A model generated the notes under the pieces. It was not told the DNA's origin. It saw only the letters and a program-made list of their open reading frames with translations, and did not search any database. The translations under genes were made by a program, and so were the position numbers. A stretch of DNA of 49,641 nucleotides from positions 30,647 to 80,287 of the forward strand of contig NZ_VLJN01000018.1 in assembly GCF_007829435.1 (NCBI RefSeq). Reading direction: 5' to 3'. This document shows positions 1 to 49,641 of this stretch, piece by piece (position 1 is the stretch's first letter; each line of letters starts with the position of its first letter). This DNA comes from Cupriavidus gilardii J11. Its GTDB lineage: Bacteria > Pseudomonadota > Gammaproteobacteria > Burkholderiales > Burkholderiaceae.

Positions 1-1
1 G

Positions 2-208
2 GAGGCCATGCGGCTGGCCGAGACGCTGGCGCAACAGTCGTCGCACGCCATGGGCCGCATCAAGGGGCTGATCAACCACGCCGGCACGGCGTCGCTGACC
101 GAGCATCTGGCCCGGGAGCGCGACAATTTCGTCGCCGCGTTGCATCATCCCGATGGCGGCGAAGGCATCAGTGCCTTCCTGGAGAAGCGCAAACCCAATT
201 ACCGCTGA
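2..208 (+). CDS. Enoyl-CoA hydratase/isomerase family protein, C-terminal end (partial)
   Basis: Only the last 68 codons are inside the window; the frame is open to the left edge. The visible part is the helical C-terminal tail of crotonase-fold proteins: a stretch like AMGRIKGLINHA, then an amphipathic helix with LARERDNFVAAL, then a GISAFLEKRKPNY ending. That order (trimerisation helices, then G-x-x-A-F-L-E-K-R-x-P-x-F/Y) is typical of enoyl-CoA hydratases of fatty-acid and aromatic degradation. The catalytic glutamates lie outside the window, so the exact reaction cannot be told. The kinase gene starts 48 bp downstream on the same strand, which suggests one operon for acyl-CoA breakdown. 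Confidence 0.8.
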   Translation, partial: EAMRLAETLAQQSSHAMGRIKGLINHAGTASLTEHLARERDNFVAALHHPDGGEGISAFLEKRKPNYR

Positions 209-256
209 CGGCAACGCACCGCGGCGCGGACAAAATACAAAGACACGGAGACGACC

Positions 257-1342
257 ATGACCACCAACGTATCGCATTTCGAAGGCACCCGCCCGGTGGC
301 CGACCAGCAGCGTTTCGATGTCGGCGCGCTGGAGGCATGGATGCGCGATCACGTCGCCGACTTTGCCGGCCCGCTGACCGTCGAGCAATTCAAGGGCGGC
401 CAATCGAATCCCACCTTCAAGCTGATCACGCCCGGCCAGACATACGTGATGCGGGCCAAGCCCGGTCCGAAGGCGAAACTGCTGCCCTCCGCGCATGCCA
501 TCGAGCGGGAGTATCGGGTAATGGCGGCGTTGGCCAACACCGATGTTCCGGTGGCGCGGATGTACGCGCTGTGCGAGGACGAGTCCGTCATCGGACGCGC
601 CTTCTACATCATGGAATTCGTCAACGGCCGCGTACTTTGGGACCAGTCGCTGCCAGGCATGACGACATCGGAACGCGCCGCAATCTATGACGAGATGAAT
701 CGGGTCATCGCGGCGCTTCATACCGTCGACTACCAGGCCATCGGACTGGCGGATTACGGCAAGCCCGGCAACTACTTCGCACGCCAGATCGAACGCTGGA
801 CCAAGCAGTACAAGCTGTCCGAGACGGAGAAGATCGACGCGATGGACGCGCTGATGGACTGGTTGCCGAACCACATTCCCGAGGAAGACTACGACCTGAC
901 CAGCATCGTCCATGGCGATTACCGGCTGGACAACCTGATGTTCCACCCCACCGAGCCGCGCGTGCTGGCCGTGCTGGACTGGGAGCTGTCCACGCTCGGC
1001 CATCCGATGGCGGATTTCGGCTACCACTGCATGAGCTGGCACATCGCACCGGGACAGTTCCGGGGCATCGCGGGTCTGGACCATGCCGCGCTTGGCATTC
1101 CGGATGAGGCGACATACCGCCGCCTTTACGAAGAGCGGACCGGACGTGAGATCACCGGCGACTGGAACTTCTATCTCGCGTTCAGCATGTTCCGCATCGC
1201 GGGCATCCTGCAGGGCATCGCCAAGCGGGTGGTGGACGGTACCGCGTCGTCCGCGCAGGCGGTCGATGCGGGCAAGCGCGCCCGCCCGATGGCGGAGATG
1301 GGTTGGCAGTATGCCCAGAAGGCCAGACAGCGTATCGGCTAA
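257..1342 (+). CDS. APH-fold phosphotransferase, ACAD10/11 N-terminal-like (putative 4-hydroxyacyl-CoA kinase)
   Basis: A 361-aa small-molecule kinase of the aminoglycoside phosphotransferase fold. A Gly-rich nucleotide loop GGQSNPTF is at residues 47-54. The Brenner catalytic loop HGDYRLDN is at 219-226 (Asp221 as base, Asn226 for metal), and the metal-binding LDWE has Asp241. Full-length relatives form the N-terminal half of ACAD10/ACAD11 in animals, and LvaA in Pseudomonas levulinate degradation; these phosphorylate the 4-hydroxyl of 4-hydroxyacyl-CoAs. This is family knowledge and has not been shown for this gene. An acyl-CoA dehydrogenase resembling the other half of ACAD11 lies at 6635-7897. 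A short GC hairpin with four T's follows the stop. A sugar or antibiotic kinase is less likely, given the neighbours. Confidence 0.85.
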   Translation: MTTNVSHFEGTRPVADQQRFDVGALEAWMRDHVADFAGPLTVEQFKGGQSNPTFKLITPGQTYVMRAKPGPKAKLLPSAHAIEREYRVMAALANTDVPVARMYALCEDESVIGRAFYIMEFVNGRVLWDQSLPGMTTSERAAIYDEMNRVIAALHTVDYQAIGLADYGKPGNYFARQIERWTKQYKLSETEKIDAMDALMDWLPNHIPEEDYDLTSIVHGDYRLDNLMFHPTEPRVLAVLDWELSTLGHPMADFGYHCMSWHIAPGQFRGIAGLDHAALGIPDEATYRRLYEERTGREITGDWNFYLAFSMFRIAGILQGIAKRVVDGTASSAQAVDAGKRARPMAEMGWQYAQKARQRIG

Positions 1343-1347
1343 GCGAC

Positions 1348-1364
1348 GGGGCTGCGCCCCTTTT
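1348..1364 (+). terminator. Short hairpin after the kinase gene, weak terminator
   Basis: GGGGC (1348-1352) pairs with GCCCC (1356-1360) over a 3-base loop and is followed by TTTT. The stem is short, so it may be only partly effective. Confidence 0.4.
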
Positions 1365-1440
1365 GTCACCTCAATCGTCATATGACCGGATGACATCGGC
1401 GCCAGCAGAGGCCGCCTTCTCCGGACTTTCCCTAGTTTTA

Positions 1441-1455
1441 CGCGAAATTTTCGCG
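1441..1455. promoter_or_regulatory. CGCGAAA-T-TTTCGCG inverted repeat upstream of the Bug gene
   Basis: A perfect 7-1-7 inverted repeat. It lies just upstream of a candidate promoter (weak -35 around 1462-1467, TATTAT -10 at 1486-1491) for the Bug receptor gene. It could be an activator or repressor site; the cognate protein is unknown. Confidence 0.4.
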
Positions 1456-1502
1456 ACTCTGCTGGACGTGTGTGCGTCGCACTCATATTATCCGGCTCCA
1501 TG

Positions 1503-1520
1503 TTGTATGACGACATACAA
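1503..1520. promoter_or_regulatory. TTGTATG-ACGA-CATACAA operator-like palindrome
   Basis: A perfect 7-4-7 inverted repeat, 18 bp, lies between the TATTAT -10 candidate (1486-1491) and the ribosome binding site (GGAGA, 1525-1529) of the Bug gene. It therefore covers the expected transcription start, where a repressor would act. The TTGT...ACAA ends recall operators of GntR-family (FadR subfamily) repressors; this is an inference from shape only. No GntR gene is in the window. Confidence 0.5.
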
Positions 1521-1534
1521 ATATGGAGACTGTT

Positions 1535-2521
1535 ATGACAACCCGCCGCGCCCTTCTGAAGTTCGCTTCCACCGCCGCACTGGCCGCCGTTGCCGCCCCG
1601 CTCAGTGGCGCGGCAATGGCGGCGGATAGCTGGCCGAACCGGCCGATCCGCCTGGTCGTGCCCTACCCTGCCGGTGGATCCTCGGACATCATCGCGCGCC
1701 TGATCAGCAAGCCGCTGGGCGAAGCGCTGGGGCAGCCGGTCGTGGTCGACAACCGCCCCGGCGCCAACGGCAATGTTGGCGCGGCGTTCGTCGCGCAGTC
1801 CGGCGGCGACAACCACACGCTACTGCTGTGCGATGTCGGGGCGCTGGCGATCAGCCCGTCCGTCTACACCAAGCTCACCTTCGATCCGGCCAAGGACCTG
1901 AAGGGCGTTGGCATGCTGGCCTATTCGCCGCACATGCTGGTGGTCCATCCGTCGGTGCAGGCCAATTCGCTGAAGGATCTCGTCGAGATGTCCAAGCGCG
2001 GCGAACTGAACTTCGCCGTCACCGCAATCGGCAGCGCGCCACATCTGGCCGGCGTGGCCGTGCAGCAGGCCACCGGCGCGAAATGGCAATACGTGCCCTA
2101 CAAGGGCGGCGCGCAGGCCATCGCCGATACGGTCGGCGGCACCGCCCAGGTTCTCATGAACGGCATGCTCGCCACGCTGCCGCATGTGCAGAGCGGCAAG
2201 CTGAAGGCGATCGCGGTGTCCAAGCGCACGCGCATGCCGCTGGTGGGCAATCTGCCGACCATCGCAGAACAAGGCGTGGCCAACTTCGAATCGGGCACCT
2301 GGCAAGGCGTGATGGCGCCGGCCAGGATGCCGGACGCCGCGGTCAATAAACTGAACGCCGAACTGGTCCGCATCATCCGCTCGCCCGAAGTTCGCGCACA
2401 ACTGGCCGGACAGGGCGCCGAGGTGGTGACGATGACGCCGGCCGAAACCAACCGCTTCTTCTCCACCGAAAAGGCGCGCTGGGCGACGGTGGTGCAACAG
2501 GCCGAAATCAAGCTGGACTGA
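1535..2521 (+). CDS. Bug-family periplasmic solute receptor (TctC-like)
   Basis: A 328-aa periplasmic binding protein of the Bug/TctC family, which in Burkholderiales captures carboxylates and related organic anions. The N-terminus is a signal peptide with TTRRALLKF, close to the Tat consensus, a hydrophobic run, and AMA-AD as likely cleavage site. The mature start, SWPNRPIRLVVPYPAGGSSD, carries the family's conserved P-Y-P-x-G-G-x-x-D loop. VVDNRPGANGNVG and the PYKGGAQA segment also fit. ATG 1535 is chosen because GGAGA sits 5 bases before it; an upstream ATG at 1523 would overlap that site. No TctA/TctB membrane subunits are adjacent, as is usual for orphan Bug genes. The ligand cannot be read from sequence. 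Two palindromes mark its promoter. Confidence 0.88.
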   Translation: MTTRRALLKFASTAALAAVAAPLSGAAMAADSWPNRPIRLVVPYPAGGSSDIIARLISKPLGEALGQPVVVDNRPGANGNVGAAFVAQSGGDNHTLLLCDVGALAISPSVYTKLTFDPAKDLKGVGMLAYSPHMLVVHPSVQANSLKDLVEMSKRGELNFAVTAIGSAPHLAGVAVQQATGAKWQYVPYKGGAQAIADTVGGTAQVLMNGMLATLPHVQSGKLKAIAVSKRTRMPLVGNLPTIAEQGVANFESGTWQGVMAPARMPDAAVNKLNAELVRIIRSPEVRAQLAGQGAEVVTMTPAETNRFFSTEKARWATVVQQAEIKLD

Positions 2522-2533
2522 ACCTCTGGCGCT

Positions 2534-2549
2534 GCCGGCTTTCGCCGGC
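2534..2549 (+). terminator. GCCGGC hairpin after the Bug gene, possible terminator
   Basis: GCCGGC-TTTC-GCCGGC lies 13 bases after the stop codon. The following T-run is poor, so this may be a 3' stabilising hairpin rather than a true terminator. Confidence 0.35.
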
Positions 2550-2620
2550 TACCTGTTTCCAGCACGTCGGACGCGAGGGCCTTATACTGGGCTCTCGCTT
2601 TTTTCTTTCCGCTTCCCGCC

Positions 2621-2803
2621 GTGTCGAGTCCCATCCCCGAGGACGACCCTCGCCCCCTTCCCCCCAACCGCCCCGACGACGATGCCTGCTGCGGCAGCGG
2701 CTGCGACCCCTGCATCTTCGACTTCTACTACGAGGAGATGGAGCGGTATCGCCAGGAATTGCGGGAATGGCTGGCGCGGCATCCGGAGCAGGCGGCACAC
2801 TGA
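2621..2803 (+). CDS. Small oxidoreductase-like domain protein (CCGSGC motif)
   Basis: A 60-aa protein of the family called oxidoreductase-like, N-terminal. The signature is visible: a proline-rich lead, CCGSGCDPCIFDFYYEE at residues 23-39, then an amphipathic helix with ERYRQELREWLARHP. The four cysteines suggest metal binding or redox chemistry, but the biochemical role of the family is not established; homologous domains occur at the end of some eukaryotic oxidoreductases and in mitochondrial proteins. Translation begins at GTG 2621. The sirtuin gene starts 9 bp after the stop, so the two are almost certainly co-transcribed. Confidence 0.75.
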   Translation: MSSPIPEDDPRPLPPNRPDDDACCGSGCDPCIFDFYYEEMERYRQELREWLARHPEQAAH

Positions 2804-2812
2804 AGCACGCGC

Positions 2813-3673
2813 ATGGACGACGCATTGCCGCCGGATCAACAGGCCGCGCTCGACGCCCTGCTCGACTTCGTACACCGGCATCCCCGCCTGCTGGTACTGA
2901 CCGGCGCCGGCATCAGCACGGACTCCGGCATCCCGGGATACCGTGACGCCGATGGCAACTGGCAGGGCCGCAAGCCAATCCAGTGGCGCGAATTCCTCGA
3001 CTCCCATGCCGTCCGGCAGCGCTATTGGGCGCGAAGCATGGTCGGATGGCCAGTGGTCGCCGCCGCCAGACCAAACGCCGCGCATCGGGCGCTGGCACAG
3101 ATGCAGCAGCAAGATCGCATCGCGCTGTTGGTGACACAGAATGTCGACGGACTGCACCATGCGGCGGGCAGCCACGATGTCATCGAACTGCATGGCAATA
3201 TCGGCTCGGCGTTGTGCCTCGATTGCGGATTGCGGCATCCGCGCGCCGAGATCCAGCGCTGGCTCGAGGACCGCAATCCTTCGATGAAGGGGTGCGATGC
3301 CACGCCGGCTCCCGACGGCGATGCGCGGCTGCCGCGAGACGATTTTTCGGATTTCCAGGTGCCGCAGTGCGAACGCTGCGGCGGCATCCTGAAGCCCGAT
3401 GTGGTCTTCTTCGGCGACTCGGTACCGCGCGATCGCGTGGAGGCGGTTCATCAGGGCCTGCAACGGGCCGATGCGATGCTGGTGGCGGGGTCGTCGTTGA
3501 TGGTGTATTCGGGGTATCGGTTCTGCCTCGCGGCTCAGCGCATCGGCAAACCGGTCGCTGCGGTCGTGCGTGGACACACCAGGGCCGACGCCATGCTGTC
3601 GCTCAAGATCGACCAGCGCTGCGCCACCATGCTTGAACACCTGGCACGGACCTCCTTCCCCATCGCCCTCTGA
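2813..3673 (+). CDS. NAD-dependent protein deacylase, sirtuin (SIR2) family
   Basis: A 286-aa sirtuin that removes acyl groups from lysines using NAD+. Visible motifs are the NAD-binding GAGIS (31-35) followed by TDSGIPGYRD, TQNVDGLH (108-114), the catalytic histidine His127 in LHGN, and four zinc cysteines at 135, 138, 186 and 189 (CLDC and CERC). The GILKPDVVFFGDSVP segment completes the Rossmann core. GIPGYRD rather than GIPDFR and the long spacing between the zinc pairs suggest a class II (SIRT4-like) member, but the class is inferred. It is probably translated with the small CCGSGC protein just upstream. Its position inside an acyl-CoA catabolism neighbourhood would suit a deacylase, though no direct link is shown. 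Confidence 0.9.
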   Translation: MDDALPPDQQAALDALLDFVHRHPRLLVLTGAGISTDSGIPGYRDADGNWQGRKPIQWREFLDSHAVRQRYWARSMVGWPVVAAARPNAAHRALAQMQQQDRIALLVTQNVDGLHHAAGSHDVIELHGNIGSALCLDCGLRHPRAEIQRWLEDRNPSMKGCDATPAPDGDARLPRDDFSDFQVPQCERCGGILKPDVVFFGDSVPRDRVEAVHQGLQRADAMLVAGSSLMVYSGYRFCLAAQRIGKPVAAVVRGHTRADAMLSLKIDQRCATMLEHLARTSFPIAL

Positions 3674-3751
3674 TGCCCTGAGCCTCTGCACGCGACAGGT
3701 GCGCTCGCGCACTCCATCACCGCGACTGGAGTCGGTCACCCGATGTACAAA

Positions 3752-3776
3752 GTTCCGAAAGTAGCGGTTCCGAAAG
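3752..3776. repeat. Direct repeat GTTCCGAAAG x2
   Basis: GTTCCGAAAG occurs at 3752-3761 and again at 3767-3776, 15 bp apart start to start. It lies about 110 bp upstream of the orphan 539-aa gene in otherwise non-coding DNA and could be a regulator site. No matching regulator is recognised. Confidence 0.4.
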
Positions 3777-3801
3777 GAAAGCGCACTGCTTCTTCTTGAC
3801 G

Positions 3802-3830
3802 CATCCTTGCGGATGATGAAGCGATTCATC
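3802..3830. other. Two adjoining hairpins between the sirtuin and orphan genes
   Basis: CATCC-TTGC-GGATG (3802-3815) runs directly into GATGAA-GCGA-TTCATC (3815-3830). No clear T-run follows. They could form a leader structure or a weak terminator for the sirtuin transcript. Confidence 0.35.
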
Positions 3831-3883
3831 CCGCCGCTTGCTCGCCGGGATAGCGTCATCGAACCGTTACGGGGGCCGGGCTG

Positions 3884-5503
3884 ATGACTCGTGCACGAGT
3901 GCAACCTGATTCCCGCACCTCTCTCGAATCCAACTATTGGACAAACATGCCTTTTGTCGCTACCACCGGACATCGGATTCCACTGTTCCAGAATGTTCTT
4001 GAGGCGCCCATTTCGCTGCACCCGGCAGCTAATGGAAGTGAGCATCAGCCCAACCCCGATGTCTCGTCCCTGTCCAGGGACATGGCAGCAGAAGCCTATC
4101 AGCTGTTCGTTGAGAACCGGTTCCGCGTCGAGTTCGATCGGCAACCGAACGATACGATCGACGCCATCGCCCGCTCCGAATTGATGTCTCGCCCCGAATA
4201 TGACGTGGACATCGACAAGGCAAGCGTCGGCTACGTAATACTGGATCACTTGAAAAGATCACTGGTCGCGCAACTCGGAAGAGGCGAGAGCGAGCAGATC
4301 AACACCCAGGCCTCGACATTGGCCGCGGCGCTGGCCAGTGGCGTCATGTGGAACGCCGAGGCGGAGGCGATGAGCAAGACCTTCGCTGATGAGGGTTTGA
4401 ACCTGCCGCCCGGCAGCGCGAATGTCGGCATACGCGTACGGCTCAATGATGACGGCACCGGGTGGATCGTGCACAAGACCGCGCTCTGGCATTCATATAT
4501 CGATGGGTCCGGCAAGGAACGGCGCATGGATAACGGCTCCCCGATCCTGCGTGTCGACAATCAGATTGAGGTCCGTTTCGATTGGCACTCCGACAGTGAT
4601 TTCAAACTGACGGCGTCCCCCCGCTTTTGCCATGTCGGGTGGAGCGACCCTTTGCTCGACGCCAGGCTGCTTGTCGCGCATGAAGAAGGAAAATCAGCGG
4701 ATGCCCCAGGAATGGAAGCCCCGCCGAAACATGTGCCGCTGGAACGCAAAGGGCTGCGCGGCTTTTTCAGCCGGCTCTACAACATCATGGCGTACTGCCT
4801 TGGAGCCAAGGGCATCCAATATAAGGCCTTGGAGATGAAGACCGTCTCGCAGATCATCAACGATGGCTCCACCATGCATTTGAAGCAAACGATCGGCGGG
4901 CCCGGTGTCGATCCCACACAGATTCACCACGTAAAGCACGATCCAATGAACGAGCGCCACTACGCTGCCGCCTATCCACATAGCACCGACATCGAGGCGT
5001 TCCATTTCAGTCGCACAACATCTGCCGCAGGCGCGGTGTGGACGATGGCCGACGGCGTCGCCCTTCCGGGCATTGAAGAACTGTTGCGCGAGCGGCCGAA
5101 TCTATTGGCGCAAGAACCGCCACCGCCTCCCTTGGCAGAGAACGTGCATCAGCCCGCGGCAGATCCCATCGATATCGCCGATCAGCCTGAGGTGAGCGAC
5201 ATTATTGAAGAGGCAGCGGAAGAAGAAGAGGAAGACGACGACGAAGACAACGGCGGCCGGTACCCGGCCGCCCTTGTCGCAACCTACAAAAACAACGCAG
5301 ACAATGCAAACAATGCAGCAGCCCCGGAACGACATCGGCGGGCCTCCGATGTGCTGGCGGAGCGCATCGTCAAAGGGGAGCCCGCTGTGCCTTCCATTCT
5401 TATCGAGCCCGCACCCTTGCATACGCCATCGCTGACAGACGAAGAGAAAGCCAGCCTCAAAGGACCGTTCGGCCTCCCTCGTCAACCCACCAACGTCTTT
5501 TGA
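3884..5503 (+). CDS. Orphan 539-aa hypothetical protein with acidic C-terminal tract
   Basis: I do not recognise this family. The protein is soluble-looking, with no signal peptide or membrane segment. Its central part mixes helical and beta-like stretches (VGIRVRLNDDGTGWIVHKTALWHSYID, FHFSRTTSAAGAVWTMADG). A proline patch (EPPPPPLAE) precedes a run of about 16 Glu/Asp residues near residue 445, and the tail is disordered and ends PTNVF. Base composition is visibly lower in GC than its neighbours, which suggests transfer. No good ribosome site precedes ATG 3884. ATG 3947 (MPFVATT) is an alternative start that would leave a 14-bp palindrome, ACTCGTGCACGAGT (3887-3900), untranslated. Size, composition and disorder would fit a secreted effector, but nothing proves it. 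Confidence 0.6.
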   Translation: MTRARVQPDSRTSLESNYWTNMPFVATTGHRIPLFQNVLEAPISLHPAANGSEHQPNPDVSSLSRDMAAEAYQLFVENRFRVEFDRQPNDTIDAIARSELMSRPEYDVDIDKASVGYVILDHLKRSLVAQLGRGESEQINTQASTLAAALASGVMWNAEAEAMSKTFADEGLNLPPGSANVGIRVRLNDDGTGWIVHKTALWHSYIDGSGKERRMDNGSPILRVDNQIEVRFDWHSDSDFKLTASPRFCHVGWSDPLLDARLLVAHEEGKSADAPGMEAPPKHVPLERKGLRGFFSRLYNIMAYCLGAKGIQYKALEMKTVSQIINDGSTMHLKQTIGGPGVDPTQIHHVKHDPMNERHYAAAYPHSTDIEAFHFSRTTSAAGAVWTMADGVALPGIEELLRERPNLLAQEPPPPPLAENVHQPAADPIDIADQPEVSDIIEEAAEEEEEDDDEDNGGRYPAALVATYKNNADNANNAAAPERHRRASDVLAERIVKGEPAVPSILIEPAPLHTPSLTDEEKASLKGPFGLPRQPTNVF

Positions 5504-5543
5504 TGCAAGGGTGGCGGCGCAAGGCAAAACGCCGCCGCCACCT

Positions 5544-6452
5544 TCACTCCAATCCTTCCATCACGCCCATCAATTGCTCTCTGAGCCACCGGTTCGCGCC
5601 GTCATTCTCCCCTCCCGCGTGCCAGTACAGATGCAATTCCAGTGACGGCACCTTGAACGGCAACGTCAGCAGCCGGTTGCCGTAGGCCTCATTGGCGATC
5701 CGCGCATAGCGCAGCGGCAGCGTGGCCAGCAGATCGGTGCAGCTCACCACGCGGCACGCTGCCGCGTAATGCTGGCAGCGCAGGCGGACCCGGCGCGTCA
5801 AACCCATCCGGTGCAGGGCCTGGTCTTCCAGGCCTGCACCACGGCGCCGGGACGACACGTGCACGTGCTCTGCCGCAAGATAACGCTCCAGTGTCAGTTC
5901 CTTCCTGACCAAGGGGTGGTCGCGCCGCGCCAATACCACCATCGGGTCTGCCATGAACGGGGCATGGTGAATGGCCGGGGATACCGGCAGCAGGATATCG
6001 ATTGCCGTGTCCAGCGTCCCGGCCAGCAACTCCGATTCCATTTCCCTTCTGTCAAAACGCACGGCCGCAATATCGACATGCGGTGCGACCGCGGCCACCC
6101 GGGTCATCAACGGCGGCAACAGGGTGGATTCGAGCGCGTCCCGCATGCCGAGCGTGAACCGGCGTACCGTGGCGGACGGATCGAAGTGAGGGGTGTCCTG
6201 TAGCGTGCGCGCGAAGGATTGCAGGGCCGTCCGTACCTCGCCCGCCAGCGAGCGAGCCAGCGGCGTGGGCGCCATGCCCTGCCCTCTCCGCTCAAACAGC
6301 GGATCATCAAAGACCGCACGCAACCGGCCCAGCGCATGGCTGACCGCGGGCTGGGTCAGATTGAGCTGCCGGGCGGCCGCGGTGATGCTGCCTTCCGTAT
6401 AGATGGCGTCAAACACCACGAAGAGATTGAGATCGATGCGGGAGAGCTGCAT
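5544..6452 (-). CDS. LysR-family transcriptional regulator
   Basis: A 302-aa LysR-type regulator. The N-terminal winged helix-turn-helix is clear: MQLSRIDLNLFVVFDAIY, then GSITAAARQLNLTQPAVSHALGRLR and LFERRGQGMAPTPLA. The rest is the two-lobed effector-binding domain. The start at 6452 fits the family; an in-frame ATG at 6509 would add 19 residues with no homologous look. It is divergent from the acyl-CoA dehydrogenase gene at 6635 and is its most likely regulator. An ATTCC-AC-GGAAT element (6517-6528) lies between them. The sequence (DLNL start, LNLTQPAVSHAL) places it near the NodD/NahR-like branch, but the effector is unknown. Confidence 0.85.
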   Translation of the reverse strand: MQLSRIDLNLFVVFDAIYTEGSITAAARQLNLTQPAVSHALGRLRAVFDDPLFERRGQGMAPTPLARSLAGEVRTALQSFARTLQDTPHFDPSATVRRFTLGMRDALESTLLPPLMTRVAAVAPHVDIAAVRFDRREMESELLAGTLDTAIDILLPVSPAIHHAPFMADPMVVLARRDHPLVRKELTLERYLAAEHVHVSSRRRGAGLEDQALHRMGLTRRVRLRCQHYAAACRVVSCTDLLATLPLRYARIANEAYGNRLLTLPFKVPSLELHLYWHAGGENDGANRWLREQLMGVMEGLE

Positions 6453-6516
6453 GGTGGCATTCTGGCACGGAATGCAGGCTGTTGATACTACCGAATCCAG
6501 ATAATTCATTTTTCAT

Positions 6517-6528
6517 ATTCCACGGAAT
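6517..6528. promoter_or_regulatory. ATTCC-AC-GGAAT dyad in the lysR/acyl-CoA dehydrogenase spacer
   Basis: A perfect 5-2-5 inverted repeat in the divergent spacer, 107 bp before the dehydrogenase start. LysR regulators usually bind a short AT-rich dyad in this position. Assignment is by position only. Confidence 0.3.
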
Positions 6529-6634
6529 CGGCTAGAGTCTTCGGGTCGGCGCATTTCGCGTCAGCCCGCAAGCGCGGTTCATCGGCCGCGGAGATGGTGG
6601 CGGGGCAACATTGCAGGGGTCGTGAGGAGACAAT

Positions 6635-7897
6635 ATGGATTTCGAATACTCGCCCAAGGTCAAGGAGATGCGTGCCAGGCTGCTGGCCTTCTTCGACCAG
6701 CATATCTACCCCAACGAGAAGCGTTTCCACGCCGAGATCCACGCGAATCGCCAGGCGGGCAATGCCTGGGTCCCGACCAAGGTGGTCGAGGAGCTGAAGC
6801 CGCTGGCCCGCGAGGCGGGGCTGTGGAACCTGTTCCTGCCGCGTTCCAAGCGGGCGCCGGAGGGGCTGTCCAATCTCGAATACGCACCGCTGTGCGAGAT
6901 CATGGGCCGGGTGCCCTGGTCGCCCGAGGTCTTCAACTGCGCGGCGCCGGACACCGGGAATATGGAAACGCTGGAGCGCTACGCGTCCGAGTCGTTGAAA
7001 GACCAGTGGCTGGAGCCGCTGCTGCGCGGGGAAATCCGCTCCGCGTTCCTCATGACCGAGCCGGGCGTGGCGTCGTCGGACGCCACCAATATCGCTTGCC
7101 GCATCGAGCGCGATGGCGACCACTACGTGATCAACGGTACCAAGTGGTGGTCGTCGGGCGCCGGAGATCCGCGTTGCAAGGTGTACATCGTGATGGGCAA
7201 GACCAATCCCGATGCCGGCCGCCATGAGCAGCAATCGATGATCGTCGTGCCCGCCGACACCCCGGGCATTACGGTCAAGCGCCACCTTCCGGTGTTCGGC
7301 TACGACGACGCGCCGCACGGACACATGGAAATCGAGCTGAAGAACGTGCGCGTGCCTGCCGCGAACATCCTGCTGGGTGAAGGCCGCGGCTTTGAAATCG
7401 CGCAGGGGCGCCTCGGGCCGGGCCGCATCCATCACTGCATGCGCAGCATCGGCGTGGCGGAGCGCGCGCTCGAACTGATGTGCAAACGCAGCCTGGAGCG
7501 GGTGGCGTTCGGCAAGCAGATCGCACGCCATGGCGTTACGCAGGAGCGCATCGCCGAAGCCCGTTGCGAGATCGAGATGGCGCGCCTGCTGACGCTGAAG
7601 GCGGCGTACATGATGGACACGGTGGGCAACAAGGTGGCAAAGGCCGAGATTGCGATGATCAAGGTGGTGGCGCCCAACGTCGCGCTGAAGGTCATCGACT
7701 GGGCCATCCAGGTACACGGTGCGGCCGGCGTGTCGGAGGACTTCCCGCTGGCGTCGTGGTGGGCGCACCAGCGTACGTTGCGCCTGGCCGACGGTCCGGA
7801 CGAGGTGCACCGCAATGCGATCGCCAAGCTGGAACTGGCCAAGCACATGAGTCTCAATCCGGACGAGATCGCCATGCCGGTTACCCGGGGCGCCTGA
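6635..7897 (+). CDS. Acyl-CoA dehydrogenase, ACAD11 C-terminal-like
   Basis: A 420-aa FAD-dependent acyl-CoA dehydrogenase. It has the N-terminal helical domain ([21 protein letters not shown]), the flavin/substrate stretch [17 protein letters not shown] near residue 145, the beta-domain [16 protein letters not shown]-type segment, and a C-terminal helical bundle with [21 protein letters not shown] and [10 protein letters not shown]. These C-terminal stretches closely recall human ACAD11 ([31 protein letters not shown]). That subfamily acts on 4-hydroxy/4-phospho-acyl-CoAs, working with an APH-type kinase such as the one at 257-1342. A GAGGAGA ribosome site precedes ATG 6635. The stop is followed by a strong terminator. 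Subfamily placement is from memory; ordinary fatty acyl-CoA oxidation is the fallback. Confidence 0.88.
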
Positions 7898-7955
7898 CAC
7901 CGACCTCATTGGCCCGGGCGAGCCTCCCGCCGGATCGCCCCACGGCTTTTCTGAT

Positions 7956-7983
7956 AACGCGCAGCCCGTCTGCGCGTTTTTTT
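7956..7983 (+). terminator. Rho-independent terminator after the acyl-CoA dehydrogenase
   Basis: AACGCGCAG (7956-7964) pairs perfectly with CTGCGCGTT (7970-7978) over a 5-base loop, followed by a run of T's to 7983. Confidence 0.85.
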
Positions 7984-8076
7984 CTTCTGTGCTTAAATGC
8001 CCCGGTCTCGACAAACCGTGCGCCGGCGCGCATCCCTGGACGGACCGGCCCGGCGCTTACCATCAGGAGCTCATCG

Positions 8077-8769
8077 ATGATCGATGTCTACAGCTGGGCC
8101 ACACCGAACGGCCACAAGGTCCACATCATGCTGGAGGAATGCGGCCTTCCCTATCAGGTGCACCCGATCAATATCGGCGCCGGGGACCAGTTCAGCGACG
8201 ACTTCCTGAAGATCAGCCCGAACAACAAGATTCCGGCCATCGTGGACAGCGACGGTCCGGATGGCGAGCCCATCTCGCTGTTCGAATCGGGCGCGATCCT
8301 GGTGTACCTGGCCGGCAAGACCGGCAAGTTCCTGCCCGACGATGTGCGCGGCAAGTACGAAACGCTGCAATGGCTGATGTTCCAGATGGGCGGCGTCGGA
8401 CCGATGCTGGGGCAGGCGCACCATTTCCGCATCTACGCGCCGGAAAAGATCGAGTATGCGATCCAGCGCTATACCAACGAGGCGCGGCGGCTCTATGGCG
8501 TGATCGACAAGCGCCTGTCGGACCGCCCCTGGCTCGCGGGCGACGAATACACCATCGCCGATATCGCGACCTTCCCGTGGCTGCGCAGCTGGCAGAACCA
8601 GGGCGTCGATCTTGACGACTATCCGAACCTGAAGCGCTGGTTCAACACGATTGCCGAGCGTCCGGCGGTCAAGCGCGGCGTCGAGGTGCTCGCGCGCGAG
8701 CGCAAGCCGCTGCAGGGCGACAAGGAACGCGAGATCCTGTTCGGCGCCACCCAGTACGCCCGTCGCTGA
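8077..8769 (+). CDS. Glutathione S-transferase, YghU/YfcG-like
   Basis: A 230-aa cytosolic glutathione transferase. The N-terminal thioredoxin-like domain contains YSWATPNGHKVHIMLEECGLPY, NKIPAIVD and the glutathione-binding LFESGAILVYLA. The C-terminal helical domain carries WLAGDEYTIADIATFPW with the structural N-capping box. The TPNGHKV stretch in place of a catalytic Tyr/Ser marks the Nu-class (YfcG, YghU, Ure2-like), which have disulfide reductase and peroxidase activity. CAGGAG at 8064-8069 supports ATG 8077. It stands between a terminator and a GC hairpin, so it is probably monocistronic. Confidence 0.9.
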   Translation: MIDVYSWATPNGHKVHIMLEECGLPYQVHPINIGAGDQFSDDFLKISPNNKIPAIVDSDGPDGEPISLFESGAILVYLAGKTGKFLPDDVRGKYETLQWLMFQMGGVGPMLGQAHHFRIYAPEKIEYAIQRYTNEARRLYGVIDKRLSDRPWLAGDEYTIADIATFPWLRSWQNQGVDLDDYPNLKRWFNTIAERPAVKRGVEVLARERKPLQGDKEREILFGATQYARR

Positions 8770-8793
8770 TCCTTCCCCACGACGCTGACGTCG

Positions 8794-8820
8794 GCCCGCA
8801 ACCAGCCCCCGGTTGCGGGC
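8794..8820 (+). terminator. GC-rich hairpin after the GST gene
   Basis: GCCCGCAACC (8794-8803) pairs with GGTTGCGGGC (8811-8820), a perfect 10-bp stem. Only a weak T-content follows, so termination efficiency is uncertain. Confidence 0.55.
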
Positions 8821-8936
8821 AAGCTTCCCTTCCCCGCTCTTCCCTGCGCCGCCTCCCGGCAGCGGCACGGCTTCTCCACCGCTGGAAGCCTATTTACTAA
8901 AGGCGCCGGCAAAATAGCAAAGCGCGCCGTTCCCAT

Positions 8937-8953
8937 TATTCGGAACTATTCGG
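8937..8953. promoter_or_regulatory. TATTCGG direct repeat, 10-bp period, before the XRE gene
   Basis: TATTCGG at 8937-8943 and again at 8947-8953 lie one helical turn apart in the 325-bp gap between GST and the XRE regulator. A related TATTTCGG follows near 9000. This could be an autoregulatory site of the XRE protein. Nothing else is recognised in the gap apart from the GST hairpin. Confidence 0.3.
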
Positions 8954-9094
8954 GTGTCGGCCTTGATGGCTACCACCGAAATATCCCCCGACCGGGCCTT
9001 ATTTCGGAGTGTCACCGATTGTGCGACGGCCTCGAGGATGTCGTGCCGATCCATGCAATCCCGTACCTTCTCGGAATCCAATCTTCTACTTACC

Positions 9095-9484
9095 ATGATC
9101 GGCGATCCCCTCAAGCATTTCGGTCGGCGCCTGACGGCCCTGCGCAAGCAACGCGGCTGGTCGCAAGAAAAGCTGGCGCTCGAGAGCGGCTTGGCGCGTT
9201 CCTACCTCAGCGGAATCGAACGTGGATTGCGCAATGTGGCCCTGATTAATATCTGCACGCTCGCCGATACATTGGGCGTGCCTCCCGGTGAAATGTTGAA
9301 ATTCGATGGCGATAATGTCGCCTTGACGGTGGAGGAAAATCGCGCGCCATTTGGCCTCGAGGAAACCATGGCGCAGCGGAATATTCGCCGCTATCTCGCC
9401 AAACTGGATACCGACGACCAGGACATCGTCGCGTCCGTCGCCAAGGCGCTGGCCAGGAAGCGCGGAGGCGCCGCGCCCGCCTAG
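9095..9484 (+). CDS. XRE-family helix-turn-helix regulator
   Basis: A 129-aa DNA-binding protein. The HTH_3 domain fills residues 5-70: FGRRLTALRKQRGWSQEKLALESGLARSYLSGIERGLRNVALINICTLADTLGV, with the recognition helix at AxxSGLARSYLSGIE. A C-terminal helical tail ends in a basic KALARKRGG. Start codons further left (8954, 9053) are in frame but lead into sequence with no domain. ATG 9095, just before MIGDPLKHFGRR, is the usual starting place for this family. Its target is unknown; TATTCGG direct repeats upstream may be its own operator. The TetR-family gene converges on it from the right. Confidence 0.78.
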   Translation: MIGDPLKHFGRRLTALRKQRGWSQEKLALESGLARSYLSGIERGLRNVALINICTLADTLGVPPGEMLKFDGDNVALTVEENRAPFGLEETMAQRNIRRYLAKLDTDDQDIVASVAKALARKRGGAAPA

Positions 9485-9536
9485 CGCGGCCCATACCAGT
9501 CGCCTCGCCGGCCGTAACGCCACTGACCGAGCCAGG

Positions 9537-10268
9537 CTAGGCGGCGGTCTTCACAGCGTGCGGCACACTGGCAGCCAATTGCTGCCCATGCCGGGACACC
9601 GCCGCCAACAACAGTCCGGCAGCCGGTTCCACGCGGTCGGTCTGCCCGAACAGGCGGGCCGACACCAGACCGTTCTGCAAGGCGCCAAACAGGACCTTCG
9701 CCAGCGCTTCCGCCGTGGTCCCCTCTGGCAGGTCGCCCACTTCCGCGGCGGCCCTTTCCAGCAGGCCCGCAAGCCATTCCTCGTTGAGCCGGTGAAAGCC
9801 TTGCAGCGCCGCATGGACGGACGGCGGCAGCGATTCCGACTCGGCGGCCAACATGCCGGCCAGGCACACCTGCTCGGCTTTGCAACCACTGCGCCACGGC
9901 GCCAGGTACTGCTCGGCCTGTTCGCGGATGGGCAACGCCGTATCGATCGAGGCGATATGCCTCGCTATCCGTGCGCTGTATTCGTTCACCGCTTCCAGCG
10001 CCAGGTCTTCCTTGGTCGGAAAGTAATAGTGGATGCTCGACGTCTTGACGCCAACGCGCTCCGCCAGATCGCGGTAGCTGAAACCATTGAAGCCACGTTT
10101 GCAGATCAGGGCCAACGCCTGGTCCAGCAGTCGTTGGCGGACCGATACGCCGTCGTCCGTCGCCGCATTGCGGACCGGCCTCGCTTCGCGCGACGAGGCG
10201 GATGTCGCCGCAGTGGCGGACGACGCCGCCGGGATGCCGCGCGGATGGACGTCGTCGTGTTCGGTCAT
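9537..10268 (-). CDS. TetR/AcrR-family transcriptional repressor
   Basis: A 243-aa regulator with an N-terminal disordered, Ala/Ser-rich extension of about 40 residues before a canonical TetR helix-turn-helix: RQRLLDQALALICKRGFNGFSYRDLAERVGVKTSSIHYYFPTKEDLALEAV. The C-terminal domain resembles the YxaF/LmrA-like group, with CLAGMLAAESESLPP and a WLAGLLERA helix. GGAGGAA, 6 bases before ATG 10268, decides the start over a further ATG at 10307. The gene lies 35 bp downstream of the DGAR-repeat protein gene on the same strand, so it is probably in one transcript and autoregulated through the palindromes at 10914-10935 and 11045-11064. Confidence 0.88.
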   Translation of the reverse strand: MTEHDDVHPRGIPAASSATAATSASSREARPVRNAATDDGVSVRQRLLDQALALICKRGFNGFSYRDLAERVGVKTSSIHYYFPTKEDLALEAVNEYSARIARHIASIDTALPIREQAEQYLAPWRSGCKAEQVCLAGMLAAESESLPPSVHAALQGFHRLNEEWLAGLLERAAAEVGDLPEGTTAEALAKVLFGALQNGLVSARLFGQTDRVEPAAGLLLAAVSRHGQQLAASVPHAVKTAA

Positions 10269-10303
10269 GATGCTTCCTCCACCATGGCGGGCCACTCGCT
10301 GGC

Positions 10304-10849
10304 TCAAACGCGGGCGCCCTGGGTGAACACGTCGAACTCGCGGATGCGCGCACCGTCGGTGTACGGGTCGAACTTGCCCGCACGGGCGCCGTCGGTGTAC
10401 GGGTCGGCGCTACGTTGCGGGGTGGCGGATACGCCCGTACGGTCCAGGCCCGCGACGATGCGCGCGCCATCGGTGTACGGATCGAACTTGCCGGCCCGTG
10501 CACCATCGGTGTACTGGTCGACGGTGCGTTGCGGCGTGGCCGATACGCCGGTACGGTCCAGACCCGCGACGATGCGCGCGCCGTCGGTGTACGGGTCCAC
10601 CTTGCCCGTGCGGGCGCCGTCGACAAAGGGGCTACGCTCGCCGGTACGAGCGCCATCGACGAAGGGATTGCGTTCGCCACTGCGCGCGCCATCCACGAAG
10701 GCATTGCGCTCGCCAGTGCGGAATTCATAGCCGTACTTGTCAGCCGAAACCGGGGCGGCCTGGACATGGCCGGCGGCAAACGCCGCAGCCAGCGTGGCGG
10801 CGCTCAGGACGGTGGTGGTGAAGCGCTTGGCAAAAGTCTTGGTGCTCAT
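10304..10849 (-). CDS. Secreted DGAR-repeat protein
   Basis: A 181-aa exported protein I cannot assign to a named family. Residues 1-32 form a Sec signal peptide (TFAKRF, hydrophobic core, HVQAAP). The mature part consists almost wholly of nine short repeats ending in DGAR or QGAR: three of the form GERxxFVDGAR, five of the form xYTDGAR and a last FTQGAR. Inside this is a near-exact duplication of about 38 residues (DPYTDGARIVAGLDRTGVSATPQR core, seen as two adjoining copies). No cysteines or enzymatic motifs are seen. It is followed closely by the TetR gene and preceded by two TetR-type palindromes and a leftward terminator hairpin, so it is likely the main regulated product. Confidence 0.75.
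   Translation of the reverse strand: MSTKTFAKRFTTTVLSAATLAAAFAAGHVQAAPVSADKYGYEFRTGERNAFVDGARSGERNPFVDGARTGERSPFVDGARTGKVDPYTDGARIVAGLDRTGVSATPQRTVDQYTDGARAGKFDPYTDGARIVAGLDRTGVSATPQRSADPYTDGARAGKFDPYTDGARIREFDVFTQGARV
10380..10620 (-). repeat. Tandem duplication (about 114 bp unit) inside the DGAR-repeat gene
   Basis: Two consecutive near-identical stretches encode the 38-residue unit with the DRTGVSATPQR segment. Shorter repeats of the GTACGGGTCG type recur across 10354-10600. Approximate borders; the array could change length by slippage. Confidence 0.6.
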
Positions 10850-10913
10850 GGTGTGCTCCTTGAAGTGAGTCCGCCCGTGGCGGGATCCAGTGGATCGGTT
10901 CTAAGCGCCGAGA

Positions 10914-10935
10914 CAATCTACTGATAGATAGATTG
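10914..10935. promoter_or_regulatory. CAATCTA-N8-TAGATTG palindrome, candidate TetR operator
   Basis: A perfect inverted repeat (10914-10920 and 10929-10935) 65 bp before the DGAR-repeat protein start. The half-site shares ATCTA with the second palindrome at 11045-11064, which suggests both bind the TetR protein encoded just downstream. Confidence 0.55.
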
Positions 10936-10943
10936 CCTCGTTC

Positions 10944-10966
10944 AAAAAAAGCCCGGAAATTCCGGG
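10944..10966 (-). terminator. Leftward terminator hairpin between two operator candidates
   Basis: On the minus strand CCCGGAATTTCCGGG is followed by C and seven T's. It sits upstream of the DGAR-repeat gene, between the palindromes at 10914-10935 and 11045-11064, so it would stop or attenuate leftward transcripts that begin further right. Confidence 0.6.
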
Positions 10967-11044
10967 TGATGCATTGGATCCCTCCACCGCGTCCTTCCCG
11001 CCTTCGCGCTTCGGACTGTGATGCGGCATCCATGGACTTCACTT

Positions 11045-11064
11045 TATCTACTACTAGGTAGATA
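11045..11064. promoter_or_regulatory. TATCTAC-N6-GTAGATA palindrome, candidate TetR operator
   Basis: TATCTACTACTAGGTAGATA, a 7-6-7 inverted repeat, lies in the divergent spacer between the DGAR-repeat gene and the VOC-protein gene. It has the length and form of typical TetR-family operators. One repressor could act on both directions from here. Confidence 0.6.
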
Positions 11065-11201
11065 GTCAAGGAGTTTTTCGGACGACTGGCAGGATGCATG
11101 GCGGCGTCCATAATGCACAACGACGGGCAGGCGTCGTCCTTTCGTAACGCCTTCCTGAGCCGCCACGCCCGGACATCGTCGCCACACACCAGGAGACAGC
11201 C

Positions 11202-11609
11202 ATGCAGATTCGTCGTGGACGTATGATTGATCACATGCAACTCAAGGTGCGCGACCTTGGCGCATCACGCCGTTTCTACGGCGCCGTGCTGGGCGTGCTG
11301 AACATCGACATCACCGACGGCGACAATTACTTCTTCGCCGACGAGATATGGGTCGACGAAGGCACGCCGGGCCAGATCAGCCACATCCATTTCGCGCTCC
11401 AGGCCCAGGACCGCGCGACAGTCGATGCCTTCCATGCCGCCGGACTGGCGGCGGGCGGACGCGACAACGGCGCACCCGGCGAACGCAACTACCATCCGGG
11501 CTACTACGCGTCCTTCCTGCTGGACCCCGACGGCAACAATGTCGAAGCTGTCTACCACGGGCCACACGAGCGCTCGGTCGACGCCGTCGTGGTGTCCTGG
11601 GACGAATGA
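11202..11609 (+). CDS. VOC-family protein (glyoxalase/dioxygenase fold)
   Basis: A 135-aa single vicinal-oxygen-chelate protein. Visible are the first metal-side strand DHMQLKVRDLGASRRFYGAVLG, HIHFALQAQDRATVDAFHAAGLAAGG in the middle, and the C-terminal YYASFLLDPDGNNVEAVYH with the glutamate that usually binds metal (E in NVEAV). AGGAGAC just before ATG 11202 supports this start. Members are glyoxalase-, dioxygenase- or fosfomycin-resistance-like; the substrate is unknown. It is divergent from the DGAR-repeat/TetR pair and may share its operator. Confidence 0.85.
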   Translation: MQIRRGRMIDHMQLKVRDLGASRRFYGAVLGVLNIDITDGDNYFFADEIWVDEGTPGQISHIHFALQAQDRATVDAFHAAGLAAGGRDNGAPGERNYHPGYYASFLLDPDGNNVEAVYHGPHERSVDAVVVSWDE

Positions 11610-11645
11610 AAACAACCCGGGAACTCTAGCGGCGGCTTGCAAGTC

Positions 11646-11654
11646 TGCTATAAT
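11646..11654 (+). promoter_or_regulatory. Extended -10 promoter of the tRNA-Ser gene
   Basis: TGC-TATAAT, a perfect -10 hexamer with the TGn extension, lies 12 bases before the tRNA. No consensus -35 is seen at the right spacing, which the extended -10 can compensate for. Confidence 0.6.
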
Positions 11655-11666
11655 CTTTGACTTCCC

Positions 11667-11757
11667 GGAGAGATGGATGAGTGGTTTAAGTCGCACGCCT
11701 GGAAAGCGTGTATAGGTTAATAGCCTATCGGGGGTTCGAATCCCCCTCTCTCCGCCA
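11667..11757 (+). tRNA. tRNA-Ser (anticodon GGA)
   Basis: A 91-nt tRNA with encoded CCA. The acceptor stem is GGAGAGA with TCTCTCC. The anticodon stem CACGC/GCGTG (11694-11698, 11706-11710) carries the loop CTGGAAA with GGA at 11701-11703. There is a long variable arm, and GGTTCGAATCC forms the T-loop. It reads UCC and UCU codons. Confidence 0.97.
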
Positions 11758-11761
11758 GAAC

Positions 11762-11796
11762 AAAAAAGCCCCCGGTCTACACCGGGGGCTTTTTGT
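11762..11796 (+). terminator. Strong terminator after tRNA-Ser
   Basis: AGCCCCCGGT pairs with ACCGGGGGCT over CTAC, flanked by A and T runs, so it can work from both sides. It separates the tRNA from the convergent symporter gene. Confidence 0.9.
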
Positions 11797-11840
11797 TTTC
11801 CAGCCAGAACCCTCGCGGCCCCTCCCTTACGACAACGCCC

Positions 11841-13892
11841 TCACCCCTTCCTCAAATACGTCACCAACCGATCAATCACCGGCGCATTCCGCGGCGTAAG
11901 GAGGCTAACCACAATCGCCACCGCAAACCCCGCCGGCACCCCAAACGCCCCCGAAGCGATCGGATCCACCCCAAACCAACGATCACCAAAAATCCCGGTC
12001 ATCCGCGTAAAGAATGGATAGTTGACGAAGATGTAGTACATGGACACCGTAAGCCCGGCCAGCATGCCGGCGAAAGCGCCGGCCGCCGTGGTCCGCTTCC
12101 AGAAGATGCCGAGCACCAGCACCGGAAAGAAGCTGGATGCGGCGAGCGAAAACGCCGCGCCCACCAGAAAAAGAATATTGCCGGGCCTCAACGACGTGAC
12201 ATAGGACGCGAACAGCGCGACCCCAAGCAGCAGGATCTTCGCGGTCGTGACGCGGCGCTGATGGCTCGCGTTGCGGTCGACCATGTGATAGAAGACGTCG
12301 TGCGATAGCGCGTTGGCGATGGTCAGCAGCAGTCCGTCGGCGGTGGACAGCGCCGCGGCCAGCGCGCCCGCCGCAACCAGTCCGGAGATGACGTATGGCA
12401 GCCCCGCGATCTCCGGCGCGGCGAGCACGATCATGTCGGGCTGGATCATCAGTTCAGCCCATTGCACGATGCCGTCGCCGTTGACGTCGCGGATGCCGAA
12501 CACCGGTGGATCGATCCTGCGCCATTGCGTGACCCAGTCCGGCAATTGGGCATAGGGCGTGCCGACCAGGTGGTGCAGGAACTCGTATTTGACCAGCGCT
12601 GCAAGGGTGGGCGCGCAGATGTACAGCAAGGCAATGCAGAACACCGCCCATGCCACCGAATTGCGTGTTTCCTTGACCGACGGCGTCGTGTAGAGCCGGG
12701 TCAGTATGTGCGGCAGGCTGGCGGTGCCGAGCATCAGGCAAAACACCAGCAGCACGAAGTTGAGCCGCTTCGTCTTGCGCTCCGCTTCGGACGGCGATGG
12801 ATAAGGCTCGGTGGATGGCACCGGCGGCTGGCTGCGGGCCAGTGCTTCCTGCCGTTGCTGTGTCCACTGCTGCAGGGCGGCGGCGGGATCGGCGGGATAC
12901 TCGGCGCGTTCGCGTTCCAGCGCCTTGATCTCGCGCAGCGGCGCATTGCGCGCGCGCAGTTCATGCAGCCGCTGGCTCAATTCGTCGCGCTTTTCGTCAA
13001 AGGATTCCGGCAAGCGCGCAATGCGTTCCTGCAATTCGATCGCCTCTCGCCGGTGCACCTCGCGCACCGCCTGCTCTCCGGGATCGTTCAGCAGTTCGTG
13101 CTCGCGCTTGTCGATGTCCGCCAGCACGGAACCATAGCTGAGCTGCGGCACCATCCCGCCATGGTGCTTCCACGCGATCATCGATACGGTGACGAGGAAG
13201 GCGACGATCAACACGATGTACTGCGCGACCTGTGTCCATGTCACCGCGCGCATGCCGCCGAGAAACGAGCACACCAGGATCCCGGCCAGTCCGAAGAAGA
13301 TGCCGACGGCGAAGTCCACGCCGATGAAGCGGGTAACCACCAGCCCCACGCCCTGGATCTGCGCGACCAGATAGACGAACGAACACAGCGACGCCGCCAC
13401 CACCGCGATGCCGCGCACCGGCAGGTTGCCGCCGGGCTTGCCGTTGCCATAGCGAGCGGCGAGAAAGTCGGGGATGGTGTATCCGCCGTACTTGCGCAGA
13501 TACGGCGCCAGCAGGAAGGCCACCAGGCAGTAGCCGCCGGTCCAGCCCATCACATAGGCCAGTCCTTCATAGCCGGACGCAAACAGGATGCCGGCCAGGC
13601 CAATGAACGACGCCGCGCTCATCCAGTCGGCGGCGATCGCCATGCCGTTGAACATCGCGGGCACGCGCCTGCCCGCCACGTAGTACTCATGCAGATCGGC
13701 GGTGCGGCACAGCAGTCCAATGCACGCGTAGATCGCGATGGTGATGAAGAGAAAGACGTAGCCGAGCCACAGCGCATCCGCATTGGTGCGTTCCAGCAGG
13801 CCCATCATGCCGATAAAGCCGAACAGCCCGAGCGTGAAGAGCCCGTAGTACAGCAACAGCCGGCGGCGAAAGCGCGACTGGGATTCAGCCAT
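11841..13892 (-). CDS. Sodium:solute symporter, VC_2705 subfamily (acetate permease-like)
   Basis: A 683-aa inner-membrane transporter of the SSS family, related to ActP. About 13 membrane segments are visible, with the family core AIAADWMSAASFIGLAG near residue 90 and the later SFFPVLVLGIFWKR. Residues about 256-376 are a hydrophilic, highly charged insert rich in Glu/Arg with coiled-coil character, between two membrane segments. Such an insert is known for the VC_2705 subgroup. The start lies 81 bp after the acetyl-CoA synthetase stop on the same strand, so the pair likely imports and activates acetate or another short carboxylate. Substrate by context only. The small DUF4212 partner found with some relatives is absent. 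Confidence 0.85.
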   Translation of the reverse strand: MAESQSRFRRRLLLYYGLFTLGLFGFIGMMGLLERTNADALWLGYVFLFITIAIYACIGLLCRTADLHEYYVAGRRVPAMFNGMAIAADWMSAASFIGLAGILFASGYEGLAYVMGWTGGYCLVAFLLAPYLRKYGGYTIPDFLAARYGNGKPGGNLPVRGIAVVAASLCSFVYLVAQIQGVGLVVTRFIGVDFAVGIFFGLAGILVCSFLGGMRAVTWTQVAQYIVLIVAFLVTVSMIAWKHHGGMVPQLSYGSVLADIDKREHELLNDPGEQAVREVHRREAIELQERIARLPESFDEKRDELSQRLHELRARNAPLREIKALERERAEYPADPAAALQQWTQQRQEALARSQPPVPSTEPYPSPSEAERKTKRLNFVLLVFCLMLGTASLPHILTRLYTTPSVKETRNSVAWAVFCIALLYICAPTLAALVKYEFLHHLVGTPYAQLPDWVTQWRRIDPPVFGIRDVNGDGIVQWAELMIQPDMIVLAAPEIAGLPYVISGLVAAGALAAALSTADGLLLTIANALSHDVFYHMVDRNASHQRRVTTAKILLLGVALFASYVTSLRPGNILFLVGAAFSLAASSFFPVLVLGIFWKRTTAAGAFAGMLAGLTVSMYYIFVNYPFFTRMTGIFGDRWFGVDPIASGAFGVPAGFAVAIVVSLLTPRNAPVIDRLVTYLRKG

Positions 13893-13973
13893 GGGGATGC
13901 GAGTGGCGCGGCGGGGGGCAGTCGGGCGCCGGCACGAACACGGCGCCCGGTCCTGACGGACTGGCGTGGCCGA

Positions 13974-15956
13974 CTACTTGGCCTGCTTGAGCTGCTCGAG
14001 GATCGCCGGGTTCTCGAGCGTCGAGGTGTCCTGCGTGATGTCCTCGTTCTTGGCGAGCGACCGCAGCAGCCGGCGCATGATCTTGCCGGAACGCGTCTTC
14101 GGCAGGTTGTCGCCGAAGCGGATGTCCTTCGGCTTGGCGATCGGACCGATCTCCTTCGCGACCCAGTTGCGCAGCTCCGTGGCAATGGCCGCGGCTTCGT
14201 CGTCCACCGGGCGCGTCCGCTTGAGCACCACGAAGGCGCAGATGGCCTCGCCGGTGGTGTCGTCCGGATGGCCGACCACGGCGGCCTCGGCCACCAGCGG
14301 ATGCGCGACCAGCGCCGACTCGATTTCCATCGTGCCCATGCGGTGGCCCGACACGTTCAGCACGTCGTCGATCCGGCCCATGATGGTGAAGTAGCCGGTG
14401 TCCTTGTCCCGGATCGAGCCGTCGCCGGCCAGATACAGCTTGCCGCCGAGTTCGGCCGGGAAATAGCTCTTCTTGAAGCGCTCGGGATCGCCCCAGATGG
14501 TGCGGATCATCGCGGGCCACGGGCGCTTGACCACCAGGATGCCGCCGTTGCCGTTGGGCACCTCCTGGCCGGTCTCATCGACCACCGCGGCCATGATGCC
14601 GGGCAGCGGCAATGTGCACGAGCCGGGCACCAGCGGCGTCGCGCCGGGCAACGGCGTGATCATGTGCCCGCCGGTCTCGGTCTGCCAGAAGGTATCGACG
14701 ATCGGGCAGCGGCCACGGCCGATGTTCTCGTGGTACCACATCCATGCTTCGGGATTGATGGGCTCGCCGACGGTGCCCAGCAGGCGCAGGCTCGACAGGT
14801 CGTACTGCTTCGGGTGTACCGCCTGGTCGGCCTCGGCCGCCTTGATCAGCGAACGGATCGCGGTGGGCGCCGTATAGAAGATGCTGACCTTGTGGCGGGC
14901 GATCATGTCCCAGAAGCGGCCGGCGTTCGGATAGGTCGGCACGCCCTCGAACATCAGTTGGGTGGCGCCCGCCGCCAGCGGACCGTAGGCGATATAGGTG
15001 TGGCCGGTAACCCAGCCGATGTCGGCGGTACACCAGTACAGGTCGTCGGGCCGGATGTCGAAGGTCCACTTCATCGTCATCAGCGCCCACAGCAGGTAGC
15101 CGCCGGTGCTGTGCTGCACGCCCTTCGGCTTGCCGGTGGAACCGGACGTGTACAGTACGAACAGCGGATGCTCGGCTCCAACCGGCTCCGCCTCGCAGGT
15201 TTCCGGCTGTCCGGCGCAGACCTCGTCGAGCCAGCGGTCGCGGCCTTCGACCCAATTGACGTTGCCGCCGGTGCGGCGATAGACCACCACGTGGCGGACC
15301 GCCTCGCATCCGCCCATGGCCAGCGCCTCGTCGGCGATGGCCTTCAGCGGCAGGGCCTTGCCGCCGCGCATCTGCTCGTCCGCCGTGATCAGCGCCACTG
15401 CCCCGACGTCGACCAGACGCTCCTGCAGCGACTTGGCCGAGAAGCCGCCGAACACGACCGAATGGGTGGCGCCGATGCGGGCGCATGCCTGCATCGCGCA
15501 GACGCCTTCGATCGACATCGGCATGTAGATCACCACGCGGTCGCCCTTGCGGATGCCCATCGCCTTCAGGCCGTTCGCCAACTGGCACACGCGCGCGTGC
15601 AGCTCGCCGTAGGTGATGCGCGTGACGGTCCCGTCGTCGGCCTCGAACACGATCGCGACCTTGCCGGCGTTGCCGTTGACCAGATTGCGATCCAGGCAGT
15701 TATACGAGGCGTTCAGCTCGCCATCCTCGAACCACTTGTAGAACGGTGCATCGCTCTCGTCCAGCACCTTGGTGAAGGGCTTGGACCAGTGCAGCAATTC
15801 ACGGGCATGGCGCGCCCAGAAACCCTCGTAGTCTCGCTCCGCTTCGTCGCACAGCGCGCGGTAGGCTGCCATGCTGGGAATCGCGGCGCGCTGCGCGAAC
15901 GACTCGGGCGGGGGAAATACGCGATGCTCGTGCATCACCGATTCGATGGCGGACAT
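13974..15956 (-). CDS. acsA: Acetyl-CoA synthetase
   Basis: A 660-aa AMP-forming ligase making acetyl-CoA from acetate, ATP and CoA in the cytosol. The ATP/AMP signature [12 protein letters not shown] is at residues 269-280. FWQTETGG gives the adenylate pocket, and the hinge [13 protein letters not shown] precedes the C-terminal domain. [11 protein letters not shown] holds Lys625, the residue that acetylation by Pat-type enzymes silences and sirtuins reactivate. Length matches the family (about 650). AGGAGA, 6 bases before ATG 15956, sets the start. A sirtuin is encoded at 2813-3673, but any pairing is speculation. Symporter gene follows in the same direction. Confidence 0.95.
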
Positions 15957-16378
15957 GGTCGTCTCCTGTAAGGCCGCAAGATGATCGGGCCGAATAAGGT
16001 GGCCGGCTCGGGCCGGATCAAGCTGGATCCAACCGCACCCCGGCTTCGGTGGCTTTGGCCGCAACGCTACGCCCGGCGCCTTACTCGAACCTGACGGTGA
16101 CGGCTGCCGCCGCGGCGGTCCCCCCGGCAGGAGTACGGGCCATCCGGCGGGCGACGCGCAGCGCCTGTCGCACTGCAGCGCGCCGCACCACACGACCATA
16201 TCCGGCACCCGCACGCGGATGTGCAGCCTAAGCCGTAAGGCTAGCACAGCTATAATGCGGCGGCGCGCACACATGGCTCTCGTGGCCGCGAAAGCCAAGT
16301 GCCGCTCACTCGCCACTTCGTGCTCCTCGCCGCGCTTGTCGCGATCGAACGAGCCGCTGCATTCCCTCATTCAAGACC
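15957..16378. other. 422-bp divergent spacer between acsA and the YqhA-like gene
   Basis: No gene is seen here. It must hold the acsA promoter (leftward). A perfect TATAAT at 16251-16256 is a -10 candidate for the rightward gene, without a consensus -35. No operator was recognised. Confidence 0.5.
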
Positions 16379-16942
16379 ATGGCATCGCAAGCACCGCACA
16401 CCACGACATCACTCCCCGATCCGCGCAAGATGCGACCGATTCCTCGCCTGATCTTCGCGTCGCGCTGGCTGCAGCTGCCGCTGTATCTCGGCCTGATCAT
16501 CGCGCAGGGCGTCTACGTGTATCACTTCCTGATGGAAGTCTGGCACCTGCTCGCCCATGTGACCGAGTACGACGAGAACAAGATCATGCTGGTGGTGCTG
16601 GGCCTGATCGACGTGGTCATGATCTCGAACCTGCTGATCATGGTGATCGTCGGCGGCTATGAAACCTTTGTATCCCGGCTGGGCATCGACAACCACCCGG
16701 ACGAACCCGAGTGGCTGGATCACGTGAACGCCGGCGTGCTGAAGGTCAAGCTGTCGATGGCCCTCATCGGCATCTCGTCGATCCACCTGCTGAAGACGTT
16801 TATCGACGCGGGCCAACGGGATACGCATACCATCATGTGGCAGGTGGTCATTCATGTGGCCTTCCTGTTCTCCGCGCTGGCGATGGCCTGGGTGGACAAG
16901 ATGATCACGGGGGCGCATCCGGCGCTGGGGCGGAATCATTGA
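16379..16942 (+). CDS. UPF0114 / YqhA-family inner-membrane protein
   Basis: A 187-aa membrane protein of the YqhA (UPF0114, TIGR00645) family. Four membrane spans are visible: [64 protein letters not shown] and a last [20 protein letters not shown]. The conserved YETFVSRLG loop follows the second span. The function of the family is unknown. A weak start context precedes ATG 16379. It lies between the acs promoter region and the fumarase gene, with a GC-rich palindromic repeat 60 bp after its stop. Confidence 0.85.
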
Positions 16943-17000
16943 CGGGGGCCGCGCCGGCCCGCTGCGTCCTTTCCCGGTGACAGACCTATTCGACTTGACT

Positions 17001-17041
17001 CCCCTCACCCCCGCCCCTCTCCCGCTTGCGGGAGAGGGGCG
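17001..17041. repeat. Dispersed GC-rich palindrome, copy 1
   Basis: GCCCCTCTCCCGC (17013-17025) and its exact complement (17028-17040) form a 13-bp stem with a TT loop. A CCCCTCACCCCC lead precedes it. The same unit recurs near 18.7 kb and 33.9 kb. Confidence 0.8.
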
Positions 17042-17114
17042 AAAAGGCAGAAGGCCGCCTACGGGTGTATGATTCCGGGCGGAATTTTTGTCCGACTGCC
17101 CTCCCCCACAAGAC

Positions 17115-18638
17115 ATGACCGTCATCAAGCAAGAAGACCTCATCCAGAGCGTCGCCGACTCCCTTCAGTACATCAGCTATTACCATCCGATGGACTACAT
17201 CACCAGCCTGGGCCGCGCCTATGAGCTGGAACAGAGTCCGGCCGCCAAGGATGCGATCGCGCAGATCCTGACCAACAGCCGCATGTGCGCCGAAGGCAAG
17301 CGGCCGATCTGCCAGGACACCGGCATCGTCACGATCTTCGTCAAGGTGGGCATGGACGTGCGCTGGGATGGCGCCACCATGAGCGTCACGGACATGATCA
17401 ACGAGGGCGTGCGCCGCGGCTACACCCACCCCGACAATGTGCTGCGCGCGTCGATCGTCAGCCCGCCGGAAGGGGCCCGCAAGAACACCAAGGACAATAC
17501 GCCGGCCGTGATCCACTACGAGATCGTGCCCGGCGACAAGGTCGACATCCAGGTCGCGGCCAAGGGCGGCGGTTCTGAGAACAAGACCAAGTTCGTGATG
17601 CTGAACCCGTCCGACTCGATCGTCGACTGGGTGCTGAAGACCGTGCCGACCATGGGCGCCGGCTGGTGCCCGCCCGGCATGCTGGGCATCGGCATCGGCG
17701 GCACCGCCGAGAAGGCGATGGTGATGGCCAAGGAATCGTTGATGGAATCCATCGACATCCAGGACATCATCGCGCGCGGCCCGAAGGACTGGATCGAGGA
17801 ACTGCGCGTCGAACTGTACGAGAAGGTCAATGCGCTGGGCATCGGCGCCCAGGGCCTGGGCGGCCTGGCCACCGTGCTGGACGTCAAGATCATGGCCGCG
17901 CCGACGCACGCCGCGTCCAAGCCGGTGGCAATGATCCCGAACTGCGCCGCCACCCGCCACGTGCACTTCACGCTGGACGGCAGCGGTCCGGCCAAGCTGG
18001 AAGCGCCCGATCTGTCGCAATGGCCGAAGGTCGAGTGGGCCCCGAATACCGAAACGTCGAAGCGCGTTGACCTGAACACGCTGACCCCCGAGGAAGTGGC
18101 CTCGTGGAAGCCCGGGCAGACGCTGCTGCTCAACGGCAAGATGCTGACCGGCCGCGATGCCGCGCACAAGCGCATCGCCGACATGCTGGCCAAGGGCGAG
18201 AAGCTGCCGATCGACTTCACCAACCGCGTGATCTACTACGTCGGACCGGTCGACCCGGTGCGCGACGAGGTGGTGGGCCCGGCCGGTCCCACCACGTCGA
18301 CCCGCATGGACAAGTTTACCGAGACGATGCTGTCGCAGACCGGGCTGATCGCAATGATCGGCAAGGCCGAGCGCGGCCCCGTGGCGATCGAGGCGATCCA
18401 GAAGCACAAGTCGGCCTACCTGATGGCGGTGGGCGGCGCGGCCTACCTGGTGTCGAAGGCAATCCGCGGCGCCAAGGTGCTCGCCTTCGAAGACCTGGGC
18501 ATGGAAGCGATCTACGAGTTCGACGTCAAGGACATGCCGGTCACGGTGGCGGTGGACAGCAATGGCACCTCGGTGCACAAGACGGGGCCCGCCGAATGGC
18601 AGGCAAAGATTGGGAAGATTCCGGTGGCGGCGCTGTAA
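17115..18638 (+). CDS. fumA: Fumarate hydratase, class I
   Basis: A 507-aa iron-sulfur fumarase of the citric acid cycle, converting fumarate to malate. The N-terminal alpha part (with CAEGKRPICQDTG and NKTKFVMLNPSDS) and the C-terminal beta part (with VGPVDPVRDEVVGPAGPTTSTRMDKF and GKAERGP) are fused in one chain. Cysteines in PICQDTG, GAGWCPPG and PNCAATRH are the probable [4Fe-4S] ligands. The start at ATG 17115 (MTVIKQEDLI) is chosen over a TTG 27 bases earlier because the latter adds no conserved sequence. No strong ribosome site is seen. Downstream, a pair of GC-rich palindromes separates it from murI. Confidence 0.93.
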   Translation: MTVIKQEDLIQSVADSLQYISYYHPMDYITSLGRAYELEQSPAAKDAIAQILTNSRMCAEGKRPICQDTGIVTIFVKVGMDVRWDGATMSVTDMINEGVRRGYTHPDNVLRASIVSPPEGARKNTKDNTPAVIHYEIVPGDKVDIQVAAKGGGSENKTKFVMLNPSDSIVDWVLKTVPTMGAGWCPPGMLGIGIGGTAEKAMVMAKESLMESIDIQDIIARGPKDWIEELRVELYEKVNALGIGAQGLGGLATVLDVKIMAAPTHAASKPVAMIPNCAATRHVHFTLDGSGPAKLEAPDLSQWPKVEWAPNTETSKRVDLNTLTPEEVASWKPGQTLLLNGKMLTGRDAAHKRIADMLAKGEKLPIDFTNRVIYYVGPVDPVRDEVVGPAGPTTSTRMDKFTETMLSQTGLIAMIGKAERGPVAIEAIQKHKSAYLMAVGGAAYLVSKAIRGAKVLAFEDLGMEAIYEFDVKDMPVTVAVDSNGTSVHKTGPAEWQAKIGKIPVAAL

Positions 18639-18663
18639 TTTCCGGGGTTCGTTGGGGGTGTAC

Positions 18664-18780
18664 TCCCCTCAACCCCGCCCCTCTCCCGCGAGCGGGAGAG
18701 GGGAGAAAACCGGCGGCATATCGAACGCTCACTGTTCTCTTCCCTATCCCGCAAAGCGGGATAGGGGCGGGGGTGAGGGC
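18664..18780. repeat. Dispersed GC-rich palindromes, copies 2 and 3 in opposite orientation
   Basis: CCCCTCTCCCGC-GA-GCGGGAGAGGGG (18678-18703) with the CCCCTCAACCCC lead is followed by a variant, CCCTATCCCGC-AAA-GCGGGATAGGG (18742-18766), whose GCGGGGGTGAGGG tail is the reverse complement of the lead. Two units facing each other form a BIME-like pair between fumarase and murI. Confidence 0.85.
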
Positions 18781-18842
18781 ATTCCCAGCAGTCCCGCCAT
18801 TCCCGACCTCCATCCTCCCGGCCAATCCCGTCGCTATCCCGC

Positions 18843-19664
18843 GTGACCCCCTCCCCCATCGGCATCTTCGATTCCGGCCTGGGCGGCCTCTCCGTGCTGC
18901 GGGAGATCCGCGCACTGATGCCGGCCGAGTCGCTGGTCTATCTGGCCGACTCCCACTACGCGCCCTACGGCGAGAAACCGCGGGATTTCGTGCAGGCGCG
19001 CACGCTGCAGGCCTGCGAATGGCTGGCCGGACAGGGCTGCAAGGCGATCGTGGTGGCCTGCAATACCGCCACCGCGCACGGCATCCAGACGCTGCGTGAC
19101 AGGCTGGCATTGCCCATCGTCGGCGTCGAGCCCGGGCTGAAGCCCGCGGCCGCGATGAGCCAGAGCAAGGTAGTCGGCGTGCTCGCGACGGCCAATACGC
19201 TGGCCAGCGACAAGTTCGCGCGCCTGCTGGCATCGCTGTCGGACTCCTGCCGCTTCGTCTGCCAGGCCGGCAACGGACTGGTGGCGCGCATCGAGCAAGG
19301 CGACATCGATGGCCCGCTGGTGCGCGAGGCGCTGCGGGCCTATCTCGCGCCGATGCACGATGCCGGCGCCGACACGCTGGTGCTCGGCTGCACCCACTAC
19401 CCGTTCCTGGCCCCGACATTGCGCGAGCTGGCGGGCGATCGCATGACGCTGGTCGATACCGGCGTCGCGGTGGCGCGCCAGTTGCAGCGTCGCCTGGTCC
19501 AGGAAGGACTGATCGCCATTGCCGACCGCGTTGGCGCCGCGCCGGCTGACCGCTACTGCTCGACCGGCGAGCCAGCACGGTTGCAACGCATGCTGTTCCT
19601 GTTGCTCGGCGTCGAAGCCGCTGTCGAGGCCGTCAGCATCGATCCGGCGCCGGCGCCGGCCTAG
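18843..19664 (+). CDS. murI: Glutamate racemase
   Basis: A 273-aa racemase making D-glutamate for peptidoglycan. It shows the start FDSGLGGLSVLRE (proton-handling Asp), YLADSHYAPYGEK, the first catalytic Cys in VACNTATAHGI, and the second in LVLGCTHYPFL. The usual VDTG follows near the end. Translation begins at GTG 18843. It lies downstream of the BIME-like repeat and converges on the AAA ATPase gene, 18 bp apart. Confidence 0.95.
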   Translation: MTPSPIGIFDSGLGGLSVLREIRALMPAESLVYLADSHYAPYGEKPRDFVQARTLQACEWLAGQGCKAIVVACNTATAHGIQTLRDRLALPIVGVEPGLKPAAAMSQSKVVGVLATANTLASDKFARLLASLSDSCRFVCQAGNGLVARIEQGDIDGPLVREALRAYLAPMHDAGADTLVLGCTHYPFLAPTLRELAGDRMTLVDTGVAVARQLQRRLVQEGLIAIADRVGAAPADRYCSTGEPARLQRMLFLLLGVEAAVEAVSIDPAPAPA

Positions 19665-19682
19665 TCAGCGACGAAGCCGCGC

Positions 19683-21983
19683 TCACCGCACGAAGCCGAC
19701 CGGCCGGTGCGCGCGCACGTCAGGCTTGACCGCATGTTCGTGGCGCAACTGCGCCAGGAATTCCTCCGGCGTCAACGCCTCGCCAAGCAACTCGCACTGC
19801 CGCTTCACCGTGGCGAAATCGCCAGGCGTCAGCCCGTCCATCGCCGCCAGCTCCCGCCGCATCGACGCGTCCAGCGCGCCCGCATCTCCGCCCAGCGCCT
19901 CATCCACGAACATCGATTCGCGCTGGGCCGGCCGCAGCGGCAAAAAGCGGATCTTGAAGGAAAAACGCCGCAGCGCCGCCTCATCAAGGCGATCGAACAG
20001 ATTCGTGGTGCAGATGAACACGCCGTTGAAGCGCTCCATTCCCTGCAGCATCTCGTTGACTTCCGAAACCTCGTAGTTGCGCACCGCCTGCTGCCGGCTC
20101 TGCATGAAGCTGTCCGCTTCATCGAGCAGCAGCACCGCGCCGTCTTCCTCCGCGCGGGCAAACATGGTCGCAATCTGCTGCTCGGTCTCGCCGACGTATT
20201 TGCTCATCAGATCGGAGGCACGGCGGATGGTCAGCGGACGGTCCAGCGCCATGGCGATGTGCTCGGCCAGCGCGGTCTTGCCGGTGCCGGGCGGGCCGTA
20301 GAAGCACAGGGTGCCGCGCTGGCGCACCTTCAGCGCTTCGATGATCCGCTCCACGCGATAGCGCGTTTCCAGGTTCAGGCGATCGAGACGGTAATGCGTG
20401 ACCACCGGCCGCGCCTCGGCGTCGGGCCGTAGTCCCATCGCGCGGTCCGCATGTTCCAGTTGCCGCAGGATCAGCGCCTCCGGGGGCTCGCCGACATCGG
20501 GCTGCGCCAGCTGCACGAAGCGCGCGGCAGACTGCACCTGCGCCGGCGTCAAGCTCTTGCGCGCCGCCAGCGACGCGATGAATGCATCGCTGACGTCCAG
20601 GCCGCCCAGATGCTTGCGGATAATGTTCTCGCGCACCTGCGGAGGGGGCACGCGAAGTTCCAGGTGGAACTGGAAGCGGCGCAGGTAGGCCGGATCGATC
20701 TGCCGGATCGAATTGGAGATCCATATCACCGGTACCGGATTGCGCTCCAGCGTCTGGTTGACCCACGCCTTGCCATTGACGGAGCTGCGCGCATCCTCAT
20801 GGCCCAGCAGGCTCATCAGTTCGCGCCCGCTGCCCGGAAACACGTCCTCGACCTCGTCGAACAGCAGCGCCGTGTTGGCGCGACCGCGCAGGAACGCCTG
20901 CGAGACCTGCAGGGAGCGATAGCGGTCCTTGCCCGACAGGCTGTTGCCATCCCGATCGAGGCAATCGACCTCGTACAGCTCGCACCCCGCCTCCCGCGCC
21001 AGCAGTCGCGCGAACTCGGTCTTGCCCGTGCCGGGCGGCCCGTAGATCAGTACGTTGACGCCTTCGGCATGGTGACGCGTGGCATTGGTCAGCAGCGCGG
21101 TCAGGTAGCGGGCATCGCTCTCGACGTGCGGGTAGTCGGCGCTGGTCAGCGTGGGCGGCGCGGCCGGGCGCGTGAACACCGCCATCATCTCCGCTTCGTT
21201 GGCGTAGTTGCCGAGCAGCACGTGCAGCAACCGGTCGGACAATCGCATCAGGTCGCCCAGGTCGGTGACGCTGTTCTCGGGCAGCGGCTGCTCGATCAGG
21301 TTCAGCGTTTCCAGGCGCGAGCCGGGCCGCAGCGACGCTGCCACGTCGGCCGCGCTGGCGCCCGTCAGGCCGGCCAGGATCTGGAACGCCTCCTGGCTGT
21401 GCGCGACCTTGCAGTCCACCATCACCGCGCGCAGATCCCGCTTGTACTTGGCCAGCGCGGCGAACAGCAGCAGCTTGCGCTCGTGTTCGGGCAGGCCCAG
21501 CACATGGCTGAGCATGTCGATATTGCGCACCAGCAGCACCCGCTCGCCCGCCAGCCGCGACGCCAGCGCAGCGGCCGACACCTCGAACACGGTGAACATG
21601 TCCTTGGCGTTGTGCTTCACGTATTCGTCGAGGTAGTAGAACAGCGCGCCCTCGTCGAAGGCGCTGTTCCATTGGCCGTGCCGCTCCAGGAATTCCTCGG
21701 GAGACATCCTGCCGGCGCCGCGCCACGCCGGCATGTCCGCGCAGCGGGCGGCGAGAAATCGCTGCACCCGCAGCACCACGCCCAACGGCCACACCAGCTC
21801 CTGCGCGCTGACCGTCAGTACATCATTGATATTGCTGCGCAGATTGAATCGCGGTCCGAGCGCGCAAACCACGCGCAGTGCGAAATGCGCACACATCCAG
21901 TCCAGCGCCGACGTGGTGCCGGCTGCCGTGCCCGCGCGCAACAGCGCCGGCTGGTCTTCGTCAGTGCTACGGCTGAAGTCCAT
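19683..21983 (-). CDS. Stand-alone double AAA+ ATPase
   Basis: A 766-aa cytosolic ATPase with two AAA modules after a roughly 300-residue N-terminal region. The first module has Walker A GPPGTGKT at 315-322, Walker B LLFDEVED at 373-380, and the arginine-finger stretch DPAYLRRF. The second has Walker A at 563-570, Walker B VLLLDEADS at 617-625, CTTN and DEAALRRF. The architecture is that of Cdc48-like chaperones, but the N-domain (with DEYVKHNAKDMFTVFEVSA) is not the Cdc48 one. It is larger than the single-domain bacterial AAA proteins. No clear substrate or partner gene adjoins it; murI converges and the iron operon diverges. Confidence 0.8.
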   Translation of the reverse strand: MDFSRSTDEDQPALLRAGTAAGTTSALDWMCAHFALRVVCALGPRFNLRSNINDVLTVSAQELVWPLGVVLRVQRFLAARCADMPAWRGAGRMSPEEFLERHGQWNSAFDEGALFYYLDEYVKHNAKDMFTVFEVSAAALASRLAGERVLLVRNIDMLSHVLGLPEHERKLLLFAALAKYKRDLRAVMVDCKVAHSQEAFQILAGLTGASAADVAASLRPGSRLETLNLIEQPLPENSVTDLGDLMRLSDRLLHVLLGNYANEAEMMAVFTRPAAPPTLTSADYPHVESDARYLTALLTNATRHHAEGVNVLIYGPPGTGKTEFARLLAREAGCELYEVDCLDRDGNSLSGKDRYRSLQVSQAFLRGRANTALLFDEVEDVFPGSGRELMSLLGHEDARSSVNGKAWVNQTLERNPVPVIWISNSIRQIDPAYLRRFQFHLELRVPPPQVRENIIRKHLGGLDVSDAFIASLAARKSLTPAQVQSAARFVQLAQPDVGEPPEALILRQLEHADRAMGLRPDAEARPVVTHYRLDRLNLETRYRVERIIEALKVRQRGTLCFYGPPGTGKTALAEHIAMALDRPLTIRRASDLMSKYVGETEQQIATMFARAEEDGAVLLLDEADSFMQSRQQAVRNYEVSEVNEMLQGMERFNGVFICTTNLFDRLDEAALRRFSFKIRFLPLRPAQRESMFVDEALGGDAGALDASMRRELAAMDGLTPGDFATVKRQCELLGEALTPEEFLAQLRHEHAVKPDVRAHRPVGFVR

Positions 21984-22302
21984 GGTCCAGTCCCCTTGCG
22001 CCCCGGTGCGCCGGGAATGCGCCCGGCGGCGTTGCCGTCCACGATGGCCCTGCTTCGGCCTGCCTTGGTCCTGCTTTCCGTCTGCTTCGCCGCTGGCCTT
22101 GGTGCCGGCCTTTCTGCCGGCTTTTCCGCCGCTGTGCGCCGCGTCCGCTGCTTCCTGCTACTAATGCTAGTTCGCTTCACACCGTGCCGGCCATTGCCGG
22201 CAACCCTGCCAGCAGCACACTGATGATATCGGGAGGACCTTCCGCGGCCAGCCCGGTTCCGCACAAAACCCCTGCTATTGGCAAGGTGTGACGCAAAAGT
22301 GA
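21984..22302. other. Spacer between the AAA ATPase and the Fur box: no gene recognised
   Basis: About 320 bases of Ala/Gly-codon-like GC-rich sequence with no ORF that I would accept, no clear hairpin terminator and no repeat family member. It must hold the promoter of the leftward AAA gene. Confidence 0.4.
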
Positions 22303-22321
22303 ACAAATAAGAATCATTATC
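22303..22321 (+). promoter_or_regulatory. Fur box before the tonB operon
   Basis: Read on the minus strand, GATAATGATTCTTATTTGT. The first nine bases equal the Fur consensus GATAATGAT, and the overall match is 13 of 19; 11 of 14 fit the 7-1-7 model. It lies 72 bases before the 21-aa ORF, so iron should repress this operon. Confidence 0.75.
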
Positions 22322-22393
22322 GTTTATACTCGTGCGCTGACACGCTGCCGCACAGCGGCGCTCGCGGGCTAGTACCTGTAAGGAGCGTTTATC

Positions 22394-22459
22394 ATGGAAC
22401 TGCTGATCAGCCTGCTGGTTGGATGCGGTATCTCGCTGCTTCTGTTCCGCCGTAAATAG
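22394..22459 (+). CDS. Small 21-aa membrane peptide ORF upstream of tonB
   Basis: ATG 22394 is preceded by AGGAG (22381-22385) at 8-base spacing and the Fur box lies upstream. The ORF encodes a single hydrophobic helix starting MELLISLLVG and ending FRRK, so a one-span peptide with a basic cytosolic tail is expected. I do not recognise it. Its TAG stop overlaps a hairpin (22458-22477). Size, ribosome site and Fur control make translation plausible, but it is short enough to be chance. Confidence 0.5.
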   Translation: MELLISLLVGCGISLLLFRRK

Positions 22460-22477
22460 CGCCGTCATTGCGGCGCT
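22458..22477 (+). terminator. Hairpin between the 21-aa ORF and tonB
   Basis: AGCGCCG (22458-22464) pairs with CGGCGCT (22471-22477) over TCATTG, followed by TTACTTT. A weak terminator or attenuator that could make the small ORF the most abundant product of the operon. Confidence 0.4.
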
Positions 22478-22502
22478 TTACTTTGGGATGTGCGCCGCAA
22501 CG

Positions 22503-23204
22503 ATGGCGCAGATCAGCCGTTATCTGCCGTCTCTCATGTTCGACCAACGTTTTCTCAAGATCACGCTTGCGGTCCTGCTGTTCCACGCGGGCCTGCTGTA
22601 CCTGATTCAGAGCGGCCTCGGGCGCAAGATGACCGAAGCCGTGATCGCGCCGGAAATCATCGCCCGCATCATCCCGATGGAGCCGCCCAAGCCGGCCGCG
22701 GAACCGCCCAAGCCGACGCCGAAGCCGGAGACACCGCCCAAGGAGGTCAAGGTGACCAAGCCCCGGCCCGAGCCGAAGCCGCGTCCGCAGCCGAAGCCGG
22801 AGCCGGTTCCGATGCTGCCGCCAAGCCCGACCGCGGTCGAGGCGCCGCCGCCACCGCCGGAACCGCCTGCGCCGCCAGCGCCCGAACCGGCACCACCGCC
22901 GCCACCGCCGGTGGCCGCCGGTCCGCGTGCGGTCGGCATCGGCGAGATCCAATGCTCGTCGCCGCAGGCAGCCTATCCGTCGCAGTCGCGGCGCATGGGC
23001 GAGACCGGCAAGGCCGTGATCCGGCTCACCACCGACGAAACCGGCCGCGTGGTGAAGACCGCGGTGGTGACGTCGAGCGGCTCGTCGCGGTTGGACCAGG
23101 CCGCCGTGGATGCGGTGCAGCGGATGCGCTGCAAACCCTATGTGGAAAATGGACGAGCCGTCGCCGTTACCGCGCAACAGCCGATCGTTTTCGAACTCAA
23201 CTGA
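22503..23204 (+). CDS. tonB: TonB energy-transducing protein
   Basis: A 233-aa periplasm-spanning protein that passes the proton-motive force from ExbB/ExbD to outer-membrane iron receptors. One membrane anchor is at about residues 18-36 (FLKITLAVLLFHAGLLYLI). Then comes a Pro/Lys/Glu-rich linker with many KPxP and PPP units (about 60-145), then the C-terminal domain with AYPSQSRRMGETGKAVIRLTTDETGRV and a final FELN. The start is not certain: ATG 22503 is preferred, with 22488 and 22536 also in frame. It is followed 36 bp on by exbB. Fur control is expected. Confidence 0.9.
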   Translation: MAQISRYLPSLMFDQRFLKITLAVLLFHAGLLYLIQSGLGRKMTEAVIAPEIIARIIPMEPPKPAAEPPKPTPKPETPPKEVKVTKPRPEPKPRPQPKPEPVPMLPPSPTAVEAPPPPPEPPAPPAPEPAPPPPPPVAAGPRAVGIGEIQCSSPQAAYPSQSRRMGETGKAVIRLTTDETGRVVKTAVVTSSGSSRLDQAAVDAVQRMRCKPYVENGRAVAVTAQQPIVFELN

Positions 23205-23240
23205 TCAACCGATCTTCATTTCGACTTACCAGGAACCATC

Positions 23241-23969
23241 ATGCAGGACCTCGGACTCAGCCATCTGTGGGAGCAAGGCGATTTCGTCATGCGTGCCACC
23301 GCTATCATTCTGCTCGTCATGTCGCTGGCGTCATGGATCGTGATTCTCACCAAGGCGTGGGATCTGGTTCGCCTCAAGAAGATGGCGCAAGGCGCGGAAA
23401 AGCGCTTCTGGCACTCGGACGACTTCGACCATGCGCTGGAGACACTCGGCAGCAGCGAATCGAACCCCTTCCGCACACTGGCGCTGACCGGCAAGGAAGC
23501 CGCCCAGCACCACCGCGCGAGCCAGCCACAGCTGCACGACGTGATGGACATTTCCGACTGGCTGACCCGATCGCTGAAGAGCGCGATCGATGAGGCCGTT
23601 TCGCGCATGCAATCCGGTCTGGCCGTGCTCGCGTCGGTGGGCTCGACCGCCCCGTTCGTCGGCCTGTTCGGCACGGTCTGGGGCATCTATCACGCGCTGA
23701 TCGGCATCGGCGCCTCTGGTGTGCCAACCATCGACAAGGTCGCCGGCCCGGTCGGCGAGGCGCTGATCATGACGGCCTTTGGCCTCGCGGTGGCGATTCC
23801 CGCCGTGCTGGGCTACAACGCGCTGACGCGCGGCAACAAGGCCGTCATCTCGAAGCTGAACCGCTTCGCCCATGACCTGCACGCCTATTTCGTCACTGGT
23901 GCCCGGGTACGTCCTACCGGTGCCCGCCCCGCGGACGACAACGCCGTGCGGCTGGCCGTCAAGAACTGA
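23241..23969 (+). CDS. exbB: ExbB, MotA/TolQ/ExbB proton channel family
   Basis: A 242-aa inner-membrane protein forming the TonB motor with ExbD. A first hydrophobic span is near residue 18 (ATAIILLVMSLASWIVILTKAW). The family core follows: LAVLASVGSTAPFVGLFGTVWGIYHALIGIG, then GPVGEALIMTAFGLAVAIPAVLGYN, with the conserved polar residues of the ion path (Thr in STAP, Thr in MTAFG). The order tonB-exbB-exbD and the 33-bp gap to exbD mark one operon. TolQ is less likely because tonB, not tolA, adjoins. Confidence 0.93.
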   Translation: MQDLGLSHLWEQGDFVMRATAIILLVMSLASWIVILTKAWDLVRLKKMAQGAEKRFWHSDDFDHALETLGSSESNPFRTLALTGKEAAQHHRASQPQLHDVMDISDWLTRSLKSAIDEAVSRMQSGLAVLASVGSTAPFVGLFGTVWGIYHALIGIGASGVPTIDKVAGPVGEALIMTAFGLAVAIPAVLGYNALTRGNKAVISKLNRFAHDLHAYFVTGARVRPTGARPADDNAVRLAVKN

Positions 23970-24002
23970 TCGGGATCCCGATCCCGCGCAAAGGAAGTCA
24001 TC

Positions 24003-24416
24003 ATGGCCTTCGGAACTCTCGAGGATGACGACGACGCAGTGATGAGCGAGATCAACATGACGCCGCTGGTCGACGTCATGCTCGTGCTGCTGATCATCTT
24101 CATCATTACCATTCCGGTGATCAATCACGCGGTCAAGATCGACCTGCCGCGTGCGAGCAACCAGCCCAACGATCCCAAACCGCAAAACATCAACGTGTCG
24201 ATCGATGCGAGCGGCCAGGTGTTCTGGAACCAGCAACCGGTCGACGAGAGCACGCTGGAATCCAACATCGCGCTCGCCGCGCAGCAGCAGCCCCAGCCGG
24301 AACTGCATCTGCGCGCCGACCGCGATGTCCGCTACGAGCGCGTGGCGGAAGTCATGGCCGCCGCGCAGCACGGCGGACTGGGCAAGATCGGCTTTATCAC
24401 CGAGCCGAAGCAATAA
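24003..24416 (+). CDS. exbD: ExbD biopolymer transport protein
   Basis: A 137-aa protein with one N-terminal membrane span (VDVMLVLLIIFIITIPVI). The span's Asp (in PLVDVMLV) is the proton-carrying residue of the family. The rest is the periplasmic ExbD/TolR domain, with VNVSIDASGQ-like and LHLRADRDVRYERVAEVM segments. Together with ExbB it powers TonB. A strong terminator follows the stop codon at 24438-24471. Confidence 0.93.
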   Translation: MAFGTLEDDDDAVMSEINMTPLVDVMLVLLIIFIITIPVINHAVKIDLPRASNQPNDPKPQNINVSIDASGQVFWNQQPVDESTLESNIALAAQQQPQPELHLRADRDVRYERVAEVMAAAQHGGLGKIGFITEPKQ

Positions 24417-24437
24417 GCGACACCGCCTGCGAACCGG

Positions 24438-24471
24438 GCCCCACCCTTTGCGGTGGGGCTTTTGTTTTTTT
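24438..24471 (+). terminator. Terminator of the tonB-exbB-exbD operon
   Basis: GCCCCACC (24438-24445) pairs with GGTGGGGC (24452-24459) over CTTTGC, followed by a T-run interrupted by one G. Confidence 0.88.
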
Positions 24472-24567
24472 GGGCGGTGGACGCGACGGTTCGAATTTCG
24501 GCAGAGCCTATCGGTTTCCGGAAGAACCACGACATCGGCGAGCGCTATCATCGTCAAAACCATTTGA

Positions 24568-24586
24568 AATGATAACGATTCTCATT
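24568..24586 (+). promoter_or_regulatory. Fur box before hemP
   Basis: AATGATAACGATTCTCATT contains TGATAAC-G-ATTCTCA, a 12-of-14 match to the TGATAAT-N-ATTATCA Fur core. It is about 95 bases before the hemP start and overlaps where its promoter must be. Confidence 0.8.
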
Positions 24587-24680
24587 TATGATGAACCGCA
24601 TATATCGCTGTCGGCAATTGCCGGTTTGGAGTACCGGCGATCGGTGCCGCAGCCGCTTCCACCCTACAGGAGTCCCGTCG

Positions 24681-25007
24681 ATGAGCTCTCTAGCCCTGCC
24701 CCTGTCGCAACCGCGTGAAGTCTCGCGTCGCCGCCTGTCGCTGCGACGGGTCGTCATCAATCCGCAAGCCGGCGAAGCGCAGCGTCGCGACGCCCCGGCC
24801 CCGAGCCAGTCCGCGATGCGGACCGTCAAGTCCGCCGTGGCACGGCTGGAAGCGCTGGTGCGCGACAATCGTCCGGCATCTGGCCAAGGTGAGCCGGTAC
24901 CCCTGGACACGCTGATGCGTGGCGCGACCACCCTGCCGATCCTGCATAACGGCGAGGTCTACACGCTGCGCAAGACACGCTATGGGAAACTGATCCTGAC
25001 GAAATAA
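24681..25007 (+). CDS. hemP: HemP family hemin-uptake protein
   Basis: A 108-aa protein. The conserved part is the C-terminal 35 residues: LDTLMRGATTLPILHNGEVYTLRKTRYGKLILTK, the HemP signature (small Fur-regulated proteins found beside heme receptors). The upstream part is basic and low complexity, making this member longer than the usual 60-90 residues. AGGAG precedes ATG 24681; an in-frame ATG at 24588 would overlap the Fur box and is unlikely. HemP has been described as an activator of heme-uptake genes in Burkholderia (family knowledge). No heme receptor gene is in the window. A heme-binding-type gene converges on it. Confidence 0.82.
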   Translation: MSSLALPLSQPREVSRRRLSLRRVVINPQAGEAQRRDAPAPSQSAMRTVKSAVARLEALVRDNRPASGQGEPVPLDTLMRGATTLPILHNGEVYTLRKTRYGKLILTK

Positions 25008-25107
25008 GGGCCGAACAGAGCGGCACGCTGCCGCTGCCACGGCGTTGCACCGTGGGCCTGACGCCGCTCCCTTGCGGCAAGTTTGTCGAGGGAGCGGGTC
25101 GAGGCGC

Positions 25108-25515
25108 TTACAGGCCCAGGGCGGCGATGCCGGCCCGGCCGATCTGCGCGTCTTCGGTCGATTTGACACCCGACACGCCGACCGCACCGACGACCTGGTC
25201 GTTGACAATAATGGGCACGCCGCCTTCCAGCATGCCCTGGAGCACCGGCGCCGTCATGAACGAATGGCGGCCGTTGTTGATCATGTCTTCGTAGATCTTC
25301 GATTCGCGCCGTCCCAGCGCCGAAGTGCGCGCCTTCTCCGTGGCGATATACGCGGAGATCGGCGCCGCGCCGTCGAGGCGCTGCAGCGCCAGCAGGTGGC
25401 CACCATCGTCGACGATGGCGATCGTGACCGCCCAGTGGTGATTCCTGGCCTCGGTCTCTGCGGCGGCGAGCACCTTCTTGACGTCTTCGGCGGTTAGCAC
25501 AGGTTTCTGCTGCAT
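25108..25515 (-). CDS. HbpS/GlcG-family heme-binding-type protein (DUF336)
   Basis: A 135-aa soluble protein of the GlcG/HbpS family. It has the typical order LTAEDVKKVLAAAETEARNHHWAVTIAIVDDGGHLLALQRLDGA, an AYIATEKARTSALGR segment, and the C-terminal GGVPIIVNDQVVGAVGVSGVKS...D. Relatives bind heme or act with glycolate oxidase or cob(I)yrinic factors; which applies here is open. GAGGAGA lies a few bases before ATG 25515. An in-frame upstream ATG at 25581 has no such support. There is no signal peptide. Convergence with hemP makes a heme link plausible. Confidence 0.78.
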   Translation of the reverse strand: MQQKPVLTAEDVKKVLAAAETEARNHHWAVTIAIVDDGGHLLALQRLDGAAPISAYIATEKARTSALGRRESKIYEDMINNGRHSFMTAPVLQGMLEGGVPIIVNDQVVGAVGVSGVKSTEDAQIGRAGIAALGL

Positions 25516-25674
25516 TCGGATATCTCCTCGGTCTTCAACATCGAGTCCGCAGTATAGCGTCCACACCACATCGGGGGCCATGAAAGCGGTGATCGTCCAC
25601 GATGAAAGCCAGACAAAACAAAGCGGCCCCCGAAGGAGCCGCCTGCGTGAAACGCTTGCACCTGACCGGCAAGG

Positions 25675-26040
25675 TCACCGGTGATGGTGACCGCCCCCAT
25701 GCCAGTGACCGCCGTGCCGGTGACCGTGCCCATGGCCGCCGTGATAGTAGCGGCCCGGGGGGCCGTAGTAACGAACCGGCGGCGGGCCATAGTAGCGTGG
25801 CGGGCCATAGTAATAGCGCGCACTGCCCACCACGACCGGCGGAGGGCCATAGTAGACGGGAGGGGGGCCGTAATAGACCGGCGGTGGCGGCGGGATATAG
25901 GCTGGCGGTGGGTAGTATGCCGGACCACCGACGACGACGCCCGGCACCCCGATAACCACGCCCACATCGACACGGGCCGACGCCGCGCCGGATGCCATTG
26001 CCGCCAGCGCGGCGAGCCCTGCGAGCAACCAACGTTTCAT
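25675..26040 (-). CDS. Secreted Pro/Tyr/Gly-rich protein with histidine-rich tail (PXPV-like)
   Basis: A 121-aa exported protein of low complexity. Residues 1-22 are a Sec signal peptide (MKRWLLAGLAALAAMASGAASA). The next part (VDVGVVIGVPGVVVGG) resembles the start of PXPV-repeat proteins of Burkholderiales. Then come about ten PPPxYYGPP-type units, and a tail of alternating His/Gly (GHGHGHRHGGHWHGGGHHH) holding about ten histidines. The tail looks like a metal-binding arm (nickel, zinc, copper), but that is an inference. No partner gene adjoins; it lies between the HbpS-like gene and tRNA-Leu. Confidence 0.78.
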   Translation of the reverse strand: MKRWLLAGLAALAAMASGAASARVDVGVVIGVPGVVVGGPAYYPPPAYIPPPPPVYYGPPPVYYGPPPVVVGSARYYYGPPRYYGPPPVRYYGPPGRYYHGGHGHGHRHGGHWHGGGHHHR

Positions 26041-26250
26041 GATCCTGCTCCTCGCAAGGGTTCATCTGATACCCGTATTCTAGGCCCAGGCAAGGTCACG
26101 GGTGAAACGGCGGGCACGACATTGTTACCGGCCGTAACATCACATTGGCAAGGCGCTGACCGGCCGCGTAAAACGGGCGATTCCGCGCCCGAACCCGCTT
26201 GCCTCGCTTGCCTGTACGGCGGCAAGCCACCACAATACCGGGCTTGCCGT

Positions 26251-26337
26251 GCGGCCGTGGAGAAATTGGTAGACTCAGCAGACTTAAAATCTGCCGCTCT
26301 CACGAGCTTACGGGTTCGAGTCCCGTCGGCCGCACCA
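26251..26337 (+). tRNA. tRNA-Leu (anticodon UAA)
   Basis: An 87-nt tRNA with encoded CCA. The acceptor stem is GCGGCCG with CGGCCGC. The anticodon stem is GCAGA/TCTGC with loop CTTAAAA, and TAA is at 26285-26287. There is a class II variable arm, and GGTTCGAGTCC gives the T-arm. It decodes UUA and UUG. The 3' end lies 41 bp from the stop codon of yeiH, which is on the opposite strand. Confidence 0.97.
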
Positions 26338-26378
26338 GACCCCTGAGGGCATCACAAGCGCGACCTTCGCTCCGGCAA

Positions 26379-27464
26379 TCACAGGATCAGCGCGCACACC
26401 GCCGCGCCGCCGGCGACCAGGAAGACGAACAGCATCGCGGCCAGCATTATCGGCTTGCGCCCCGCGCGCAGCAGGTCGCTGATTCGCGTATGCAAACCGA
26501 TCGCCAGCATCGCGCACGCCAGCAGCCAGTTGTCGAAGGCCACCAGACCCGGCTTCCACTCGGCCGGCACCATGCCGAAGGAGTTGATCGCCATCACCGC
26601 GACGAAGCCCAGCGCGAACCAGGGCACCGCGGCGCGCAGCTTGGCCCAATCGCGGCCGGCGCCGCGCGCTTGGTCGTCACTTCCACCATGCGAGGCCGGC
26701 CACAGCGCCAGCGTCAGCAGCAGGGGACCGAGCGCCAGCACCCGCACCATCTTCGCCAGCACCGCCGCATCGCCTGTTGTGTCGCCCACCGCCTTGCCGG
26801 CCGCGATCACCTGCGCCACTTCGTGCAACGTGGCGCCGGTATAGATGCCGAAGGCGCGCTGACCGATCTGCCAGTGCCAGACCGAGGTCGCGAGTTCATA
26901 CAGATACGGATAGACCAGCATGCCGACCGTGCCGAACAGCACGACCGTCGCCACCGCCACGGCGGTCTCGCGATCGTCGCTTCGCACGATGGACGCCACC
27001 GCGATGGCCGCGGCCGCACCGCAGACCGCGCTGCCCGCGCTGACCACGATGGCTTCGCGCCGGCTCAGTCCGAACCAGCGCGATCCCGCCCATGTGCCGA
27101 ATGCCAGCGTGGCGACCAGCATCAGCAGCGGCGCCAGGATGCCGCCAGCCCCCAGCGCCTCGATGGAGCCGAACGTCAGCCGCAATCCGTACAGCGCCAC
27201 GCCGAGCCGCAACAGGGTCTGGCGCGCCAGTTGCATGCCCGGCGCAAGCGGTGCGAGCCAATGCCTCGGCAACACGTTGCAGGCGATCATGCCGGCGCAC
27301 ATGGCAAGCATCAGCGGACTCACGCCCAGCCGCGCCAGCGCCGGTACGCTGGCTATCACCAGCGCGAGCCACGCGACGGCGCCCAGGGGCGCCAGCGTCA
27401 GTACGCGGTAGCGCCACGATACTGAGGACGCGGAAGAGGCGGTGGAAATCGAAGTGGCGGCCAT
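26379..27464 (-). CDS. yeiH: YeiH-family putative sulfate exporter/transporter
   Basis: A 361-aa membrane protein of the UPF0324/YeiH family with about ten helices. Visible family stretches are LGVALYGLRLTFGSIEALG, SRREAIVVSAGSAVCGAAAAIAVASIV, YTGATLHEVAQVIAAG and a final WLLACAMLAIGLHT. Start 27464 (MAATS) is chosen. An ATG at 27539 would place its own start codon inside the palindrome at 27528-27549, which is more likely a regulatory site. The gene diverges from a LysR gene like YeiE, the arrangement found for E. coli yeiH-yeiE. The true substrate is not settled; sulfate-type anions are proposed. Confidence 0.82.
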   Translation of the reverse strand: MAATSISTASSASSVSWRYRVLTLAPLGAVAWLALVIASVPALARLGVSPLMLAMCAGMIACNVLPRHWLAPLAPGMQLARQTLLRLGVALYGLRLTFGSIEALGAGGILAPLLMLVATLAFGTWAGSRWFGLSRREAIVVSAGSAVCGAAAAIAVASIVRSDDRETAVAVATVVLFGTVGMLVYPYLYELATSVWHWQIGQRAFGIYTGATLHEVAQVIAAGKAVGDTTGDAAVLAKMVRVLALGPLLLTLALWPASHGGSDDQARGAGRDWAKLRAAVPWFALGFVAVMAINSFGMVPAEWKPGLVAFDNWLLACAMLAIGLHTRISDLLRAGRKPIMLAAMLFVFLVAGGAAVCALIL

Positions 27465-27527
27465 GACGAATACCGGCAGGGACAGGAATGTGGCAAGCGT
27501 ACGCCGGGCCGCTTGATCCGTAAAACA

Positions 27528-27549
27528 GGTAATATTCATAGTTATTACC
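27528..27549. promoter_or_regulatory. GGTAATA-N8-TATTACC palindrome in the yeiH/yeiE spacer
   Basis: Perfect 7-bp arms at 27528-27534 and 27543-27549, with AT-rich character and a T-N11-A core typical of LysR sites. It is 12 bp before the yeiE-like start and 63 bp before the yeiH start, so it can control both and autoregulate the LysR gene. Confidence 0.6.
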
Positions 27550-27561
27550 GGAAATACCGAT

Positions 27562-28470
27562 ATGAGCCAGCGCCCCCTCCGGCTGACCTTGCGTCAGCTC
27601 TCCGTCTTCGTCGCGGTGGTGCAGCATGGCAGCACCACCGCGGCCGCGCAGGCACTGGCGATGTCGCAGTCCGCCGTCAGCGCGGCGCTGTCCGACCTCG
27701 AACGGGCGCTGGACCAGCAGCTGTTCGACCGCATGGCCAAACGCCTCAATATCAATGAGACGGGCCGGCAGTTCTTTCCACGCGCGCTGTCCTTGCTGGA
27801 CCAGGCGCACGAACTGGAGCGCTTTGCCTCTTCCGCCGGCATGCAGCTTCGCATCGCGGCGAGCAATACGATCGGCAGCTATCTGCTGCCCACGCTGCTG
27901 GCCGGGTTCCGCCACGCGCAGCGCGGTCCATGCGAGCTGGACCTGCGCATCGGCAATACACATGAAGTGCTGCAGGACCTGCTGAGGCTGGATGCCGATA
28001 TCGGCCTGATCGAAGGTACCTGCCACGAACGCGAACTGAGCAGCGTGCACTGGTGCGATGATGAGATGGTGGTGGTGGTGGGTGCGGGACACCCGCTTGC
28101 GGAGCACCCGGGAGATCTGCAGGCGCTGCGCGATGCCGAGTGGCTGGTCCGGGAGCGGGGCTCCGGCACGCGGGAAATCGTCGAGCAGCGGCTGGCGCCG
28201 CTGTTGGGCAACCTGCGCTTCGAGCTGGAGCTTGGCAACACCGAAGCGATCAAGCGGGCGGTAATGAGCGGATTCGGCGTCAGCTGCCTGTCGCTGCATG
28301 TGGTCCGCGATGAGCTAGCCCGTGGCCAGCTGGTCGCGCTGCGCGAAGGACTGCCGCGGCTGGTGCGTCCGTGGTATCTGGTCGTCCATCAGGAGAAGTA
28401 CCCGACGCAGGGACTGCTGGCCTTCACCGAATATCTGCGTAGGACGGCCCCGGTACTGCCACAGCACTAA
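27562..28470 (+). CDS. yeiE: LysR-family regulator, YeiE-like
   Basis: A 302-aa LysR-type regulator. The helix-turn-helix covers RQLSVFVAVVQHGSTTAAAQALAMSQSAVSAALSDLE, followed by LFDRMAKRLNINETG. The effector domain opens with ASNTIGSYLLPTLLAGF, characteristic of the YeiE/CysL-like branch, and closes with a FGVSCLSLHVV stretch. E. coli YeiE responds to sulfite-type compounds in family reports. The divergence from yeiH and the shared palindrome support mutual regulation. Confidence 0.85.
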   Translation: MSQRPLRLTLRQLSVFVAVVQHGSTTAAAQALAMSQSAVSAALSDLERALDQQLFDRMAKRLNINETGRQFFPRALSLLDQAHELERFASSAGMQLRIAASNTIGSYLLPTLLAGFRHAQRGPCELDLRIGNTHEVLQDLLRLDADIGLIEGTCHERELSSVHWCDDEMVVVVGAGHPLAEHPGDLQALRDAEWLVRERGSGTREIVEQRLAPLLGNLRFELELGNTEAIKRAVMSGFGVSCLSLHVVRDELARGQLVALREGLPRLVRPWYLVVHQEKYPTQGLLAFTEYLRRTAPVLPQH

Positions 28471-28496
28471 AACGAAAAGACCGCCCCAAGGCGGTC
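28469..28496 (-). terminator. Terminator of the tRNA-Cys transcript
   Basis: On the minus strand GACCGCC-TTGG-GGCGGTC is followed by TTTTCGTTTT. It ends directly at the stop codon of the yeiE-like gene and also shields that gene from leftward reading. Confidence 0.85.
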
Positions 28497-28520
28497 TGCA
28501 TGTTCGCAATACTGAAGGGT

Positions 28521-28538
28521 GTCTGCCGATCGGCAGAC
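28521..28538. repeat. 18-bp perfect palindrome GTCTGCCGATCGGCAGAC
   Basis: Sits between the tRNA-Cys 3' end (6 bp away) and the terminator. It could form a second hairpin in the tRNA trailer or be a recombination site; no mobile element is visible. Confidence 0.7.
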
Positions 28539-28543
28539 GAAGA

Positions 28544-28617
28544 TGGAGGCGGGGGTCGGAATCGAACCGGCGTACACGGCTTTGCAGGCCGCTGCATAAC
28601 CACTCTGCCACCCCGCC
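28544..28617 (-). tRNA. tRNA-Cys (anticodon GCA)
   Basis: A 74-nt tRNA with CCA. Acceptor GGCGGGG with CCCCGCC, discriminator U. Anticodon loop CTGCAAA gives GCA. The T-arm has GGTTCGATTCC. It is in the same direction as the two tRNA-Gly genes but has a separate terminator. Confidence 0.97.
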
Positions 28618-28695
28618 GGGTGACCCGGATGCTGGATTGTAGCGGTTCGTGCGGCATGGCGCCGGCACATGGCTACGTAATCCACATCGCAAACT

Positions 28696-28717
28696 AAAAA
28701 GGGAAGCGCTGCTTCCC
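28696..28717 (-). terminator. Hairpin after the tRNA-Gly pair
   Basis: GGGAAGC-AGC-GCTTCCC with TTTTT on the minus strand follows tRNA-Gly 2 and lies before tRNA-Cys. Confidence 0.75.
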
Positions 28718-28725
28718 TTTCGGAT

Positions 28726-28801
28726 TGGAGCGGGAGACGAGTCTCGAACTCGCGACCTCAACCTTGGCAAGGTTGCGCTCTACCAACTGAGCTACTCCCG
28801 C
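28726..28801 (-). tRNA. tRNA-Gly (anticodon GCC), copy 2
   Basis: A 76-nt tRNA with CCA: acceptor GCGGGAG/CTCCCGC, anticodon loop TTGCCAA, T-arm GAGTTCGAGACTC. The sequence is identical to the copy at 28851-28926 over its full length. Confidence 0.97.
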
Positions 28802-28850
28802 ATGATACCTGCTGCGGCGACCGGCTTTGAAACCGACGGCCAGAAAATTC

Positions 28851-28926
28851 TGGAGCGGGAGACGAGTCTCGAACTCGCGACCTCAACCTTGGCAAGGTTG
28901 CGCTCTACCAACTGAGCTACTCCCGC
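28851..28926 (-). tRNA. tRNA-Gly (anticodon GCC), copy 1
   Basis: A 76-nt tRNA with CCA, identical to copy 2. The two lie 49 bp apart and follow pgsA by 185 bp in the same direction, so a common transcript from uvrC-pgsA is possible. Copy number suits decoding of abundant GGC codons. Confidence 0.97.
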
Positions 28927-29111
28927 AGATTTTCAGCGTGCCAGCACTGCACATGCGCTAAGTGGATGGCTTCTTACCGACACACACCGCTTCTTACCGC
29001 ATCTCGCTTCGTTCGTGCCTTAATTCGTTTAAGTTCGTCAGAAGCGAGAACGAAATTATGCAAATATCCGAAGAGCAAGTCAAGCATATTTTTGCTGCGA
29101 GGCTCACTTTT

Positions 29112-29711
29112 TTACTTCTGCGCCGGCGCCCGGGCCGCGATGCCGCTGCGCTCGCGGATCTGCGGCCACGCGAGCTTCATGTAATAGAACATCGACCACA
29201 GCGTCAGCACGGCCGCGACGTAGATCAGCCAGCCGCCCAGCAGTGCGGCGTCCACGCCATACAGATAATCGTGATACAGCAGCAGCGGAATCGCGATCAT
29301 CTGCACCGTGGTCTTCAGCTTGCCGAGGAAGTTCACCGCCACGCTCTTGGACGCGCCAATCTGGGCCATCCATTCGCGCAGCGCCGAGATGGTGATCTCA
29401 CGGCCGATGATGATCAGCGCGATCAGGTCGGTGACGCGGTCCAGCGCCAGCAACGACAGCAGCGCGGCGGTCACCATCAGCTTGTCCGCGACCGGGTCCA
29501 GGAAGGCGCCGAACGACGAGGTCTGGTTCCAGCGGCGGGCCAGGAACCCGTCCAGCCAATCGGTGGCGGCCGCAATGATGAAGAAGATGGCGGCCGTGAG
29601 GTTCTTCACATGCGGCGGCATCATGCCGTCCGGCAGATAGAACACGCCCACCACCAGCGGAATCATGGCGACGCGCAACCAGGTCAGCAGGATCGGAATA
29701 TTCAGTGGCAT
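29112..29711 (-). CDS. pgsA: CDP-diacylglycerol--glycerol-3-phosphate 3-phosphatidyltransferase
   Basis: A 199-aa inner-membrane enzyme forming phosphatidylglycerol phosphate. The CDP-alcohol phosphotransferase motif is complete: DWLDGFLARRWNQTSSFGAFLDPVADK, with its Asp, Gly, Ala-Arg, Gly and two further Asp at canonical spacing. Several membrane spans follow. ATG 29711 (MPLNIPILLTWLR) is the usual start; an ATG at 29780 adds a non-hydrophobic lead. The gene follows uvrC (104 bp) in one direction, as in E. coli. Confidence 0.93.
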   Translation of the reverse strand: MPLNIPILLTWLRVAMIPLVVGVFYLPDGMMPPHVKNLTAAIFFIIAAATDWLDGFLARRWNQTSSFGAFLDPVADKLMVTAALLSLLALDRVTDLIALIIIGREITISALREWMAQIGASKSVAVNFLGKLKTTVQMIAIPLLLYHDYLYGVDAALLGGWLIYVAAVLTLWSMFYYMKLAWPQIRERSGIAARAPAQK

Positions 29712-29815
29712 GGGATTCGGCGACAAGGTCGGACACGGGCAATCCCGCGATTGTCGCCTATTTCGTGCCGATTCGAACAAATCTCGCCGGTTTCCGCTCG
29801 CAACCCTTTTTGGCT

Positions 29816-31855
29816 TCAGTGCAGTTGGCGGTAGATTTCCTCGGCCAGCGCGCGAGAAATCCCGTCGACACTGGCCAGTTCATCCACGCTGGCGGCCATC
29901 ACGCCGCGCAGGCCGCCGAAGCGCGTGAGCAGCTTCTGGCGGCGGCGCGCGCCAATGCCCTCGATTTCCTCCAGGCGCGATGTGGTGCGCGTCTTGGCGC
30001 GCCGCGCACGCATGCCCGTAATGGCGAAGCGGTGCGCCTCGTCGCGGATCTGCGCCACCAGCATCAGGGCCGCGCTGCCCTGCCCCAGTTCAAGCGCGGG
30101 ACGGCCGTCGGCGAACACCAGCGTTTCGAGGCCCACCTTGCGGCCCTCGCCCTTCGCCACGCCGACCAGCAGCCCGATATCGAGGCCGAGTTCCTCGAAC
30201 ACCTGCCGCGCCACCTCTACCTGGCCCTTGCCACCATCGATCAGTACGATATGCGGCATGGACGCGCTGTCGTCCTGTCCCTGCTCGACCAGCTTCTGGT
30301 ACCGACGCGTCAGCACCTGCCGCATCGCGGCGTAGTCGTCGCCGGGCGTGATGCCGTCGATGTTGTAGCGGCGGTATTCAGCGTTCTGCATCGCATGGTG
30401 GTGGAACACCACGCACGACGCCTGCGTGGCCTCGCCCGCCGTATGGCTGATGTCGAAGCATTCGATGCGCAATGCGGCGAGGTCGTCCAGCTCGATGCCG
30501 ATGGTCTCCGCAAGCGCGCGCGTGCGCGCCTCCTGGCTGCCCTGCTCGGCAAGGCGGCGCGCCAACGCGAGCGCGGCGCCCTGCTGCGCCATGTCCAGCC
30601 ACGCGCGCCGCTGTCCCTGCGGCTGGCGAATGACCGTGATCTTGCGGCCGGCGTGCATCGCCAGCGCCTCCATCAGCGCGCCACCGGCGGGGGGATGGCT
30701 GACCACCAGAATCGGCGGCACCGGCTGATCGAGATAGTGCTGCGCCATGAACGCCTCCAGCACATTGGCGGCGATGCGGTCGGCCGACGAAGCGGCGCTT
30801 TGCCCTTCGCGCGGAGCATCCTCGGCTTCCTCGTCGACGATCATCGCGCCTTCCTCGACGTGGGCCGGGAAATAAGCCTTGTCGCCCAGATGCCGCCCGC
30901 CGCGCACCATCGCCAGATTGACGCACGCCCGCCCGCCCTGCACCGCGACAGCCAGCACGTCGATGTCGCTGGTCTGGCCCACCTCTTCGACCGCCTGGCG
31001 CTTCAGCACGGTCGACAGTGCGCCGATCTGGTCGCGCACCGCCGCGGCCTGCTCGAACTCGAGCCGCTCGGCATGCTGCTCCATTTTTTGCTGCAGGCCC
31101 TCCAGGACTTCGTTCTGGCGGCCCTGCAGGAAACGCGCGGCATTGGCCACATCGCGCGCGTAGTCCTCCTCGCTGACGGCGCCGACGCACGGCGCGGTGC
31201 AGCGGTGGATCTGGTGCAACAGGCACGGACGCGTGCGGTTGTTGAACACGGTGTCCTCGCAGGTCCGCAGCTGGAACACCTTCTGCAGGATCTGCATGCT
31301 CTCGCGCACCGCGTGCGCGCTCGGGAACGGACCGAAATACTGGTGCCGCCGGTCCGTTGCGCCACGGTAATAGGCCATGCGCGGATAGCGGTGCGCCGAC
31401 AGCTTCAGCAATGGGTAGGACTTGTCGTCGCGAAACAGGATGTTGTAGCGCGGCGCCAGCGCCTTGATCAGGTTGTTTTCGAGCAGCAGCGCCTCGGCCT
31501 CGGACCGCACCACCGTGGTCTCGATGCGCGCGATCTTCCCCACCATCATCGCGATGCGCGGCGACAGCAGCGTCTTGTTGAAGTAGCTCGACACACGCTT
31601 TTTCAGGTCGCGTGCCTTGCCGACGTACAGCACACTGCCGGCGGCATCGAAATAGCGATAGACGCCCGGCAGGCCGGGCAGCGCCGCGATCACGGGACGC
31701 GGGTCGAATGGCTCGGGCGACTGCGCGTGCGCGGGAAGCTGGCTTGGCGGGGAATCGGCCGTATCACGGTCTTCGGACGGCAGGCCTTCGGGCGGCGTGC
31801 CCGCGGATTGCGGTTGCGGGGGCATCGGGGAAGATGGCAAGGCGAAAGTCGCCAC
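29816..31855 (-). CDS. uvrC: UvrABC excinuclease subunit C
   Basis: A 679-aa nuclease that cuts on both sides of a bulky DNA lesion. The GIY-YIG domain starts near residue 60 ([30 protein letters not shown]). There is a central cysteine stretch ([16 protein letters not shown]), the UVR helix ([17 protein letters not shown]), the RNase H-like endonuclease with [11 protein letters not shown] and [12 protein letters not shown], and C-terminal helix-hairpin-helix repeats ([19 protein letters not shown]). The first 50 residues are a Pro/Ser-rich extension. GTG 31855 is used; ATG 31825 is an alternative. It leads the uvrC-pgsA unit. Confidence 0.95.
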
Positions 31856-31950
31856 GCTGCAGGCGCGGCTTCAGGCTCTGGCTTAAGCTCTAGAATCGCA
31901 AGTTTAGAGCAATTCGCGCCCGCCACCCGCGCCGGCAGCTCCCCTCGCCA

Positions 31951-33129
31951 ATGAACATCCGCTCCTGGGACATCTTCTGTACCGTCATCGACAACTTCGG
32001 AGACATCGGCGTCTGCTGGCGACTGGCCCGGCAGCTGGCGCAGGAGCATGGCCATCAGGTACGGCTCTGGGTCGACGACCTCGGCAGCTTCGCCCGGCTG
32101 GCGCCCGCGCTCGATCCGGCCGCCGAGCACCAGCGGCTGGCCGGAGTGGACGTGCGCCGCTGGCGCCCCGGGGCCGACGCCGACCAAGTCGCGCATGACT
32201 ACGCGCACATCGTCCCGCACGATGCCGTGATCGAAGCCTTTGCGTGCGAGCTGCCCGGTCCGTTCATCGAACGGATGGCACAGGCGGCGATCAAGCCGGT
32301 GTGGATCAATCTCGAGTACCTGAGCGCCGAGCCGTGGGTGCGCGAACACCACGGCATGGCGTCGCCGCATCCGCGCCTGCCGCTCACGAAGTATTTCTTC
32401 TTCCCCGGCTTCGAGCCAGGCACGGGAGGGGTGCTGCGCGAATCGATGCTGGCCGGCCAGCGAAAGCACTTCATGGACTCGGCGCCGGCGCAGGCGCTGT
32501 TGTGGCGCCGCCTGGGCACGGCCCCCCAGCCGGACGCGATGCGCGTGAGCCTGTTCGCCTACGCCAACCCCGCGCTGCCGGCCCTGCTCGATCACTGGCG
32601 GCGTGGCACCCGGCCTGTGCAATGCCTCGTTCCGACTGGCACCGCGGCGGAACAGGCGTTCACCTGGGCAGGCGAGTCCGCCGTGGCGGGCGCCAGCATC
32701 ACACTTGGCGCGCTGCGACTGGATCTGGTGCCCTTCCAGCGGCAGGAACAGTTTGACGAACTGTTGTGGGCGTGCGATGTCAATTTCGTGCGCGGCGAGG
32801 ATTCATTCGTCCGCGCACAGTGGGCCGCACGGCCCTTTATATGGCAGATCTATCCGCAATCGGCCGACGCACACCGCGTGAAGCTCAACGCCTTCCTGGA
32901 CCTGTACCGACAGCAGATCGCCACCCCCGGCGACGCCTCAGCCCTGTTGGGCCTGTGGCACGTGTGGAACGGCGTCGCGCCGCCCGATACGGTTGGCGCG
33001 TCGTGGGATGCCTTTGTCGCCGCCCTGCCCGGCCTGAACCGAACCGCGCAACGTTGGCAGCACAGTGTAGCCGCGCTCGGCGATCTGACCGCGAACCTCG
33101 TAGCGTTTTGCGAAAGTCGGGTAAAATAG
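31951..33129 (+). CDS. earP: EF-P arginine rhamnosyltransferase EarP
   Basis: A 392-aa glycosyltransferase that adds rhamnose from dTDP-rhamnose to Arg32 of EF-P. The N-terminal IDNFGDIGVCWRLARQL holds Asp14 and Asp18 in the conserved DNFGD catalytic motif. The C-terminal nucleotide-sugar site FVRGEDSFVRAQWAARPFIWQIYPQ is intact. Length fits the family. It is directly upstream of efp (182 bp) in the same direction, the typical pairing. The target EF-P below does carry Arg at position 32. Confidence 0.95.
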   Translation: MNIRSWDIFCTVIDNFGDIGVCWRLARQLAQEHGHQVRLWVDDLGSFARLAPALDPAAEHQRLAGVDVRRWRPGADADQVAHDYAHIVPHDAVIEAFACELPGPFIERMAQAAIKPVWINLEYLSAEPWVREHHGMASPHPRLPLTKYFFFPGFEPGTGGVLRESMLAGQRKHFMDSAPAQALLWRRLGTAPQPDAMRVSLFAYANPALPALLDHWRRGTRPVQCLVPTGTAAEQAFTWAGESAVAGASITLGALRLDLVPFQRQEQFDELLWACDVNFVRGEDSFVRAQWAARPFIWQIYPQSADAHRVKLNAFLDLYRQQIATPGDASALLGLWHVWNGVAPPDTVGASWDAFVAALPGLNRTAQRWQHSVAALGDLTANLVAFCESRVK

Positions 33130-33311
33130 CGGGTTGATTTGATGGCGACCGGGCCGGAAGTCCTGGGGGTGCCGCCGCGGCAATGCGTGCGGCGAGTCCC
33201 GAGCGGAACTGAGCACGGATCGCGAGCACGGATGGCGGCGGCGACCAGCGCCACCCGCCAGCGTGCCTTCGCCACACCGAACTCCAATTTATTTCAGGAA
33301 AGACAGTTCAG

Positions 33312-33872
33312 ATGAAAACCGCACAGGAACTCCGCGTCGGCAACGTATTCATGATCGGTTCCGATCCGATGGTCGTGCAGAAGGCCGAGTACAACAAGTC
33401 GGGCCGCAACGCCGCGGTCGTCAAGATGAAGTACAAGAACCTGCTGACCGATGCACCGGGCGAAGCCGTGTTCAAGGCCGACGACAAGTTCGAGGTGGTC
33501 GTGCTGGATCGCAAGGAATGCACCTACTCGTACTTCGCCGATCCGATGTACGTGTTCATGGATGCCGACTACAACCAGTACGAAGTCGAGGCCGACAACA
33601 TGGGCGATGCCCTGCACTATCTCGAAGACGGCATGAACGTCGAAGTGGTGTTCTACAACGACAAGGCCATCTCGGTGGAAATGCCGACCACCCTGGTCCG
33701 CGAGATCGTCTACACCGAGCCGGCCGTCAAGGGCGACACCTCGTCGGGCAAGGTGCTGAAGAACGCGAAGATCAATACCGGCTTCGAACTGCAGGTGCCG
33801 CTGTTCTGCAATATCGGCGACAAGATCGAGATCGATACGCGTACGGGCGAATATCGTAGCCGGGCGAATTGA
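33312..33872 (+). CDS. efp: Translation elongation factor P
   Basis: A 186-aa EF-P that relieves ribosome stalling at polyproline. The modified loop reads [10 protein letters not shown] with Arg32, the EarP target, instead of the lysine of EpmA types. The three beta domains are intact through [34 protein letters not shown] precedes ATG 33312. This fits a genome with several very Pro-rich proteins, such as TonB and the PXPV-like protein in this window. Confidence 0.97.
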
Positions 33873-33910
33873 TGACGGGTTGAGGGGCGGCAGCGCTTAT
33901 TTGCTGTGAC

Positions 33911-33953
33911 TGCCCTCTCCCGCGGCCCCTCTCCCGCTTTGCGGGAGAGGGGC
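33911..33953. repeat. Dispersed GC-rich palindrome, copy 4
   Basis: GCCCCTCTCCCGC (33925-33937) and its complement (33941-33953) around TTT, preceded by an extra partial CCCTCTCCCGCG. The stem is the same 13-mer as in the copies at 17 and 18.7 kb. It lies between efp and nagZ. Confidence 0.8.
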
Positions 33954-33956
33954 GTT

Positions 33957-33987
33957 AAAAAAGCAGCCTTGATGGCTGCTTTTTTTT
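33957..33987. terminator. Bidirectional terminator between efp and nagZ
   Basis: AGCAGCC-TTGAT-GGCTGCT with six A's before and eight T's after. It ends efp from the left and the nagZ operon from the right; it adjoins the nagZ stop. Confidence 0.88.
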
Positions 33988-35036
33988 CATGCGATCAGTT
34001 TCGCCTCGCGTAGCTGGCGCAGCGCGTTGCGGTAGCCGGCGTCCTGCTCGAGCTTGTTCCAGTCCATCGCCTTGCCGCGCGCGAACAGCTTGCGGATGCG
34101 GCGCTGCGAAGCCTTGTCGAGCGACACGTCCAGTTCGGCCAGCAACTGGTCGGCCAGGTCGGGACGGTTGCAGATCAGCACCATGTCGCAACCGGCCGCC
34201 AATGCGGCGCGCGCGCCGTCGGTGACCGTGCCAGCGACGCTGGCGCCTTCCATGCTCAGGTCGTCGCTGAAGATCACGCCCTCGAAGCCCAGCTGCGTGC
34301 GCAGGATGTCCTGCAGCCAGTAGCGCGAAAAACCCGCCGGGTTCGGATCGACCTCGGGGTAGATGACGTGGGCCGGCATCACCGACGCCAGTGCCATGCC
34401 CATCCACTCATAAGGCTTGGCGTCCTGTTCGAGGATGTCGTCGAGCGCGCGCTCGTCCACCGGCACCGCCACATGCGAGTCGGCTTCCGCCCAGCCATGC
34501 CCCGGGAAATGCTTGCCGCAATTGGCCATCCCGGCCAGCAGCAGGCCATGCGTCAGGTGGTTGGCCAGCATCGCGACCACGCGCGGATCGGCGTGGAAGG
34601 CGCGATCGCCGATCACAGCGCTGCGGCCGTAGTCCAGGTCCAGCACCGGCGTAAACGACAGATCGATATCGCACGCGCGCAGCTCGGCCGCCAGCACATA
34701 GCCACAGGCCACGGCGGCCTTGGTGGCGGCGAGCACGTCGCTGTCCCACAGCTCGCCGAGCTTGCCCATGGCGGGAAGGTGCGTGAAGCCGTCGGTCTTG
34801 CAGCGTTGCACGCGACCGCCTTCATGATCGATGCAGATCAGCACATCGTCGCGCACGGCGCGAATGTCGCGCGTCAGCGCGCAAAGCTGCGCGCGCGACT
34901 CGAAGTTGCGCGCGAACAGGATTACGCCGCCCGTCGACGGATGAGCAATGCGGCGTGCATCGTCCGCGTCGAGCTGCTTGCCCTTGACGTCGAGCACTAC
35001 CGGGCCCGGCCGTTTGCCTGGATTTTTCTTGGTCAT
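33987..35036 (-). CDS. nagZ: Beta-N-acetylhexosaminidase NagZ
   Basis: A 349-aa cytosolic GH3 enzyme that trims GlcNAc from peptidoglycan fragments in recycling. [12 protein letters not shown], the acid/base loop KHFPGHG (175-181), and the nucleophile Asp258 in [11 protein letters not shown] are all present. ATG 35036 overlaps the acpS stop by 4 bases (ATGA), so the genes are coupled. It is the last gene of the leftward operon and is followed by a terminator. Confidence 0.93.
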
Positions 35037-35467
35037 GTCTGGGAATGGGAAAAAGATACCGCACCGGCCTGCGGCCCGGTACGCTCGGCGATCGCGAACG
35101 CGACGCCGTAGTCTTGCTCGTCGCTGACGCTGACGCGCACGGTCAGGCCGCGCTCTTGCAGCCATTGCAGCAGTTCGCCATGGCAATGGGCATACGGCTC
35201 GCCCGACGGCAGGTTCAGCAGCTCCATCGCGCGCCACGTCATCGGCCAATGCATGCCAAGACCGATGGCCTTGGAGAAAGCTTCCTTGGCGGCGAAGCGC
35301 GTCGCGAGGAATGCCAGCCCACGCTTTTCGACGCGGGCCTTGCGGCGATGATAGATCGCCAGTTCCCGCGGCCCGAGCACCTTCTCGGCAAAGCGCCCGC
35401 CGGTGCGCTCCATGACCCCACGCACGCGATCGATCTGGATGATGTCGGTGCCGACGCCGTAGATCAC
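35033..35467 (-). CDS. acpS: Holo-[acyl-carrier-protein] synthase
   Basis: A 144-aa phosphopantetheinyl transferase that activates ACP. It starts at GTG 35467 ([10 protein letters not shown]), has the metal site GVGTDII, then [18 protein letters not shown] overlaps the pdxJ stop (GTGA, 35464-35467), and its own TGA overlaps the nagZ ATG. Being essential, it depends on this operon's integrity despite the upstream recO frame break. Confidence 0.93.
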
Positions 35468-36246
35468 GCGGGCGCCCCGGGCGTCGGGTAGCGCGAGCCC
35501 AGCCGCGCGGCGACCATGATCGCCTTCATCTCGCGGACCGCGTTCTGCCAGCCGGCGAACACGGCATGCGCGACGATGGCATGGCCGATATTGAGTTCGG
35601 TAATGCCCGGCAGCGCGGCGATCGGCTGCACATTGGTGTAGTGCAGGCCATGGCCGGCGTTGACCACCAGGCCATGGCGACGCCCCGCATCCACACCGTC
35701 GGCGATGCGGCGGAATTCGGCCGTCTGCTGGTCGGCGGAGTGCGCATCGGCATAGCGGCCGGTATGCAGCTCGATCACGGGTGCCCCGCTGGCGGCCGCG
35801 GCATCGATCTGCTCGTGGTCCGCATCGATGAACAGCGATACGCGGATGCCGGCATCGGCGAGCTGCCGGCATGCCGCCCTGACCTGCTCGAAGCGTCCGA
35901 CCACATCGAGCCCCCCTTCGGTCGTCACCTCCTCGCGCCGCTCGGGCACAAGGCACACGTCCTGCGGCCGGATCTCGCAGGCGATGTCCAGCATTTCCTG
36001 CGTCAGCGCGCACTCGAGGTTCATGCGCGTGGCCAGCCGTGGACGCAGCGCGCGCACGTCGGCATCGCGGATATGGCGGCGGTCCTCGCGCAGATGCAGC
36101 GTGATCAGGTCCGCGCCCGCCTCCTCGGCCTGCAACGCGGCCTGGATCGGATCGGGATAGACGGTGCCGCGCGCGTTGCGCAGCGTGGCGACGTGGTCGA
36201 TATTGACGCCGAGCGCAATCACACCGGGATGAGCGTGGAAGATCAT
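35464..36246 (-). CDS. pdxJ: Pyridoxine 5'-phosphate synthase
   Basis: A 260-aa TIM-barrel enzyme making pyridoxine phosphate from deoxyxylulose phosphate and amino-oxo-propyl phosphate. It shows [33 protein letters not shown]-like [18 protein letters not shown], and a C-terminal [14 protein letters not shown]. Start ATG 36246 overlaps the recO stop (ATGA). The family order era-recO-pdxJ-acpS is kept. Confidence 0.95.
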
Positions 36247-37195
36247 AGGGCTTGCAGGTCGATCAGGATCTGGCGCGTCTTCAGCGGCGCGCCTTGCAGA
36301 TAATAATGCAGCAGGAACCGCATCAGCGCACGGCTCTGTTGCGCGGTCTGTGCACGACTGTAGTCGTCGCGGGACATGTCGAGCAGCGTCTGCCCCGAGA
36401 CCACCGGCCAGGAAGACGGATCGCTGGCATGCGCGCGCCGCACGCCGCGCTCGGGCTGGTAGACGTAGTCCAGGCCCGGCTGCACCGGCTCGCCGGTGGA
36501 GGTGCAGCGGTCGAACGCCACGGCAAAACCGGTCTCCTGCAGCAGTACCCGTTCAAAACTGCGCAACACCAGCGCGGCCGGCTCGCCGTGCGCCAGTCGC
36601 GTCAACGTCGCCATGTAGTGCCGGAACAGCGACTCATGGGCATCCTCGCGCGGACAGAATCGCAGCAGCAGCTCGTTCAGATAGAAGCCGGACAGCAGCG
36701 CGTCGCCCGCCAGATGGCTGAAGCCGTCGTTGACGGCCTTGAAGCCCACCAGGTCCAGATGCAGCAGCGCCGCGTTGGCGGCATGCCGCCAATCCATTCG
36801 GCGCGCGTCAGCGTCTTGACCTCGCCCTTGCCGCTCCACGACAGCGAGATCGGCAGGAAATGCTGCAGCACCGCGCGCAGCGCCGAATGCGGCCGCTTCG
36901 CGCCCTTGGCGACCAGCGCCATGCGTCCATGGTCGCGCGTGAAGACGTCGATGATCAGGCTGGTCTCCCGATACGGCCAGGCATGCAGCACGAAGCCGGG
37001 CTGGCTGGCCACGCGCACCTCGCTGCGCGCCGGCACGATGCGCATCGCGCGGTCCATCATCGCGCGGGCGGCGGCCTCGGCCATCGGCTGGGTTTCCAGC
37101 ACCTCGGCGGCCTCCTCGGCCACCGGGTCGGCTCGTTTTGCGGAAGCCGGCTCTCGTCGCGCGGCGCGCGCGGAGGCCGGCGGCCTGTCACTCAT
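36243..37195 (-). pseudogene. recO: recO, DNA repair protein RecO, frame broken by a 62-bp insertion
   Basis: The N-terminal OB-fold part (start ATG 37195; [38 protein letters not shown], then [16 protein letters not shown]) is in one frame and ends at 36677. The C-terminal part ([33 protein letters not shown]) is in another frame. Removing 62 bp (36714-36775) joins GGMPP to LAGDALL exactly, giving 297 codons of ordinary RecO. Those 62 bp, read in the downstream frame, give [19 protein letters not shown], which resembles a GGDEF domain core. As written the gene cannot make full RecO. It overlaps era by 8 bp and pdxJ by 4 bp. A sequencing or assembly error is possible. Confidence 0.85.
36714..36775 (-). 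other. 62-bp GGDEF-like insertion inside recO
   Basis: Read leftward in the downstream recO frame it encodes [17 protein letters not shown], which fits D-x-D-x-F-K-x-x-N-D-x-x-G-H of diguanylate cyclases with two changes (D to V, G to S). The native recO continuation LAGDALL then supplies the G-D-x-x-L. Borders are inferred to within a few bases. Confidence 0.7.
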
Positions 37196-38126
37196 AGCCG
37201 TAGGCACGCAATCCGGCTTCGTTGTCGGCCCACCCGCTCTTGACCTTGATCCAAAGCTCCAGGTAGACCTTGCCGTCGAACAGCTTCTCCATGTCGAGGC
37301 GCGCCTCGGTGGAAATCTGCTTCAGCTTGCTGCCCTTGGCGCCGATGATCATGGCCTTGTGCGCGTCGCGTTCCACGAGGATGGTCGCGAACACGCGACG
37401 CAACCGGCCTTCCGTCTCGAACTTGTCGATCACCACGGTGCTGGTGTACGGCAGTTCGTCGCCGGTCCAGCGAAAAACCTTTTCGCGGATGATTTCCGAC
37501 GCGAGAAAACGCTCGCTGCGATCGGTCAGCGCATCGGCGTCGTACATCGGCTCGCCTTCAGGCAGATAGGGCCGGATGATCGCGAACAGGCGCTTGATAT
37601 GGTCGCGTGTCTTGGCCGACATCGGCACCACTTCCCGAAATGCAAACTGGTGGCCCATCTTCTCCAGGAACGGCAGCATGATGGACGACCGCTTGTCGGC
37701 TGGCACGGTGTCGAGCTTGTTGGCCACCAGCAAGACGGGCACGTTGCGCGGAAGCAGTGCGAGCACCTTCTCGTCGTCGGGACCGTACTGCCCCGCTTCA
37801 ACGACGAACAGCACCAGGTCGACCGACGACAGCGTCGACGTGACGGCACGGTTCAGCGAGCGGTTCAGGGCGCTGGCATGGCGGGTCTGGAAACCGGGCG
37901 TATCGACGAACACGTACTGCGCATCGTCGGTGGTCTGGATGCCGACCAGCCGATGGCGGGTGGTCTGCGCCTTGCGCGATGTGATGCTGATCTTCTGGCC
38001 GACCAGCGCATTGATCAACGTCGACTTGCCGACGTTGGGCCGCCCGACGATGGCCACGGTGCCGCAACGGAACGCCGCGGGCTGGGGTTGGCCGGCATCT
38101 TGCTGCGGGCGATTCGATTCGGTCAT
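37188..38126 (-). CDS. era: GTPase Era
   Basis: A 312-aa GTPase for 16S rRNA and 30S maturation. G1 GRPNVGKS is at 28-35, G3 is VDTPG, G4 is NKLD, and the C-terminal KH domain has [25 protein letters not shown]. The first 20 residues are a short extension. ATG 38126 overlaps the rnc stop (ATGA); its own end overlaps the recO start by 8 bp. Order rnc-era-recO as in E. coli. Confidence 0.95.
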
Positions 38127-38893
38127 TCCTTCAACCTGAGAGACAACTGGGGATCCGGCGGCACCGGCTGCTTGCGGGTCTTGCCGGTGCGTTCGGCGCG
38201 GCTGCGCTTCAGGAGCTGCGGCACCATGCGCTGCACCTCGTCCAGCGCCAACTTGGCGGCAGCCTGCTCGGCCGCGCGCCGCGACGCGCCGGTGCCGAAT
38301 ACACGCACTTCCAGTTTAGGCACGATGCATTCGACTTCAAATTGCTGATTGTGCGCGGCACCGTGGGTGGCGATCACGTTGTACTGGGGCAGCGCGATCT
38401 TGTGCCCCTGCAGGTATTCCTGCAGTAGCGTCTTGGCGTCCTTGCCCAGCGTGCGCGGATCGACCTGTTCGAGGATCGGGATATACAGCTTGCGGATCAG
38501 GCTGCGCGCCGCCTCGAAGCCGGCGTCCAGGAACACCGCGCCAACGATGGCCTCCAGCGCGTCGGCCAGGATCGACGGCCGGCGGAAGCCGCCGCTCTTC
38601 AGTTCCCCCTCGCCAAGCCGCAGCGACTCGGACAGCTGGAGCATCTGCGCGATTTCGTAGAGCGCCTGCTGCTTGACCAGATTGGCGCGAACCCGCGACA
38701 GGTCGCCTTCGTCGAGCTTGCCGAACATGCCATACAGCATGTCGGCCACCGCGCAGTTCAGCACCGAATCGCCGAGAAATTCGAGGCGTTCGTTATGCTG
38801 GGCGCTATGGCTGCGATGCGTAAGCGCCTGCTGCAGCAATTCGGGCTTGCTGAAACGGTAGCCGAGTCGTTGCTGCAGGGCGTCGAGATTCAT
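38123..38893 (-). CDS. rnc: Ribonuclease III
   Basis: A 256-aa double-strand RNA nuclease. The signature [12 protein letters not shown] is present, with the acidic residues around [16 protein letters not shown] dsRNA-binding domain follows ([20 protein letters not shown] ... [16 protein letters not shown]). A basic, Pro-containing tail of about 30 residues extends past the domain. It is translated with era. Confidence 0.95.
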
Positions 38894-38954
38894 GTGAGTG
38901 CGGCGTTCCCGGAAGGAGGTGGTCGATGGGCGTACTGGCGCAAATGGCCGCCTC

Positions 38955-39857
38955 TTACTGGAACGACCCGATGCGGCCGAGGTTGCCCAGGTTCATCCAG
39001 ATCAGGAAGGCCTTGCCGACGATATTCTCGTCGGGCACGAAGCCCCAATAGCGGGAGTCCTGACTGTTGTCGCGGTTATCGCCCATCACGAAATAGTGAC
39101 CGGCCGGCACCTTGCAGGTCACGCCCTGGCCATTGTATGTGCAGTTATCGCGGAACGGAAAATCGGGGTCGGCGCCGGCGACAAAGGCCGGACGGTCGGC
39201 ATCGTTCAGGATGCCATGCGATTGCGCGTTGCCCGGCAGCGTCTCGCGGAAATGGCGCGAATAGGCCAGCCGCTCCTCGTCGAGATAATCAGGCAGCGGC
39301 GCGTATTCCGCTGGTTTGCCGTTGACCGTGATGCGCTTGTTTTCGTAGCGCACCACATCGCCCGGCACGCCGATCACGCGCTTGATGTAATCCAGCGACG
39401 GGTCTTTCGGATAACGGAACACCATCACGTCGCCACGCTGCGGCTCGCCCATCTCGATGACCTTCTTGTTGATCACCGGCAGGCGAATGCCGTATTCGAA
39501 CTTGTTGACCAGGATGAAATCGCCGATCAGCAGCGTCGGAATCATCGAGCCGGACGGAATCTTGAACGGCTCCACCACGAACGAGCGCAGTACGAACACG
39601 GCAAGAATCACCGGAAAGAAGCTGGCCGAATATTCGAGCCACCACGGCTGGCGCAGCTTTTCCTCGGCCAGCCGCTCGCGGGAGGTTTCGAAATCGGCCG
39701 TCGTCGCGCCACCCTGCAGCGCGCCGCGGCGCGCGTCGAATTCGGCGAGCGCAGCCTGCGCGGATACGCGGCGCTGACGCTGGAACACCAGCTTGTCGGC
39801 CACCCAGGCGATGCCGGTAATGACCACCAGCACAAAAAGGATCAGTGCGAAATTCAT
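38955..39857 (-). CDS. lepB: Signal peptidase I
   Basis: A 300-aa inner-membrane peptidase. Two N-terminal membrane spans (residues 3-20 and about 80-92) flank a basic loop. The catalytic serine is Ser104 in [11 protein letters not shown] and the lysine is Lys159 in [24 protein letters not shown] completes box E. ATG 39857 fits the [10 protein letters not shown] opening span. It lies 80 bp after lepA, 61 bp before rnc. Confidence 0.95.
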
Positions 39858-39937
39858 GACGGCTAGATCGTTGGCGAATTCTTGTCCAGGCACGGCGCCG
39901 CCATGCGCGCCGGGCGGCGCGCCAGCGGCGATGCGCA

Positions 39938-41731
39938 TTATTTCTCTTCCACCTGGAGAATCGCCAGGAACGCTTCCTGCGGAATCTCCACCGTGCCCAC
40001 CTGCTTCATGCGCTTCTTGCCGGCCTTCTGCTTCTCGAGCAGCTTCTTCTTGCGGCTGATATCGCCGCCGTAGCACTTCGCCAGCACGTTCTTGCGCAGG
40101 GCCTTCACGTTTTCGCGCGCGATGATATTGGCGCCGATCGCGGCCTGGATGGCCACGTCGTACATCTGGCGCGGAATGATCTCGCGCATCTTCGCCGCCA
40201 CCTCGCGGCCGCGATACTGTGAATTCGAGCGGTGCACGATAATGGAAAGCGCGTCGACCTTGTCGCCGTTGATCAGGATATCGACCTTGACCACATCGGA
40301 TACGCGGTACTCCTTGAACTCGTAGTCCATCGACGCATAGCCGCGCGATACCGATTTGAGGCGGTCGAAGAAATCGAGCACGATCTCGGCCATCGGCATT
40401 TCGTAGGTGAGCTGCACCTGCTTGCCGTGATAGCTCATGTTGATCTGCGCCCCGCGCTTCTGGGTGCACAGCGTCATCACGGCGCCGACGTAGTCCTGCG
40501 GCATGTACAGGTTGACCGTGACGATCGGCTCGAGAATTGCCTCGATCTTGCTCGGGTCCGGCATCTTGGCCGGGTTCTCGACCTGGGCCAGGGTGCCGTC
40601 GCGCATCTGCACCTGGTACACCACGGTCGGCGCCGTGGTGATCAGGTCCATGTCGAATTCGCGCTCCAACCGCTCCTGCACGATCTCCATGTGCAACAGG
40701 CCCAGGAAGCCGCAACGGAAGCCGAAACCCAGCGCCTGCGAAACTTCCGGCTCGAACTGCAGCGACGCATCGTTCAGGCGCAGCTTTTCCAGCGATTCGC
40801 GCAGCGCCTCGTACTGGTTCGCCTCCACCGGATACAGGCCGGCGAACACCTGCGGCTTGACCTCCTTGAAGCCCGGCAACGGCGACTCGGCCTTGCGCGC
40901 CACGGTAGTGATGGTGTCGCCCACCTTGGCCGCCTTCAATTCCTTGATGCCCGCGATGACAAAGCCCACCTGCCCCGCCGACAGCGCGTCGCGCTGGATC
41001 GACTTGGGCGAGAAGATGCCGACCTGCTCGACCAGATGCTGCGAGCCATTGGCCATCAGCAGCACCTTGTCCTTCGGGCGCAGCGTGCCGTTGACCACGC
41101 GCACCAGCATCACCACGCCGACGTAGTTGTCGAACCACGAGTCGATGATCAGCGCCTGCAGCGGCGCGTCGGGATCGCCCTTTGGCGGCGGCACCTTTGC
41201 GATCAGCGCCTCGATCACGTCCTCGACGCCCATGCCGGTCTTGGCCGAGCAGCGGACCGCATCGTGCGCGTCGATTCCGATGACGTCCTCGATCTCCTGG
41301 ATCGCGCTGTCGGGATCGGCCTGCGGCAGGTCGATCTTGTTCAGCACCGGCACCACCTCGACGCCCAGCTCGATCGCGGTATAGCAGTTGGCGACCGTCT
41401 GCGCCTCGACGCCCTGTGACGCGTCGACCACCAGCAGCGCGCCCTCGCAAGCGGACAGCGAGCGGCTGACCTCGTAGCTGAAGTCGACGTGCCCCGGCGT
41501 ATCGATCAGGTTCAGGTTGTAGACCTGGCCGTCGCGCGCCTTGTAGCTGAGCGCCGCGGTCTGGGCCTTGATGGTGATGCCCCGCTCCTTTTCGATATCC
41601 ATGGAGTCCAGCACCTGGGCCTCCATCTCGCGATCGGACAAGCCGCCGCAGAGCTGAATGATGCGGTCGGCCAGGGTTGATTTCCCGTGGTCGATGTGGG
41701 CGATGATCGAAAAGTTACGGATATGGTCCAT
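39938..41731 (-). CDS. lepA: Elongation factor 4 (LepA)
   Basis: A 597-aa ribosome-binding GTPase that back-translocates stalled ribosomes. [22 protein letters not shown] and NKIDLP are the G1, G3 and G4 motifs. The EF-G-like domain and the LepA-specific C-terminal domain, with MDYEFKEYR and [26 protein letters not shown], are complete. The start is at [10 protein letters not shown] terminator lies 248 bp upstream, so lepA has its own promoter or relies on read-through. Confidence 0.96.
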
Positions 41732-41978
41732 CTGTTGGGTCAGGGGGCGCCGCGGGCGCCCGTTGGCACCCGGGAAGGGGCCGGGACGGCATCCGCGGCA
41801 GCGCAGCAAACGATGCGCAGCAATTCGTGCGCGGCGGGCACGGACGCCCTGCCGGGCGCCTGGGCCCGGCCGCAGGTTGGGAGGCGCGGCATGCCGCGCC
41901 AGACCGCGATTTTACCGGATTTTCAAGGGCTTCCGGATGGGAATCGGCCGCCGGGCCAGTGCCCGGCATCGGCCCATG

Positions 41979-42000
41979 AAAAGGGCCCGCGAGCGGGCCC
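41979..42000 (-). terminator. Terminator after degP
   Basis: On the minus strand GGGCCCGC-TC-GCGGGCCC is followed by TTTT. It separates the rpoE-mucD group from lepA. Confidence 0.7.
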
Positions 42001-42010
42001 CGATACCGGA

Positions 42011-43489
42011 TCAGCGGGTCCCGCCGTTGGGGCGCAGCGTCAGCACCTGCGTCGCGTCGCCGCGCCGCACGAAAACCGCCGCCATGCGGCTCTTGTCCAG
42101 TCCACGCACCAGTTCGTTGAACTGCCGCGCGCTGGTCACATCGGTATCGCCAAGGCGCAGGATGATATCGCCCGGGCGGATGCCGGCGCGCGCCGCCGCG
42201 CCCTCGGCGGCCTGGACCTCCACGCCAGAGCGGACCTTCAGTTCGCGCAGACGGGCCTCCGACAGATCGCTGACCACCAGTCCCAGCGCGTTCGGCTTCA
42301 CCGCGGTTGGGCCCTCATCGCCTGGCGTGGTGCCGGCGCGCGGCTGCGGCTTGGCATCCGGCTCCAGCTCCGCCACGACGATCGTGACGTCGCGGGTCGC
42401 GCCCTTGCGCCACAGCTGGATCGTCGCACGCGTGCCCGGCTTGGTTTCGCCCACCAGCCGCGGCAGGTCGGAAGCGCGTTCGATATCCCGCCCGTTGAAC
42501 TTCAGGATGATGTCGCCCGCCTCGATGCCGGCCTTCTCCGCCGGTCCGCCGGGTTCGACGCTGCCAACGAGCGCGCCACGCGCGCGGCCCAGGCCCAGCG
42601 AATCGGCCACTTCCTTGGTGACCTCGCCGATGGCCACGGCGATCCTTCCCCGCGTGACCTTGCCCGTGGTCTTCAGCTGCTCGGCAACGCGCAGCGCTTC
42701 GTCGATGGGCGTCGCGAACGAGATGCCCATATAGCCGCCGCTGCGGCTGTATATCTGCGAGTTGATGCCGATCACCTCGCCGCGCAGGTTCAGCAGAGGT
42801 CCGCCCGAATTTCCCGGGTTGACCGCCACATCGGTCTGGATCAGCGGCAGGTAATCGCCGGTCTCGCGGCCCTTGGCGGACACGATGCCGGCCGTCACGC
42901 TATTGGCAAAGCCGAACGGAGAACCGATGGCAAGCACCCACTCACCGACCCGGATCTTGTTCGAGTCGCCCAGCGGCAGGCGCGGCAAGCCCGTCGCGTC
43001 GATCTTGAGCAAGGCCACGTCGGTGCGGCGATCGGTACCGATCAGCTTGGCCTTGAATTCGCGCTTGTCGGTGAGGGTGACATAGATGGTGTCGGCATCG
43101 GACACCACATGGGCGTTGGTCATCACGTAGCCGTCCTGGCTGATGATGAAGCCGGAACCGACGCCGCGGCTCTGTTCCTCGTTCTGCGGGGGCTGGCCGC
43201 GACGCTGCGGACCCGGCGCCGGCGTGCCCGGCATCGGGACGCCGAAGAAGCGGCGGAAGAACTCGGCCATCTCCTCGTCTTCCGGTGTCATGGCGCGCGA
43301 GCGCACCCGCTCGGTGGTCCGGATGTTGACCACGGCGGGGCTGGCGCGCTCCACCAGATCAGTGAAATCGGGAAGGTTGTAGTTGGCGGCCGTGGACTGT
43401 GCGTGCACCGGACCGGCGATCATGGGACCCACCGCCAGAATGGCGGCCAGTGCCATGGTCCTGGCCACGGCTGAATACGTTGACGACAT
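42011..43489 (-). CDS. mucD: Do-family periplasmic serine protease (DegP/MucD)
   Basis: A 492-aa exported chaperone-protease. A signal peptide ending PVHAQS is visible. The catalytic triad is His127 (TNAHVV), Asp157 (RTDVALLKI) and Ser228 (NPGNSGGPLL). Two PDZ domains follow (about 280-375 and 395-485). GGGAG precedes ATG 43489. Its place behind rpoE-rseA-rseB matches mucD of Pseudomonas and fits sigma-E-controlled envelope quality control; in E. coli rseC takes this place. Confidence 0.95.
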   Translation of the reverse strand: MSSTYSAVARTMALAAILAVGPMIAGPVHAQSTAANYNLPDFTDLVERASPAVVNIRTTERVRSRAMTPEDEEMAEFFRRFFGVPMPGTPAPGPQRRGQPPQNEEQSRGVGSGFIISQDGYVMTNAHVVSDADTIYVTLTDKREFKAKLIGTDRRTDVALLKIDATGLPRLPLGDSNKIRVGEWVLAIGSPFGFANSVTAGIVSAKGRETGDYLPLIQTDVAVNPGNSGGPLLNLRGEVIGINSQIYSRSGGYMGISFATPIDEALRVAEQLKTTGKVTRGRIAVAIGEVTKEVADSLGLGRARGALVGSVEPGGPAEKAGIEAGDIILKFNGRDIERASDLPRLVGETKPGTRATIQLWRKGATRDVTIVVAELEPDAKPQPRAGTTPGDEGPTAVKPNALGLVVSDLSEARLRELKVRSGVEVQAAEGAAARAGIRPGDIILRLGDTDVTSARQFNELVRGLDKSRMAAVFVRRGDATQVLTLRPNGGTR

Positions 43490-43585
43490 GGTCGACTCCC
43501 GGGAGTTCAGCGTAACAGGTTAGAAGCGAGGCCGGCGGAGATGGAGTCCGGGCAGGGCCGCGCTAGCGCAGCCGCTTGCACCGCG

Positions 43586-44668
43586 TCAGCGCTGGCTCGG
43601 CGCGCGATACTCCACCGCGGCGGCAAACTGCTTGACGGTGGCGGCCGGCACTTCGCCGACCACGGTGATCCAGAAATCGGCCACCTTGCGCACCACCACC
43701 TGGGTCGCCCCGAGCGCCGCCACGCCTTCACGACGCGCGCGTTGGGCCGACACCGGCTCGATGAATACCGACAGGCCCGTCAACCCGTCGCTATACACGA
43801 CCTGCAGCACCTCGAAGACCTCGCTCGAATCGGCGCCCTGCCTGCCGCGCAGGTCGCCCAGCGGGCGACGCACCTCGCGGATCTTCTGGAAACCCTTGAC
43901 CGGCACGCCGATCTGCCACCCTTCCTCGGCGACATTGGCCGGCTGATAGTGGATCTCGTACTGGTTCCAGGAACGCGCCTGTTTGATCGCACCCAGGATC
44001 TTCTGCTTCTCGGAGGGCACGCCAATCTCGATCTGCGAGAACGACACCTGCTCCAGCACCTTTCCGCCCTCGCCGACGGTCTGGGCCCGCATCAGCAGGC
44101 CCGACGTCTTCTCCGCCCACAGCCTCACCGCGTAGCGGGCGCTGTCGTGCGGCACCAGCCAGAACACCTCGCATTCCATGCCCGCGACCCGTTCGGGTGG
44201 CAGGCGGCGCATCTCGTAGAGATCGAGCACATCGCTCTTGGTGGTCGACAGCAGCGCGGGGAAGCGGTCCTTGGCGTCCTGCTTCTCGATGACGACCAGC
44301 TTGGCCTCCGGAATCAGGCTGTGCACCATGTCATTCTGGCGCAGCACCTCCCGTGGCTTGCCGTCCAGCGTTTCCAGGCGCTCGTACTCGTTGTTGACCA
44401 GATCGCTGTAATGCTGGATCCGCGAGGCATGCATCACGCTGCCGCGCTGGTAGATCAACGTGCCGACATAGTTCTCGCGCTGCGCGGCGCGATGGATCTT
44501 GCCGAGCCAGGCTGCCGCGTCGCGGCGTGCCAGCGTGGGCTCCGACGTCTGTGCCGTGGCGACCGCGGCGGTCAGGCACAAGGCGAGAAAAAAGGACCTC
44601 CGCAGGGCCCTTATTCCTGGTGCGCCCGCTACATGGGCGGGCGCCCATCCTTTTTGCATATGCGGCAT
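43586..44668 (-). CDS. rseB: Sigma-E regulatory protein RseB/MucB
   Basis: A 360-aa periplasmic protein that binds RseA and senses envelope stress. A signal sequence after a longer N-terminus (RRSFFLALCLTAAVATAQT) leads to the MucB/RseB fold: AAQRENYVGTLIYQRGSVMHASRIQHY, then VWVVPHDSARY-like FWLVPHDSARYAVRLW. ATG 44668 overlaps the rseA stop (TAATG), so translation is coupled. ATG 44659 is also in frame. Confidence 0.9.
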   Translation of the reverse strand: MPHMQKGWAPAHVAGAPGIRALRRSFFLALCLTAAVATAQTSEPTLARRDAAAWLGKIHRAAQRENYVGTLIYQRGSVMHASRIQHYSDLVNNEYERLETLDGKPREVLRQNDMVHSLIPEAKLVVIEKQDAKDRFPALLSTTKSDVLDLYEMRRLPPERVAGMECEVFWLVPHDSARYAVRLWAEKTSGLLMRAQTVGEGGKVLEQVSFSQIEIGVPSEKQKILGAIKQARSWNQYEIHYQPANVAEEGWQIGVPVKGFQKIREVRRPLGDLRGRQGADSSEVFEVLQVVYSDGLTGLSVFIEPVSAQRARREGVAALGATQVVVRKVADFWITVVGEVPAATVKQFAAAVEYRAPSQR

Positions 44669-45300
44669 TATTCCTGCGTGTTGTCCTGAGAGAAGCTGGC
44701 GCTGTTGGCGACATTGCGCATGGCGGGCACCATCGCATTGGTCGGCGCCGAGACCCGGTGAGCCCGCAGGTACTCGTCCAGGCGCGGATCGCGAATCATC
44801 TGGCCAGCATCGGCCGCGACCGTCAGCACGCCGCCCACCTTCGGGGTTTCGGGCGCCGGCGCACGAGCGACGACCGTATCGGCCGCGCCCGGCTCGGCGT
44901 CGCGCATCTGCGGCACCACCACCCAGCTGACCGCCGCCACCGCGGCGGCGATCGCGGTGCCCGGCATCACGCGCCGAACCCATGACGGGCGGAACAGCAG
45001 GCGATGGCGGCGCACCTTGGCGTCGCCCAGCGCGGCCGGAGCCAGCAGATGGGGCTCGTCGCCAAGCCGCGCGGCAAAGCGGGAAACAAAATCGTCCGTC
45101 GAGCCGGTCTGGACCAGATCCTCGGAGCGCAGCGTGTCGCCGATCAACTGGTAGACGGTCCACTGCTGGCGGCCGGACTCGCCCTTGGCAAGCTCCAGCA
45201 CGCCCTCGAATTCATGCGGCGCCAGTTCGCCGTCAACCAATGCGGAAATGCGCTCCGCCACCTCGGACCCATGCGACGAAAGCATTTGAGCCTGACCCAT
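44668..45300 (-). CDS. rseA: Anti-sigma-E factor RseA/MucA
   Basis: A 210-aa single-span anti-sigma factor. The N-terminal domain (SEVAERISALVDGELAPHEFEGVLEL, then WTVYQLIGDTLRSE) clamps RpoE. One membrane helix is near 111-130 (MPGTAIAAAVAAVSWVVVP). The periplasmic tail, rich in Ala/Thr, would be cut by DegS-type proteases. Its gene lies 111 bp after rpoE. Confidence 0.9.
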   Translation of the reverse strand: MGQAQMLSSHGSEVAERISALVDGELAPHEFEGVLELAKGESGRQQWTVYQLIGDTLRSEDLVQTGSTDDFVSRFAARLGDEPHLLAPAALGDAKVRRHRLLFRPSWVRRVMPGTAIAAAVAAVSWVVVPQMRDAEPGAADTVVARAPAPETPKVGGVLTVAADAGQMIRDPRLDEYLRAHRVSAPTNAMVPAMRNVANSASFSQDNTQE

Positions 45301-45411
45301 CTCGAACCCCTAGAAATTCCACCGAAACACCGAATATCCCGTCACATTCTGTCGCTTCTCGATGCAGGAGGAGGCTGCAACGCTGGCCGCACGACATGTG
45401 CCCGATTTCCA

Positions 45412-46011
45412 CTACCACCGTTTGCCCTCCGCCGTTCCCAGCAGCGGGCGTAGTTTTTCCGCAATCGCTTCGCGTGCGCGGAAGATGCGGGACCGGACCG
45501 TGCCGATCGGGCAACCCATGGCTTCGGCGATTTCCTCGTAGCTGAGGCCTTCGATCTCGCGCAGCGTGATGGCTGTCCGCAGTTCTTCCGGCAGCGCCTC
45601 CATCGCGCGGTTGACGGTGTCCGCCACCTGACGCGTGTGGAGCATGGACTCCGGCGTATTGATATCCCTTAGTTGCTCACCGTCTGCAAAAGTTTCAGCC
45701 TCTTCGGCGTCGATATCGCTGGAGGCCTCGGGGCGCCGGCCCTGCGTGGCCAGGTAGTTTTTCGCCGTGTTGACGGCGATCCGGTACAACCACGTGTAGA
45801 ACGCCGACTCGCCGCGAAACTGGGGAAGCGCCCGATATGCCTTGATAAAGGCATCCTGGGCTACATCCTCGACTTCGGCCGGATCCCGGACCAGACGCGA
45901 GATCAACCGAATGATCTTGCGGTGGTACTTCGCCACCAGCAGTTCAAAGGCTCGCTTGTCGCCCTGCTGGACGCGTTCAACAAGGAGCTGGTCGGCTTCG
46001 CGTTCGCTCAC
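45412..46011 (-). CDS. rpoE: RNA polymerase sigma-E factor (AlgU/RpoE)
   Basis: A 199-aa ECF sigma factor. Region 2 (EDVAQDAFIKAYRALPQFRGESAFYTWLYRIAVNTAKNYL) and region 4 (LPEELRTAITLREIEGLSYEEIAEAMGCPIGTVRSRIFRARE) are clear. It begins with GTG 46011, with AGGTGA ahead. It controls envelope stress together with rseA, rseB and mucD downstream. Confidence 0.95.
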   Translation of the reverse strand: MSEREADQLLVERVQQGDKRAFELLVAKYHRKIIRLISRLVRDPAEVEDVAQDAFIKAYRALPQFRGESAFYTWLYRIAVNTAKNYLATQGRRPEASSDIDAEEAETFADGEQLRDINTPESMLHTRQVADTVNRAMEALPEELRTAITLREIEGLSYEEIAEAMGCPIGTVRSRIFRAREAIAEKLRPLLGTAEGKRW

Positions 46012-46170
46012 GAATAGTTCACCTGCAGTGTATCTCTTGAGATCGCTGTCAAAACAAACGTTGTATTTTACCTACGTCCGGGGCCCGGCGGTCGGATCCC
46101 CGTAGGAATCGTCACATCCGTGCCTGGACTGGGCGCGCATGGAAGCCATGCGGATGAATCGGCGCGCCGG

Positions 46171-46647
46171 CTAACGGCGCGAAGGGGTATTGCGATGCAG
46201 TGTCCGGTGCAGCGAACGTGCCGCGCCGGCCGGCACCACTAGCAAGCGGGGTGCCAGGCCTAGCGGGTCTGACAGGCGAAGCACCGTCAGCACGTCGGCG
46301 ACACGCCACCAGGCGGTGACGCGGGCACGGACCCGCGCCCGGCCCCGCCGCGCCACCCACAACTCCGCCGCTTCGGAGGCGGTCGCCCCGGCGGCCATGC
46401 CGGCGTAGCGCCAGCGGGTGCCCCGCCATGCCGCCGGCCAGCCCACCGCGGACATGGCAAGCATCGCGATGCCGGCGGCGGCCCACCACCATCCGGCCAC
46501 GTCGGCGGCGCGAGCGGCCTGCCACAGCAGGCAGATCACCGCGGCGAACTGCAACCCCGCCACGGCGACCAGCACCGCACGCGCGACACGTCCGGCATCG
46601 GCCGGCAGGGCGCCGGCTGAACGCCGGCGCCTGACAGGCTCACACAC
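46171..46647 (-). CDS. Small two-span membrane protein, YgfX-like
   Basis: A protein of about 158 aa. GTG 46647, which overlaps the fabF stop, is a plausible start; ATG 46680 would overlap fabF further. A hairpin of two membrane helices ([18 protein letters not shown] and [18 protein letters not shown]) is followed by an Arg-rich soluble part with [18 protein letters not shown] and [11 protein letters not shown]. Topology and the LVVP end recall YgfX/CptA proteins, which in gamma-proteobacteria lie near rpoE and nadB. That assignment is tentative. It fills the space between fabF and rpoE. Confidence 0.6.
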
Positions 46648-47872
46648 GACGGAAGACGAGCGTGCCGTTGGTGCCGCCAAAGCCGAAGTTGTTCTTCACG
46701 GCGACGTCGATCTTCATCTCCCGCGCCGTATTGGCGACGTAGTCGAGATCGCACTCGGGGTCCTGGTTGAAGATGTTGATGGTCGGCGGCGAGACCTGGT
46801 GATGCAGGGCAAGCACCGTGAACACCGACTCCAGGCCGCCCGCGCCGCCGAGCAGATGGCCGGTCATGGATTTGGTCGAGTTGACGGCCATCTTGTAGGC
46901 GTGCTCGCCGAAAGCCAGCTTGATGGCGTCCGACTCGTTCTTGTCGCCCAGCGGGGTCGAGGTGCCATGCGCGTTCAGGTACTGCACTTCGTCGGCGTTG
47001 ATGCCGGCGTCCTTCAGCGCGTTGACCATGCACCGGCGCGGACCGTCGGTATTCGGCGCGGTCATATGGAAGGCATCGCCGCTCATGCCGAAGCCGACAA
47101 GTTCAGCGTAGATGCGCGCGCCGCGCGCCTTGGCCGACTCGTACTCCTCCAGCATCATCACGCCGCCGCCCTCGCCCAGCACGAAACCGTCGCGGTCCGT
47201 ATCCCAGGGGCGGGAGGCGGTGGCCGGATCGTCGTTGCGCGTGGACAGCGCGCGCGCCGCGGCGAAGCCGCCGATGCCCAGCGGCGACACGGTCGACTCC
47301 GCGCCTCCCGCCAGCATCGCATCGGCATCGCCGCACTGGATCAGCCGTGCCGCGAGGCCGATGCTGTGCAGACCGGTGGTGCACGCCGTCACGGCCGCCA
47401 GATTCGGGCCCTTCAGGTTGTGATTGATCGACAGGTGGCCGGAGATCATGTTGATGATCGAACCGGGCACGAAGAACGGCGAAATGCGTCGCGGGCCGCG
47501 ATTGGTCAGCTCCGCATGCGTGTCCTCGATCATCGGCAGGCCGCCGATGCCCGAGCCCACCAGCACGCCGATGCGCTCGGCATTGGCCTCCGTCACTTCC
47601 AGGCCGCTGTCGCGCAGCGCCTGCGTGCCGGCCGCGATGCCATAGTGGATGAAGGTATCCATATGGCGGGCTTCCTTGGCCGGGATGTAGTCCTCGGCAT
47701 TGAAACCCTTGACCTCGCCCGCGAAGTGCACGGCAAGCGCGGCGTGATCGAATTTGGTGATGGTAGCAATGCCGGACTTGCCGGCAACCAGATTGGCCCA
47801 GCCTTCGGCAACCGTGTTTCCGACCGGAGACACAAGGCCGAGCCCGGTGACGACGACGCGACGACGGCTCAC
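46640..47872 (-). CDS. fabF: 3-oxoacyl-[ACP] synthase II
   Basis: A 410-aa condensing enzyme of fatty acid elongation. Cys164 in [17 protein letters not shown] is the acyl acceptor. The two histidines are in [11 protein letters not shown] and [15 protein letters not shown]. Start GTG 47872 is preceded by TAGGAAA. It belongs to the fabD-fabG-acpP-fabF cluster. Confidence 0.97.
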
Positions 47873-48015
47873 TATGATTTCCTACGGGTGTGGGAAGCCG
47901 GCGGCGGCGACAGCCTCGCGGTGGCGATGCGTGCGCATGGGGCCGCATGCGATGCCGACGGCATTGCCGGGCAGCGCGGGCGGCGATGCCACACGACTTC
48001 CTTTAACAGACGAAA

Positions 48016-48070
48016 GCCACAGAAAACGGCACAAGAGGGCCTTGCGACCCATCCGCCCGCCTTCTGTGGC
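48016..48070. other. GCCACAGAA / TTCTGTGGC inverted repeat in the acpP-fabF spacer
   Basis: Nine-base arms (48016-48024 and 48062-48070), 37 bases apart, just after the acpP stop in the leftward direction. A long hairpin that may stabilise or attenuate the acpP message ahead of fabF. Confidence 0.4.
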
Positions 48071-48092
48071 CCGGAATCCAGAAACGACAGGC

Positions 48093-48332
48093 TTACGCCT
48101 TGACGTGCGCGGTGGCGTAATCGATCGCCTGTTGCACGGTCGTGATCTTTTCGGCTTCCTCATCGGGAATTTCCATGCCGAATTCATCTTCCAACGCCAT
48201 CACCAGCTCGACCGTGTCAAGCGAGTCGGCGCCGAGGTCGTTCACGAACGAGGATTCGTTCTTGATATCGGCCTCAGCCACACCGAGTTGCTCTGCCACG
48301 ATCTTCTTGACGCGTTGTTCGATATTGTCCAT
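48093..48332 (-). CDS. acpP: Acyl carrier protein
   Basis: A 79-aa ACP. The pantetheine site is Ser in [20 protein letters not shown]. The acidic helix pattern fits fatty acid synthesis. Start is ATG 48332 ([12 protein letters not shown]). It is modified by AcpS, encoded 13 kb downstream in the same direction. Confidence 0.97.
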
Positions 48333-48469
48333 GTAGCCCTCCAGGGAAGTTCGACAAAAAAGTGGGCGCATTTTAGCAGGTTTGGCCCGCGAAAATCCCG
48401 CCGCTGAAGTTTTGCGGGAAATGCGCCCGATCCTCTATAAAAATAGCGTTACGCCAGAGGCGTCCGCCG

Positions 48470-49219
48470 TCAATTCATATACATGCCGCCGTTGACGTGC
48501 AACGTGGTGCCGGTCACATATGAGCCTTGCGGGCCCGCCAGAAATGCTACCGCGTGCGCGATGTCCTCGGGCTGACCGAGCCGGCCCAGCGGGATTTGCG
48601 CCTTCAGCGACGCCTGCTGTTCCGCCGACAACGCGCGCGTCATATCGGTATCGATAAAGCCCGGCGCGACGCAATTGACCGTGATGCTACGGCTGCCGAT
48701 CTCGCGCGCCAGCGCGCGGGACATGCCCTCCACGCCGGCCTTGGCCGCCGCGTAGTTCATCTGACCGGCATTGCCGGTGGAACCCACCACCGACGTGATG
48801 CTGATGATGCGGCCGCCGCGGGCCTTCATCATCGGCCGCAACACGGCGCGGGACAGGCGGAACACCGCGGTCAGATTGGTATCGACCACCGCGCTCCATT
48901 CCTCGTCCTTCATCCGCATCGCCAGCTGATCCTGCGTGATGCCGGCGTTGTTGACCAGGATATGGATACCGCCGTGCTCCTTGACGATCTCCTCGACCAG
49001 TCCTTCGGCGCGCGTGGCATCGTTTACGTCAAGCCGCGCGCCCCTGCCCGCGAGCCCGGCTTCGGCCAGGTATGCGGAGATCGCGTCGGCACCGGCGTCG
49101 GACGTGGCCGTGCCGATCACAAAGGCGCCCTGCCGGGCCAGTTCCAGCGCAATGGCGCGGCCGATGCCACGCGAGGCGCCGGTCACCAGCGCGATCTGCT
49201 TTTCCAGATACTTGCTCAT
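48470..49219 (-). CDS. fabG: 3-oxoacyl-[ACP] reductase
   Basis: A 249-aa NADPH-dependent short-chain reductase. The TGASRGIGRAIALEL nucleotide loop, NNAGIT, the catalytic Ser in ISITSVVGSTG, and Tyr-x-x-x-Lys in NYAAAKAG are present. A GAGGA site precedes the start. The gap to fabD is 10 bp. Confidence 0.97.
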   Translation of the reverse strand: MSKYLEKQIALVTGASRGIGRAIALELARQGAFVIGTATSDAGADAISAYLAEAGLAGRGARLDVNDATRAEGLVEEIVKEHGGIHILVNNAGITQDQLAMRMKDEEWSAVVDTNLTAVFRLSRAVLRPMMKARGGRIISITSVVGSTGNAGQMNYAAAKAGVEGMSRALAREIGSRSITVNCVAPGFIDTDMTRALSAEQQASLKAQIPLGRLGQPEDIAHAVAFLAGPQGSYVTGTTLHVNGGMYMN

Positions 49220-49229
49220 ATCCGTGTCC

Positions 49230-49640
49230 TCAACCCTTCACCAGCGCCAGCGTTTCCTGCAGCGATGCCGGATCGACGATGCTGCCGCCGACCAGGTTGC
49301 CGTCGATGCGCTTGGTCAGGCCGGCCAGCACCTTGCCCGGACCGCACTCGATCACATGCGTGATGCCGTCGGTCGCCATCTTCTGCACGCATTCGACCCA
49401 GCGCACCGGCGCCGCGGCCTGGCGCACCAGCGCGTCCTTGATCGCGGCCGGATCGTTGACGATGGCCACGTCGACGTTGTTGACCAGCGGAATGGCCGGC
49501 GCCGAGAACGTCATGCCGGCCATGCGCTCGCGCAAGCGGTCCGATGCGGGCTTGAGCAGCGACGAATGGAACGGCGCCGACACCGGCAACGGCAGCGCGC
49601 GCTTGGCGCCCTTGGCCTTGGCGATTTCACACGCTTTTTC
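49230..49640 (-). CDS. fabD: Malonyl-CoA:ACP transacylase, C-terminal part (partial)
   Basis: The frame runs off the right end of the window. The visible C-terminal part holds ALPLPVSAPFHSSLLKPA with the catalytic His, a NVDVAIVNDPAAIKDALVRQAAAPVRWVECV stretch, and the IECGPGKVLAGL end. The catalytic Ser is outside. Order fabD-fabG-acpP-fabF is standard. Confidence 0.95.
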   Translation of the reverse strand, partial: EKACEIAKAKGAKRALPLPVSAPFHSSLLKPASDRLRERMAGMTFSAPAIPLVNNVDVAIVNDPAAIKDALVRQAAAPVRWVECVQKMATDGITHVIECGPGKVLAGLTKRIDGNLVGGSIVDPASLQETLALVKG

Positions 49641-49641
49641 G

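What the first reader, a model, noticed from the sequence alone, without database searches (positions are those of the whole stretch)
36714..36775. recO is broken by 62 bp that resemble part of a GGDEF domain
Seen directly: RecO's two halves are in different frames, and removal of these 62 bp joins GGMPP to LAGDALL and restores 297 uninterrupted codons. In the downstream frame the extra bases encode [19 protein letters not shown], a close match to the D-x-D-x-F-K-x-x-N-D-x-x-G-H core of diguanylate cyclases. Native recO then continues with AGDALL, which is also how a GGDEF core continues. This suggests transfer of a short patch from a GGDEF gene through shared AGDALL coding sequence (template switching or gene conversion). 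If real, the strain lacks RecF-pathway RecO, or keeps a split one.
Basis: partly seen in the sequence, partly recalled or inferred. Interest (0 to 1): 0.8.

Follow-up and report, generated by a model that had tools for sequence, protein, structure and literature searches.

The report
recO split by copied GGDEF-gene patch
In this bacterium, most likely a Cupriavidus, the DNA-repair gene recO is interrupted by a 62-base copy of part of an unrelated signalling gene from the same genome, a natural example of a small templated copying accident.

Summary
The window is most likely Cupriavidus (relatives named). recO (minus strand, 37195-36243) is split by 62 extra bases, 36714-36775. All 80 relative loci in which both halves were found lack them and keep one frame across the junction. 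The source is in the same genome: window 36693-36780 matches a PAS-GGDEF-EAL gene on contig C11 at 88 of 88 bases. Eight homologues of that gene reach at most 63 of 88; the best listed match in other genomes is about 80%.

One edge is a stretch that both genes probably shared beforehand: 17-20 of its 21 bases match the donor in 29 relatives' recO, and it was the best 21-base match between the genes in 4 of 4 relatives scanned. The other edge shares 4-5 bases. This fits one-sided illegitimate recombination or template switching. An assembly artefact is unlikely but not excluded.

No other recO was found. RecR, RecJ and DprA are present. RecF was found in none of 36 genus genomes, so RecOR is probably lost. 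This is a clean natural case of a known mutation class; a self-reinforcing mutator is possible but untested.

The parts
36714..36775 (-). 62-bp net insertion copied from a GGDEF-EAL gene; shifts the recO reading frame
36693..36713 (-). 21-bp stretch shared by recO (codons LAGDALL) and the donor gene; the presumed homology anchor
   Evidence: 17-20 of 21 bases match the donor in 29 of 29 aligned relatives
36776..36780 (-). 4-5 bp shared at the other junction (4, or 5 if the base at 36776 is native)
36776..37195 (-). N-terminal part of recO (RecO_N); its start overlaps the end of era; its frame runs on through the insert to a stop at 36677-36679
36243..36713 (-). C-terminal part of recO (RecO_C), open to its stop but in another frame
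37188..38126 (-). era, intact upstream neighbour (gene name recalled from the protein)
35464..36246 (-). pdxJ, intact downstream neighbour (gene name recalled from the protein)

Best explanation
A single, probably recent mutational event copied 62-88 bases of the genome's own PAS-GGDEF-EAL gene (contig C11) into recO. A donor strand, or a nascent recO strand that switched template, paired through a stretch of about 20 bases that the two genes already shared (LAGDALL codons) on one side, and was closed at 4-5 shared bases on the other. The net 62-base gain shifts the frame and separates the two domains of RecO, so the strain probably makes no working RecO; in a genus where RecF was not found this would mean no RecOR loading of RecA. 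Shown: the insertion in this assembly, identity to the own-genome donor, a native LAGDALL-like stretch in relatives' recO, absence of the insert from relatives, no second recO found. Inferred: annealing or template switch as mechanism, recency, loss of function.
For: 88 of 88 bases identical to the own-genome gene. Eight homologues of the donor from other genomes give at most 63 of 88, and the best listed matches to the patch in the 59 other genomes are 81% over 79 bases and 79% over 87. 80 of 80 relative loci with both halves lack the insert. The junction 21-mer of uninterrupted recO is the best match to the 2.6-kb donor gene in 4 of 4 relatives scanned, 20 of 21 in L006, the best-scoring relative. 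TIGR00613 finds only the two pieces in the genome. The neighbours era, rnc and pdxJ match in 6 of 6 loci over full or nearly full length (pdxJ 258 of 260 in L043), lepA in 5 of 6 (L036 ends before it), so the region is not generally decayed. A short homologous anchor at one end with microhomology at the other is how PMC4437187 describes homology-directed illegitimate recombination (passage seen).
Against: No reads, second isolate or PCR are available. The 4-5 base edge is no more than chance could give. The longest exact match between relatives' recO and the donor lies in register at the junction in only 6 of 29 relatives, and in L010 the junction 21-mer beats the next unrelated placement by one base. 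Classical HFIR in the laboratory used longer anchors and foreign DNA (recalled). Whether the C half is translated is unknown: the starts at 36839 and 36797 have no Shine-Dalgarno pairing (0.3 and 0.7 kcal/mol), but one at 36749 scores -3.0, and pdxJ itself scores only 0.1.
Confidence: 0.82

Rival explanations
1. Assembly or library artefact: chimeric reads joined recO and the GGDEF gene through their 21 shared bases.
For: There is a 21-base exact match at one junction, and the genome is a draft in 66 contigs.
Against: The chimera would need a second switch back into recO at the adjoining native base with only 4-5 shared bases, 62 bases away. The donor ORF is itself intact on C11 and four neighbouring genes are intact.
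Confidence: 0.07
2. The patch came from outside (DNA of another cell) rather than from the cell's own chromosome.
For: HFIR and SPDIR are named as recombination processes of bacterial transformation (PMC7192050, passage seen), and dprA is present.
Against: Identity is complete to the own gene; the best listed matches in 59 other genomes are 81% over 79 bases and 79% over 87, and eight homologues of the donor reach at most 63 of 88. An outside donor must have been of the same or a nearly identical lineage, which cannot be told from the own chromosome.
Confidence: 0.1
3. A working split or frameshifted RecO: both domains are made separately and complement each other.
For: The break lies between the Pfam domains RecO_N and RecO_C. 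Both halves remain open, and the C half is 92% identical to that of C. gilardii L037, about as conserved as era at 90%. A possible start at 36749 scores -3.0 for Shine-Dalgarno pairing.
Against: Conserved halves are also expected of a recent break. The two upstream starts of the C half lack Shine-Dalgarno pairing. No test for frameshift sites was run.
Confidence: 0.08

Closest known systems
Homology-facilitated illegitimate recombination (HFIR; [quoted passage not shown]
   Same: One junction at a homologous anchor, the other at a few shared bases.
   Different: The anchor is about 20 bases, shorter than those I recall from laboratory work, and the matching donor is the genome's own gene.
[quoted passage not shown] Harms et al. 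2016, not held, recalled; named in a passage of PMC7192050)
   Same: A short patch, of intragenomic origin, joined at short shared stretches, giving a micro-indel.
   Different: One side shares about 20 bases, longer than a microhomology; the mechanism itself was not tested.
Replication template switching / microhomology-mediated break-induced replication (recalled)
   Same: Would leave the same templated insertion.
   Different: Cannot be told from strand annealing by sequence alone.

Membership tests
HFIR | Homologous anchor at one junction | tested here: met
   20 of 21 bases in L006, 17-20 of 21 across 29 relatives; best 21-mer between the genes in 4 of 4 relatives scanned
HFIR | Microhomology at the opposite junction | tested here: inconclusive
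   4-5 shared bases, no more than chance could give
HFIR | Anchor as long as in laboratory systems, and foreign donor DNA | tested here: inconclusive
   The anchor is about 20 bases and the matching gene is in the own genome; the laboratory anchor length is recalled only, so I call this HFIR-like, not HFIR
SPDIR | Short ectopic patch, intragenomic or extragenomic, making a micro-indel (definition recalled) | tested here: met
   62-88 bases identical to C11
SPDIR | Both junctions at microhomologies (recalled) | tested here: inconclusive
   One side 4-5 bases, the other about 20
SPDIR | RecA-independent single-strand annealing at replication (recalled) | not testable with these tools
   A mechanistic property that needs genetics
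RecO | RecO_N and RecO_C in one reading frame | tested here: not met
   Both domains are above the Pfam cut-offs but in different frames

The most novel reading that the evidence does not exclude
The recO break was made by the very kind of event that RecA-loading functions such as RecOR restrain (that they restrain it is recalled, from Acinetobacter). The lineage may therefore have become a heritable mutator for short templated insertions, with further such patches elsewhere in its genome.
Probability: 0.1. Interest if true: 0.8.

Novelty: new member of a known kind. Interest (0 to 1): 0.5.

Why it matters
Short templated insertions with one-sided homology are known to me mainly from laboratory selection (recalled). 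Here donor, target, anchor and both junctions can be read in one natural genome. The gene hit is a recombination mediator which, as I recall from Liljegren et al. 2024 (not held), suppresses such events in Acinetobacter. It also suggests that a Cupriavidus lineage may live without RecOR in a genus where RecF was not found.

Tried and rejected
Second recO copy in the genome: not found. Insert shared with a relative: 0 of 80 loci. Donor from another species: eight homologues reach at most 63 of 88 (these are 8 of the 11 loci from other genomes that one search returned, L101-L103 were not compared), and other matches reach about 80%; that call's list was cut. Further exact patches in the window: none in three own-genome searches that together cover all 49641 bases, with only the best 40 candidates of each scored; the rest of the genome was not searched for patches. 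General decay of the region: four neighbouring genes matched relatives, lepA in 5 of 6 loci.

Literature. Eight searches. Searches gave no paper, one. Passages only were seen in PMC8116780, PMC5312590, PMC7192050, PMC13344027, PMC3240628 and PMC4437187; PMC9166356 had no hit for recO in its main text. One search listed 10 of 110 papers, and its term for recO also matches other words, so it says little about recO loss in Cupriavidus. Harms 2016 and Liljegren 2024 were not held under the DOIs I recalled and are cited from recall. Natural competence, replication direction, frameshift sites and structure prediction were not examined.

Full report
Observation. On the minus strand the window holds a cluster that reads as lepA, lepB, rnc, era, recO, pdxJ, acpS and nagZ (names other than recO are recalled from the protein sequences). 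ORF 36677-37207 carries RecO_N and ORF 36243-36839 carries RecO_C, in different frames. In a DNA alignment 29 of 29 relatives lack the same 62 columns, window 36714-36775. tblastn with the two halves apart gave the same spacing and frame in 80 of 80 relative loci in which both halves were found: 29 unnamed and 51 named, sets that may overlap. Two more of the 53 named loci matched only the N half, and in L048 the C-half match covers residues 1-119 of 156. In one search, 34 of 35 same-genus genomes had both flanks without the insert: 29 are the aligned loci, five (G009, G017, G018, G023, G024) were read from the table alone, and the one without a recO match (G012) is 54% complete.

Donor. A search of the same genome found a 95% match over 102 bases on contig C11, of which 88 are consecutive and identical (window 36693-36780). 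They lie in an 861-residue ORF with PAS, GGDEF and EAL domains. The donor gene has matches at E <= 1e-30 in 12 of 40 genus genomes, the own one included. Eight of the 11 loci returned from other genomes were compared and reach at most 63 of 88. Other GGDEF matches to the patch reach 81% over 79 bases (G002) and 79% over 87 (G029). None is near identity, so the patch came from this lineage's own gene or from a nearly identical sibling. Complete identity suggests that the event is recent (inference).

Junctions. The recO side of the 88 bases contains 21 bases that code for LAGDALL in both genes. Relatives' uninterrupted recO match the donor there at 17-20 of 21 bases (29 relatives). For the four relatives in which all 21-mers were scanned (L006, L009, L010, L012) this was the best match between recO and the whole donor gene, in exact register; the margin over the next unrelated placement was one base in L010. 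The longest exact match alone is less telling: it lies in register at the junction in 6 of 29 relatives. The opposite junction shares four bases, or five if the base at 36776, which differs in most relatives, is native. The transferred tract is thus 62 to 88 bases.

Mechanism. A homology anchor at one end and microhomology at the other is how PMC4437187 describes homology-directed illegitimate recombination (passage). Short-patch double illegitimate recombination is named as a related process in PMC7192050 (passage). Annealing of a donor single strand and template switching of a nascent strand would leave the same product, and I do not choose between them. An assembly chimera would need two switches, one of them at 4-5 bases; it is unlikely, but without reads it is not excluded.

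Consequence. TIGR00613 finds only the two pieces in the genome (the N piece is over the cut-off, the C piece one bit below it there and just above it). RecR, RecJ and DprA are present above their cut-offs. RecF is not over the cut-off here (best 32.4 bits against 172) and was not found at E <= 1e-20 in 36 of 36 genus genomes, this one included and 42 candidates scored in each, while the same search rings in 9 of 14 control genomes. So the genus seems to rely on RecOR, and this strain has probably lost it. A split RecO is possible because the break lies between the domains. Two of three candidate starts of the C half have no Shine-Dalgarno pairing, the third (36749) has some, and the neighbouring pdxJ scores as low as the first two, so this argument is weak either way.

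Context and novelty. Searching the whole window in three pieces against the own genome found no other exact ectopic patch. Four neighbouring genes are intact. The event belongs to a known kind of mutation; its interest lies in how completely it can be read, and in the target. I recall, without having been able to read it, that RecFOR and DprA suppress such micro-indels in Acinetobacter baylyi (Liljegren et al. 2024). Whether this lineage is now a mutator for such events is open.

Noticed in passing
18644-18815: A partly palindromic repeat of about 130 bases with dozens of matches across the genome, in both orientations, at 75-85% identity.
   Followed up: no
33877-33956: A short GC-rich palindromic repeat (about 50 bases, dozens of matches at 80-98% identity) just after the gene that reads as EF-P, next to a terminator-like stretch.
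   Followed up: partly
28544-28926: A tRNA-Cys and two tRNA-Gly(gcc) genes; a 91% match to the tRNA-Cys on contig C8 suggests a related second copy.
   Followed up: partly
G000 and 35 other same-genus genomes: RecF (TIGR00611) was not found in any of the 36 genomes searched.
   Followed up: yes
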